From: a virus
Virus record (IMG/VR): IMGVR_UViG_3300030419_000400
Span: 1-38,673 of that record
Length of the DNA stretch: 38,673 bases
Strand: one strand, 5' to 3'
Shown: positions 1-38,673 of the stretch, one piece after another
Layout: every line of letters begins with the position of its first letter
Position numbering within the stretch: position 1 is the stretch's first letter
Made by a program: the position numbers and the translations under genes
Notes under the pieces: model-generated
Database searches by the model: none
Told to the model about the DNA's origin: nothing
What the model saw: only the letters and a program-made list of their open reading frames with translations

Positions 1-191
1 ACATTGATGAGGCTAACACCACTCTACATGAACTGATGCATTGCATAGCCTGGTTGACTAATGAAACAAACGAAGGTGCGTTAGCCAATGAGACAGCAGA
101 AGAACGAGTCGTTAATAACTTTACTAACTATCTTATCGGTATCTTCCGTGAGAATAAATGGTTACTCGATTACTTCAAAGAAAGATTGTAG
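1..191 (+). CDS. Zincin-like metallopeptidase, 3' part only (5' end off the contig)
   Basis: The reading frame opens at base 3 and stops with TAG at 189-191. It encodes the last 62 residues of the same protein as the complete gene at 38066-38419, including the HELMH zinc motif. Against that copy the nucleotides differ at six sites, all synonymous third positions, so the protein is identical. Purely synonymous divergence means both copies come from genomes under purifying selection rather than from sequencing error. The fragment most likely exists because the contig start overlaps the genome circle, but a true terminal duplication is not excluded. Confidence 0.85.
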   Translation, partial: IDEANTTLHELMHCIAWLTNETNEGALANETAEERVVNNFTNYLIGIFRENKWLLDYFKERL

Positions 192-431
192 CAAGGAGAG
201 AGTACAGCAGATCTTGGTTATAGTCGACTCCCATACTCTCTCTATCAATGGGTTTACTCACGAGCCTTCTCCCATAGAATATTTAAGCGAGAGAGTGCCT
301 ACAGGGGCAGCTTCGTAGATGAGATATCTCTAGACCTATACACTCTCTCTATCTGGTGATTGTTCTGTTTCATTTGTATTCTGTTCAATCAACAACATAG
401 GTATTAAGATGTACGCCTATGTAGAACCCAG

Positions 432-563
432 AATATTTTAGCGAGAGATATGCACCAAGATAACATTAGTTGGCAAACAACCCAGAACTCTTTGCATGGC
501 TTGGACATCATTGAAGATTAGTCAAATCACATACTCTCTCTATCCGTATATCTACGGAATATT
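432..563 (+). repeat. 132-nt unit duplicated exactly at 38527-38658
   Basis: Linker AATATTTTAGC, stem A with its 77-nt insert, TAT and stem B CCGTA-TATC-TACGG, plus the first bases of the next linker. Identical in both copies while surrounding sequence differs on both sides and the neighbouring gene has diverged by about 3%. Within the insert, further small hairpins are possible (CCAA/TTGG, CAAA/TTTG, GATT-AGTCA-AATC). Confidence 0.85.
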
Positions 564-863
564 TTAACGAGAACCAATACCTAGTTAACTCTTAATATGC
601 ATTCGGATTAACATGGTTCTCTATCAGTTACAATCTAGCTAGATGAAGGTTCAACCTTACATAACGCAACTGAATATTTTAGCGAGAGAGCATAACCAGT
701 AGCAACTCTTTTAACTGGATTCAGTCGACTCTGCTCTTACACTCTCTCTATCCATTGATCATCGGAATATCTTAACGAGGTGTGGGTACGCCAAAGCCAT
801 TGAACCTGCCTCCTAGGAGGATGTACCGAAATGGTTTCGAAGGCGTTAACTGGTCACCTCTAT

Positions 864-907
864 CCGTAGTTGATCTTGTACTCGTCAGTACCTACAGAAT
901 CTTTTTT
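864..907 (+). terminator. Probable intrinsic terminator closing the array
   Basis: A nested hairpin (GTAG 866-869 with CTAC 892-895; inner GTACT 878-882 with AGTAC 887-891, loop CGTC) is followed after a few bases by six T (902-907). It would stop rightward transcription coming from the control genes through the array, just where the leftward genes end. The T-run sits exactly where the array linker AATATTTTARC would be expected. Confidence 0.45.
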
Positions 908-1080
908 CTTTCTATTTTAAGTTGATCTAGTTTGTCTCTAACTAATATCTGAATGATTCGTTTTTTATTTACACCAGTCATTAGGCATAGCTCATCCATC
1001 ATATCAGTTAATTCTTGATGATCTTTATCTGTTAGATTGATTGCAAAATATTTCCAACCATCTTGTTTAGGACTACTCAT
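892..1080 (-). CDS. Small ribbon-helix-helix-like protein
   Basis: 62 aa. A short strand-like segment (KYFAINLT, residues 10-17) is followed by two predicted helices (residues 18-54), the outline of a CopG/Arc ribbon-helix-helix DNA-binding subunit. No closer family is recognised. It is the last gene of the leftward series; its start overlaps the end of the preceding gene by 8 nt, implying translational coupling. Its 3' end lies inside stem B of the last array module. The RHH assignment is from fold pattern only. Confidence 0.6.
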   Translation of the reverse strand: MSSPKQDGWKYFAINLTDKDHQELTDMMDELCLMTGVNKKRIIQILVRDKLDQLKIERKKIL

Positions 1081-1402
1081 TGATAGGTTCCATATCTACG
1101 AGAGCTGCATCACCTACTATATTAGCTATCGGTGTTGTTCTACCCTCATGATCTAACCATTCACAAAATAATTGAGTAGCTCTACCATTGATACCATTAC
1201 CATCTTTAAGTCTACCATCTTCATCTATATAAAGATCATATGATTTATCATCTTGTCTTGCACCAGTTATCTCTATCATATTACAACCTAGTAGTTTATA
1301 CATACCATCTTCGCCATCAAACTTTGGCCCATCTGTACCCTCTACTTCATGTAAAGTTATATCACCTTCAACTGGTATAAATGTTACTCTAAATTTATTC
1401 AT
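1073..1402 (-). CDS. Hypothetical protein
   Basis: 109 aa, not recognised. Acidic and soluble, with alternating strand-like segments (MNKFRVTFIPVEGD at the start; YDLYIDEDGRL mid-protein) suggesting a small beta-rich domain. The start is supported by a strong AGAAAGGA ribosome site about 6 nt upstream. The 76-nt gap before it holds a hairpin (1422-1456). Confidence 0.65.
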   Translation of the reverse strand: MNKFRVTFIPVEGDITLHEVEGTDGPKFDGEDGMYKLLGCNMIEITGARQDDKSYDLYIDEDGRLKDGNGINGRATQLFCEWLDHEGRTTPIANIVGDAALVDMEPINE

Positions 1403-1410
1403 ATCTTATC

Positions 1411-1481
1411 CTTTCTTTTAAGAGGCACAGTAGAACGAAAGGAACTACTGCACCTCATTCCTCTAACTAAGGAATATGTTA
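1411..1481 (+). repeat. Possible single array-like module between leftward genes
   Basis: Reading the + strand: TTTCTTTTAA, then GAGG (1422-1425) and CAGTAG (1428-1433) pairing with CTACTG (1445-1450) and CCTC (1453-1456) across a 2x2 mismatch; then ATT, a CC/GG pair around 1460-1472, then AATATGTTAC. This resembles the array order stem A - TAT - stem B - AATATTTTARC, but stem B is only two to four pairs. It could equally be a simple intergenic hairpin acting on the minus-strand transcript. Confidence 0.35.
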
Positions 1482-1724
1482 CACATATTTAGGTTTAGCT
1501 ACTACACTAAACGCAACCTTAGGATCATCAACATAGTTCTGTGCTTCTTCAGTACTAATCATCTTATTGATTTCAATCATCAATGTATTAGTAACTTGAA
1601 TCGGCATATAACCTTTGATCCCAGAGTGAACTGGTTTACCAGTGGAAGTATCCCATTGATTAACAGGATAGGCTTTAATGTAAACCTCTTGTTCCATGTC
1701 TGGATTTATTACTGGATTGCTCAT
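1479..1724 (-). CDS. Hypothetical protein
   Basis: 81 aa, not recognised. No membrane segment or signal peptide. The middle (residues 40-62) looks helical. The start has a good SD (GAAAGGAG, 6 nt spacing). It belongs to the leftward operon; the opposite-strand frame over it is a shadow. Confidence 0.6.
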   Translation of the reverse strand: MSNPVINPDMEQEVYIKAYPVNQWDTSTGKPVHSGIKGYMPIQVTNTLMIEINKMISTEEAQNYVDDPKVAFSVVAKPKYV

Positions 1725-1741
1725 ATTTTTCTCCTTTCTTT

Positions 1742-2233
1742 TTATCCTATTTTAAAACCTTGATCTGATTCTTTACAGTAATCAGCAAACTCTTGTATAT
1801 TTTCTACACTCATTGGATAACTTGCATCTGAATTATATTTTATTTTATGATACATGACACTCCATAACTCATGGTTCTCATCTTTTAAATCATTACCACA
1901 ACTAGCACCTTGATCTTTAGTCCATTGATCTAATGCTTTCATTAATATTTCTTCTGCTTTAACTTCTTTATTTCTATTGGTTTCATATATATTAGTTAAT
2001 TCTTTTGCTGTACCATCATCTATTAATGATTGTAATCTAGTAGCTAACATAATACTTTCAGCTCCGTTGATCTTTACAAAATCATTATAGTTACCACGCT
2101 TTAATTGTTCTGCACTTAGTATATCATCACAGAATTTTGTTACGAAACTCCAGATAGGTCTCCACCCCCAGACACTTTGTCTGAAGTATGTTTCACCTGT
2201 CTCTTTGTTTTGTCCTGTTAAATCGAATCCCAT
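1742..2233 (-). CDS. Conserved phage hypothetical protein (GFDL... family)
   Basis: 163 aa. I start it at the internal ATG giving MGFDLTGQ because GGAGG lies 5-6 nt upstream; a start 30 nt further upstream has no SD. The N-terminus (GFDLTGQN..ETYFRQSVWGWRPIWSFV) matches a recurrent phage protein pattern in which GFDL is followed by a YFR-x-x-VW-x-WRP motif. I know of no function for it. Tryptophan-rich N-terminal third, charged helical remainder, no signal peptide. Cytoplasmic early function is inferred from context. Confidence 0.75.
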   Translation of the reverse strand: MGFDLTGQNKETGETYFRQSVWGWRPIWSFVTKFCDDILSAEQLKRGNYNDFVKINGAESIMLATRLQSLIDDGTAKELTNIYETNRNKEVKAEEILMKALDQWTKDQGASCGNDLKDENHELWSVMYHKIKYNSDASYPMSVENIQEFADYCKESDQGFKIG

Positions 2234-2334
2234 ATCTACCTCCTTTAGAATCCATTGTACCACCAGTCTCTATGAGACCAGAGGAAATTATTTATTAAGT
2301 ACGCTAGTTGTTGCCATAAGTTTCTACCATAGTT
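2234..2334 (+). other. 100-nt intergenic gap with an array-like linker
   Basis: The + strand carries GTCTC-TAT-GAGAC, a perfect 5-bp hairpin, and shortly after it GGAAATTATTTATTAAG (2284-2300). This closely resembles the final bases of the window (GGAATATTATTTATTAGG at 38651-38668), which follow the last stem B there. No gene is visible. It may be an isolated relic of an array module, or chance in AT-rich DNA. Confidence 0.3.
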
Positions 2335-2520
2335 TCAGCCAGGCAACAGACTGAATATAACAAATGCAAATACTATGAATCCTATTACTGTCCATGGTAT
2401 TGGTTTATTTTTTATAGCTTCTTTATGTCGTAGATGAAAGATAACATCTGATTGTTCTTTAATAGTTTTATCTCTCCAATCTATTTCTTGTTGCCATAAT
2501 TTCTTTTCTTCTTTATCCAT
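2335..2520 (-). CDS. Small C-tail-anchored membrane protein
   Basis: 61 aa. The first 38 residues are charged and helical (EKKLWQQEIDWRDKTIKEQSDVIFHL), followed by one strong membrane helix (TVIGFIVFAFVIFSLL) at the extreme C-terminus. The likely topology leaves the helical domain in the cytoplasm. Its start overlaps the preceding stop as TAATG, implying coupling. Unknown function. Confidence 0.65.
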   Translation of the reverse strand: MDKEEKKLWQQEIDWRDKTIKEQSDVIFHLRHKEAIKNKPIPWTVIGFIVFAFVIFSLLPG

Positions 2521-2738
2521 TAGTGTATCTCTCTATTTGTTAGATTAGTATACATTCGATGATCTTGTAATTCGAATTGGAATATACTTTCAAGTTCTTC
2601 CTTCTCGAAATTAATTTGAACAACTGATTCTTTCATTAGCATATCTATTTCTTCTTCTTGATTAGCTCCTGTTGATACTCTAAAGATAGACTCATCTATT
2701 AATTGTTCAGCTAAATCATAGGAGTCTTGATCATTCAT
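2520..2738 (-). CDS. Hypothetical acidic helical protein
   Basis: 72 aa from the ATG giving MNDQDSYD, preferred over an ATG nine codons upstream because AAGGAG lies 7 nt before it and it overlaps the previous gene by a typical 8 nt. Acidic and helical (DSYDLAEQLIDESIF, EEEIDMLMKESVVQI). Not recognised. Confidence 0.6.
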   Translation of the reverse strand: MNDQDSYDLAEQLIDESIFRVSTGANQEEEIDMLMKESVVQINFEKEELESIFQFELQDHRMYTNLTNREIH

Positions 2739-2922
2739 AGAGTGGCTCCTTATTCTCTGATTCATTCATCTCATCAGTTACAGATTGTTCCCATAATTTA
2801 AATTGATCTTGATAGTCAACATTCAAAGATGTTATCTTGCTAATTGTTTTATCTTTATCTATCTTGTTATTATAATAATCGTCTAAGATCTTATTGATCT
2901 CATCCATCCATTCATTTGGCAT
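2731..2922 (-). CDS. Hypothetical helical protein
   Basis: 63 aa, acidic, predicted all-helical (EWMDEINKILDDYYNNKIDKD). Not recognised. SD GGAG lies about 9 nt before the start; its start overlaps the upstream zinc-ribbon gene by 11 nt. Part of the same leftward transcript. Confidence 0.6.
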   Translation of the reverse strand: MPNEWMDEINKILDDYYNNKIDKDKTISKITSLNVDYQDQFKLWEQSVTDEMNESENKEPLYE

Positions 2923-3097
2923 TGTCTATTTCTCCTTTTGTTTTAATTGCATCTGCTCTAATCCTATCTGTATGACCATAATAACATATCATACACAAGT
3001 GATTAGCTCCATGTTTCTTTATATCTTCTTCGCTTTGAATAAAGCCAAAGTGTTTTGAATCAGTTTCCCAATTACAATTTCTACATACTAAGTTCAT
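2912..3097 (-). CDS. Small zinc-ribbon protein
   Basis: 61 aa with two CxxC knuckles (C5-C8 and C35-C38), the spacing of a structural zinc ribbon, flanked by a short charged tail. Such small phage zinc ribbons may bind nucleic acid or host proteins; the specific target cannot be told. SD GAAAGGA is well placed, and one base separates it from the next gene. Confidence 0.65.
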   Translation of the reverse strand: MNLVCRNCNWETDSKHFGFIQSEEDIKKHGANHLCMICYYGHTDRIRADAIKTKGEIDNAK

Positions 3098-3098
3098 G

Positions 3099-3323
3099 TT
3101 AATCCTTTCTTGATGTTAGTTCTATCCAATACCTATCAGCTATTGGTCTACCTTTCTTATCATCTATTAGATACTGAGTCCACACATCTTCAAGCATAGA
3201 CTTTAACATCATTATATCTTCTTGTCTAAATGATTTGATGATAGGTCTACGATTACCCTCTGAATATAATATAAACTCTGTTCTTTCTTTAGCAGGTTTT
3301 AACTGTGTAATTTTATCAGTCAT
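3099..3323 (-). CDS. Hypothetical protein
   Basis: 74 aa. A strand-like N-terminal half (EFILYSEGNRRPIIKSF) precedes a helix (EDIMMLKSMLEDVWTQYLI) and a C-terminal strand (DRYWIELTSR). Not recognised. Its start overlaps the preceding RHH-like gene by 8 nt, so the two are probably co-translated. Confidence 0.6.
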   Translation of the reverse strand: MTDKITQLKPAKERTEFILYSEGNRRPIIKSFRQEDIMMLKSMLEDVWTQYLIDDKKGRPIADRYWIELTSRKD

Positions 3324-3564
3324 TGTCTACCTCTTTGTTAAGATGTGGCTGTCCGTCAATCCAGGTAAATGATCCATAAGTGTCATTAAATTCGTATATT
3401 AATTTCTGCATAGCTAATTCAACGAATCTCATTTTACTAGATTGTAGTTCTTTACATATTATTTCCGCTTGATCGTTAAGTTCTTTTGGTACACTCACAG
3501 TTGTGTACTTTCCACTACCTGTTCGTTTAGTATTTCTAATTGTATTAAATAATTCTTTTGGCAT
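3316..3564 (-). CDS. Ribbon-helix-helix-like protein, paralogue 1
   Basis: 82 aa. Residues 19-56 (KYTTVSVPKELNDQ, then two helices) read as a strand followed by two helices with a VPKEL start, typical of RHH repressors. It is clearly homologous to the next upstream gene: both share K-Y-x-x-V-x-x-P-K-E-x-N, EIIC, SK and an A-x-x-K-L-I end. It has an extra C-terminal tail (YGSFTWIDGQPHLNKEVDND). Likely DNA binding as a dimer; target unknown. Confidence 0.7.
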   Translation of the reverse strand: MPKELFNTIRNTKRTGSGKYTTVSVPKELNDQAEIICKELQSSKMRFVELAMQKLIYEFNDTYGSFTWIDGQPHLNKEVDND

Positions 3565-3566
3565 TT

Positions 3567-3758
3567 TTATCCTTTCTTTTCATAAGTGTTTTTGTATTCG
3601 TCTATCAATTTACTTGCAGCTAATGTAAGAAATTTTACTTTGCTACATTCTAATTTAGCACATATTATTTCAACTTCTTTGTTGATTTCTTTTGGTAAAC
3701 CAACAGATTTATATTTTCTTTTTGTTAGTTTAGTATTTGTTATTGATTCAAATGTCAT
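3567..3758 (-). CDS. Ribbon-helix-helix-like protein, paralogue 2
   Basis: 63 aa. Residues 15-52 (KYKSVGLPKEINKE, then two helices) parallel the neighbouring 82-aa protein, so the pair arose by tandem duplication. Basic N-terminus (TKLTKRKYKS) suits DNA contact. It lacks the longer tail of the paralogue. SD GAAAGGATA precedes the start. The two could form heterodimers; inference. Confidence 0.7.
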   Translation of the reverse strand: MTFESITNTKLTKRKYKSVGLPKEINKEVEIICAKLECSKVKFLTLAASKLIDEYKNTYEKKG

Positions 3759-3760
3759 GT

Positions 3761-3994
3761 CTATCCTTTCGCTCGCTCCAAGTATTCGCTCGCTCTATCC
3801 GAGATTAATAACTTGGCTTTGTTAATGAATTGTCTTGCAGTATTATATTGTTTGTGTTCTATCATAAGCTGTGCATCTGACAGTATACCCATGATATATA
3901 GATAGGTATGTCTACCATAAAGTTTCTGTGCTTCTTTAAAATCATTTAAGACAGCTACTTCAGTAGTACCATACATTTGTTTTTGTGTAGTCAT
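3761..3994 (-). CDS. Hypothetical helical protein (TPR-like pattern)
   Basis: 77 aa, almost entirely helical (LNDFKEAQKLYGRHTYLYIMGILSDAQLMIEH, then YNTARQFINKAKLLISDRASEYLERA). The helix-turn-helix spacing with small and aromatic residues resembles a single TPR-like hairpin, not enough to assign a family. First gene downstream of the structured gap at 3995-4228. Confidence 0.6.
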   Translation of the reverse strand: MTTQKQMYGTTEVAVLNDFKEAQKLYGRHTYLYIMGILSDAQLMIEHKQYNTARQFINKAKLLISDRASEYLERAKG

Positions 3995-4008
3995 ATTATT
4001 CCTTTCAG

Positions 4009-4221
4009 TTTATTATTACGAGAGCCACGACAATACTGTTATCTGAGATCTCATCCAGTCAAAGCAATCCTTGCTTACCTATTGTCGTGAGGCGTATAAA
4101 GTACATAGCTTTATAAAGCTTTTACCTTTCTTGCTCTCTGCCCTAGGATGTCTCCTAGAATATCTAAATATCTTTAAGGTGAGGTAGATTTAAACCCGAC
4201 TGAACATCAAGTATCTACCTC
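4009..4221 (+). repeat. Second locus of array-like paired-stem modules
   Basis: In a 234-bp gap inside the leftward operon the + strand shows: TTTATTATTAC, stem A GAGAGC (4020-4025)/GCTCTC (4133-4138); within it a perfect 10-bp stem CACGACAATA (4026-4035)/TATTGTCGTG (4080-4089); linker TGCC; stem B CTAGGA (4143-4148)/TCCTAG (4153-4158), loop TGTC; linker AATATCTAAATATCTTTAAGGT; second stem A GAGGTAGAT (4181-4189)/ATCTACCTC (4213-4221). Linker plus GAGGT closely match the sixth array module (AATATCTTAAC-GAGGTG). The orientation matches the array and is antisense to the flanking genes, which argues for folded DNA or a + strand RNA. Confidence 0.6.
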
Positions 4222-4228
4222 GACCTGT

Positions 4229-4486
4229 TTAATTTATGGTTTCATCTGTTAATGTCACATTTCCCTGAAGGAAGTTTTCATTAACTGTAGACCATACAGC
4301 TACATCTAATACTCTACCCTGACTATCAGTTATATATCCTGAGAACATTGGAGCATTTTCATTATCAGATTGTACTGACCAGAGAACTATCTTATTCTCA
4401 TCTGTTGGTACCCACTGATTCGTTGTTTGTTCTGCATAGGCAACACTACCTATTAACATTACAAACATAACAACTAGACTTTTCAT
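4229..4486 (-). CDS. Exported small protein
   Basis: 85 aa. Residues 1-18 form a classic Sec signal peptide (MKSLVVMFVMLIGSVAYA) with an AxA-type cleavage site before EQTT. The mature 67-aa part is polar and strand-rich with no cysteines (IVLWSVQSDNENAPMFSGYITDSQGRVLDVAVW). It would reside in the periplasm or at the surface. Not recognised; a host-envelope role is inferred from export alone. Confidence 0.7.
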   Translation of the reverse strand: MKSLVVMFVMLIGSVAYAEQTTNQWVPTDENKIVLWSVQSDNENAPMFSGYITDSQGRVLDVAVWSTVNENFLQGNVTLTDETIN

Positions 4487-4510
4487 AGATCTATCCTTTC
4501 TGTTTTGTTG

Positions 4511-4675
4511 TTAATCTTTTATAATCTCTGTGTGTATCTGATCTATCTGTAATCTTAACACATCTATCTCTGACTCACACCAGTTAGATTTATTAAATTC
4601 ATATTGTATATATAGATTAGTTAGTAACGCTATTGCTATTACTACTAAGATCAAATGATTGATATATCTTATCAT
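4511..4675 (-). CDS. Small single-pass membrane protein
   Basis: 54 aa. The start MIRYINHLI is chosen because AGAGG lies 7 nt upstream; an ATG two codons earlier sits too close to it. An N-terminal membrane helix (LILVVIAIALLTNLYI) is followed by a short helical tail (CESEIDVLRLQIDQIHTEIIKD) with a heptad-like pattern. It lies between two exported-protein genes in the leftward operon. Unknown function. Confidence 0.6.
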   Translation of the reverse strand: MIRYINHLILVVIAIALLTNLYIQYEFNKSNWCESEIDVLRLQIDQIHTEIIKD

Positions 4676-4687
4676 AATCATACCTCT

Positions 4688-4951
4688 TTATATATGTTGA
4701 GCTGGATCTTGCATTGCTTTATCTATCATGCATTCTTGATCACAATAATAATATGTTGAATACATTGTATTACAAAACCCTACTATATCTGGTGTATGAT
4801 CTTCATCTGGTACACAATCTATTCTTGTTTGTTTATCACCATTAGTAATTATAAATACATCATCCCATTCTTCTATCTGTATATTAGTAATTGGTTCAGC
4901 ATATACTATTGAACTTATCATTAGCATACACAATATAATTATATATCTCAT
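4688..4951 (-). CDS. Exported small cysteine-containing protein
   Basis: 87 aa from the ATG giving MRYIIILC; SD GGAGGA lies 5-6 nt upstream. Longer upstream starts lack an SD and would bury the signal peptide. Residues 1-18 are a Sec signal peptide (MRYIIILCMLMISSIVYA) cleaved before EPIT. The mature part has four cysteines (in DCVPD, FCNTM, YYCDQEC), suggesting two disulfides in the periplasm. Not recognised. Confidence 0.7.
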   Translation of the reverse strand: MRYIIILCMLMISSIVYAEPITNIQIEEWDDVFIITNGDKQTRIDCVPDEDHTPDIVGFCNTMYSTYYYCDQECMIDKAMQDPAQHI

Positions 4952-4961
4952 GTTGTCCTCC

Positions 4962-5156
4962 TTACCATTCGATTTTTCCATTTGTGTCGCACTCATCTAG
5001 TGTTGCATTTGGTTTTCCCATACCAACAACATTTTCTTTAGTAGCTTTTGTAGTTAAAAATTTAGCTACTTCAGAAGTTAAGTCATCAGGTAAACGGATT
5101 TCAAAAGTTCTGCTTTTATCATCATCAATAAAAACTCCCCATTCAACTACTTTCAT
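4962..5156 (-). CDS. Hypothetical protein
   Basis: 64 aa from MKVVEWGVFIDDD; SD GGAGGA is about 6 nt upstream, so the earlier MQIKGG start is rejected. An N-terminal strand pair precedes FEIRLPDDLTSEVAKFLTTKATKENV. Soluble, not recognised. One copy of the leftward small-gene series. Confidence 0.6.
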   Translation of the reverse strand: MKVVEWGVFIDDDKSRTFEIRLPDDLTSEVAKFLTTKATKENVVGMGKPNATLDECDTNGKIEW

Positions 5157-5169
5157 TCTTTGTCCTCCT

Positions 5170-5418
5170 TTAATCTGCATAAGTTTGTAGATAATATTTA
5201 CTTGGGAAGAAATCTTTTTCCCAGTCTCTTATATCTATATACTTAGACCATTTAATTTTATTAAGAGATTCATTAGCTCTATCATAATCATCAAAGACTT
5301 CTTTGTATCTTAGTCCTAACTTATCTGACCACATTATTCTGATACTATATTCTTCTACTTGTCCTGAATGATATACTCTTACTACTGGTTCTCTATGTTT
5401 TAATCTCCATTGATTCAT
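5170..5418 (-). CDS. Hypothetical protein
   Basis: 82 aa, basic and aromatic-rich (WRLKHREPVVRVYHSGQVEEYSIRIMWSDKLGLRYKEVFDDY). No signal peptide or membrane segment. A GAAAGGAA ribosome site precedes it. The 134-nt stretch upstream holds a GC-rich patch (5453-5470) and the terminator of the neighbouring gene, so this gene is probably the first of a separate leftward transcript. Confidence 0.6.
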   Translation of the reverse strand: MNQWRLKHREPVVRVYHSGQVEEYSIRIMWSDKLGLRYKEVFDDYDRANESLNKIKWSKYIDIRDWEKDFFPSKYYLQTYAD

Positions 5419-5508
5419 ATCATTTCCTTTCTCAGGTCTATCTTATTCCTAGCGAGGCGGAGCCGAGCCGAAATTTTTTTGTTCTTGTTTTGTTCTTATT
5501 TAAGTTGG

Positions 5509-5544
5509 AAAAAATCCCCACTAGATATTGAAACCTAGTGAGGA
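5509..5544 (-). terminator. Intrinsic terminator (leftward)
   Basis: On the minus strand, TCCTCACTAG (5544-5535) pairs with CTAGTGGGGA (5524-5515) with one mismatch around a 10-nt loop, followed by six T (5514-5509). This is a textbook rho-independent terminator directly downstream of the 151-aa gene, which is therefore probably monocistronic. Confidence 0.85.
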
Positions 5545-5552
5545 TAAAAAGT

Positions 5553-6008
5553 TTATTTTTCAGTTAGAGGTTTTAACCCTTGTTGTTCCCTCATTTCATT
5601 AATAGATGATAAAGGAATTTCAACAGCTTTAACTTCTGATTTAAGATCATTCCAAGAAGTAGCATAACCCAAATCATGAGCTTGTTTAGTAAACACTTCA
5701 AGAAGTTCTGAGATAGTTTCAGATACAACTTTTTCTCTGTGTTCGGTTTCACTCCAGAACATAGCAGAACCAGCTCTCTTATGATTTGCTTGTGCTTGGA
5801 TTCCTGCATCGTGGCTTTTTTGTTTGTGCCATTCTGCAGAAGTTCTTAAAGAATAACAAATATTAATAGCGAACGCATCAGCAATATTAGTAAAGCCTGA
5901 TTTGTTTGGTTTACAATTGTTATCTTTGATAGCTTGGTTAGTTAAATCTTCCAATTCATTGATTGAATCAGAAATTAACTTTACGATTTTATTTATTAAC
6001 TTATCCAT
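5553..6008 (-). CDS. Hypothetical protein, first leftward gene
   Basis: 151 aa, soluble, mostly helical. Visible segments: MDKLINKIVKLISDSINELEDLTNQAI, a central region rich in Ala and His (SAEWHKQKSHDAGIQAQANHKRAGSAMFW) and a C-terminal helix. Not recognised. Standing alone between a control hub and its own terminator, with a good SD (GAAAGGATAATAAT-ATG), it is probably the most highly and earliest expressed leftward gene; inference. Confidence 0.7.
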   Translation of the reverse strand: MDKLINKIVKLISDSINELEDLTNQAIKDNNCKPNKSGFTNIADAFAINICYSLRTSAEWHKQKSHDAGIQAQANHKRAGSAMFWSETEHREKVVSETISELLEVFTKQAHDLGYATSWNDLKSEVKAVEIPLSSINEMREQQGLKPLTEK

Positions 6009-6165
6009 ATTATTATCCTTTCATTAGTTAATATAAAAACATTAAAGTATTTATTAATTATTAAAAGTATTATTTTTATATATATTTATTATACATAATT
6101 TAAATCTTCCTCTTTACTTCCTTTGGTAAAAGCGCAAGCAGTCGTTGTCGCCCCTGCGAGGGACG

Positions 6166-6202
6166 CTCGGCGAATAACAGCCACTTAGCCTGTTACGCCG
6201 AG
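6166..6202. other. Long GC-rich hairpin
   Basis: CTCGGCG (6166-6172), two bulged A, then TAACAG (6175-6180) pair perfectly with CTGTTA (6190-6195) and CGCCGAG (6196-6202) around a 9-nt loop: 13 bp. No T-run follows on either strand, so it does not look like an intrinsic terminator. A small CCCT-GCG-AGGG hairpin precedes it at about 6152-6162. Its GC content stands out in an AT-rich genome. Confidence 0.6.
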
Positions 6203-6428
6203 TGGAAATAAATAATCCTTTAAACCATATCATTATTGAATATATTATTATCATATACATAGATACGATACTTCCTTTACGCTTACTTCCTTTTCAGAGT
6301 AATCGCTATGCGATTCCCTTATTACTTACTTTGAGAGGGTAGATAATAGGGTCCCTTCCCTTCGGGAAAGAGAAGGAGGAAAGAAGAAAAGAGAAGGATA
6401 CCAACATAATAAATCAAGACGGTGGAGT

Positions 6429-6505
6429 AGTATGGTGATGCAAGGCCGACTGTGGTTCGGGAACCACCAGCTCTGCTGTTTAGCGGCTAGCTGAAGTATG
6501 GTGAT
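6429..6505 (+). ncRNA. Possible structured RNA/DNA element with three-way junction
   Basis: GCCG (6445-6448) pairs with CGGC (6484-6487), closing two hairpins: GTGGTT-CGGG-AACCAC (6452-6467) and, immediately next to it, CAGC-TCT-GCTG (6468-6478). The whole is flanked by an 11-bp direct repeat AGTATGGTGAT (6429-6439 and 6495-6505). This could be a structured leader or small RNA, or a protein-bound DNA site between iterons. No homologue recognised. Confidence 0.4.
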
Positions 6506-6527
6506 TGGAACATAGAGTTTTAGTTAA

Positions 6528-6657
6528 GGGGGGGTTTTAGGAACACGATAGCGTGATTCTAGATTGATACGGGTTCTTGTAAATAAGGGGGGGTTTGTTA
6601 AAACAATCTCATACTTGACTTAACTAAACAAATAACACATATTCAAATCGTGGGGGG
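6528..6657 (+). repeat. Three G-tracts
   Basis: G7 at 6528-6534 (TTAA-G7-TTTT), G7 at 6587-6593 (AATAA-G7-TTTG) and G6 at 6652-6657 (CGT-G6-TTTT), spaced 59 and 65 nt. Such tracts are striking at this base composition. Each could pair with the single C6 at 6682-6687 next to the following start codon, and homopolymers of this length are prone to slippage. Confidence 0.6.
6615..6643 (+). promoter_or_regulatory. Candidate sigma70-type promoter for the virion operon
   Basis: TTGACT (6615-6620), a 17-nt spacer, then CATATT (6638-6643). Start of transcription would fall near 6650, at the first base of the G6/C6 hairpin and about 47 nt before the first structural-side start codon. The -10 is a fair but imperfect match. 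Confidence 0.45.
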
Positions 6658-6689
6658 TTTTCATATCTAGTCCTTTCAACGCCCCCCAC
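6650..6689 (+). promoter_or_regulatory. G6/C6 hairpin over the oxygenase ribosome-binding region
   Basis: GTGGGGGG (6650-6657) and CCCCCCAC (6682-6689) form an 8-bp, almost all G-C stem with a 24-nt loop. The 3' arm ends 7 nt before the ATG at 6697, where an SD would normally sit, and no SD is visible. Translation of the oxygenase gene is probably limited or controlled by this structure. Confidence 0.55.
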
Positions 6690-6696
6690 ACTCATT

Positions 6697-7383
6697 ATGA
6701 CTGAACTGACACTAAAATTCACATCGGCACCAGCAATATTATTTTTAGAGACGCAACTACCCATAAGGGCAATAAAGGATATCAACAAATATCTAGATGC
6801 TCGACACAATAAGGGGGCTGAATCATTTGCAGGTAAATTAGTAGGCCAAATATCCCACGGTGAACAGCTTAAAATGGATCCAAAGGATAAATTAATTGAA
6901 CCGTTTATGAAAATTGTGGCACATATGTCACAGGAGTACATAAAACAGTACTGTAATACCATAGGAGCAGAGCCAATGCAGCGAATTCCTGGGGTACATA
7001 GCTTATGGTCGGTACATTCTTACGAACGAGACTACAATCCTGTGCATGATCATGGGGTTGACACCGTTATGGGTATAAGTTTTACGACATGGACTAAGAT
7101 TCCGCCACAAATTGCGGAAAAAGAGGAATATTCTGCTGCAAACCTAACACATTCTAGTGGGGTTTGTGATGGATTTCTACAATTTCACTTCGGACAGACC
7201 AATATGCGTGGATTAGAGGAGCTAAGACCTCCATTTTCCAGAACATATAAGCCTGAAGTTGGTAAATTGTTGATGTTTCCCTCATGGGCACAGCATTGTG
7301 TGTACCCATTTGAAGGGAAAGGAGAAAGGCGTACAGTTGCAGGTAACTTAAATATGTTCCCTGTACCTCAAGAAAGCAAATGA
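6697..7383 (+). CDS. 2-oxoglutarate/Fe(II)-dependent oxygenase
   Basis: 228 aa. The C-terminal half carries the double-stranded beta-helix signature: H117-D118-H119 (NPVHDHG), then GKLLMFPSWAQHCV with the distal iron ligand H200, and R211/R212 in GERRTVAGNLN for the 2-oxoglutarate carboxylate. The layout fits the CHP02466-type 2OG-FeII_Oxy family, common in marine phages. It would use O2 and 2-oxoglutarate to hydroxylate an unknown substrate in the cytoplasm. It heads the rightward operon upstream of terminase, behind a strong hairpin and without an obvious SD. Confidence 0.8.
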   Translation: MTELTLKFTSAPAILFLETQLPIRAIKDINKYLDARHNKGAESFAGKLVGQISHGEQLKMDPKDKLIEPFMKIVAHMSQEYIKQYCNTIGAEPMQRIPGVHSLWSVHSYERDYNPVHDHGVDTVMGISFTTWTKIPPQIAEKEEYSAANLTHSSGVCDGFLQFHFGQTNMRGLEELRPPFSRTYKPEVGKLLMFPSWAQHCVYPFEGKGERRTVAGNLNMFPVPQESK

Positions 7384-7438
7384 TGTGCATCCTCGTGCAT
7401 ATTTGAGCGTTTAAACACTATTTAAAAGGAGATTAATT

Positions 7439-7531
7439 ATGCCAGAAGGACCAGGCACATACGGATCTAAAGTCGGTAGACCGAAGAAGAAGAAAAAGAA
7501 AAAGAACAAAAAGAGAACACGGAGCTATTAA
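7439..7531 (+). CDS. Lysine-rich 30-aa peptide
   Basis: 30 aa: MPEGPGTYGSKVGRP followed by a run of about 15 mostly Lys/Arg residues. GRPKKK is AT-hook-like, so binding to DNA or RNA is plausible. The SD (AAAAGGAGA) is strong, and the stop overlaps the next start as TAATG. Short peptides with a GTYGSKVGRP-Lys pattern look familiar from marine phages upstream of terminase; role unknown. Confidence 0.7.
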   Translation: MPEGPGTYGSKVGRPKKKKKKKNKKRTRSY

Positions 7532-7683
7532 TGTCTGATGATAAAAGAATAAAAAAATTAAGAGAATTAGATAGACCCTTAACTCCAGAAGAAATGGAAG
7601 AACTATGGGATTTAGAAAATCTAAAAAAATACGAAACTCCTTTTGCTAAAATTCAAAGTAAAAACAAGAAGTGGATGGTATAA
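7531..7683 (+). CDS. Hypothetical 50-aa protein
   Basis: 50 aa, charged and helical (KRIKKLRELDRPLTPEEMEELWDLENLKKY). Coupled to the Lys-rich peptide through TAATG, and followed 1 nt later by the next start. Not recognised. Its position suggests a link to packaging or head assembly; inference. Confidence 0.65.
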   Translation: MSDDKRIKKLRELDRPLTPEEMEELWDLENLKKYETPFAKIQSKNKKWMV

Positions 7684-7684
7684 T

Positions 7685-8173
7685 ATGGCTGTAAATTATA
7701 AAAAAGATTTTAAAGATGTACCGTCAGCATTGACGTTCTTAACATCAGATGGAATAACAGGTGCGCATATATTAAATGGTAAGATTAAAGCAGAAGGTTC
7801 TAAGTTTGATGGGTTAGATGCAACAGAAAATAATCTATTAAAAGCAGCAGACCATACTGGATATAATCTACCTAAGACTAATATCAATGATTATATAAAA
7901 CTACCAGGTACTGATCTAGAAAGGCGTGGACCTAGAGGAACATTCAGAGACTTTTATCCTGGTGATAACATGAATCCTAATAATGTTATGCCTAATGCAG
8001 TACCTAGATTTCCATCTGATAGTACATTACCAGGTACACGACCAGTAATAAGACCAGGTATAGATCCAGTATATCCAAATAGAATGCCAGACACGATGGT
8101 ACAAAACAGGAACAGACCAAACAATACGCTAGTTAAACTAGCTACTATGCAGAAATTAGGACTATTAACATGA
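7685..8173 (+). CDS. Hypothetical Pro/Asn-rich protein
   Basis: 162 aa from MAVNYKKDF, directly after the previous stop; a longer frame from 7643 would overlap the upstream gene by 41 nt. Residues 1-80 look like a small folded domain. Residues 95-150 are rich in Pro, Asn and Arg (NPNNVMPNAVPRFPSDSTLPGTRPVIRPGIDPVYPNRMP), probably extended. Possibly a minor virion or assembly protein; not recognised. Confidence 0.65.
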   Translation: MAVNYKKDFKDVPSALTFLTSDGITGAHILNGKIKAEGSKFDGLDATENNLLKAADHTGYNLPKTNINDYIKLPGTDLERRGPRGTFRDFYPGDNMNPNNVMPNAVPRFPSDSTLPGTRPVIRPGIDPVYPNRMPDTMVQNRNRPNNTLVKLATMQKLGLLT

Positions 8174-8454
8174 CACATGGTGGGAAAAGAAAAGGAGCAG
8201 GCAGACCTAAAGGAATTAAAGCAGGAACAAAAGCAGAACGCTTAGCTGCTAGTCTAGGTAAAGGACAAACTACTCCATTGAAATATATGTTGAATATGTT
8301 GAACAATCCTCAAGTATCTATTGAAAAGAAAATGTGGGCAGCTAAAGAAGCAGCTCCATTTGTACACTCTAAGTTAGCCTCAATAAATAAAACTATTATG
8401 GGTGATGATGATAAACCAGTAGCTGTAACAATAGGATGGCGTAAAAAAAAGTAA
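8170..8454 (+). CDS. terS: Putative terminase small subunit
   Basis: 94 aa. The N-terminus HGGKRKGAGRPKGIKAGTKAERLA is the basic GGxRxGAGRPxG signature of many phage small terminases and related DNA-binding proteins. Residues 38-75 are helical (PLKYMLNMLNNPQVSIEKKMWAAKEAAPFVHSKL). It would recognise the packaging site and load the large subunit. It overlaps the previous gene by 4 nt (ATGA) and directly abuts the large terminase gene. Shorter than many TerS, but position and motif agree. Confidence 0.75.
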   Translation: MTHGGKRKGAGRPKGIKAGTKAERLAASLGKGQTTPLKYMLNMLNNPQVSIEKKMWAAKEAAPFVHSKLASINKTIMGDDDKPVAVTIGWRKKK

Positions 8455-9714
8455 ATGAATATAGAGATTCCGTACGAACCTCGGCCTTTACAAGAAAAGA
8501 TTCATAACGAATTAAAACGATATAATGTTTTAGTTTGTCATAGACGATTCGGTAAAACCGTACTCGCAGTTAATCATTTAATAATGACCTGCTGTGAAAA
8601 ACCTAATTCTAGATTGGCGTATATAGCACCAACTTATCGCCAGGGTAAGGCAGTCGCTTACGACTATTTAAAACAATACACAGAACCCTTAATGAAACTT
8701 GGTGGCAAAAGACACGAAACAGAATTAAAGGTTGATCTATGGAATGGCTCAAGATTACAAATCTTTGGAGCTGATAACCCTGATGCTTTAAGAGGATTGG
8801 GGTTTGATGGAGTAGTACTCGATGAGTTTGCTCTTATGTCACCCAGGACTTGGACTGAGATTGTAAGACCTGCTATATCAGATAAGCTTGGATATGTTAT
8901 CTTTATTGGTACACCAATGGGGCATAATCATTTCTGGGAAGTATATGATCTAGCTAAAAGACGTGGTGGAGAATGGTACGCTGAATTATATAGAGCATCA
9001 GAAACAGAAGTTATATCTGATGATGAGCTTGAAGAAGCTAGGGCTACAATGCCTGAGGACCAATTCGAACAGGAATTTGAAGTAAGCTTTCAAGCTGCAG
9101 TTTCAGGTGCCTACTTTGGAAAACAAATCCAAAAGGCAGAGAAAGAAAATAGAATTACTGATGTTGAATATGATCCTAACATTGATGTAGAAACATGGTG
9201 GGATTTAGGTATAGGTGATTCAACTGCTATATGGTTCGCACAAAGAACAGGCAATGAAATACACCTGATAGATTATTTAGAAACATCTGGTGAATCATTA
9301 GCTTATTATATAGGACAGCTTAAAGAGAAAGCTTATAACTATGGTAGGCATATAGCACCACACGATATTACAACGAGAGAGCTTGGTACTGGAAAATCTA
9401 GATTGGAAGTAGCAAGAGAACTAGGAATAGATTTTGAAGTATGTCCTAGATTAGAAGTTGATCATGGTATAGAAGCTGTGAGAAATAATTTAGACAAATG
9501 TTACTTTGATAAAAACAAATGTAAATATGGTATTGATTGTTTGCGACAATACCGTAAACAGTTTGATGACAGAATGCAAACATTTAAAAATAAACCTCTA
9601 CACGATTGGGCATCACATGGAGCTGATGCATTTCGCTATGGATGTAGCGTAGATGGTCCAACAAGAACTGATTGGGCAAGACCTATGAGTGTAGATATTA
9701 GATATGTAGTTTAA
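8455..9714 (+). CDS. terL: Terminase large subunit
   Basis: 419 aa ATPase-nuclease that pumps DNA into the procapsid. ATPase: Walker A CHRRFGKT (28-35), Walker B VVLDEFA (120-126) and coupling motif FIGTPMG (150-156). RNase H-like nuclease: the first acidic strand is WWDLGIG (D250), then D304, and the C-terminal acidic residues are in HDWASHGADAFRYG (D384, D391). Length and motif order are normal for the family. ATG follows the upstream TAA directly. No frame break or intein seen. Confidence 0.95.
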   Translation: MNIEIPYEPRPLQEKIHNELKRYNVLVCHRRFGKTVLAVNHLIMTCCEKPNSRLAYIAPTYRQGKAVAYDYLKQYTEPLMKLGGKRHETELKVDLWNGSRLQIFGADNPDALRGLGFDGVVLDEFALMSPRTWTEIVRPAISDKLGYVIFIGTPMGHNHFWEVYDLAKRRGGEWYAELYRASETEVISDDELEEARATMPEDQFEQEFEVSFQAAVSGAYFGKQIQKAEKENRITDVEYDPNIDVETWWDLGIGDSTAIWFAQRTGNEIHLIDYLETSGESLAYYIGQLKEKAYNYGRHIAPHDITTRELGTGKSRLEVARELGIDFEVCPRLEVDHGIEAVRNNLDKCYFDKNKCKYGIDCLRQYRKQFDDRMQTFKNKPLHDWASHGADAFRYGCSVDGPTRTDWARPMSVDIRYVV

Positions 9715-9722
9715 GGAATTAT

Positions 9723-11975
9723 ATGGCAAAAGGTAAATCATTATCAGAACACGAAGTAAGTGCAATCTTATCCAGCGAATTAAAAAATTCGTATGGTTAC
9801 TTTGATACTGAGCTAGTAGAAGATCGTAAGAAAGCAAATGAATATTATTTTGGTGAAGCGTTTGGTAACGAACAAGAAGGAAGATCACAAGTAGTTTCAA
9901 CTGATGTTGCTGATACTGTTGAATCAATCTTACCTGCACTACTTAGAATATTCACTGCTAGTGATAATATAGTTAAAGTAGATCCTGTTACACAAGAAGA
10001 TGTACAGGTTGCAAAACAAGCTAGTGATTATTTAAATTATATATTTAATAAAGATAACGATGGTTTCACTACTCTTTATGCAATGTTTAAAGATGCATTG
10101 CTACATAAGAATGGAATAGTAAAAGTATACTGGGATACTTCAGAGAATACTAAACAAGAAACTTATGAAAGATTATCTGAAGCAGAGTTCACAATGCTTA
10201 TTGATGAAGATGGCGTTGATGTAAAAGAACATACTGAGTACGAAGATGAAACATTTAAAGAACAAAAGGCAAACATTAAAGAACAAATAGATTCAGCTGG
10301 TGATCAGATGTCAGCTGATATGATGGCAGAAGAATTAAAACAATTACCTATTCCTAAATTACATGATGTTGTTATTACTCGTACAGAAACATTTGGTAAA
10401 GTTAGATTTGAAGCTATACCACCAGAAGAATTTCTAATTCAAAGACGAGCTAAAACTTTAGCAGATGCACACTTCTTATGTCATCGTACTACAAAGACTA
10501 GAAGTGAATTAGTTGAAATGGGATTTGACTATGACATAGTTTATAGCCTGGCTGCTGAAACTACACAAAGATATAATACAGAAAAAAGTACAAGACATAG
10601 AAACATAGATGATGATTTCACTAAAGAAGTTGGAGACAGCTCAACAGATGAGATACCTATATGTGAATCCTATATAAGAATTGATGAAGATGGTGATGGT
10701 ATTGCAGAACTAAGAAAGATTACTTCATCAGGAGATGACAGCCATACAATATTAGATGATGTTATTGTTGATAGTCATCCTTTCTGTTCTATTACTCCAA
10801 TCATTGTACCACATAGATTCTATGGTAGATCTGTTTCAGAGTTAGTTGAGGACATTCAATTAATTAAATCTACTGTTATGCGTCAGATACTAGACAATAT
10901 GTATCTTACAAATAATAACAGAGTAGCTGTAATGGATGGTCAAGTTAATTTAGAAGATCTATTAACTAATCGACCAGGCGGAGTTGTAAGAACTAAAGCA
11001 GCTCCAGGACAAGTCATGATGCCAATGACTACACAAACTATTAACAACCAGGCGTTCCCATTACTTGAGTATTTAGATACTGTTAAAGAAAACAGAAGCG
11101 GTATCACTAAATACAATCAAGGTATGGATACTGATACCTTAAATAAAACTGCATCAGGTATTAATACAATCTTATCTCAATCACAAATGAGAATAGAATT
11201 GATTGCAAGAATATTTGCAGAGACAGGTGTTAAAGATTTATTCAAGAAGATATTTGAATTAGTTGTTAAATATCAAGATAAAGAACGCATAATCAAGATT
11301 AGAAATAACTTTGTTCCAATGAATCCTATGGAGTGGAGAGATCGTTGTAATGTAAGTATTCAAGTTGGATTAGGTACAGGTTCAAGAGATCAACAACTTG
11401 GAATCCTTAATCAAATACTAAGACAACAAATAGATGGAATTAAGTTACAAGGTTCACCTCATGGACCAATAGTTAGTATGACTAACATATATAATACACT
11501 AGCAAAGATTGTAGAGAACGCAGGATTAAAAGATGTTGATTCATACTTTACTGATCCTCAAGTAGGTATGCAACAAATGCCACCTCGACAACAAAAAGAA
11601 CCTAGTGAATTTGAGAAGGTATCACAGATTCAAACACAACAGAAAGCAGCTGAAGCTCAGATGCAATATGAAAATAGAATGCGTGAGATTGAATTAAGAT
11701 ACCAAAAAATGATGTTAGACTTTGAAGCTAAAGTTAAAGAACTAGAAATGAAATACGAATCTGATATAGATGAGAAAGCTATTAAACGTGAAGCTTTAAA
11801 AATGAAAGGTATTTCAGAATCTAATAAACAAATGCTTGACCAGGCAACTAGGAATCTGTTACAACCAAATCAAGGTATGCCACAAGCACCTAAACAACAA
11901 CAACCAAGTAGTGATACTTTTATAGAAATTGATGTCGGACCTACAAAAGGAACAAACAAGGGGCCAAAGAGCTAA
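9723..11975 (+). CDS. Portal protein
   Basis: 750 aa, position directly after TerL. The N-terminal part (YYFGEAFGNEQEGRSQVVSTDVADTVESILPALLRIF) matches the podovirus-type portal family, where an EGRS-x-V(V/I)S-x-D motif precedes a long helix. Residues about 630-745 are a Gln/Glu/Met-rich coiled coil (QTQQKAAEAQMQYENRMREIELRYQ), probably the tail-side barrel. It forms the dodecameric DNA channel at the capsid vertex. Larger than many portals because of this C-terminal extension. Confidence 0.9.
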   Translation: MAKGKSLSEHEVSAILSSELKNSYGYFDTELVEDRKKANEYYFGEAFGNEQEGRSQVVSTDVADTVESILPALLRIFTASDNIVKVDPVTQEDVQVAKQASDYLNYIFNKDNDGFTTLYAMFKDALLHKNGIVKVYWDTSENTKQETYERLSEAEFTMLIDEDGVDVKEHTEYEDETFKEQKANIKEQIDSAGDQMSADMMAEELKQLPIPKLHDVVITRTETFGKVRFEAIPPEEFLIQRRAKTLADAHFLCHRTTKTRSELVEMGFDYDIVYSLAAETTQRYNTEKSTRHRNIDDDFTKEVGDSSTDEIPICESYIRIDEDGDGIAELRKITSSGDDSHTILDDVIVDSHPFCSITPIIVPHRFYGRSVSELVEDIQLIKSTVMRQILDNMYLTNNNRVAVMDGQVNLEDLLTNRPGGVVRTKAAPGQVMMPMTTQTINNQAFPLLEYLDTVKENRSGITKYNQGMDTDTLNKTASGINTILSQSQMRIELIARIFAETGVKDLFKKIFELVVKYQDKERIIKIRNNFVPMNPMEWRDRCNVSIQVGLGTGSRDQQLGILNQILRQQIDGIKLQGSPHGPIVSMTNIYNTLAKIVENAGLKDVDSYFTDPQVGMQQMPPRQQKEPSEFEKVSQIQTQQKAAEAQMQYENRMREIELRYQKMMLDFEAKVKELEMKYESDIDEKAIKREALKMKGISESNKQMLDQATRNLLQPNQGMPQAPKQQQPSSDTFIEIDVGPTKGTNKGPKS

Positions 11976-12195
11976 AGATATTCTAGAAGATGATCTCTTT
12001 ATAGAGTCTATACAGACTTTAAAAGATTCATATTCTAATGCGATATTTCAGACAGGACCAAATGATGAACTAGCAAGGACAAAGATCTACCTTGCTTATC
12101 AAATTTTAGGTAAGTTTGAAAATCATTTCCGTTCCGTTATGGAAACAGGAATACTTGCTAGTAAACAATTAGAAGAACTACGCAAGAAAAAATAG
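11932..12195 (+). CDS. Hypothetical small head-module protein
   Basis: 87 aa starting within the portal gene (44-nt overlap, different frame). A TTG one codon earlier is possible. Helical and charged throughout (RAKDILEDDLFIESIQTLKDSYSNAIF; ELARTKIYLAYQILGKFENHFRSVME), ending in ELRKKK. Small genes of this type between portal and scaffold are common in phages; function unknown. No clear SD, so expression probably depends on coupling to portal translation. Confidence 0.65.
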   Translation: MSDLQKEQTRGQRAKDILEDDLFIESIQTLKDSYSNAIFQTGPNDELARTKIYLAYQILGKFENHFRSVMETGILASKQLEELRKKK

Positions 12196-12248
12196 CACCA
12201 ACCGTTCAGGAGTGCTTTAAATAACACCAACCAACAAAGGAGTGTATT

Positions 12249-13205
12249 ATGGCTGATGAAGCTATGAACGTCATTGACGCTGGTAAAACCATTGCTGGTC
12301 TTATGCAGAATCAAGACAAACCTGAGGAAGCACCTGCTGAATCAGAACCAACTGAAGAAGTTGAACAACCAACAACCGAAGATTTACCTGGAGAGGAAAC
12401 TGAGGAAGTTGAAGTAGCGGAAGCTACAGATGAAGCTCAAGAAGATATTAATGAAAGTTCAGAGGAACCTACATATCAGGTCAAAGTTAGCGGCCAAACG
12501 ATAGAGGTCACCCTTGATGAACTACTTCAGGGATACCAACGAGAAGCTGATTACACACGAAGTAAACAAGATTTGTCCTTAGAGAAATCAAGGCTTGATC
12601 AAACACTTCAACAATCTCAAAATGAGATCAATCAAAAACTCGCTAAGTTGAATGAGTTAAATAACTCAGCTCAATCACAACTACAGGCAGAGTATGCAAA
12701 TATAGACTTTGAAAAACTGTATGAAGATGATCCTGTTGAAGCTAGTAAGCTTGAACATAAGATGAGAAAACGTGCAGAGAATCTTCAAAGAATCCAGTAT
12801 GAAACACAACAAGCTCAGAATGCTGAGTTACAAAAGTTTATACAAGGAGAACAGTCTAAGGTTATGTCATTAGTACCAGAGTTTAATGATCCTGCGAAAG
12901 CTAGTAAATTAAAATCTGATATGAAAGCATATCTAACTAATGTTGGCTATAATGATCAAGAGATAAATACTATCTATGATTCACGACAAGTCTTATTAAT
13001 TAGAGATGCCCTGGCATATGATAAAATTAGGCGTGCTAATCCTAAGGTTAAAAAGAAAATTGCAAATGCTCCTAAGGTTGTGAAAGGTGGTTCAACCAAA
13101 ACAAAAGGTGAACAACAAGCTCGACTTAGAAATGAAAAACTCAATCGTCTTAAAAAGACTGGTAACATCAGAGATGCTGCTAATCTTTTCAAAGACTTTC
13201 TTTAA
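12249..13205 (+). CDS. Capsid scaffolding protein
   Basis: 318 aa. The N-terminal 80 residues are very acidic (EEAPAESEPTEEVEQPTTEDLPGEETEEVEVAEATDE), the middle (about 95-215) is a long Gln/Glu coiled coil, and the C-terminus is basic (NPKVKKKIANAPKVVKGG; RLRNEKLNRLKK). This acidic - coiled coil - basic layout, directly before the capsid gene, is typical of tailed-phage scaffolds that guide procapsid assembly and then leave. A good SD (AAGGAG) precedes the start. Confidence 0.85.
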   Translation: MADEAMNVIDAGKTIAGLMQNQDKPEEAPAESEPTEEVEQPTTEDLPGEETEEVEVAEATDEAQEDINESSEEPTYQVKVSGQTIEVTLDELLQGYQREADYTRSKQDLSLEKSRLDQTLQQSQNEINQKLAKLNELNNSAQSQLQAEYANIDFEKLYEDDPVEASKLEHKMRKRAENLQRIQYETQQAQNAELQKFIQGEQSKVMSLVPEFNDPAKASKLKSDMKAYLTNVGYNDQEINTIYDSRQVLLIRDALAYDKIRRANPKVKKKIANAPKVVKGGSTKTKGEQQARLRNEKLNRLKKTGNIRDAANLFKDFL

Positions 13206-13217
13206 TAGGAGGGCCTT

Positions 13218-14165
13218 ATGGCACAACCAACTAATTTGTACGACACATACGATACAACTGGTATTAGAGAAGATTTAGTTAATGTTATTTATAATGTTAG
13301 TCCTGAAGATACTCCAATACTAAGTGCGATCCCACGTGCTGTTGCAAAATCAACTAAGCATGAATGGCAACTAGATGCACTTGCTACACCTGCAACTAAC
13401 GCAGTTATTGAAGGTGACGAAGCAACTGTAGATGCTATGACTGCAACAACAAGAGCTTTCAACTACTGTCAAATTTCTGACAAAGTGATCGCTGTTTCTG
13501 GTACTCAATCAGCTGTAGACGCTGCTGGTAGAGCTGATGAGATGGCTTATCAAATTGCTAAGAAGTCTAAAGAGTTGAAAAAAGATATGGAATTCGATCT
13601 AATCGAACCCAATGTACAAGTCGCTGGTTCAGCAACTGCCGCTAGAGAGTTAGGATCTATTCCTACTTGGATTAAAACTAACGGTGATGCAGGAACAAGT
13701 GGTTCTCTTTCTACTGGATCTGGTACTGACCTACCTGGTTCTGGTACAGACAGAGATTTAACTGAAGCAATTCTAAAAACAGTTATTAAAGAAGTTTATA
13801 CATCAGGTGGAGACATGGATATGTTAGTATGTCCGCCATCAGTTAAACAAGTAATATCTGGTTTTAATGCTAATACAACTCGTTTTGGTCCAGCTGGAGA
13901 TAAAACAGAGTATGCAGCTATTGACGTTTATAGCTCAGACTTTGGTGATCTTAAGATTGTACCAAATAGAGTAATGGCTACTACTGACGCTAAAGATGTA
14001 TTTATCATTCAGCGTGATATGTTAGCTACTGCTTACCTAAGAGATTTCATGGTTCAAGATTTATCAAAAACTGGTGACTCTGACAAGAAACAACTTTTAG
14101 TTGAGTACACATTGGAAGTTCGAAATGAAGCCGCACACGGTATCATTTTAGATATTAACCAATAA
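13218..14165 (+). CDS. Major capsid protein (DUF5309/SU10-like)
   Basis: 315 aa. The start NLYDTYDTTGIREDLVNVIYNVSPEDTPILSAIPRA is the hallmark of the DUF5309 family (major head protein of phage SU10 and relatives), with an HK97-type fold. Position after the scaffold agrees. GAGGGCC precedes the start by about 6 nt. A strong hairpin follows the stop, as often seen after highly expressed capsid genes. The best single marker in the window for virion type. Confidence 0.92.
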   Translation: MAQPTNLYDTYDTTGIREDLVNVIYNVSPEDTPILSAIPRAVAKSTKHEWQLDALATPATNAVIEGDEATVDAMTATTRAFNYCQISDKVIAVSGTQSAVDAAGRADEMAYQIAKKSKELKKDMEFDLIEPNVQVAGSATAARELGSIPTWIKTNGDAGTSGSLSTGSGTDLPGSGTDRDLTEAILKTVIKEVYTSGGDMDMLVCPPSVKQVISGFNANTTRFGPAGDKTEYAAIDVYSSDFGDLKIVPNRVMATTDAKDVFIIQRDMLATAYLRDFMVQDLSKTGDSDKKQLLVEYTLEVRNEAAHGIILDINQ

Positions 14166-14174
14166 TCATAATTA

Positions 14175-14198
14175 GTGGGGGAGTTTCGGCTCCCCTAC
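14175..14198 (+). terminator. Hairpin after the capsid gene
   Basis: GTGGGGGAG (14175-14183) pairs with CTCCCCTAC (14190-14198), 9 bp with one G-T pair and loop TTTCGG. Only three T follow, so it is likely a partial terminator or a 3' stabiliser for the capsid message rather than a full stop. Confidence 0.65.
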
Positions 14199-14215
14199 TT
14201 TAGAATCATTCTAAA
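14199..14215. repeat. Palindrome TTTAGAAT-C-ATTCTAAA
   Basis: Perfect 8-bp inverted repeat with a single central base, just before the SD of the next gene. The same core, TTAGAAT-N-ATTCTAA, recurs at 34037-34051 ahead of another gene. Protein-binding site or small hairpin; undecided. Confidence 0.5.
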
Positions 14216-14226
14216 AAGGAAAACAA

Positions 14227-14514
14227 ATGAATAAAGCTCCAACAACATTTAGACCATCCACTACACAGACTGTAGCTGTAGGTGCAACCTCTGCTGCGTC
14301 AAGTGCATTTGGTTCGGAAACTAGAGAAATAAGAATTGTAACAACTGTTGATGCATATGTTGAATTTGCTAGTAGCCCAACTGCTACATCTTCTTCATTA
14401 TTGATACCTGCATTTACTGTAGAATATTTTAGGGTAGCACCTTCTAGTAAAGTTGCTATGCTAAGAGTAGGTTCTACTACTGGTACATCAAGAGTAACTG
14501 AACTTACACAATAA
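14227..14514 (+). CDS. Putative minor head/decoration protein
   Basis: 95 aa, Thr/Ser/Ala-rich and strand-rich (QTVAVGATSAASSAFGSETREIRIVTTVDAYVEF, VEYFRVAPSSKVAMLRVGS), consistent with a small beta-sandwich. Its place directly after the capsid gene suggests a capsid-bound protein. No sequence family is firmly recognised. The stop overlaps the next start by one base (TAATG). Confidence 0.6.
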   Translation: MNKAPTTFRPSTTQTVAVGATSAASSAFGSETREIRIVTTVDAYVEFASSPTATSSSLLIPAFTVEYFRVAPSSKVAMLRVGSTTGTSRVTELTQ

Positions 14515-14696
14515 TGAGACCACTCTTTTTTTCAATACGAAGTCAGGATCGCTATCGTAACAGAAGGACAGATGTACCTAATGATGCGATATTGTTAGAA
14601 GATCTAACTTATCTATTAAAAGAAGATGGCGATAATATTATATTAGAACAAGGAGTCGGTGTCTCTTATGAAACTGATACTCCTATTGCAAACTAG
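14514..14696 (+). CDS. Hypothetical 60-aa protein
   Basis: 60 aa. The central stretch DLTYLLKEDGDNIILEQG resembles a short strand-turn-strand repeat (L-x-E-D-G-D-x-I-I-L-E) found in several small phage structural proteins. Coupled at both ends by one-base overlaps (TAATG before, TAGTG after). Function unknown. Confidence 0.65.
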   Translation: MRPLFFSIRSQDRYRNRRTDVPNDAILLEDLTYLLKEDGDNIILEQGVGVSYETDTPIAN

Positions 14697-14839
14697 TGGC
14701 AAAGAAGTGGAAGTCCTATAACGAACATGAAGCAATATATCATGGTACTTCGATAGGTCGTAATCCAAAAACTAGTTCAATGAATAAAAGTCAAAAGAGA
14801 GATTTTAAAAAATATCGTGGTCAAGGCAAACGCAGATGA
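14696..14839 (+). CDS. Small basic protein (GTG start)
   Basis: 47 aa starting at GTG in TAGTG, overlapping the previous stop. Very basic: KKWKSYNEHEAIYHGTSIGRNP and KRDFKKYRGQGKRR. No ATG is available upstream and the frame is open and coupled at both ends, supporting the GTG start. Probably nucleic-acid or head associated; not recognised. Confidence 0.6.
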   Translation: MAKKWKSYNEHEAIYHGTSIGRNPKTSSMNKSQKRDFKKYRGQGKRR

Positions 14840-14973
14840 CCACAGTTAAGAGCTTTGAAGAACTTTGTAAGATTTTAAAAGAAAGAGAAAAGAGTTCTGA
14901 ACAACTTAAACAAAATAAAGAACAAAACAAACAAAGAAAGAAACAATTAAATAAGAGGATAAAACATGGCTGA
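14836..14973 (+). CDS. Small charged coiled-coil peptide
   Basis: 45 aa, overlapping the previous gene (ATGA) and the next gene by 8 nt. Almost wholly Lys/Glu/Gln helix (EELCKILKEREKSSEQLKQN, QRKKQLNKRIK). No known family; plausible as an assembly cofactor, or mainly as a coupling frame. Confidence 0.5.
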   Translation: MTTVKSFEELCKILKEREKSSEQLKQNKEQNKQRKKQLNKRIKHG

Positions 14974-15799
14974 CAGTAAGATTAGTGATTTGACAGCATT
15001 GACAACAACAGCATCAGGTGATTCGTTACCTATTGTAGATGCAGATGCAAGTGCTACAAAAAAAATCACAGTAGAAAATATATTTAAAGGAATACCTGTA
15101 AGTATAGGTGTCAATGTAGCTACACCACTTGCTAAGTTGCACGTAGTTAGAGATGCGGTAAGTCACTCAACTAATAGTTCACTAGCACCAATACGAACCG
15201 AAGATGATACTAGACCAGGTATTTTTATTACAGGCAATGCAGATAATATAGGTATTATACAATTTGGTGATCACGAATCTGTTAACGCAGGTGAAATTTA
15301 TTATGCTCATAGTGATAACAAATTTAGTTTTAGATGTGCAGGAACTGTACAAGCAACTTTAGCTGATGGTGTATTAGCACCAGAAACAGATTCAGATGTA
15401 GACTTAGGTACTTCCTCTTTGTACTTTAAGGATGCATACATAGATTCTATTACTACAACTGGTGCAGTAAATGGTTCACTTAAAAGATGGACAGCTAAGA
15501 CTACAACTTATACAGCAGTAGCTGGAGATAGAATACTAGCTGATACATCTGGTGGTGCTTGGACATTAACACTTCCTGCTTCACCTGCAGTTGGAGATGA
15601 AATACATATCCTCGATTCAACAGCATCATTTGATAATAACAACTTAACAGTTGCAAGAAACAGTTTAAAAATACAAGGCGGTACTGCAGACCTTACATTA
15701 AGTACAGAAAGTACAGGTATTGGTCTTGTATATATGAGTTCAACTTATGGATGGAGAGTTTTAGTAGACGCATACGATGTAGATATAACGGAGTTATAA
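14966..15799 (+). CDS. Tail-fibre-like structural protein
   Basis: 277 aa. The start MADSKISDLTALTTTASGDSLPIVD is typical of phage fibre and spike N-termini. A beta-rich middle contains DSDVDLGTSSLYFKDAYIDSITTTG, a repeat seen also in the large S74 fibre of this phage (ADGQALGSTSAEWSDLYLADG). The last 100 residues (LPASPAVGDEIHILDSTASFDNNNLTVARN) look like a beta-helix or sandwich cap. Likely a virion appendage protein. Confidence 0.65.
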   Translation: MADSKISDLTALTTTASGDSLPIVDADASATKKITVENIFKGIPVSIGVNVATPLAKLHVVRDAVSHSTNSSLAPIRTEDDTRPGIFITGNADNIGIIQFGDHESVNAGEIYYAHSDNKFSFRCAGTVQATLADGVLAPETDSDVDLGTSSLYFKDAYIDSITTTGAVNGSLKRWTAKTTTYTAVAGDRILADTSGGAWTLTLPASPAVGDEIHILDSTASFDNNNLTVARNSLKIQGGTADLTLSTESTGIGLVYMSSTYGWRVLVDAYDVDITEL

Positions 15800-15800
15800 T

Positions 15801-16118
15801 ATGGAGGACATATATAATTCCAATCAACCTATACATATTGATAGAGGTACAAGAAAACTTGTTGTAAGAAGTCGTCAAGATACTACTCCTATCTTAGAAG
15901 ATAACAAAATCCTTCGTAATCATATGCCTGAAGCACAAAGAGGAGATCTGCAAAGAATAGCTCAGATACCTATTATTGCTTTAAAGGTTAAGACTAAGGA
16001 AAGATTTGGTCACTCAAACTTTTACAAACTTAATAATGAAGAACAAACAAACATTATTAAAGAGATGGTAAATAGTAATGAGTATATGTTTTTTAGAACA
16101 GGAGATAAGAAATTATAA
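15801..16118 (+). CDS. Hypothetical virion-module protein
   Basis: 105 aa. The C-terminal half (RGDLQRIAQIPIIALKVKTKERFGHSNFYKLNNEEQTNIIKEMVNSNEYMFFRTGDKKL) looks like a compact alpha/beta domain with a conserved-looking FRT end. Similar small proteins occur between capsid and adaptor genes in marine podoviruses. One-base overlap with the next gene. Confidence 0.6.
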   Translation: MEDIYNSNQPIHIDRGTRKLVVRSRQDTTPILEDNKILRNHMPEAQRGDLQRIAQIPIIALKVKTKERFGHSNFYKLNNEEQTNIIKEMVNSNEYMFFRTGDKKL

Positions 16119-16762
16119 TGGCATTAGATACATACGCAAATTTAAAAACAGCTATAGCAAACTTCTTAGCAAGGGATGATCTTACTTCTGAAATAGATGA
16201 CTTTATAGATTTAACAGAAGCAGACTTTAATCGTAGATTAAGAGTAAGACAAATGGAAACTATTGATAGTTCATTTACTGTTGATAGTGCAACTGAATCA
16301 TTACCAACTGGATTCTTAGCAGCTCGTTCTTTTGTAATTACAAGTACAACTGTTGCTAAACCATTACAGTTAGTAAGCCCATTTCAATTAGCTGATATGG
16401 ATGAGACTCAAAGTGGTACTCCAAGAACATATACTATTCAAGGTTCTGTATTTAGATTTCAACCAGAACCAGATTCATCTTATACAGCTAGACTAGTTTA
16501 TTATAAAGCATTCGATGCTTTAAGTGGTAGTACAACTACTAACCATATTATTACTAATCATCCTGATGTTTATTTATATGGTGCATTATATTTTGCATCT
16601 ACATTTATTAGAGGAATGGATCCACAAACAGTAACACAATTTAAAGCTCAGTATGAAGCTGCTCTTAAACAAGTAGAAGCTGCTGATCAAATTGATAAGT
16701 ACAATGGCCCGCCATTAATACAAAGATCAGGTATTAATATTAACAATTACGATAACGTATAA
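16118..16762 (+). CDS. Phage adaptor (head-tail connector) protein
   Basis: 214 aa. The start MALDTYANLKTAIANFLARDDLTSEIDDFIDLTEADFNRRLRVRQME is the signature of the phage adaptor family (P22 gp4-like connectors that dock on the portal). The rest alternates strands and a C-terminal helix (FKAQYEAALKQVEAADQ). It overlaps the downstream tail gene by one base. Position and motif agree well. Confidence 0.8.
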   Translation: MALDTYANLKTAIANFLARDDLTSEIDDFIDLTEADFNRRLRVRQMETIDSSFTVDSATESLPTGFLAARSFVITSTTVAKPLQLVSPFQLADMDETQSGTPRTYTIQGSVFRFQPEPDSSYTARLVYYKAFDALSGSTTTNHIITNHPDVYLYGALYFASTFIRGMDPQTVTQFKAQYEAALKQVEAADQIDKYNGPPLIQRSGININNYDNV

Positions 16763-18228
16763 TGCAAGTACCTTTCGCAGAATGGCTACCAGACCTACCA
16801 GATCATGTTAATCCAGGTGCAACACAAGCTAAGAATGTGTTCCCTGCTGTTAATAGTTATAGACCATGGAAATCTATATCAACTGTAACAACTGCATTAA
16901 CTGCACGTTGCCAAGGAGCTAAGTCTTTTAAATCTGATAGTGGTGTAGTTACTACATTTGCTGGTGATGCAACAAAGCTATATAGACTTATATCCAACAC
17001 ATGGACAGATGAAAGTGGTGGCACAACATTTACTACTGGTTCAGAAGATTATTGGGATTTTATAAGATTTGGTGAAACAGTAATTGCATTTAATGGAGTT
17101 GATGCTCCTCAAGCTTGGACATTAGATTCATCTTCTGACTTCGCTGCATTAAGTGGATCACCTCCAACATTTAGACACGCAGCTGTTATTAATAACTTTG
17201 TAGTTACTGGTGATCAGGCTACAGCTGGAAACAAAGTACAGTGGTCTGCAGTCAATGATGCAACTGGATGGACAGCAGGTACTAGTCAATCTGATTCAGA
17301 AACACTTCCTGAAGGTGGATTGATTACAGGAATTACTGGTGGACAATACGGATTAGTATTTCAAGAAGATCGTATTACTAGAATGGATTACAGAGGTGGT
17401 AATGTTATATTCTCATTTAGAGTTATAGAAGAAAGGCGTGGAGCTATTCAAGGTAAAACAGTAATACAAGTAGGTAACTTAGTTTACTTCTTATCTGAAG
17501 ATGGATTCTATGTAACAGATGGCAATGGTTCTAAACCTATTGGTAATGGTAAAGTAGATAGATTCTTTTGGGGTGATCTTAAAACTGCTAATAGAGAAAG
17601 AGTTCGTGCATCACATGATCATAAGAATAAATTAATTATGTGGTCTTATCCTTCTGCTACTGGCACTAATGCAGGTACACAAAATGATAAGATTATTATT
17701 TATAACTATGTAAGTGATCGTTGGTCATTAGTTGTAGTAGACCATGAATTATTAGTTGGTCATTTATCTGATGGCTATACACTAGAAGAATTAGATGATT
17801 ATCCTAGTTCAGGTACTGATGATTTAGATGCAATTGTACCATCGCTTGATAGTACACTCTTTATGGGTGGACTTAAAACATTTGGTGGATTTCATACAGA
17901 TCATAAGTTTGGAACATTTAGTGGTAATACTTTAGCAGCAACAATAGGAACTGGTGAGACTGAAGTTGCTCCTAATAAAAGATCTTTAATAACTGGAGTA
18001 CGACCAATTGTTGATACTTCAGCAGCTACTGGTACTGTAAGTTATAGAAATAGAGTAGCTGATTCACAGACAACAACAAGTGCTGCATCAATGCATGGAG
18101 ATACAGGAGTTATCCCTATTCATAGATCAGCAAGATATTTTAAATTTAATTTAACTATTCCTGCATCAACATCATGGAATGATGCACAAGGTATAGATGT
18201 AGAAGCAATACAAGAAGGATATAGATAA
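16762..18228 (+). CDS. Tail tube/nozzle protein
   Basis: 488 aa. Begins MQVPFAEWLPDLPDHVNPGATQAKNVFPAVNSYRPWKS, a common start of phage tail proteins that complete the channel below the adaptor. Repeated strand blocks (DYWDFIRFGETVIAFNG, GQYGLVFQEDRITRMDY, GNLVYFLSEDGFYVTDGNG) suggest a beta-propeller like the nozzle of short-tailed phages such as P22 gp10. Function is inferred from position and fold pattern. Confidence 0.7.
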   Translation: MQVPFAEWLPDLPDHVNPGATQAKNVFPAVNSYRPWKSISTVTTALTARCQGAKSFKSDSGVVTTFAGDATKLYRLISNTWTDESGGTTFTTGSEDYWDFIRFGETVIAFNGVDAPQAWTLDSSSDFAALSGSPPTFRHAAVINNFVVTGDQATAGNKVQWSAVNDATGWTAGTSQSDSETLPEGGLITGITGGQYGLVFQEDRITRMDYRGGNVIFSFRVIEERRGAIQGKTVIQVGNLVYFLSEDGFYVTDGNGSKPIGNGKVDRFFWGDLKTANRERVRASHDHKNKLIMWSYPSATGTNAGTQNDKIIIYNYVSDRWSLVVVDHELLVGHLSDGYTLEELDDYPSSGTDDLDAIVPSLDSTLFMGGLKTFGGFHTDHKFGTFSGNTLAATIGTGETEVAPNKRSLITGVRPIVDTSAATGTVSYRNRVADSQTTTSAASMHGDTGVIPIHRSARYFKFNLTIPASTSWNDAQGIDVEAIQEGYR

Positions 18229-19091
18229 TGTCAACATTTGATGAATTAGTAGCACGATATAGAGGAATGAGTTATGGTAGGTTAAGTGGAAATAACCCAT
18301 CAGCTGTTCGTTCACTATTAGAAGAATTTAACGATAGAACATATGCACAAGTGCTAGATCCATCACAAGTAACATATCTAGGAGATATACCTCAGAACCA
18401 ATGGTTCTATGATGACCGAGGTCATTTACAATTTGGAATGCCTGGTGAATCAGTACAAGGTGGTTTAATTGGTGATGGAACTACAGGTTCAAGTGGATGG
18501 CCTACTTATGATCCTTATACAGATTATGGAGAGCCAGGTTATGCTGGTATTATTCCAGGAGAAGATGGAACAGGAACAGGATTAATTGGTCAAAGACAAG
18601 AGCAACGTGGTGGTGGTAGAGATAGAGATGTAAATCCAACTGCCTATCATTTCCCTAATGTTGGTTTATTAGGAATGATGGAAGGACCACAAGGTATTAA
18701 ATTTGGATGGAATAAACAAAAACAAACATATACACCAACCGCTTTTGTAAACCAACCAGAAGATGTAACATCATGGAATGTTAAAGAATCTACAATGACA
18801 ATGGATCAAGATGGAAATGTAAGTTTTGGAACTGACCCTTATGGTATAGGAGATTTTAAATCTAGTGATGAGAGTTTAGGGTTAGGAGATCATCCAGGTA
18901 AAGAAGGTACTAGTACTAGTGATAATGGTGATGAAGCAGAAGGACAGCCAGTAGGGAATCCTATGGGCAGTCAAACTGGTGGAAATCAAAATGGTAGCGG
19001 AGGCAACTTTGGCGGAGATACAGGAGTTGGACAAGATGCAGGTACTATGGGAGGTACAGGTGGTAGACGAGGTGGAGCTGGTTTATTCTAA
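18228..19091 (+). CDS. Gly-rich virion-module protein
   Basis: 287 aa. The N-terminal 70 residues look folded (FDELVARYRGMSYGRLSGNNPSAVRSLLEEFNDRTYAQVL). The rest is rich in Gly, Asp, Thr and Gln, ending in a nearly pure Gly/Asn/Thr/Asp tail. Disordered Gly-rich tails fit linker or tail-tip proteins. Not recognised. One-base overlaps on both sides. Confidence 0.6.
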   Translation: MSTFDELVARYRGMSYGRLSGNNPSAVRSLLEEFNDRTYAQVLDPSQVTYLGDIPQNQWFYDDRGHLQFGMPGESVQGGLIGDGTTGSSGWPTYDPYTDYGEPGYAGIIPGEDGTGTGLIGQRQEQRGGGRDRDVNPTAYHFPNVGLLGMMEGPQGIKFGWNKQKQTYTPTAFVNQPEDVTSWNVKESTMTMDQDGNVSFGTDPYGIGDFKSSDESLGLGDHPGKEGTSTSDNGDEAEGQPVGNPMGSQTGGNQNGSGGNFGGDTGVGQDAGTMGGTGGRRGGAGLF

Positions 19092-19234
19092 TGGCTAGTA
19101 AACAAGACTTAGATTATGTTTATGAATATTTAGAAACACCTGACTTTCAAAAGGTTGTAGAAGATATTGTAAACCAATTAGTAAACTTTCATAATACAGA
19201 GAACGAGGAGATTGTAGCATGGTTTCTGAATTAA
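19091..19234 (+). CDS. Small acidic helical protein
   Basis: 47 aa: KQDLDYVYEYLETPDFQKVVEDIVNQLVNFHNTENEEIVAWFLN, helical and acidic. Starts on the last base of the previous stop (TAATG) and overlaps the Cys-rich gene by 16 nt. Not recognised, but open and coupled, so very likely translated. Confidence 0.6.
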   Translation: MASKQDLDYVYEYLETPDFQKVVEDIVNQLVNFHNTENEEIVAWFLN

Positions 19235-19380
19235 ATTGTAGAAATTGTGAACACAGTTGCCATTGTGGTAATAGTGGTCAATGTCCTATTGAAGATTGTG
19301 ATTGTATTAACTGCGAACATAATGCACTAGACGATTTTTGGAAAAATACAAAAGAAGATGGCACACACATACAAAAATAG
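19219..19380 (+). CDS. Cysteine-rich small protein
   Basis: 53 aa with eight cysteines at 7, 10, 14, 16, 22, 27, 29 and 32 plus His 12, 15 and 34: CxxC, CxC, CxC and CxxC spacings. This suits one or two zinc sites. Small Cys-rich proteins embedded in the tail module are seen in marine phages; I cannot assign a role. It overlaps the previous gene by 16 nt and the next by 23 nt. Confidence 0.6.
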   Translation: MVSELNCRNCEHSCHCGNSGQCPIEDCDCINCEHNALDDFWKNTKEDGTHIQK

Positions 19381-19684
19381 TAAAGTAGATTTAACATCAA
19401 CTAGTGATACTGTTTTATATACAGTACCTGCAGCTACAGTAAGTATTGTAAAATCTATATTAGTATCAAATGATGATGCAAGTAATGCTTGTGAGATAAC
19501 AGTTACTTTACTGAATACAAGTGATACAGTATTTAGTTTATTCAAGCAAAAAGATATAAGTGCTAAAACAACTACAGAATTATTGAGTAATCCATTAGTA
19601 ATGAACACAGACGAAGAACTAAAAGTACAAGCAGAAAATGCTAATGATCTTCATGTTGTAGTTAGTTACTTAGAAATTACATGA
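19358..19684 (+). CDS. Putative minor structural beta protein
   Basis: 108 aa, beta-sandwich-like: YKNSKVDLTSTSDTVLYTVPAATVSIVKSILVSNDDASNACEITVTLLN, ending in DLHVVVSYLEIT. The opening (SKVDLTSTSDTVLYTVP) is a recognisable pattern of small virion proteins in marine phages. It overlaps the next gene by 4 nt (ATGA). Probably a capsid or tail accessory protein. Confidence 0.65.
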   Translation: MAHTYKNSKVDLTSTSDTVLYTVPAATVSIVKSILVSNDDASNACEITVTLLNTSDTVFSLFKQKDISAKTTTELLSNPLVMNTDEELKVQAENANDLHVVVSYLEIT

Positions 19685-20106
19685 CGGTACCAGTATTTAT
19701 ACCTAAAGAAAATATTCAACAAGTCTTTCCAATGGTTAAAGATTCCATTGATAAAGCACTTAAGTATTCAGGAAATCATTTTATTGTAGATGATATACTG
19801 AACTCTTTAGTTGCAGGAGATATGCAACTATGGGTTTTGTGGAATGAAAACAAGAAACAAAACTTTCAAGGATGTGGTGTTACAAAGATTCTTAAACGAA
19901 CTAATACCAAAATCCTGAATATATTTATTGTAACAGGGCGTAATCGTAAACAATGGCAAGATCAAATATCTGTCCTTGAAGATTATGCTAAGAAACAAGG
20001 ATGTACTCATATAGAAACTTATGCTCGACCTGGATGGTCTCGCATACTTAAAAACAAACAATATAAGATAACGCATTATATATTAGAAAAGAAATTGGAG
20101 GAATAA
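19681..20106 (+). CDS. GNAT-fold-like phage protein
   Basis: 141 aa. The order of strands and helices (LWVLWNENKKQNFQGCGVTKILKR, ILNIFIVTGRNRKQWQDQISVLEDYAKKQGCTHIETYARPGWSRILKNKQY) matches the acetyltransferase fold: substrate strand, then the long helix and ARPGWSRIL near the end. The usual acetyl-CoA loop (Q/RxxGxG/A) is replaced by GRNRKQW, so activity is uncertain. Such genes occur within tail modules of many podoviruses. Confidence 0.65.
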   Translation: MTVPVFIPKENIQQVFPMVKDSIDKALKYSGNHFIVDDILNSLVAGDMQLWVLWNENKKQNFQGCGVTKILKRTNTKILNIFIVTGRNRKQWQDQISVLEDYAKKQGCTHIETYARPGWSRILKNKQYKITHYILEKKLEE

Positions 20107-20109
20107 CAT

Positions 20110-21210
20110 ATGTCATCTGGAGGCGGAACAACTCAAACATCAGGTGAAGTAAACCCTTGGGAACCAGCAGTACCATACTTAACAGATATTCTGCAACAAG
20201 CAGAAAATATCTATCAGAGTGATGTAGGTACACAATATTTCCCTGGTTCTACTGTCGTACCTTTTACACCACAAACACAACAAGCATTAGATTTAGCAGA
20301 ATTACAATCATTTGATCTAATGGGGCCATCAAGTATTTATGGCACTGCTGCTGATACAATGACAGGAGCAGCTACTGGAGCTATGGGTACTGCTTATGGT
20401 GGACCTAGTTTAGGATTAGGTATTGGATCTGCTTATATGGGTAGAGGTGCTACAGGTTTAGGATCTGCATATGATCAATTAACTCCAGGACAAGATTATT
20501 TAAGTGATATTAGAAATACTATTAGCCAAGATGTAATGGGTAATATTGCTACACAATTTGGTGGCATGGGAAGAACAGGAACTAGTCCAATGGCACAACA
20601 AGCTGCTACTAGAGGATTTACTCAAGCTTATGCTCCTATAGCACAAAGTGCTGCAGAAGCAGAAAGAGCTAGACAATTACAAGCTGGAGAAAGAGCATTA
20701 GGTAGACAATTCCAAGCAGGTCAAGCTGACATTGCTAGAGAACAAGAAGCATTAGCAGATCAACAAAGAAGATTATATGGTGCATCTCAAGCTGATATAG
20801 CAAGAGCGCAACAAGCAGGAGAAGCTGGATTAACTAGAAGATTAACAGGAGCTGCTGCATTACCAGGAATGCAACAAGTTATGGATCAAAGAACTGCTGC
20901 TGGTATGCAACAACTTGCTGATGTTGGTGGAGCTTATGAAGGTCTAGCTGGTAGAAATCTACAAGAACAAATAGATAGATATAATTTCTCACAACAAAGT
21001 CCTTATCAAAGATTAGCTGCTTATTCACAAATAGTTAATCCACTTGCTGGTATGGGTTATGCAGGTACTCAATATCAACCAGCTGCTAGTCCAATGATGT
21101 CTGGCTTAACTGGAGCTATGTTAGGTGGAGCAGCATTCCCTGCTGCTGCAGGAGCTACCCCATGGGGAGCTATGATAGGTGCTGGACTTGGTTTAACAGG
21201 ATTATTATAG
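20110..21210 (+). CDS. Virion protein, probable ejection/internal protein
   Basis: 366 aa. The N-terminus SSGGGTTQTSGEVNPWEPAVPYLTDILQQAENIY is a recurrent phage virion start. The middle is Ala/Gln/Arg-rich helix (QSAAEAERARQLQAGERALGRQFQAGQADIAREQEALADQQRR), and the C-terminus is Gly/Ala-rich with a hydrophobic segment (MSGLTGAMLGGAAFPAAAGATPWGAMIGAGLGLTGLL). That tail could insert into membrane. It sits first of three large genes that look like ejection proteins. Confidence 0.65.
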   Translation: MSSGGGTTQTSGEVNPWEPAVPYLTDILQQAENIYQSDVGTQYFPGSTVVPFTPQTQQALDLAELQSFDLMGPSSIYGTAADTMTGAATGAMGTAYGGPSLGLGIGSAYMGRGATGLGSAYDQLTPGQDYLSDIRNTISQDVMGNIATQFGGMGRTGTSPMAQQAATRGFTQAYAPIAQSAAEAERARQLQAGERALGRQFQAGQADIAREQEALADQQRRLYGASQADIARAQQAGEAGLTRRLTGAAALPGMQQVMDQRTAAGMQQLADVGGAYEGLAGRNLQEQIDRYNFSQQSPYQRLAAYSQIVNPLAGMGYAGTQYQPAASPMMSGLTGAMLGGAAFPAAAGATPWGAMIGAGLGLTGLL

Positions 21211-21219
21211 GAGATATAT

Positions 21220-22638
21220 ATGGCTCATCAATGGTGGCACAACCCAATGCAACAATTAAGAGATAACGCTCAAGCATATTTAAACCAACCTGGATTAATT
21301 GCTGATGTTGCAAATACAAAGTTTAATCAAATACCACGACAACCAACTACAGGTGCAGTTCAATTTGGGAATCAAATGTACCCTTATGATAATACTGGAT
21401 CAACTTACTTAGGTTCAGCTACTCCTATAAGAGAAGATCAAATTAAAATGATGACTAATCCTAATCGCCCATCTGGTTTAGCTGCAGACGCAGCGTTAAT
21501 AGGTGGCAATATCGCAGAAGGTGTAGGAACTGGATATAATATAATGGGTAAATATGTAACAGATCCTTTCCTTAAATATGTAGTAGATCCAGTAGCATCA
21601 TATGTTGCTGGAACTCCATTAGAAACTCCTAAAAAATTTACAGATGCAGATGTTACATTTGATCCTGTTGTACCAGGAACACCAGGTGAAGAAGTAGGAA
21701 GTCTTTCTTCTTTTATTATGAATACAAAAAAAAGTATGAAGGAAGAAGAAATTGATAGAGCTACTGGTAAATTTTCTGATACAACTTTAGATGATAGAAA
21801 AAGACAACAGCATTATGAACAACGAGCAAAAGATTGGGAAGAAATAAAAGATTGGGGTAAAAGTGTTTGGAATGAATTTTTTCCTGATGCAAAAGATTCA
21901 GATAAAACACAAGAGAATGCTACTACTATTATACAAGGTGGTACAGGAACTACCTCTGAAGTTGCCCAAGCAAGTGCAGAACTTGGCAAAGCTTTAGATA
22001 GTAAAAAAGATACAGATATGTCAGATGCAGATGAAAAACAAACATGGCAATCTAGAGTTAATAATGGAATTAATGGATTTATGGAAAGACTAGGAGATCC
22101 AGGATTCCAAACTGCATTAGCTATGCATATGGAAGCTAAGAACGGTGGAGATGCAACTGATGTATTATTTGCTGGGGTTAAAACTACCAATAAACTACAA
22201 AGTGCTATGATGCAATCTCAAATAAATGAACTTAAAATGACAAAACTAATATTAGATATGCAAAAAACACAAGCAGGCTTGATGGAACCTATGGAAGTAA
22301 CTGAAAGTATGGAAGGAATTATTAGTTCATTATTAGCTCCTTATGGTGCAATGAGAGAAAATGTACGAGCAGGTGCAATGGCTGCTATTTCTTCAAGAGC
22401 TATGGAATATGTAAAAGATGGTATGTCAGAAACAGATGCAGCTAAAAGAGCATTTGATGATGCAAAAGGTGGATTAACTCCTGATAAATGGTTAGATCAA
22501 TTTGTTGGTTGGGGTGGTCCAGAATGGGATGTAACTAAAATGTTACCTTCTGGTGTTACTAAAGTTAATACTCAAGCAGAATTTGACAATGCTACTGGAT
22601 TAGTTTTATTACCAGATGGTAGAACTATAATGAAATAA
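21220..22638 (+). CDS. Virion protein, probable ejection protein
   Basis: 472 aa. SD GGAG and ATG follow the previous gene closely. N-terminus with NPMQQLRDNAQAYLNQPGL, then a central charged segment, and a Met/Gln-rich helix near residues 325-365 (NKLQSAMMQSQINELKMTKLILDMQKTQAG). The end resembles QAEFDNATGLVLLPDGRTIMK. No enzymatic motif seen. Overlaps the next start (TAATG), consistent with coordinated production of internal proteins. Confidence 0.6.
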   Translation: MAHQWWHNPMQQLRDNAQAYLNQPGLIADVANTKFNQIPRQPTTGAVQFGNQMYPYDNTGSTYLGSATPIREDQIKMMTNPNRPSGLAADAALIGGNIAEGVGTGYNIMGKYVTDPFLKYVVDPVASYVAGTPLETPKKFTDADVTFDPVVPGTPGEEVGSLSSFIMNTKKSMKEEEIDRATGKFSDTTLDDRKRQQHYEQRAKDWEEIKDWGKSVWNEFFPDAKDSDKTQENATTIIQGGTGTTSEVAQASAELGKALDSKKDTDMSDADEKQTWQSRVNNGINGFMERLGDPGFQTALAMHMEAKNGGDATDVLFAGVKTTNKLQSAMMQSQINELKMTKLILDMQKTQAGLMEPMEVTESMEGIISSLLAPYGAMRENVRAGAMAAISSRAMEYVKDGMSETDAAKRAFDDAKGGLTPDKWLDQFVGWGGPEWDVTKMLPSGVTKVNTQAEFDNATGLVLLPDGRTIMK

Positions 22639-25600
22639 TGACAATAGATATAGGTTCAAGTAAAGTAATATCTTCTCCTATAAATATAGGTGATTCAAAA
22701 ATTATAAGTGGTGAACAAATAGATATTGGTAATGCACAAGTAGTAGCTACCCAACAACCTGAACCAACAGTTTGGGATTATGTAAAACCATTTAAAGATT
22801 TATGGGAATATGAAAGTTTACCTGCTTCAGCATATTACTATGCATCAGGTAATACTAAACAAAAACAAGCTATTGAAGCAAAAGATTTCATAGATAAGAA
22901 TCCTAATTTATCTGGTACTCCAGAATATTTAGAAGCAGAAAAGACAATGGAAATGTGGGGTCACCATATAAATCCTCAACCATTTAATCCTGGTGCAATA
23001 GTAGAAGCTATTAAATCTAATCCAGAGATGTTTGGTGGTGAAATGATTAATATGCTTAAAGCTGATCCGTATTTATTAATACCTTGGTTTTGGAATCCTT
23101 TAAGTTTAAGTGCAAAGTCCTTACAATTTAGTGCAGTTTTAAGTAAGATTGCACAATCTGCTCCTCGATTAACTGGTGCTACAATGAAAACTATTGGAGC
23201 TACACCAACTCTTGCTGCTTATAGTAGTATACACGACTTATCTGAAGATGGTAATTTAAACCCTAAAAGATTAGCTACTGAAATGGCGTTTGGTGGAACT
23301 GCGATATTTGGTATGAGTGCTTTATTTGGTGGATCTACTGGTAAAGTAAGTGGTATTCTTGGAATGAAACCTGAGGAAATAACTCCTGCTATGAGAAAAG
23401 CAGTTAATAATTATTGGACAAATAAACTTGGACCAGAAAAAGCTAAACCATTTTTAATTGAAGAAAAGACAACAGCAGCATCTATAGAGTCTGCTACTAA
23501 AGCTTTACTCGATAGTATTGAAGATGGTGGTATAGGATTCAATCCTAATGTATGGGAATCTATTCCAGGTAAAACTTGGAAAGCAAGACAAGCATATATT
23601 AAAAAAGTTATGGATAACAATAAAGATGTTACATCTGAAATGTCTTATGGTTATTTAAAAGAGAATGGTATCTTTAGAAATAAAGCTAATGATCAACTAT
23701 TTATTAACAGGGAAATATTAAAACAAGAATTCAATAGAGATCCTTATAAGATTAAGAAATACTTTAGAGATGTAGATGATTACATTAACTATAAAGCTGA
23801 AGTAGTACGCCTAAAAAATAATCCAAGCTATCAAAATAGAACTAAATGGACTGAACAAAAGATTAGAGATGAAGCTTTAAAGAATCATGGTAATCGTTCT
23901 TATGATGCTAATAAATGGAAACAAGCTATACACGATGAGTTAATGCCATTTGTTCACCAAGAGTATAGGAACCTTGCTCTATCTAATAATAAAAGATTTT
24001 ATAATATTAGAAACTTAGAAAACCTTAAAGCACCTGCAATGGCAGGATTAATAGCTGGTACTGCAGGACTACTAATTAACCCAGATGGTGATAATAGTTT
24101 TTGGACATCGGCTCTTATAGGATCTGGTGCTGTAGGTTCATGGAAAATTGCAAGTGGAATCATAGCTAGAAATAATTCACTTAAAGCTGGAGCTAAAGTA
24201 GTAGGTGGAACTACAGATGAAATAGGTACAAGACTTGATGAGATAAGAAAGAGTTTACCAAAAGGAATGAAGTTAGAAGATATTGGGTTAAAGGACTCTC
24301 CATCATTCTATAGAAACTCTGCTATTAAAAAATCAGACTTAAAGAATTTAGGTAGAGCTGAAGAAATAGAATTAGCTAAATCAAGATATATGTCTAATTC
24401 ATTATTAGATGAATACAATGTGTTCTATCGTAATAGTATGATAGATACATCTAGAATATATCAACTAATGAAAGCTAAAGTTCCTGATGAAGAAGGCGGT
24501 AAAGCTATAACCAAATGGTTGCAAGGTGATAAAGATATTAAACTAACTAAACCACAATTAGAAGTTGCTAAAGACATTAGAAAAATACTAGATGGTATGT
24601 GGAAAAGTTTAGATGGAAGTGAATTAAAATTTAGATACCATCAAAACTTCTTACCTGGTTTTTGGAAATATCCTGAAACATGGGGAGATGCTACTATAGC
24701 TGAAAAGATTGCAGAGATGATTGCCAAGTCAGGTAAACCACCATCTCTTAAAGGAAGAACAATTTCTGAATTCCAAAAATTATTTCCAACATATGAAGCA
24801 GGTATTAAAGCAGGTCTAGTTCCTATTACTACTAATGCTATTGACATAATGGGATTATATATAGATTCCACTACTAGAGCTATTGGTCAAAGAAGATTAG
24901 TTGGTATGATAGAAAAATCCTACATACCAGGCAGAGGTGATGGTTTAGGTGGTAAAGCCAGATTAATGTATGGCAGAAATGAATTACCCAAAAGCCCTAC
25001 AGCGGCACAAGACTATGTTAAGTTTTATCATCCTGCTTTTATTAATCGTAAGGTAGATGTAACAAAATTAAATAGATCACAAAAAGAAGATTTAGCACCG
25101 TGGGTATTTAAAGAAGCTGAACCTGTACTTCGAATGTTATTTGATGCAAGAGAAGAAGGTGCAGTACTTAAAGCTATATCAAACTTTAACTTCTTACAAA
25201 AAAGATTTAGTGTAGGTTATTCATTCTTTCATGCTGGAGCTTTACTACAAAGCTCAGTCTATATGGCAATGCATCCTATTAGTGCTGGTAAAATGTTTTT
25301 ATCTGCTCTTGGTGCTGGTCATATACCACCCTTTAAATGGTTTATACCTAAATGGAAAGATAACACAGCAGCTAAAATGCTTATGCAAGATGGCCAAGGC
25401 GATATGCTTAAAGCAGCAACTAGAGCTGGTGTTCAGTTCTCACACCCAGAGGATATTGGATTTAATAATTTCTATAAAACTTGGGCAGGAGCAAAGAACT
25501 GGTTAGATAAACATCCTTCTTGGGTATCTTATTTAGCTAAAGCAGGTATTACTAATCTAGTAGAGAAACCATTTAGATATATAGATATGGTTACTTGGGA

Positions 25601-26423
25601 TCGTGTATTTAATGCTGGTAAACTATATGCCTGGCAGACAAATGTAATGAAGTTATTAAACAATCCCAAGTTTAAGAATGCTCCATTAAATGAAATTTAT
25701 AAACAAGCAGCTATAACTACCAATGATGGTTATGGCGGATTAAATTGGCAACAACTCTATATGAGTACCAATGATCCTATTCTAAGAAAGATGAAAGAAT
25801 ATGCTTATAGACCAACAGGAAGAAAATGGATGCAAAGAATTATGTTTGCACCAGACTGGACTACTGCTAACTTTAGAATTATAAGCAGAGCATTTCCTGG
25901 GTTTAACGATAATCCTATGTCTCGTAAACTATATGAGGCATACACTATAAGAGCTGCATTAATAGTAGGAACTGGAGGCGCAGCATTACAACAAATGTTT
26001 ACTGGTACAAGTATATGGGATAATAGAGATCCAACTAGAGTAGACTTAGGTAATGGATATAGTATATCTTTATCTAAACAATTATTCGAACCTCTACATT
26101 GGGCAACAGAACCATTCCATTATGCGATCGCTAAACAAAGTTCTATACTGAAAAGTACAGAACAAGCTTTATTTAACAAGAAATGGCTAAGCAGTCCTTA
26201 TCCGTGGCCTATAAGCAAAGCAGATATATTATCTTTACAACGAGCTTATGACTATGCAGGACATTATGGTATGTCATTTGTACCTTTTTCATTTCGACCA
26301 ATAGTGGAAGAAATAGCGGAAGAAGGTGGCATATCTTATCAAGATGCTATAAGTGAAATACTTAGATCATTAGGTGGCTTAACTGGATATCCGATATATC
26401 CAATAGGTCGCAAAGGAATATAA
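22638..26423 (+). CDS. Very large virion protein (DNA-ejection type)
   Basis: 1261 aa, the longest gene. It opens with short degenerate repeats (IDIGSSKVISSPINIGDSKIISGEQIDIGNAQVV). Hydrophobic patches lie near residue 470 (APAMAGLIAGTAGLLIN, ALIGSGAVGSWKIASGIIA) and near 1115 (AALIVGTGGAALQQMFTG). Much of the rest is helical and basic, with aromatic-rich blocks (FNFLQKRFSVGYSFFHAGALLQS). Size, place before the fibre and membrane-active patches fit the large internal or ejection proteins of short-tailed phages. No lytic transglycosylase or polymerase motif found. Confidence 0.65.
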   Translation: MTIDIGSSKVISSPINIGDSKIISGEQIDIGNAQVVATQQPEPTVWDYVKPFKDLWEYESLPASAYYYASGNTKQKQAIEAKDFIDKNPNLSGTPEYLEAEKTMEMWGHHINPQPFNPGAIVEAIKSNPEMFGGEMINMLKADPYLLIPWFWNPLSLSAKSLQFSAVLSKIAQSAPRLTGATMKTIGATPTLAAYSSIHDLSEDGNLNPKRLATEMAFGGTAIFGMSALFGGSTGKVSGILGMKPEEITPAMRKAVNNYWTNKLGPEKAKPFLIEEKTTAASIESATKALLDSIEDGGIGFNPNVWESIPGKTWKARQAYIKKVMDNNKDVTSEMSYGYLKENGIFRNKANDQLFINREILKQEFNRDPYKIKKYFRDVDDYINYKAEVVRLKNNPSYQNRTKWTEQKIRDEALKNHGNRSYDANKWKQAIHDELMPFVHQEYRNLALSNNKRFYNIRNLENLKAPAMAGLIAGTAGLLINPDGDNSFWTSALIGSGAVGSWKIASGIIARNNSLKAGAKVVGGTTDEIGTRLDEIRKSLPKGMKLEDIGLKDSPSFYRNSAIKKSDLKNLGRAEEIELAKSRYMSNSLLDEYNVFYRNSMIDTSRIYQLMKAKVPDEEGGKAITKWLQGDKDIKLTKPQLEVAKDIRKILDGMWKSLDGSELKFRYHQNFLPGFWKYPETWGDATIAEKIAEMIAKSGKPPSLKGRTISEFQKLFPTYEAGIKAGLVPITTNAIDIMGLYIDSTTRAIGQRRLVGMIEKSYIPGRGDGLGGKARLMYGRNELPKSPTAAQDYVKFYHPAFINRKVDVTKLNRSQKEDLAPWVFKEAEPVLRMLFDAREEGAVLKAISNFNFLQKRFSVGYSFFHAGALLQSSVYMAMHPISAGKMFLSALGAGHIPPFKWFIPKWKDNTAAKMLMQDGQGDMLKAATRAGVQFSHPEDIGFNNFYKTWAGAKNWLDKHPSWVSYLAKAGITNLVEKPFRYIDMVTWDRVFNAGKLYAWQTNVMKLLNNPKFKNAPLNEIYKQAAITTNDGYGGLNWQQLYMSTNDPILRKMKEYAYRPTGRKWMQRIMFAPDWTTANFRIISRAFPGFNDNPMSRKLYEAYTIRAALIVGTGGAALQQMFTGTSIWDNRDPTRVDLGNGYSISLSKQLFEPLHWATEPFHYAIAKQSSILKSTEQALFNKKWLSSPYPWPISKADILSLQRAYDYAGHYGMSFVPFSFRPIVEEIAEEGGISYQDAISEILRSLGGLTGYPIYPIGRKGI

Positions 26424-26442
26424 TAACTAGGAGGAAAAAACA

Positions 26443-28566
26443 ATGGCTGGAACAGGCGTAGGAAAATTTAGTTCAACTGCAGGCAATAATACTGGTGTGC
26501 AGACTGTGAACTGGGCAGAAAATATGGCACCAAGTAATGTCAATAATGCTGCAAGAGAATTAATGGGGCATATCAGAGATATGTACGAACAACTCGGAGA
26601 CGGATATTTTGAGTATGGAGATGGCGATGGTACATATACTGTTGCAAGGAGTGATGCTGATACAATCACTATTACATCTTCTTCTGATATATCATCCGTG
26701 TATTTCGCAGGAAGGAAGATTAGAATAACTGATGGGGGTGGTAATGTAGTCGAAGGCACAATTGCGTCTTCTTCACACGCATCTACAACTCAGACTGTAA
26801 ACCTTACAGGTATCTCTTTAGCTTCTGGTACTCCTACAAAAGTCGAACTTGGTATAGATACTGCTGCGTTTGGTGGTCGAGTAATCTTTGATGATGACGG
26901 TGATACATATATGGAAGCACCGACTGATGATACTATCGACATTTATGCTGGAGGTGCAAAAGATGTAACTATTTCAGCTAATGCTGTTAATATATTATCT
27001 GGTACAACTTTAACAATTGATTCTGGAGCAACTATTACAAATAGTGGTACTGCAAACGGATTTGGAAGTAATGTACCTAGTTCAGCAGACGGACAAGCTT
27101 TAGGTTCTACTTCGGCTGAATGGTCTGATTTATATTTAGCAGATGGTGGTATAATTTATTTTGGTAATGACCAAGAAGTTACACTAACACATAATGCAGA
27201 TAAAGGCCTTATCTTAAAACACACAGCAACCGCAGACGATAAACCTGTATCACTTACATTACAAACAGGTGAAACAGATATGGCTGCAAATGATGTTATG
27301 GGTAAGATTGAATTCCAAGCACCTGATGAAAGTACTGGAACGGATGCTATCTTAGTTGCAGCAGCTATCCAAGCTGTATCAGAAGGCGACTTTAGTTCTT
27401 CTTCAAATGCTACACGATTAGAATTCATGACTGGTTCATCTGAAGCAGCTACAAGTCAAATGACAGTTAGTTCAGGCGGTATTGTAGGCATAGGTGCAGG
27501 AGTACCAGGTGATCTAGGTGTAGGCTTACACATTAAAACTGCTGATGCTAGTGCCTCTACTCATACAAGTGTTGATGAATTAGTCTTAGAAAATAATGGT
27601 CATTGTGGTTTGCATATTATATCTGCAAATGATGCTACTGGAAATATTTATTGGGGCGATGATGGAGCTGTTGCTAGAGGATATTTGCAATATAACCATG
27701 ACGGTGATGAATTAGCTGTTGGTGTAGCAGGTGCAACAGCATTGAATATTACTTCAAGCACTTTTGTTATTAATGATGGAGGTGCTGATGTAGATTTTCG
27801 AGTAGAGTCTGATTCACAACCCAATATGTTAAATCTTCAAGGAGCACACGCAAGCAACTCTGCTGGTACCATTGGTTTTAATTCAACAAACTCAGATGGA
27901 AACTTTCTTGAAGCAATAAACCCATCAGCTAATGTTTACACCATGAAATTTGATAACAGTGCAGGTTCAGGTAATTTATATTGTTTAAATTTACAATTTT
28001 CAGGTCAAGCACCAGACGATAACACTAGTTATTTTATTTCTGCAGCTGATAGTAGTGCAGGTAGATTTCATGTTCTTGCAGACGGTGATGTAAGAAATGC
28101 AGATAATTCTTATGGGTCTATTTCAGATGAAAGAGTAAAAGAGCAAATCAAAGATTCAACTTCACAGTGGGATGATATTAAAGCTGTAAAAGTTAAAAAA
28201 TATAAAATGAAACAAGATATAGTCGATAAAGGTGATAGTGATTCTTTATGGAGACTTGGTGTTATTGCCCAAGATTTAGAAGCAGCTGGAATGCATGGTT
28301 TAGTTAAAGCAGAAACTACATATAAAGAAGGCGACCAAGAAACTAAAGATCATCTTTATACAGAAAAAGATAAAAATACTGGTGCAATACCTGAAGGCAA
28401 AGATGTAGGAGATATTGCTATTGCCAAAAAAGGAAATGTTGGTGATATTAAAGATTATAAATCTGTTAAGTATTCTATTCTTTATATGAAAGCTATTAAA
28501 GCTTTACAAGAAGCACAGACTCGTATAGAAACTTTAGAAACTAAAGTAGCCGCATTGGAGGGTTAA
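26443..28566 (+). CDS. Tail fibre with S74 intramolecular chaperone
   Basis: 707 aa. The N-terminus (AGTGVGKFSSTAGNNTGVQTVNWAENMAPSNVNNAAREL) is a typical fibre attachment region, followed by beta repeats (DDTIDIYAGGAKDVTISANAV; ADGQALGSTSAEWSDLYLADG; RVESDSQPNMLNLQGA). Residues 559-707 form the S74 chaperone: SISDERVKEQIKD (Ser561-Asp562), W-R-L-GVIAQDLE, then a coiled coil ending in YMKAIKALQEAQTRIETLETKVAALE. The chaperone trimerises the fibre and cuts itself off at the serine. It recognises the host receptor. Confidence 0.85.
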   Translation: MAGTGVGKFSSTAGNNTGVQTVNWAENMAPSNVNNAARELMGHIRDMYEQLGDGYFEYGDGDGTYTVARSDADTITITSSSDISSVYFAGRKIRITDGGGNVVEGTIASSSHASTTQTVNLTGISLASGTPTKVELGIDTAAFGGRVIFDDDGDTYMEAPTDDTIDIYAGGAKDVTISANAVNILSGTTLTIDSGATITNSGTANGFGSNVPSSADGQALGSTSAEWSDLYLADGGIIYFGNDQEVTLTHNADKGLILKHTATADDKPVSLTLQTGETDMAANDVMGKIEFQAPDESTGTDAILVAAAIQAVSEGDFSSSSNATRLEFMTGSSEAATSQMTVSSGGIVGIGAGVPGDLGVGLHIKTADASASTHTSVDELVLENNGHCGLHIISANDATGNIYWGDDGAVARGYLQYNHDGDELAVGVAGATALNITSSTFVINDGGADVDFRVESDSQPNMLNLQGAHASNSAGTIGFNSTNSDGNFLEAINPSANVYTMKFDNSAGSGNLYCLNLQFSGQAPDDNTSYFISAADSSAGRFHVLADGDVRNADNSYGSISDERVKEQIKDSTSQWDDIKAVKVKKYKMKQDIVDKGDSDSLWRLGVIAQDLEAAGMHGLVKAETTYKEGDQETKDHLYTEKDKNTGAIPEGKDVGDIAIAKKGNVGDIKDYKSVKYSILYMKAIKALQEAQTRIETLETKVAALEG

Positions 28567-28567
28567 T

Positions 28568-28795
28568 ATGTTTACATTAAACAATAAAGACTATGATGAA
28601 ACTACTCTATCTAATAAAGGTAAAGCTATCTACCAAAAACTAATTAAGCTTGGTGAACAAAAGTCTGACTTAGATATAATAGTTAATTATTGGACTTCAC
28701 AACTTCAATCTGAACTTCCTAAAGAAGAACCTAAAGAAGAACTTAAGGAAGTAAAAGATGAAGAAGTTAAAACTGTCAATGGAACAGCAGAATAA
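28568..28795 (+). CDS. Small protein with acidic tail
   Basis: 75 aa: FTLNNKDYDETTLSNKGKAIYQKLIKLGEQKSDLDIIVNYWTSQLQSEL followed by a repeated Lys-Glu-Glu-Pro tail. The first part matches my memory of the DUF6447 pattern in marine phages (start N-x-K-x-Y, S-x-x-x-K-x-x-x-x-x-L, helix). Function unknown. The next gene starts inside its 3' end. Confidence 0.6.
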   Translation: MFTLNNKDYDETTLSNKGKAIYQKLIKLGEQKSDLDIIVNYWTSQLQSELPKEEPKEELKEVKDEEVKTVNGTAE

Positions 28796-28976
28796 AGAAG
28801 CAATTATCCGTATTGAGGGTAAACTAGAGCTTATGGACAATAAGCTGACTACCCTCAAGGATAATCACCTCGCCCATATCGAGAGAGATATGCGACAATT
28901 ACGAGGTCTGGTATGGTTTATAGGTACTACTGTATTTATACAAATGTGTTATTTAATTATCCGTACCCTTATTTGA
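28779..28976 (+). CDS. Small coiled-coil plus membrane-helix protein
   Basis: 65 aa from MEQQNKEAII (a start 21 nt earlier is less likely: it would remove any SD). Residues 1-43 form an amphipathic coiled coil (KEAIIRIEGKLELMDNKLTTLKDNHLAHIERDMRQL). The C-terminal 20 residues are a membrane helix (LVWFIGTTVFIQMCYLIIRTLI). One of three coiled-coil/TM proteins in this half; a role in lysis or membrane contact is inferred. Confidence 0.6.
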   Translation: MEQQNKEAIIRIEGKLELMDNKLTTLKDNHLAHIERDMRQLRGLVWFIGTTVFIQMCYLIIRTLI

Positions 28977-29001
28977 CACTATCTATCAAATCATAGATAA
29001 A
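28973..29001 (+). promoter_or_regulatory. Candidate promoter with embedded inverted repeat
   Basis: TTGACA (28973-28978), 17-nt spacer, GATAAA (28996-29001). Start of transcription would be at about 29008, the A of the next ATG, giving a nearly leaderless message; no SD is visible before that gene. TATCTAT (28980-28986) and ATAGATA (28993-28999) are a perfect inverted repeat filling the spacer, a possible operator. Confidence 0.45.
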
Positions 29002-29007
29002 TAAGCT

Positions 29008-29709
29008 ATGAACAAATCAATATTAGTTATAAGCGATACACACATACCTTATCATCATAAAGATGCTATTGCTTTTCTTAAGGCAATTAAGAAAAAGTAT
29101 AAGCCTGATAGGGTAATTCATATAGGTGATGAAATAGACTCACACGCTATAAGCTTTCATGACTCAGATCCTGACTTATATAGTGCAGGTGATGAACATG
29201 AAGCATCGCTAGAAACAATAAAAGAATTAGAAAAGCTCTTTCCTGTAATGGATCTTATGGATTCAAATCACGGATCACTAGTCTATCGTAGACAGAAAGC
29301 TAGTGGACTACCTAGAGCTGCAATGAAAACCTATAATGAATATTTAGAGGTTGGTCCAGGTTGGAAGTGGCATGACGACCTGATGATAAAGATGTCTAAC
29401 GGACAGGATTGTTATTTCTGTCATGGTAAGTATGCCAATGTATTGAAAGTAGCACAACAGTATGGTTGCCCTACAGTTCAGGGCCACTATCATAGTTCTT
29501 ATTCAATACAATACTGGGGTAACCCCAACAGTTTAAACTGGGGAATGCAAGTAGGATGCTTAATTGATTCCGATTCATTAGCATTCGAATACATGAAAAC
29601 ACAGAAGTCTAGACCTATCATAGGTTGTGGTATTATTCTTAATGGATTGCCCAAGCTATTACCAATGGTCTTGAACAGAGGTGGCAAATGGAATCAACAA
29701 CTGACTTAG
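29008..29709 (+). CDS. Calcineurin-like metallophosphoesterase
   Basis: 233 aa. Metal-binding motifs in order: D10-T-H12, G40-D41-E-x-D44, N87-H88 (SNHG in place of the usual GNHE), H139 and G159-H160-x-H162. This is the dinuclear metallophosphoesterase fold; likely a nuclease or phosphodiesterase acting on nucleic acid or nucleotides in the cytoplasm. Substrate not determinable. It follows a candidate internal promoter, unusual amid a continuous operon, and overlaps the next gene by 22 nt. Confidence 0.8.
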   Translation: MNKSILVISDTHIPYHHKDAIAFLKAIKKKYKPDRVIHIGDEIDSHAISFHDSDPDLYSAGDEHEASLETIKELEKLFPVMDLMDSNHGSLVYRRQKASGLPRAAMKTYNEYLEVGPGWKWHDDLMIKMSNGQDCYFCHGKYANVLKVAQQYGCPTVQGHYHSSYSIQYWGNPNSLNWGMQVGCLIDSDSLAFEYMKTQKSRPIIGCGIILNGLPKLLPMVLNRGGKWNQQLT

Positions 29710-29870
29710 AATATTTAACAGAACCAAAACATGGTTTAAAAATGTCTAAGAATAAACTTTACTTATACATCAACTCATCAAGGGGAATCTATGCCGAAAC
29801 AAAACTTAAACCAGACCAATGTATCGAACTTGCACGACAATTACTCAACGCAGCTTACCAACTTACCTGA
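29688..29870 (+). CDS. Hypothetical 60-aa protein
   Basis: 60 aa. NKLYLYINSSRGIYAETKLKPDQCIELARQLLNAAYQL reads strand-strand-helix. No family recognised. Starts within the phosphoesterase gene and ends 10 nt before the next. Confidence 0.55.
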   Translation: MESTTDLEYLTEPKHGLKMSKNKLYLYINSSRGIYAETKLKPDQCIELARQLLNAAYQLT

Positions 29871-29880
29871 GGAGCCTTAT

Positions 29881-30210
29881 ATGTACGAACCTACAAACAA
29901 TAGAAGAATGGGAGTTACCAAGAGATATGATCTTGATAACAACAAATTCTATGTGAATGTTCAGTATGATAATCTTATGCTACCAAGAGTAGTTAAGATA
30001 TTTAGCGATATGAAATCTGGTACACAATTTCACGATATGTGTATAGATTTATCTCTTAATATAACTGAGAGATTACAAACACGAAAAGATCCACAACGAG
30101 CTTTAAAAGTGATGGCATCTGCTGCACCTCGTAGAGCCGATGGAACTGCTTCTACAATACAAGGTTTGATTGTAGACGAACTAATTAAATCTTACTATCT
30201 GGAGAATTAA
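29881..30210 (+). CDS. Hypothetical protein
   Basis: 109 aa from MYEPTNNRRMGVTKRYDL; SD GGAG lies 6 nt upstream. A longer in-frame reading from 29791 would overlap the previous gene for 80 nt and lacks an SD. Mixed alpha/beta with a basic C-terminal half (ERLQTRKDPQRALKVMASAAPRRADGT). Not recognised. Confidence 0.6.
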   Translation: MYEPTNNRRMGVTKRYDLDNNKFYVNVQYDNLMLPRVVKIFSDMKSGTQFHDMCIDLSLNITERLQTRKDPQRALKVMASAAPRRADGTASTIQGLIVDELIKSYYLEN

Positions 30211-30327
30211 ATGAATATAGAAACAATAAAACAATTTATAAAAGATAAATGGTCAATGCTTACTATGCCTTATAAAGCAGGTATTGCTGTTGTAATTCTA
30301 ATTGCTATAATTTTTATAGTTACATAA
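30211..30327 (+). CDS. Tiny single-pass membrane protein
   Basis: 38 aa: MNIETIKQFIKDKWSMLTMP then a membrane helix (AGIAVVILIAIIFIVT) to the C-terminus. It begins right after the previous stop and its own stop overlaps the amidase start as TAATG, so it is coupled to the lysis enzyme. It may be a small holin or antiholin; inference from context. Confidence 0.6.
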   Translation: MNIETIKQFIKDKWSMLTMPYKAGIAVVILIAIIFIVT

Positions 30328-30749
30328 TGGAACCTCGTAGTTCAACTGAATACATAGTTATTCATTGTTCCGCTACTAAACCATCAATGGATATAGGTCT
30401 CTCTGAGATCAGAAATTGGCACGTTAACGAAAGAGGTTGGCGTGATGTGGGTTATCATTATGTTATTAAACGAAATGGAGAAGTAGAACTTGGTCGTAAT
30501 ATTCGGGATACTGGCGCACACGCAGCGGGATACAATTCTAAGAGTATTGGTATCTGCCTGGTGGGTGGAATGGCTGAAGATAATTCTGTTGAAGATAATT
30601 TTACTGACAGGCAATGGGTAGCTTTACTGGATCTAATCCAACAAAAGCTATCAGAATATCCTGATGCCAAAGTAATAGGACATAATGAGATAAGTGAAAA
30701 GGATTGTCCTTGCTTTGATGTACAAAAATGGAAAGAAGATAACCTATGA
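30327..30749 (+). CDS. N-acetylmuramoyl-L-alanine amidase (T7-lysozyme type)
   Basis: 140 aa endolysin cutting the bond between N-acetylmuramic acid and L-alanine. Zinc ligands H13 (VIHCSAT), H119 (VIGHNEIS) and C127 (DCPCF), with catalytic Y43 (DVGYHYVIKRNGE) and K125 (SEKDC), follow T7 lysozyme (H17, H122, C130; Y46, K128) with almost identical spacing. T7 lysozyme also inhibits its own RNA polymerase; no phage RNA polymerase is seen here, so only lysis is expected. No signal peptide, so holin-dependent release. Confidence 0.92.
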   Translation: MEPRSSTEYIVIHCSATKPSMDIGLSEIRNWHVNERGWRDVGYHYVIKRNGEVELGRNIRDTGAHAAGYNSKSIGICLVGGMAEDNSVEDNFTDRQWVALLDLIQQKLSEYPDAKVIGHNEISEKDCPCFDVQKWKEDNL

Positions 30750-31132
30750 TATTTGATGTATTAAAACTAGCAGTAGGTGCTGGTACTCACATAATGAAAA
30801 ACAGACAAAAGCGTAAGATGTTAGAGTCTGATGCTGCTATGCTCCATGCAGAGAAGATGGCTAGTGGTGAAATTGAATATCAGAAAGCTGTAAGAGTTTC
30901 AAATGATCAAGGATGGAAAGACGAATTTGTCCTTATTTTAATATCACTTCCCATTTTACTTTTAATATGGAGTGTCTTTAGTGATGATCCAATGATTAAA
31001 GAGAAGATAGATATATTCTTTGTACAGTTTGGACAACTCCCTATGTGGTACCAGATGCTATTTGTTGGCGTGGTCGGTTCAATATACGGACTTAAGGGCG
31101 TAGATATCTTTAAGAACAATCAGAAAAAATGA
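30746..31132 (+). CDS. Candidate holin (two membrane helices)
   Basis: 128 aa, overlapping the amidase by 4 nt. A charged amphipathic N-terminal helix (FDVLKLAVGAGTHIMKNRQKRKMLESDAAMLHAEKMASGE), then two membrane helices (EFVLILISLPILLLIWSVF; WYQMLFVGVVGSIYGLKGVDIF). The last motif (YGLKGVDIF) is typical of a phage holin type with an FG(I/L)RG motif before the end. Position next to the endolysin supports a membrane-hole function. Confidence 0.7.
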   Translation: MIFDVLKLAVGAGTHIMKNRQKRKMLESDAAMLHAEKMASGEIEYQKAVRVSNDQGWKDEFVLILISLPILLLIWSVFSDDPMIKEKIDIFFVQFGQLPMWYQMLFVGVVGSIYGLKGVDIFKNNQKK

Positions 31133-31144
31133 TAGTGAGGTCTT

Positions 31145-31387
31145 ATGTACTTCATTATCACTGCAATGCTATTCTTTAGTAGCTCAGATCAAGTTATATA
31201 CACACAATACGACAAGGCTACCTTCGATTCAAATGTAACTTGTCAAGAATTTCTCTTTCAGAATAAAGTAATGCTTACCATGGAGCTTATGAAAATGCAT
31301 AACAAAGATGGAAGCATGAAGGGATTCGAATACTTCTGCGAGTCACGATATTCTACCGAACCAAAAGAACCAGGATTAGATACATGA
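31145..31387 (+). CDS. Exported small protein
   Basis: 80 aa with a short hydrophobic N-terminus (MYFIITAMLFFSSSDQ) that may be a signal peptide, and two cysteines (TCQEF, FCESRY) likely to form a disulfide outside the cytoplasm. Helix QEFLFQNKVMLTMELMKMHNKDG. Next to the holin and amidase it could serve in outer-membrane disruption, but no lipobox or TM-spanin layout is seen. Overlaps the next gene by 4 nt (ATGA). Confidence 0.55.
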   Translation: MYFIITAMLFFSSSDQVIYTQYDKATFDSNVTCQEFLFQNKVMLTMELMKMHNKDGSMKGFEYFCESRYSTEPKEPGLDT

Positions 31388-32091
31388 AAAATATATTTAT
31401 AATTGTAGGTGTAACTATAGCAATGTTGTGGGTATTCGGTGCATTGTTCAATCACGCAATAGCAGATGGAGATCTTACTAGTAGTGGGGCTACCACAAAC
31501 GATCAGGTAAACTCTAGTGGCTCAAATACTGCAATCACTGGGGGTTACACAAGTACTTCCAGCACGACATATCAACAGGGAAGTTCAAGCTCAACTTCTA
31601 CTACATCAACTACTAATAATAATTCATATACTGGTGATACCAGAACAGTACCGTCAGCATCAGCTCCAGGAATATCAGCCATGTCACAAGATCTATGTAC
31701 TGTAGGTGTAGGTATTGGAATACAAAAACCTTTAGTAGGTGGTAGTATTGGTATTACAAAAAGAGATATGAATTGTGAAAGAATGAAACTATCTAAACTT
31801 CTATTTGATTTTAATATGAAAGTAGCAGCAGTATCTATTCTATGTCAAGATGCAAGAGTATTCTCAGCAATGGAAAATGCAGGAACTCCATGTCCATTCC
31901 GTGGTAAGATAGGAGATTCTGCTAGGGAAGAATGGGCTAAGTATGATAAGCAAAGACCAGACTATGAAGAATATGTAGCAGCGTTACGTTATATGGAAAA
32001 GGTTGATCAGAAAATAGTGGAGGGATTAGATGATAAGGAAGCTTATATCGTTGATGGTAATGGTAATCCTGTTCAACTCGGTAGCGAATAG
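31384..32091 (+). CDS. Exported Ser/Thr-rich protein
   Basis: 235 aa. A signal anchor or peptide (IFIIVGVTIAMLWVFGALFNHAIA), then about 70 residues nearly all Ser/Thr/Asn/Gly/Gln (SSGSNTAITGGYTSTSSTTYQQGSSSS), probably disordered, then a folded domain from about residue 95 with cysteines (DLCTVGVGIG, MNCERMKL, ILCQDARVF, TPCPFRG) and a C-terminal helix. Periplasmic or surface. Its last 62 nt overlap the next gene in another frame. Confidence 0.6.
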   Translation: MKNIFIIVGVTIAMLWVFGALFNHAIADGDLTSSGATTNDQVNSSGSNTAITGGYTSTSSTTYQQGSSSSTSTTSTTNNNSYTGDTRTVPSASAPGISAMSQDLCTVGVGIGIQKPLVGGSIGITKRDMNCERMKLSKLLFDFNMKVAAVSILCQDARVFSAMENAGTPCPFRGKIGDSAREEWAKYDKQRPDYEEYVAALRYMEKVDQKIVEGLDDKEAYIVDGNGNPVQLGSE

Positions 32092-33727
32092 TGATACTCA
32101 AATAATTCATGACACTCCCAACCCAGGCGATACAACTACAATAGAAACTATTACTACTGGTAATCCTGTAACTACAGACAATCTATTATCTCAGAAATGG
32201 AATGATGGAAGCTGGACAGGAACTATGTTTCCAGACTCATCTGATATTAATGAATCAATTTATCTTACAGGTAAAGATAATAAATATGCTGAGTCTACAA
32301 TCAATACTCAAGGCATACTAACAGAACAAGAATTGCAACAAGGTTTAACTTCTAATCTATCTGCAAGAATAAGATGGTGGAATCCACAAGAGTCTACTGT
32401 TACTATGTCGCAGACTGCTACTAATGGTATAGATACGACTACTCAAAGTATTACTTTTGAAGATACTACAAATCATAATTATCAATTTAATACTTATCAG
32501 AACAATCTAACGATATCACCTAATACTGAAAATACACACGGTACATTAACTGCTAGGTTTAGTTTTGATATACAAGGGAACGCCAACTATAACGGAGGAC
32601 ATAGCGGTGTCGATGTGATACAGCCTGAACTCAAGCTAAACTATCAAGCCTTATCATCTACAACAGTAACTACAGTAGAATATTGTTGGGAGAAAACACC
32701 TACTACTTGTCCAGCACAGGATGAGATAGCAGACATTGAAACTTTCTTAGATACATTCGAGGATGACCTATATCTAAATGATATATATCTATATGAAGAG
32801 CCAGGCATACCTGAGTTCGTAGATATTGAATACTCATTCAATCCTGAGATATTTGAAGAAGAAGAATTTGAAATAGAAGATAACTATCTAGCACTTGACG
32901 ATTTTTTTTTTGAAGAACAGTTCTTTGAAGATGACTATTACGAAGAACCTATCATGGAAGAATTTATTCCAGAAGATATTATGTTTGAAGAAATAGAGTT
33001 CTTTGATGAACCACCGCCTATTGAAGAAGTATATGAGATGGTTTCTATAGATGAGGAAATGTTCGTAGAAGAATTCACAGAAGAAATGCAGGAAGAATTC
33101 ATAGATGAAGTAGAAGAATACTATGAAGAAATTATTGAAGCTGAACCAATAAAGGAAGAAGCAAATGAAATTGAAGAACAACCCGATAGCGAAAGCATTG
33201 TTGCAGACGAATCTGTTGAGACCGAAGGTCCTACCCAACAAGAGGAAGATAAACAGGAACCAACTGAAGTTGCAGATGTTGAAGGAAGTCCAGTTGAAGA
33301 ACCAAGTACTATCAAAGAGGATGTTTCAGAACCAGAATTAAAATCTGAATTAGATATTAAGATAGCTACACTAGAGAAAGTTATCAAGTCTCAGATTAAA
33401 GATAGCATACAACAAACAAATGTTACATTGAATGTTATTAATGAAATAGTAAGTAGAGAAATGATAGCTATGCAACCTGATATGTCTAGCTATGCTAACA
33501 TGAACCAGGCATTGTTTGATGCAAGAGATCTACCTCAGGGTAATCAGGATTTCTTTATGCAAGTAAGTCTAGCTACTTACGACAAAACTATTTACGGAAC
33601 ACAGATTAACCTAGTAGGTACTGATCCTGTTGTTCAATATCAAATTAAACTTAACGAAGCTAAGTCAGCTACTGATGCAGCTTATATTAAACTAAAAGGA
33701 TTAATGGATGCCAGATCTAATCAATAA
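32030..33727 (+). CDS. Exported protein with long acidic Phe/Tyr/Glu-rich region
   Basis: 565 aa. GGAGGG lies 6-8 nt before the ATG, which is inside the previous gene. Signal peptide LISLMVMVILFNSVANS, a beta-rich domain (about 25-225), then about 240-415 with an extreme run of Glu, Asp, Phe, Tyr and Ile (NPEIFEEEEFEIEDNY, EEFTEEMQEEFIDEVEEYYE), then a helical C-terminus (LKSELDIKIATLEKVIKSQIKDSIQQ). A run of ten T (32902-32911) encodes FFF. The acidic region may bind cations or interact at the surface. Role unknown. Confidence 0.6.
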   Translation: MIRKLISLMVMVILFNSVANSDTQIIHDTPNPGDTTTIETITTGNPVTTDNLLSQKWNDGSWTGTMFPDSSDINESIYLTGKDNKYAESTINTQGILTEQELQQGLTSNLSARIRWWNPQESTVTMSQTATNGIDTTTQSITFEDTTNHNYQFNTYQNNLTISPNTENTHGTLTARFSFDIQGNANYNGGHSGVDVIQPELKLNYQALSSTTVTTVEYCWEKTPTTCPAQDEIADIETFLDTFEDDLYLNDIYLYEEPGIPEFVDIEYSFNPEIFEEEEFEIEDNYLALDDFFFEEQFFEDDYYEEPIMEEFIPEDIMFEEIEFFDEPPPIEEVYEMVSIDEEMFVEEFTEEMQEEFIDEVEEYYEEIIEAEPIKEEANEIEEQPDSESIVADESVETEGPTQQEEDKQEPTEVADVEGSPVEEPSTIKEDVSEPELKSELDIKIATLEKVIKSQIKDSIQQTNVTLNVINEIVSREMIAMQPDMSSYANMNQALFDARDLPQGNQDFFMQVSLATYDKTIYGTQINLVGTDPVVQYQIKLNEAKSATDAAYIKLKGLMDARSNQ

Positions 33728-34040
33728 ACTATCTAGCTATGCAGCATTAGTCGGAGTCATTGGCGCAATCGGTGGTGGCTTTTATGCATGGGGTGAGTTC
33801 AACACTAGACTATCAGCAATAGAAGGACAAGACTTTGTAATCAATCAACAAGTAGATCTTACTGATACACATGATCGTATTGTTAAAGGTGATAAAGAAT
33901 CAATGGAAGCTACCCGTTCATTAGGTGCAGCTATCGAAACACTTAAGGCTGATATATCTATTAATAGTGCAGCTATTGAATATCTTGACGCTAAGATAAA
34001 TGAATTGAAAGCATCACAAGATAACCCACTACTAAATTAG
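33708..34040 (+). CDS. N-terminal membrane helix plus coiled coil
   Basis: 110 aa: short cytoplasmic start, membrane helix (YAALVGVIGAIGGGFYAWG), then a long coiled coil (RLSAIEGQDFVINQQVDLTDTHDRIVKGDKESMEATRSLGAAIETLKADISINSAAIEYLDAKINELKA). It overlaps the upstream acidic gene by 20 nt. Layout resembles inner-membrane spanin-like or signalling proteins; not recognised. Confidence 0.6.
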   Translation: MPDLINKLSSYAALVGVIGAIGGGFYAWGEFNTRLSAIEGQDFVINQQVDLTDTHDRIVKGDKESMEATRSLGAAIETLKADISINSAAIEYLDAKINELKASQDNPLLN

Positions 34041-34051
34041 AATTATTCTAA
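34037..34051. repeat. Palindrome TTAGAAT-T-ATTCTAA
   Basis: Perfect 7-bp inverted repeat with one central base, spanning the stop of the upstream gene and 3 nt before the next ATG. Same core as at 14199-14215. At this position it would hide the ribosome site if folded in RNA. Confidence 0.5.
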
Positions 34052-34054
34052 ACT

Positions 34055-34450
34055 ATGAAACTTTCAGACTCGACTCAAATTTCACTCCCTGCTCGTAACC
34101 TTTTAGCAATTTTAGCTGCCGTGGCTGTCGGCACTATGAGCTTTTTCTCTATTCAAGAAAGATTAAACAAGTTAGAAACAAATCAACAGCTAATGGCACA
34201 AGACATGGAAGCTGCTAATGAATTTATTGACGGTGTTCCTAAAGGTACAATGGTATCACCTCAAGTAAATGAACTTTATATGTTGGTGGAATGGCTATCA
34301 AAAACACAAGAAGAACTTCGTACTCATGTTAACGCAGAGATTCCAGAGATTGCAAAACTAAATATGCAAATACAATTCATTGAAGAACGTATGATAGATG
34401 TTGAAATGTTACTTGATAAGATAAGACAGAATGGAATATCGCATGATTGA
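34055..34450 (+). CDS. Membrane-anchored coiled-coil protein
   Basis: 131 aa. KLSDSTQISLPARNLLAILAAVAVGTMSFFSIQERLNKLE is a recurrent start in marine phages (STQ-x-S-L-P-x-R-N-L, one TM, then E-R-L-x-K-L-E). The remainder is coiled coil (QQLMAQDMEAANEFI, QIQFIEERMIDVEMLLDKI) with a short break (GVPKGTMVSPQVNELY). Probably inner-membrane anchored with the coil outside. Function unknown. Confidence 0.65.
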   Translation: MKLSDSTQISLPARNLLAILAAVAVGTMSFFSIQERLNKLETNQQLMAQDMEAANEFIDGVPKGTMVSPQVNELYMLVEWLSKTQEELRTHVNAEIPEIAKLNMQIQFIEERMIDVEMLLDKIRQNGISHD

Positions 34451-34676
34451 AACACTATTCGCAGTACTACTTATAACTAACGGTTCCATAATAGAGACAG
34501 TGCCAACTGAGGGAATGGCTGATTGTCTTAAGACCAAGCGTGTTGCAATGCAAAACATTGGTCCAGACCAAGAAGGAATATTTATGCAGTGTGTCCAGGT
34601 GGAGGCCGAGGTCGAGATAGACATGGGCCGAAAGAGAATAGTTAAGATATTAACTGAAAATCCTACTGGGAATTAA
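34443..34676 (+). CDS. Small exported or membrane protein
   Basis: 77 aa from MIETLFAVLLITNGSIIETV. An ATG four codons earlier is possible. The N-terminal 12 residues are hydrophobic but too short for a certain signal peptide. Two cysteines (DCLKTK, MQCVQV) in a beta-like domain. Overlaps the previous gene by 8 nt, and its stop overlaps the stop of the convergent gene within TTAA. Confidence 0.55.
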   Translation: MIETLFAVLLITNGSIIETVPTEGMADCLKTKRVAMQNIGPDQEGIFMQCVQVEAEVEIDMGRKRIVKILTENPTGN

Positions 34677-34981
34677 CGATTCTTAATCCACTTACTTCTT
34701 TCTTTATTACCTAATCTAATTTCATCCCACTCTCGTTTAACCCAGCTAGGATCTACTCCTGCTAGGAAACAAACTTGTTTGAAATCTTCAGAGTAATTAT
34801 CAAGCCATGCTCTTGCACTTAAGTAATCATTCTTCCAAGGTACATATTTATCACTCTTTATCTTACGAACTCTACCTAATGAATCTTTTTTGAATTCTAT
34901 ATTTTGTGGAATATCACGAGTCGCATCAGTAAACTGTTGGGCTATTACTGCTACCCATAAGTCTTGTTCTGGTGTAGTCAT
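34673..34981 (-). CDS. Hypothetical helical protein
   Basis: 102 aa. The pattern DLWVAVIAQQFTDATRD ... ARAWLDNYSEDFKQVCFLAGVDPSWVKRE resembles a small phage protein seen in alphaproteobacterial phages (A-V-I-x-Q-A ... SxDF-x-x-VC-x-LAG-x-DP), whose end looks like a DNA-binding helix pair. Role unknown; perhaps a transcription regulator. Last gene of the leftward recombination block. Confidence 0.6.
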   Translation of the reverse strand: MTTPEQDLWVAVIAQQFTDATRDIPQNIEFKKDSLGRVRKIKSDKYVPWKNDYLSARAWLDNYSEDFKQVCFLAGVDPSWVKREWDEIRLGNKERSKWIKNR

Positions 34982-35166
34982 TGTGAAATCTTCTCCTTTA
35001 CTTTTTCTAAATATACAACTGCATCAAGTAGTTCTTCTTGCGTATCATTAATCCATTCTATCAAAGGTTTCTCAGCAGTACGCATAGTGTTACCATACTT
35101 AACGATACCATCGTTAGATCTATCTAACATACGCATACAAATCTTTTTAACCAATGGATCTGTCAT
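34978..35166 (-). CDS. MazG-like small protein
   Basis: 62 aa. RSNDGIVKYGNTMRTAEKPLIEWINDTQEELLDAVVYLEKVKEK matches the small phage MazG-like class: KYG-x-T, then EW-x-x-x-x-x-EE-x-x-DA-x-x-YL. Family members pyrophosphorylate NTPs or serve as regulators through the EExxD cluster. Too short to be a complete classical MazG. Overlaps both neighbours by 4 nt. Confidence 0.55.
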   Translation of the reverse strand: MTDPLVKKICMRMLDRSNDGIVKYGNTMRTAEKPLIEWINDTQEELLDAVVYLEKVKEKISQ

Positions 35167-35486
35167 ACTGCTCCACTCTTAAATAGAGTTTGGAATTGAG
35201 AACATAATGTTTGATTATCTTCTCGATGAAAGTTATTACGCAAAGTTTTATAGTGAGCTTGTTCTATTGCAATTAAGTGTTGCTTATATTCATTAGTCTG
35301 CTTGGCCCAATGTTCTTTCATTGCTCCTGATAAATCTTTTGGTGCATTGAATACTTGTTCAGCAAGTACAGTCTTTAAATATTCTTTAACTGCTGCATAC
35401 TTAGAAGCATCTAATGCATCCTTATCTTCGTTATCAAAGTTTTCTTGTAAGGCTTTTTCCATAGCCTCTTGTGATATGATTGTCAT
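35163..35486 (-). CDS. Hypothetical helical protein
   Basis: 107 aa, all helix and charged (AMEKALQENFDNEDKDALDASKYAAVKEYLKTVLAEQVFNAPKD; HLIAIEQAHYKTLRNNF). No motif. Overlaps the next upstream gene by 4 nt (ATGA). Not recognised. Confidence 0.6.
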   Translation of the reverse strand: MTIISQEAMEKALQENFDNEDKDALDASKYAAVKEYLKTVLAEQVFNAPKDLSGAMKEHWAKQTNEYKQHLIAIEQAHYKTLRNNFHREDNQTLCSQFQTLFKSGAV

Positions 35487-35617
35487 TCAGCCTCCTCTAA
35501 ATCACCTTCTACTAATTCTTTAATTTGATCTGCTAACCAAAATACAGAACAGTAAGGATTATTTTCGTTTGCTTTACACAACATTATTACTTCATCTATT
35601 AATTCATTCTTAATCAT
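35483..35617 (-). CDS. Small hypothetical protein
   Basis: 44 aa: MIKNELIDEVIMLCKANENNPYCSVFWLADQIKELVEGDLEEAE. SD GGAG 4-5 nt upstream, and coupling overlaps at its end. Too small for family assignment, but the frame, SD and exact fill of the gap between two genes support translation. Confidence 0.6.
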   Translation of the reverse strand: MIKNELIDEVIMLCKANENNPYCSVFWLADQIKELVEGDLEEAE

Positions 35618-35628
35618 ATTACTCCTTT

Positions 35629-36147
35629 TTAGAACGGTACTTCATCATCAAGATCATCATCTTTCTTTTCGACTTTCTTTTCTACTAGTGATTGCAATTT
35701 CTTTCTAGTATCCATAGCTTTTTCATAAGCTGTAATACCATGACCAATCCACTTAGCTATTTCGTCAGCAGTATCTTTAAACTGTACACCTTTTTCGTGA
35801 TGTAAATGACAAAATAATTCTGTAATACGACCAGCTAATCCAACAGCAATCATACCGATTTCTTTTTCTGTAGGTTGTGGGGCAGCTGCAGGTGTTCCCT
35901 GCCCACCACGCTCTTCATTGATATCTACATCTGGCATTTCTACTTTAAATGCAGTAGCATTACCATTGCGTTCTTGTCCATAGTGTACTAAGACTTTATC
36001 ACCTACTGATACTTGAGGATCAAACTTACAATAGAACTTTATCTTTGTTCCACTTTGATCTAGTACTACAGGCATGAACCATTGATCCTTACCTGGTTTA
36101 GGCGGCGATAGATAATCTACCGTACCCACTGATTTATTCATTTCCAT
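35629..36147 (-). CDS. Probable single-stranded DNA-binding protein
   Basis: 172 aa from MEMNKSVGTVDYL, with AGGAG 7 nt upstream. Residues 5-75 read as an OB-fold (TVDYLSPPKPGKDQWFMPVVLDQSGTKIKFYCKFDPQVSVGDKVLVHYGQERNG). The C-terminus DDDLDDEVPF copies the acidic tip by which bacterial SSBs recruit partners (DFDDDIPF in E. coli). It would coat ssDNA during replication and recombination. The neighbouring PD-(D/E)XK nuclease supports this. The middle (80-150) is an unassigned helical region. Confidence 0.7.
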   Translation of the reverse strand: MEMNKSVGTVDYLSPPKPGKDQWFMPVVLDQSGTKIKFYCKFDPQVSVGDKVLVHYGQERNGNATAFKVEMPDVDINEERGGQGTPAAAPQPTEKEIGMIAVGLAGRITELFCHLHHEKGVQFKDTADEIAKWIGHGITAYEKAMDTRKKLQSLVEKKVEKKDDDLDDEVPF

Positions 36148-36160
36148 ATATTTACTCCTT

Positions 36161-36889
36161 TTAATTATTCCAATTCGCCTTGGCGTACTCACGATCTACC
36201 TCACTCCATTTGAATCCATCTGTATTTAATGGAATCATTTGTTTAAATGTTTTGATGTTTGGTACTGTCCTCATGAATACTTCCAAAGATGTAAACGAAC
36301 TTATCATAGTTTCATAATTTTTCATAATAGTTTCTTCATCCAATTCAAAGACAGCTGACTTTTTATGTGATGCATATACTAATGTTGCTGGTTTTCCTAT
36401 GAGTACAGAGTATAAAGACTGTTGTCTTACATGATCTTCCCTTGGTTTAGAGGGTACAGCTAGGGTAGCCTTAGTATCTACGATCATATTCTCCCATTCA
36501 AAGTCTGTTACAGTAGTGATAGGATGCTCTAGGATGTCCAAATTGTGGCGTCTATAGCGTTGGAATAGGTTGGGTACTTCAAAATCAGGAAAGTGTTCTT
36601 TGATAGCGTTTTGAAGGTTTAAAGCTATACTGCCTACTTTGTCTGTTTCATCAAACCATTCACCATCGAACTGATCCACCATATGTTTAGTAGAATGTTC
36701 AACTATATCTTTATCAGATCTATTAAAGAATAAACCTAAGGCACAACCAAACTCAGCTGAATGACCCATACCCATACGAGGTGTAGTCTTTGTCTCAACA
36801 CCCATAAGATTTCTATATACCCAGAGAGAAGGATTGTTATACCAATCATTACCTTTACTAGCACTATGTCTGTATTCGTTTATTTTCAT
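36161..36889 (-). CDS. PD-(D/E)XK nuclease (Cas4/exonuclease-like)
   Basis: 242 aa. Ordered catalytic pattern: E46 in MGMGHSAEFG, D129 (TVTDFEW), D138-T-K140 (IVDTKAT) as the ExK-type core, and Q156/Q157-x-x-Y160 (VRQQSLY). This is typical for RecB/Cas4-type nucleases and phage exonucleases. Together with the SSB-like gene it would process DNA ends for recombination or replication, probably intracellularly. No helicase domain, and no [4Fe-4S] cysteine cluster as in Cas4. Confidence 0.7.
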   Translation of the reverse strand: MKINEYRHSASKGNDWYNNPSLWVYRNLMGVETKTTPRMGMGHSAEFGCALGLFFNRSDKDIVEHSTKHMVDQFDGEWFDETDKVGSIALNLQNAIKEHFPDFEVPNLFQRYRRHNLDILEHPITTVTDFEWENMIVDTKATLAVPSKPREDHVRQQSLYSVLIGKPATLVYASHKKSAVFELDEETIMKNYETMISSFTSLEVFMRTVPNIKTFKQMIPLNTDGFKWSEVDREYAKANWNN

Positions 36890-37019
36890 TATCTCTCCTT
36901 TTATTTGATGTATTATAATATCCTTTAGTACATTCTGCTGAACAATACTTCTTTATTTTATATGCTACTTTAGTTAAGACTTGGAATTCTTTACCACAAG
37001 TTATACAAATTTTATTCAT
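36864..37019 (-). CDS. Small zinc-finger protein
   Basis: 51 aa with C5-x2-C8 (ICITCGKEF) and C26-x3-C30 (KKYCSAECTKGYYN), a four-cysteine site resembling treble-clef fingers. Basic C-terminal tail (NTSNKRRDNENKRIQT). SD GAAAGGA about 6 nt upstream. Overlaps the nuclease gene by 26 nt. It is first in the leftward recombination block and faces the DUF6456-like gene on the other strand. Confidence 0.6.
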   Translation of the reverse strand: MNKICITCGKEFQVLTKVAYKIKKYCSAECTKGYYNTSNKRRDNENKRIQT

Positions 37020-37054
37020 TGCTATCCTTTCTCAAATCACTTATTGTTTTTTAT

Positions 37055-37546
37055 ATGTCTAACTACGATGAACCGTTCCCTAATTATAATAGGGAAATCA
37101 TTATTACTCAACCAAATAAAAATAAACCTGCACATATTGTTAATATACGAGAATCAAGTATTGAGACAATGTATTACAAGAAACATATAGATACTATTCA
37201 GTATCATGCTGGTTCAATCTTCAGGAAAAAGTGGGAGTTATCCCAGCTTATTTCCAAACCTGAAGTTAAAGTACGAGTAGATCAATCTATCAATATGTCT
37301 ATACCAGATGCTAAGCTAGATGCTATGAACGATCTTAATAGATTGTACTACCAAATAGGCCAAAAGTCTTATGACATATTAGAATATGTTTGTGGTTTAG
37401 GTCATAACTTACGACAATTAAATAAGAAGTTTCGTTTTCCAAGAGCTTACGGTGGTCATAGATTTCGTGAATCTCTTGATGAGGCTGCTATTTTTTATGG
37501 ATTAAAAGATAAAGGTAATACTATTCGTGGCAATAAGAAACGCTAA
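37055..37546 (+). CDS. DUF6456-like helical (putative regulatory) protein
   Basis: 163 aa from MSNYDEPFP (an upstream start at 37019 would overlap the divergent gene). Residues 88-152 match the DUF6456 pattern: D-L-N-x-L-x-x-x-Q-I-G-x-x-x-x-x-I-L-E-Y-V-C, then R-F-P-R-A-Y-G-G-H-R-F-R-E-S-L-D-E-A-A-x-F-Y-G-L. I associate this domain with Alphaproteobacteria, with a helix-turn-helix-like C-terminus. It may bind DNA and regulate. No SD is visible, so initiation may need coupling or a leaderless message. Confidence 0.55.
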   Translation: MSNYDEPFPNYNREIIITQPNKNKPAHIVNIRESSIETMYYKKHIDTIQYHAGSIFRKKWELSQLISKPEVKVRVDQSINMSIPDAKLDAMNDLNRLYYQIGQKSYDILEYVCGLGHNLRQLNKKFRFPRAYGGHRFRESLDEAAIFYGLKDKGNTIRGNKKR

Positions 37547-37796
37547 GCATCTTAAGAATGTTAGAGAGTATCCTTGTGCCTCTTGTCGTACCGATATAGA
37601 TATCCAAGCTCATCACCTTACTCATATCAAACCTAATGGAATGTCCATGAAGTCTGATGATTGTTGGTGTGTACCTTTATGTCCTATGTGTCACTATCAT
37701 CTTCATCACTATGGTGAACGAAGATTCTGGAATGAACGCAACCTTGAACCATCTATCTATGCTGCTATTTTATTTAAAAAAACACTTGACAAGTAG
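37527..37796 (+). CDS. HNH-type nuclease (DUF968-like)
   Basis: 89 aa with a GTG start inside the previous gene (20-nt overlap). C17-x2-C20, then AHHL (H29-H30), then SDDCWCVPLCPMCHYHLHHYGERRFW with C52-x2-C55 and H56, H58, H60, H61, the pattern of phage recombination nucleases related to DUF968 and HNH proteins. Likely cuts branched or specific DNA during phage recombination. Standalone and small, so not obviously a homing enzyme. Confidence 0.7.
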   Translation: MAIRNAKHLKNVREYPCASCRTDIDIQAHHLTHIKPNGMSMKSDDCWCVPLCPMCHYHLHHYGERRFWNERNLEPSIYAAILFKKTLDK

Positions 37797-37814
37797 TGTT
37801 CAATAATTTACAAA
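37782..37814 (+). promoter_or_regulatory. Promoter with palindromic operator candidate
   Basis: TTGACA (37786-37791), 17-nt spacer, TACAAA (37809-37814), 32 nt before the next ATG. The -35 is embedded in nested inverted repeats: AACACT ... AGTGTT (outer) and ACTTG-A-CAAGT (inner), centred on the -35. It should drive the small control genes and probably reads on into the array. A ribbon-helix-helix protein of this phage is a plausible regulator. Confidence 0.55.
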
Positions 37815-37845
37815 CTGTTGTAGAATTGTCACAGGTGTATCAAAA

Positions 37846-38088
37846 ATGAAACAAATCAATAACTTATCCAAATCAGAGAACTACTTAAAGACTGTAGATA
37901 TGGACCAATTAGCTAGGTCAGTAGAGACAAGCCTCAACTGTCCAACAAAAGTAGCTACTGCTATAGCTAAACTTATATCTGCTAAGATCTATCTGGAACT
38001 AGTATGTGAAGAAGAAGAACACACAGAGTATTTACTAGACCTAGAGAATCAGTTAAGAATACACCATGTCAAAGAAACTATCCATTGA
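37846..38088 (+). CDS. Small helical protein
   Basis: 80 aa, helical and acidic at the C-terminus (NYLKTVDMDQLARSVETSLNCPTKVATAIAKLISAKIYLELVCEEEEHTEYLLDLENQL). Behind its own promoter candidate. No family recognised. The last 23 nt overlap the metallopeptidase gene. Weak SD (CAGGTG), about 10 nt upstream. Confidence 0.6.
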   Translation: MKQINNLSKSENYLKTVDMDQLARSVETSLNCPTKVATAIAKLISAKIYLELVCEEEEHTEYLLDLENQLRIHHVKETIH

Positions 38089-38419
38089 CGGTAAGAAGAT
38101 AAAGGTACATTGTACCGATATCACCATTGAACTTAGAGAACCTGAATTTAGTGATGATAATCTTACTGATTGTTACGGACACTATCTTAAGCGTAAGAAT
38201 CTTATTCAAATAAACAAAGGACTATCAGACATTGATGAGGCTAACACCACTCTACATGAACTGATGCATTGCATAGCCTGGTTGACTAATGAAACAAACG
38301 AAGGTGCTTTAGCTAATGAGACAGCAGAAGAACGAGTCGTTAATAATTTTACTAACTATCTTATCGGTATCTTTCGTGAGAATAAATGGTTGCTCGATTA
38401 CTTCAAAGAAAGATTATAG
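38066..38419 (+). CDS. Zincin-like metallopeptidase domain protein
   Basis: 117 aa. HELMH (H64-E65-x-x-H68) is a zincin HExxH active site inside a helix (EANTTLHELMHCIAWL), with a possible third ligand in the EER cluster (E88/E89) of the following helix. Size and layout match small phage-encoded metallopeptidases, some related to ImmA/IrrE; its substrate is unknown. The TAG stop lies inside ATTATAGC, which resembles the array linker that follows immediately. Partly repeated at 1-191. Confidence 0.75.
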   Translation: MSKKLSIDGKKIKVHCTDITIELREPEFSDDNLTDCYGHYLKRKNLIQINKGLSDIDEANTTLHELMHCIAWLTNETNEGALANETAEERVVNNFTNYLIGIFRENKWLLDYFKERL

Positions 38420-38673
38420 CGAGAGAAACTAGCATTGAGTACTGTTACCCAGTTTCTCTCTATTGGCGATCTTCCTTACACCAGGATCCTTAGTCAGACA
38501 ATACTGTGTACTACTGTCTGATACCAAATATTTTAGCGAGAGATATGCACCAAGATAACATTAGTTGGCAAACAACCCAGAACTCTTTGCATGGCTTGGA
38601 CATCATTGAAGATTAGTCAAATCACATACTCTCTCTATCCGTATATCTACGGAATATTATTTATTAGGTAATA
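38417..38673 (+). repeat. Second, different copy of the paired-stem array at the right end
   Basis: Directly after the stop: stem A GAGAGAAACT (38421-38430)/AGTTTCTCTC (38451-38460), perfect 10 bp; TAT (38461-38463); stem B TGG (38464-38466)/CCA (38524-38526) with inner TCAGACA/TGTCTGA (38494-38500/38515-38521); linker AATATTTTAGC. Then the third module of the left array occurs with identical sequence (38527-38658 equals 432-563, 132 nt). The last 15 nt differ (ATTTATTAGGTAATA). The first module here is absent from the left array, so modules are gained, lost or rearranged between copies. Confidence 0.8.

Follow-up and report, generated by a model that had tools for sequence, protein, structure and literature searches.

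REP/BIME elements are intergenic palindromes that occur in mosaic combinations, and in this they resemble the array described here; their units come from one family and are linked to a REP-associated transposase. Among phages, PhiTE escapes ToxIN by means of pseudo-ToxI, a tandem series of pseudoknots that undergoes expansion and recombination (PMC3475682). The type III toxins cut A-rich sites, which for ToxN_Pa are AA/AU (PMC5086642). Finally, the switching of one palindrome to another in OLE and GOLLD RNAs has been taken as evidence of intermolecular kissing loops, because neighbouring bases cannot pair within one chain (PMC12286853).

Here we consider an IMG/VR phage contig of 38,673 bases, the whole of which is called the window below. 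Its terminase is 45-49% identical to the terminases of Pelagibacter and Methylophilales phages. The array at positions 192-905 is very probably a mosaic of structured RNA domains that exhibit real covariation inside homologous families.

Layout and reassortment of the arrays

The array sits between a metalloprotease-like gene on the plus strand and a 62-aa gene on the minus strand, whose stop codon lies 8 nt inside the array and for which no PHROG or Pfam match was found. It is composed of six units, each with one B hairpin and one A hairpin, and short linkers lie between them (Table 1). In sense order a unit runs AUAUU, B domain, AUA, A domain, GYUA, and its two domains bring it to ~65-155 nt; A residues join successive units (GYUAAAAUAUU). 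On the strand as presented, TAT-type linkers part the A stems from the B stems and AATATTTTARC-type linkers close the modules. Variants of the latter are AATATTTAAGC and AATATCTTAAC, the last linker ends AATCTTTTTTC, and AAAAU is present in most linkers.

An initial annotation of this DNA had marked out six modules here with both linker types and had listed complementary arms for stems A and B, and all of these are present. A strict gapless search (A stem-TAT-B stem-AATAY) recovered three of the six modules, inside 385 bases. The same search produced 45 chance matches in 706 kb of shuffled sequence (~0.06/kb), which corresponds to ~0.05 expected in the array, and the modules are thus more than chance would supply. 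Shuffled sequence, which had been proposed as the control that might score equally well, did not do so, as folding of the twelve domains is better than that of shuffles on either strand (z -3.3 on the strand as presented and -4.9 on its complement).

Table 1. Features of the array and related sites in the window. Positions of A and B domains are those of the A and B stems.
Feature	Position	Strand	Basis or remark
62-aa gene, upstream of array in sense direction	892..1080	-	ORF list; stop codon overlaps first B domain
B domain, family B_GACG, unit 1 in sense order	864..897	-	homologues; alifold sense -12.4 vs antisense -8.1
A domain, family A_big	777..860	-	five helices, two pseudoknotted; covariation count
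Inter-unit linker, sense GUUAAGAUAUU	766..776	-	sequence
B domain, minimal hairpin B_TTGATC	752..765	-	six variants
A domain, family A_CAGT, palindromic centre AGUCGACU	684..748	-	eight homologues; alifold sense -21.6 vs antisense -14.4
Inter-unit linker, sense GCUAAAAUAUU	673..683	-	sequence
B domain, family B_CAGT, three-way junction with palindrome AUCUAGCUAGAU	625..672	-	homologues
A domain, family A_AACC	569..621	-	four different B domains follow in four phages
Inter-unit linker, sense GUUAAAAUAUU	558..568	-	sequence
B domain, short hairpin CCGUAGAUAUACGG	544..557	-	sequence and fold
A domain, family A_TATG	443..540	-	identity 98% in one further phage and 87-88% in those more distant; alifold sense -18.5 vs antisense -8.1
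Inter-unit linker, sense GCUAAAAUAUU	432..442	-	sequence
B domain, family B_CTGG	353..431	-	sequence and fold
A domain, family A_GTGC, palindrome GAGAUAUCUC	289..349	-	98% identical in G020, B partner different there
Inter-unit linker, sense GCUUAAAUAUU	278..288	-	sequence
B domain, family B_AATG	246..277	-	sequence and fold
A domain, family A_GTAC, last in sense order	196..242	-	94% identical in G010, B partner different there
Metalloprotease-like gene, 3' end	1..191	+	convergent with array; stop codon is the array's 3' boundary; same protein as 38066-38419
Second array site, one small unit, same grammar	1422..1474	-	directly after stop codon of gene 1479-1724(-)
Variant array, other contig end	38421..38652	-	A_AAAC, B_TTGGC1, A_TATG, short B hairpin

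Related arrays were gathered by their linker pattern, by the neighbouring peptidase and by two other neighbouring genes. A loose computational scan for the array grammar gave mostly noise, and the homology-based collection was used instead. Homology clustering across ~30 contigs yielded ~18 A-slot and 12 B-slot families. Judged by this sequence comparison, the six modules, which had been read as one module repeated six times, are different and often unrelated domain families in two slots that are reshuffled between phages, rather than copies of one element. For example, in the orientation presented, A_AACC is followed by B_CAGT in the window, by B_TTGGC1 in G003, by B_TTGGC2 in G022 and by another hairpin in G002, and B_CAGT itself comes after A_AACC, A_GTAG, A_GCCTAAG or A_GCTT. 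The partner of A_GTGC is B_CTGG in the window and B_TTGATC in G020. A_big and B_GACG were together in every case found, and no full-length homologue of B_CTGG was found among the collected arrays.

Domain identity reaches 88-100% between phages whose alignable genomes average 70-80%, which may reflect either exchange or strong constraint. In other phages (L030-L032), these domains turn up at a different kind of site. In one relative (G012) the array is absent from the present site, and a convergent gene adjoins the peptidase stop almost immediately within the same gene neighbourhood. Larger arrays occupy the site equivalent to window 1422..1474 in relatives.

Several further observations concern the contigs themselves. 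Window 1-190 recurs at 38229-38419 with several base differences, and the contig ends therefore look like two variants of one locus. Both ends (1-190; 38229-38673) carry a near-identical peptidase 3' end and an array, yet the array modules differ, with only the A_TATG/B pair held in common between 38421..38652 and 192-905. The downstream genes past the array apparently differ between the two ends as well, and the contig seems to have been joined from strain variants. Five related contigs (L087, L088, L091, L092 and L094) have a second array site past position 2743, downstream of an 81-aa gene. Its stem families (GGTGACAA..TTGTCACC, GGGGGAGA..TCTCCCCC and GCAGTG..CACTGC) follow the same linker grammar and were left out of the family counts. 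Elsewhere in the window, the GC-rich and strongly foldable stretch 6100-6215 (CTCGGCG...CGCCGAG, GTCGCCCCTGCGAGGGACG) lies just upstream of gene 5553-6008(-), and it is a possible candidate for a second structured RNA that heads the operon of this gene. Six related contigs (G006 2542-2799, G009 2134-2391, G020 3733-3990, G026 357-614, G008 14124-14381 and G022 15670-15927) have in common a noncoding gap that a crude ORF call puts at exactly 258 bases, where a further conserved element or an overlooked small gene may lie.

Strand, covariation and pseudoknots

It is almost certain that the array RNA corresponds not to the strand as presented, which the initial annotation had read, but to its complement. 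We assign it so because the arrays in ~30 related contigs are sense to the gene they abut, and because wobble and folding evidence point the same way. Nearly every array starts close to the stop codon of a sense gene, which falls anywhere between 60 nt upstream and 8 nt downstream of the array start. Past the 3' end comes either a sense start codon, often at a distance of 22-26 nt, or the stop codon of a convergent gene at 2-8 nt (flanks were computed, and loci were also inspected by eye). In L099 and L103, the last linker runs directly into the ribosome-binding site AGAAAGGA. RNAalifold favours the sense strand in most families (for example, A_CCTA at -22.0 vs -14.4), except that A_big, A_AGGG and B_TTGGC score about equally or slightly better on the other strand. 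When structures were predicted without G-U pairs, so that neither strand was favoured, the sense-strand column pairs comprised 26 G-U types vs 8 A-C types, although the sequences are related and these are not fully independent events. This replacement of Watson-Crick pairs by G-U on the sense strand argues for RNA as the active form and speaks against the folded DNA that had been offered as an alternative.

Covariation was examined in two A families. In A_GTAG, two crossing helices join columns 16-20 to 48-52 and columns 33-37 to 54-58. The former changes from GUGUA/UACAC to GUGCG/CGCAC or GUGAG/CUCAC, and the latter from CUAGA/UCUAG to CUAGG/CCUAG or CUAAG/CUUAG. With the outer stem included, 98.2% of cells are paired, compared with 37-64% in slid controls, and 7 pairs with 12 cells are changed on both sides. 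The A_big family has five helices, some of them crossing, with 96.8% of cells paired and 10 pairs with 24 cells changed on both sides. These counts were reached in 0/500 shuffles for each family, a test that relatedness inflates and that was applied to structures drawn by eye from the very alignments in question; it would be hard to explain otherwise the outcome of the slid controls and the fact that crossing helices show exact compensations. The first six bases of one A_big row, and one terminal base per side in a few rows of A_CAGT, were restored from the contig sequence after BLAST clipping. In A_CAGT, a candidate pseudoknot of the hairpin loop with an upstream segment was seen by eye. Overall, a long outer stem closes each A domain, with covarying pseudoknots, H-type ones included, inside it in both tested families.

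These results alter how the changes among modules should be understood. The initial annotation had regarded the concerted arm changes as covariation inside one genome. However, the modules come from different families whose stems simply differ, and true covariation exists only between homologous domains of different phages. There it is significant, where its absence from homologous loci had been named as grounds for abandoning the proposal. Likewise, the loops were said to vary freely, with only the linkers conserved, but loops are conserved among the members of a family, and the pseudoknots are located in them.

Possible roles of the arrays

The reading we prefer, tentatively and at somewhat less than even chances, is that the array would constitute a series of trans-acting folded-RNA cassettes, perhaps serving as counter-defence decoys. 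The array would be transcribed with the operon of the gene it follows, and its A-rich single-stranded linkers would act as cut sites in the precursor or as spacers. Released or tethered domains might then work in trans by binding, as folded RNAs, to particular host factors, among which RNases, toxins or other defence proteins are the most plausible targets. A phage could gain or lose activities by exchanging domains, in the manner of PhiTE and its pseudo-ToxI pseudoknots. We favour this reading because conservation within families extends to loops and pseudoknots, because discrete cassettes are exchanged, and because PhiTE provides a precedent. The linker GYUAAAAUAUU also contains A-rich sequence similar to that which type III toxins cut (PMC5086642). 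Against decoys stands the finding that no single array repeats one domain, as a titrating decoy would favour, and against a ToxI-like action that the A domains are closed by a long stem where ToxI has single-stranded tails. High domain identity, taken alone, could also result from transfer without function. A search for ToxN_toxin (PF13958) gave no match in ten records and was equally silent in control genomes, and so is uninformative.

It is possible that the linkers are recognized by a machine. A more ambitious version of the trans-acting reading, which we regard as doubtful, would be a combinatorial RNA cassette system in which two-slot units on constant linkers draw their domains from a shared pool of ~30 families, each with its own target. 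Part of this same doubtful reading is that the system would be the RNA counterpart of protein anti-defence islands.

Rather unlikely, in our estimation, though still in contention, is a cis-acting role in which tight pseudoknotted domains after stop codons block exonucleases or set processing, much as REP/BIME but made of RNA. The arrays do occupy the space between a stop codon, which they follow directly, and the next start codon or a convergent stop, their long A stems are stable, and unrelated folds are interchangeable, as would be expected of a barrier for which any stable fold suffices. However, the conservation of loops and pseudoknots within families, together with their covariation, exceeds such a generic need, B domains are sometimes of just 2-3 bp, and the site is empty in G012. 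Transcription control, whether by a bidirectional terminator between convergent operons or by put-like antitermination hairpins, is highly improbable. The window array does lie between convergent genes and has hairpins near AU-rich tracts, but the genes on either side of many arrays are co-directional and a start codon comes just downstream, the A stems have no U-run after them, and the convergent genes of G012 manage with no array between them. At least as improbable is an element that acts as DNA, such as a mobile hairpin cassette, a recombination site or a protein-binding site. Mosaic shuffling, presence or absence at a site, and sharing between phages would suit such an element. However, RNA is indicated by sense-strand replacements that are G-U rather than A-C and by the uniform orientation to transcription, pseudoknot covariation also counts against DNA, and no transposase-like gene was recognized near the array.

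Palindromes bear on one more alternative, namely that domains dimerize through self-complementary hairpin loops into an ornate oligomeric assembly, like GOLLD, ROOL and OLE, which we consider improbable though likewise still in contention. Perfect palindromes of at least 8 bases number 7.7/kb in arrays vs 3.4/kb elsewhere, and those of at least 12 bases 1.7/kb vs 0.2/kb. For the window alone the excess is modest, with its counts at 8, 10 and 12 bases reached by 97, 45 and 20 of 1000 shuffles. Among hairpins with a 4-bp stem and a 4-base loop, the loop is self-complementary in 5/25, compared with 4.4% in genomes. Moreover, in four families the unpaired hairpin centre swaps one self-complementary tetranucleotide for another (A_ACAT, UAUA/UCGA; A_CAGT, AUAU/UCGA; B_TTGAG, ACGU/AGCU/GCGC; B_CCTA, ACGU/AGCU), which is the pattern used for GOLLD and OLE (PMC12286853). 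As a sign of homo-oligomers we rate this switching as suggestive, because it was noticed after the fact, the palindrome test having been picked once the data had been seen, and because A_GTAG and B_GACG do not switch. In addition, the arrays vary too much between phages for one architecture to be easily imagined.

If the trans-acting reading is true, then a group of marine phages, with arrays right after certain genes, trade and recombine folded RNA domains as others trade small protein genes. The arrays would be a new kind of phage non-coding RNA and a natural library of compact pseudoknots with covariation data built in, and phage RNA repertoires against host RNases and defence systems would become testable. 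Even under a barrier model, the use of pseudoknotted domains that can replace one another behind stop codons would be a novelty in phage mRNA.

Relation to described elements

The initial annotation had suggested an undescribed structured RNA, and database searches agree with it. No Rfam family matched the window at gathering level, and relaxed thresholds gave no convincing family for the array and related loci, including no GOLLD, ROOL or OLE. That the array is not tRNA is borne out by ARAGORN, which reported zero tRNA or tmRNA genes in the window. The mcrA RNA motif (RF03010) aligned with B_GACG on the sense strand, through its GACG hairpin and CUACGGAUA, at 15.3 bits and an E value of 0.25, vs a gathering score of 57.6. 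A pattern search for mcrA led to further phage contigs, in which the flanks are unrelated and the array grammar is missing, and we regard the match as chance. As a separate observation with no relation to the present array, the mcrA RNA pattern occurs in 39 viral stretches (L112-L150), and those inspected mostly share one context, with CGGAAATTCATTCCGGATTCGACTGGATGAAATACAAAG upstream.

Among isolate phages, blastn matched neither the window array nor either of two further arrays, and tblastn did not match the peptidase. In the cultured relative HTVC106P the convergent genes are not separated by a long gap; in Venkman, gaps are present. Two array patterns gave 0 matches in prokaryote genomes (GTDB, 84,980 species), a search with exact patterns that are insensitive to diverged copies. 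Comparison of the array with the rest of the contig revealed no exact match of at least 13 bases, which argues against an antisense action on the phage's own genes. Leaving aside the survey of 224 RNA motifs (10.1093/nar/gkx699), we found no description of such arrays in the literature.

A two-slot mosaic of interchangeable pseudoknotted RNA domains thus fits no known kind that we tested, and the closest systems each share some of its traits. Like the pseudo-ToxI of PhiTE and the type III antitoxins (ToxI, CptI and antiQ), the array is phage-borne, intergenic and tandem, has pseudoknots and A-rich junctions, and undergoes expansion and recombination (PMC3475682, PMC5086642). The ToxIN family has tandem, near-identical repeats of ~34-36 nt, whereas units here are larger, have two domains, are all different within an array, and have no known toxin partner. 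A toxin gene of the ToxN/CptN/TenpN type accompanies members of that family, although a phage decoy would not need one. ToxI also forms an H-type pseudoknot with free single-stranded tails; pseudoknots are supported in the array, but a long stem encloses them. We have not filed the array under the ToxI family because its units are larger than ToxI repeats, all different, and closed by long stems.

Like the phage-borne GOLLD and ROOL and the bacterial OLE, the arrays are large structured RNAs with pseudoknots and palindrome-switching loops (PMC12286853). They differ in having no Rfam match and in being a mosaic rather than one conserved architecture, and the window has no tRNA genes. The mosaic of palindromic units that characterizes REP/BIME is found here as well, but it is built from many unrelated families instead of one, always in one orientation to transcription, with pseudoknots, and in phages.
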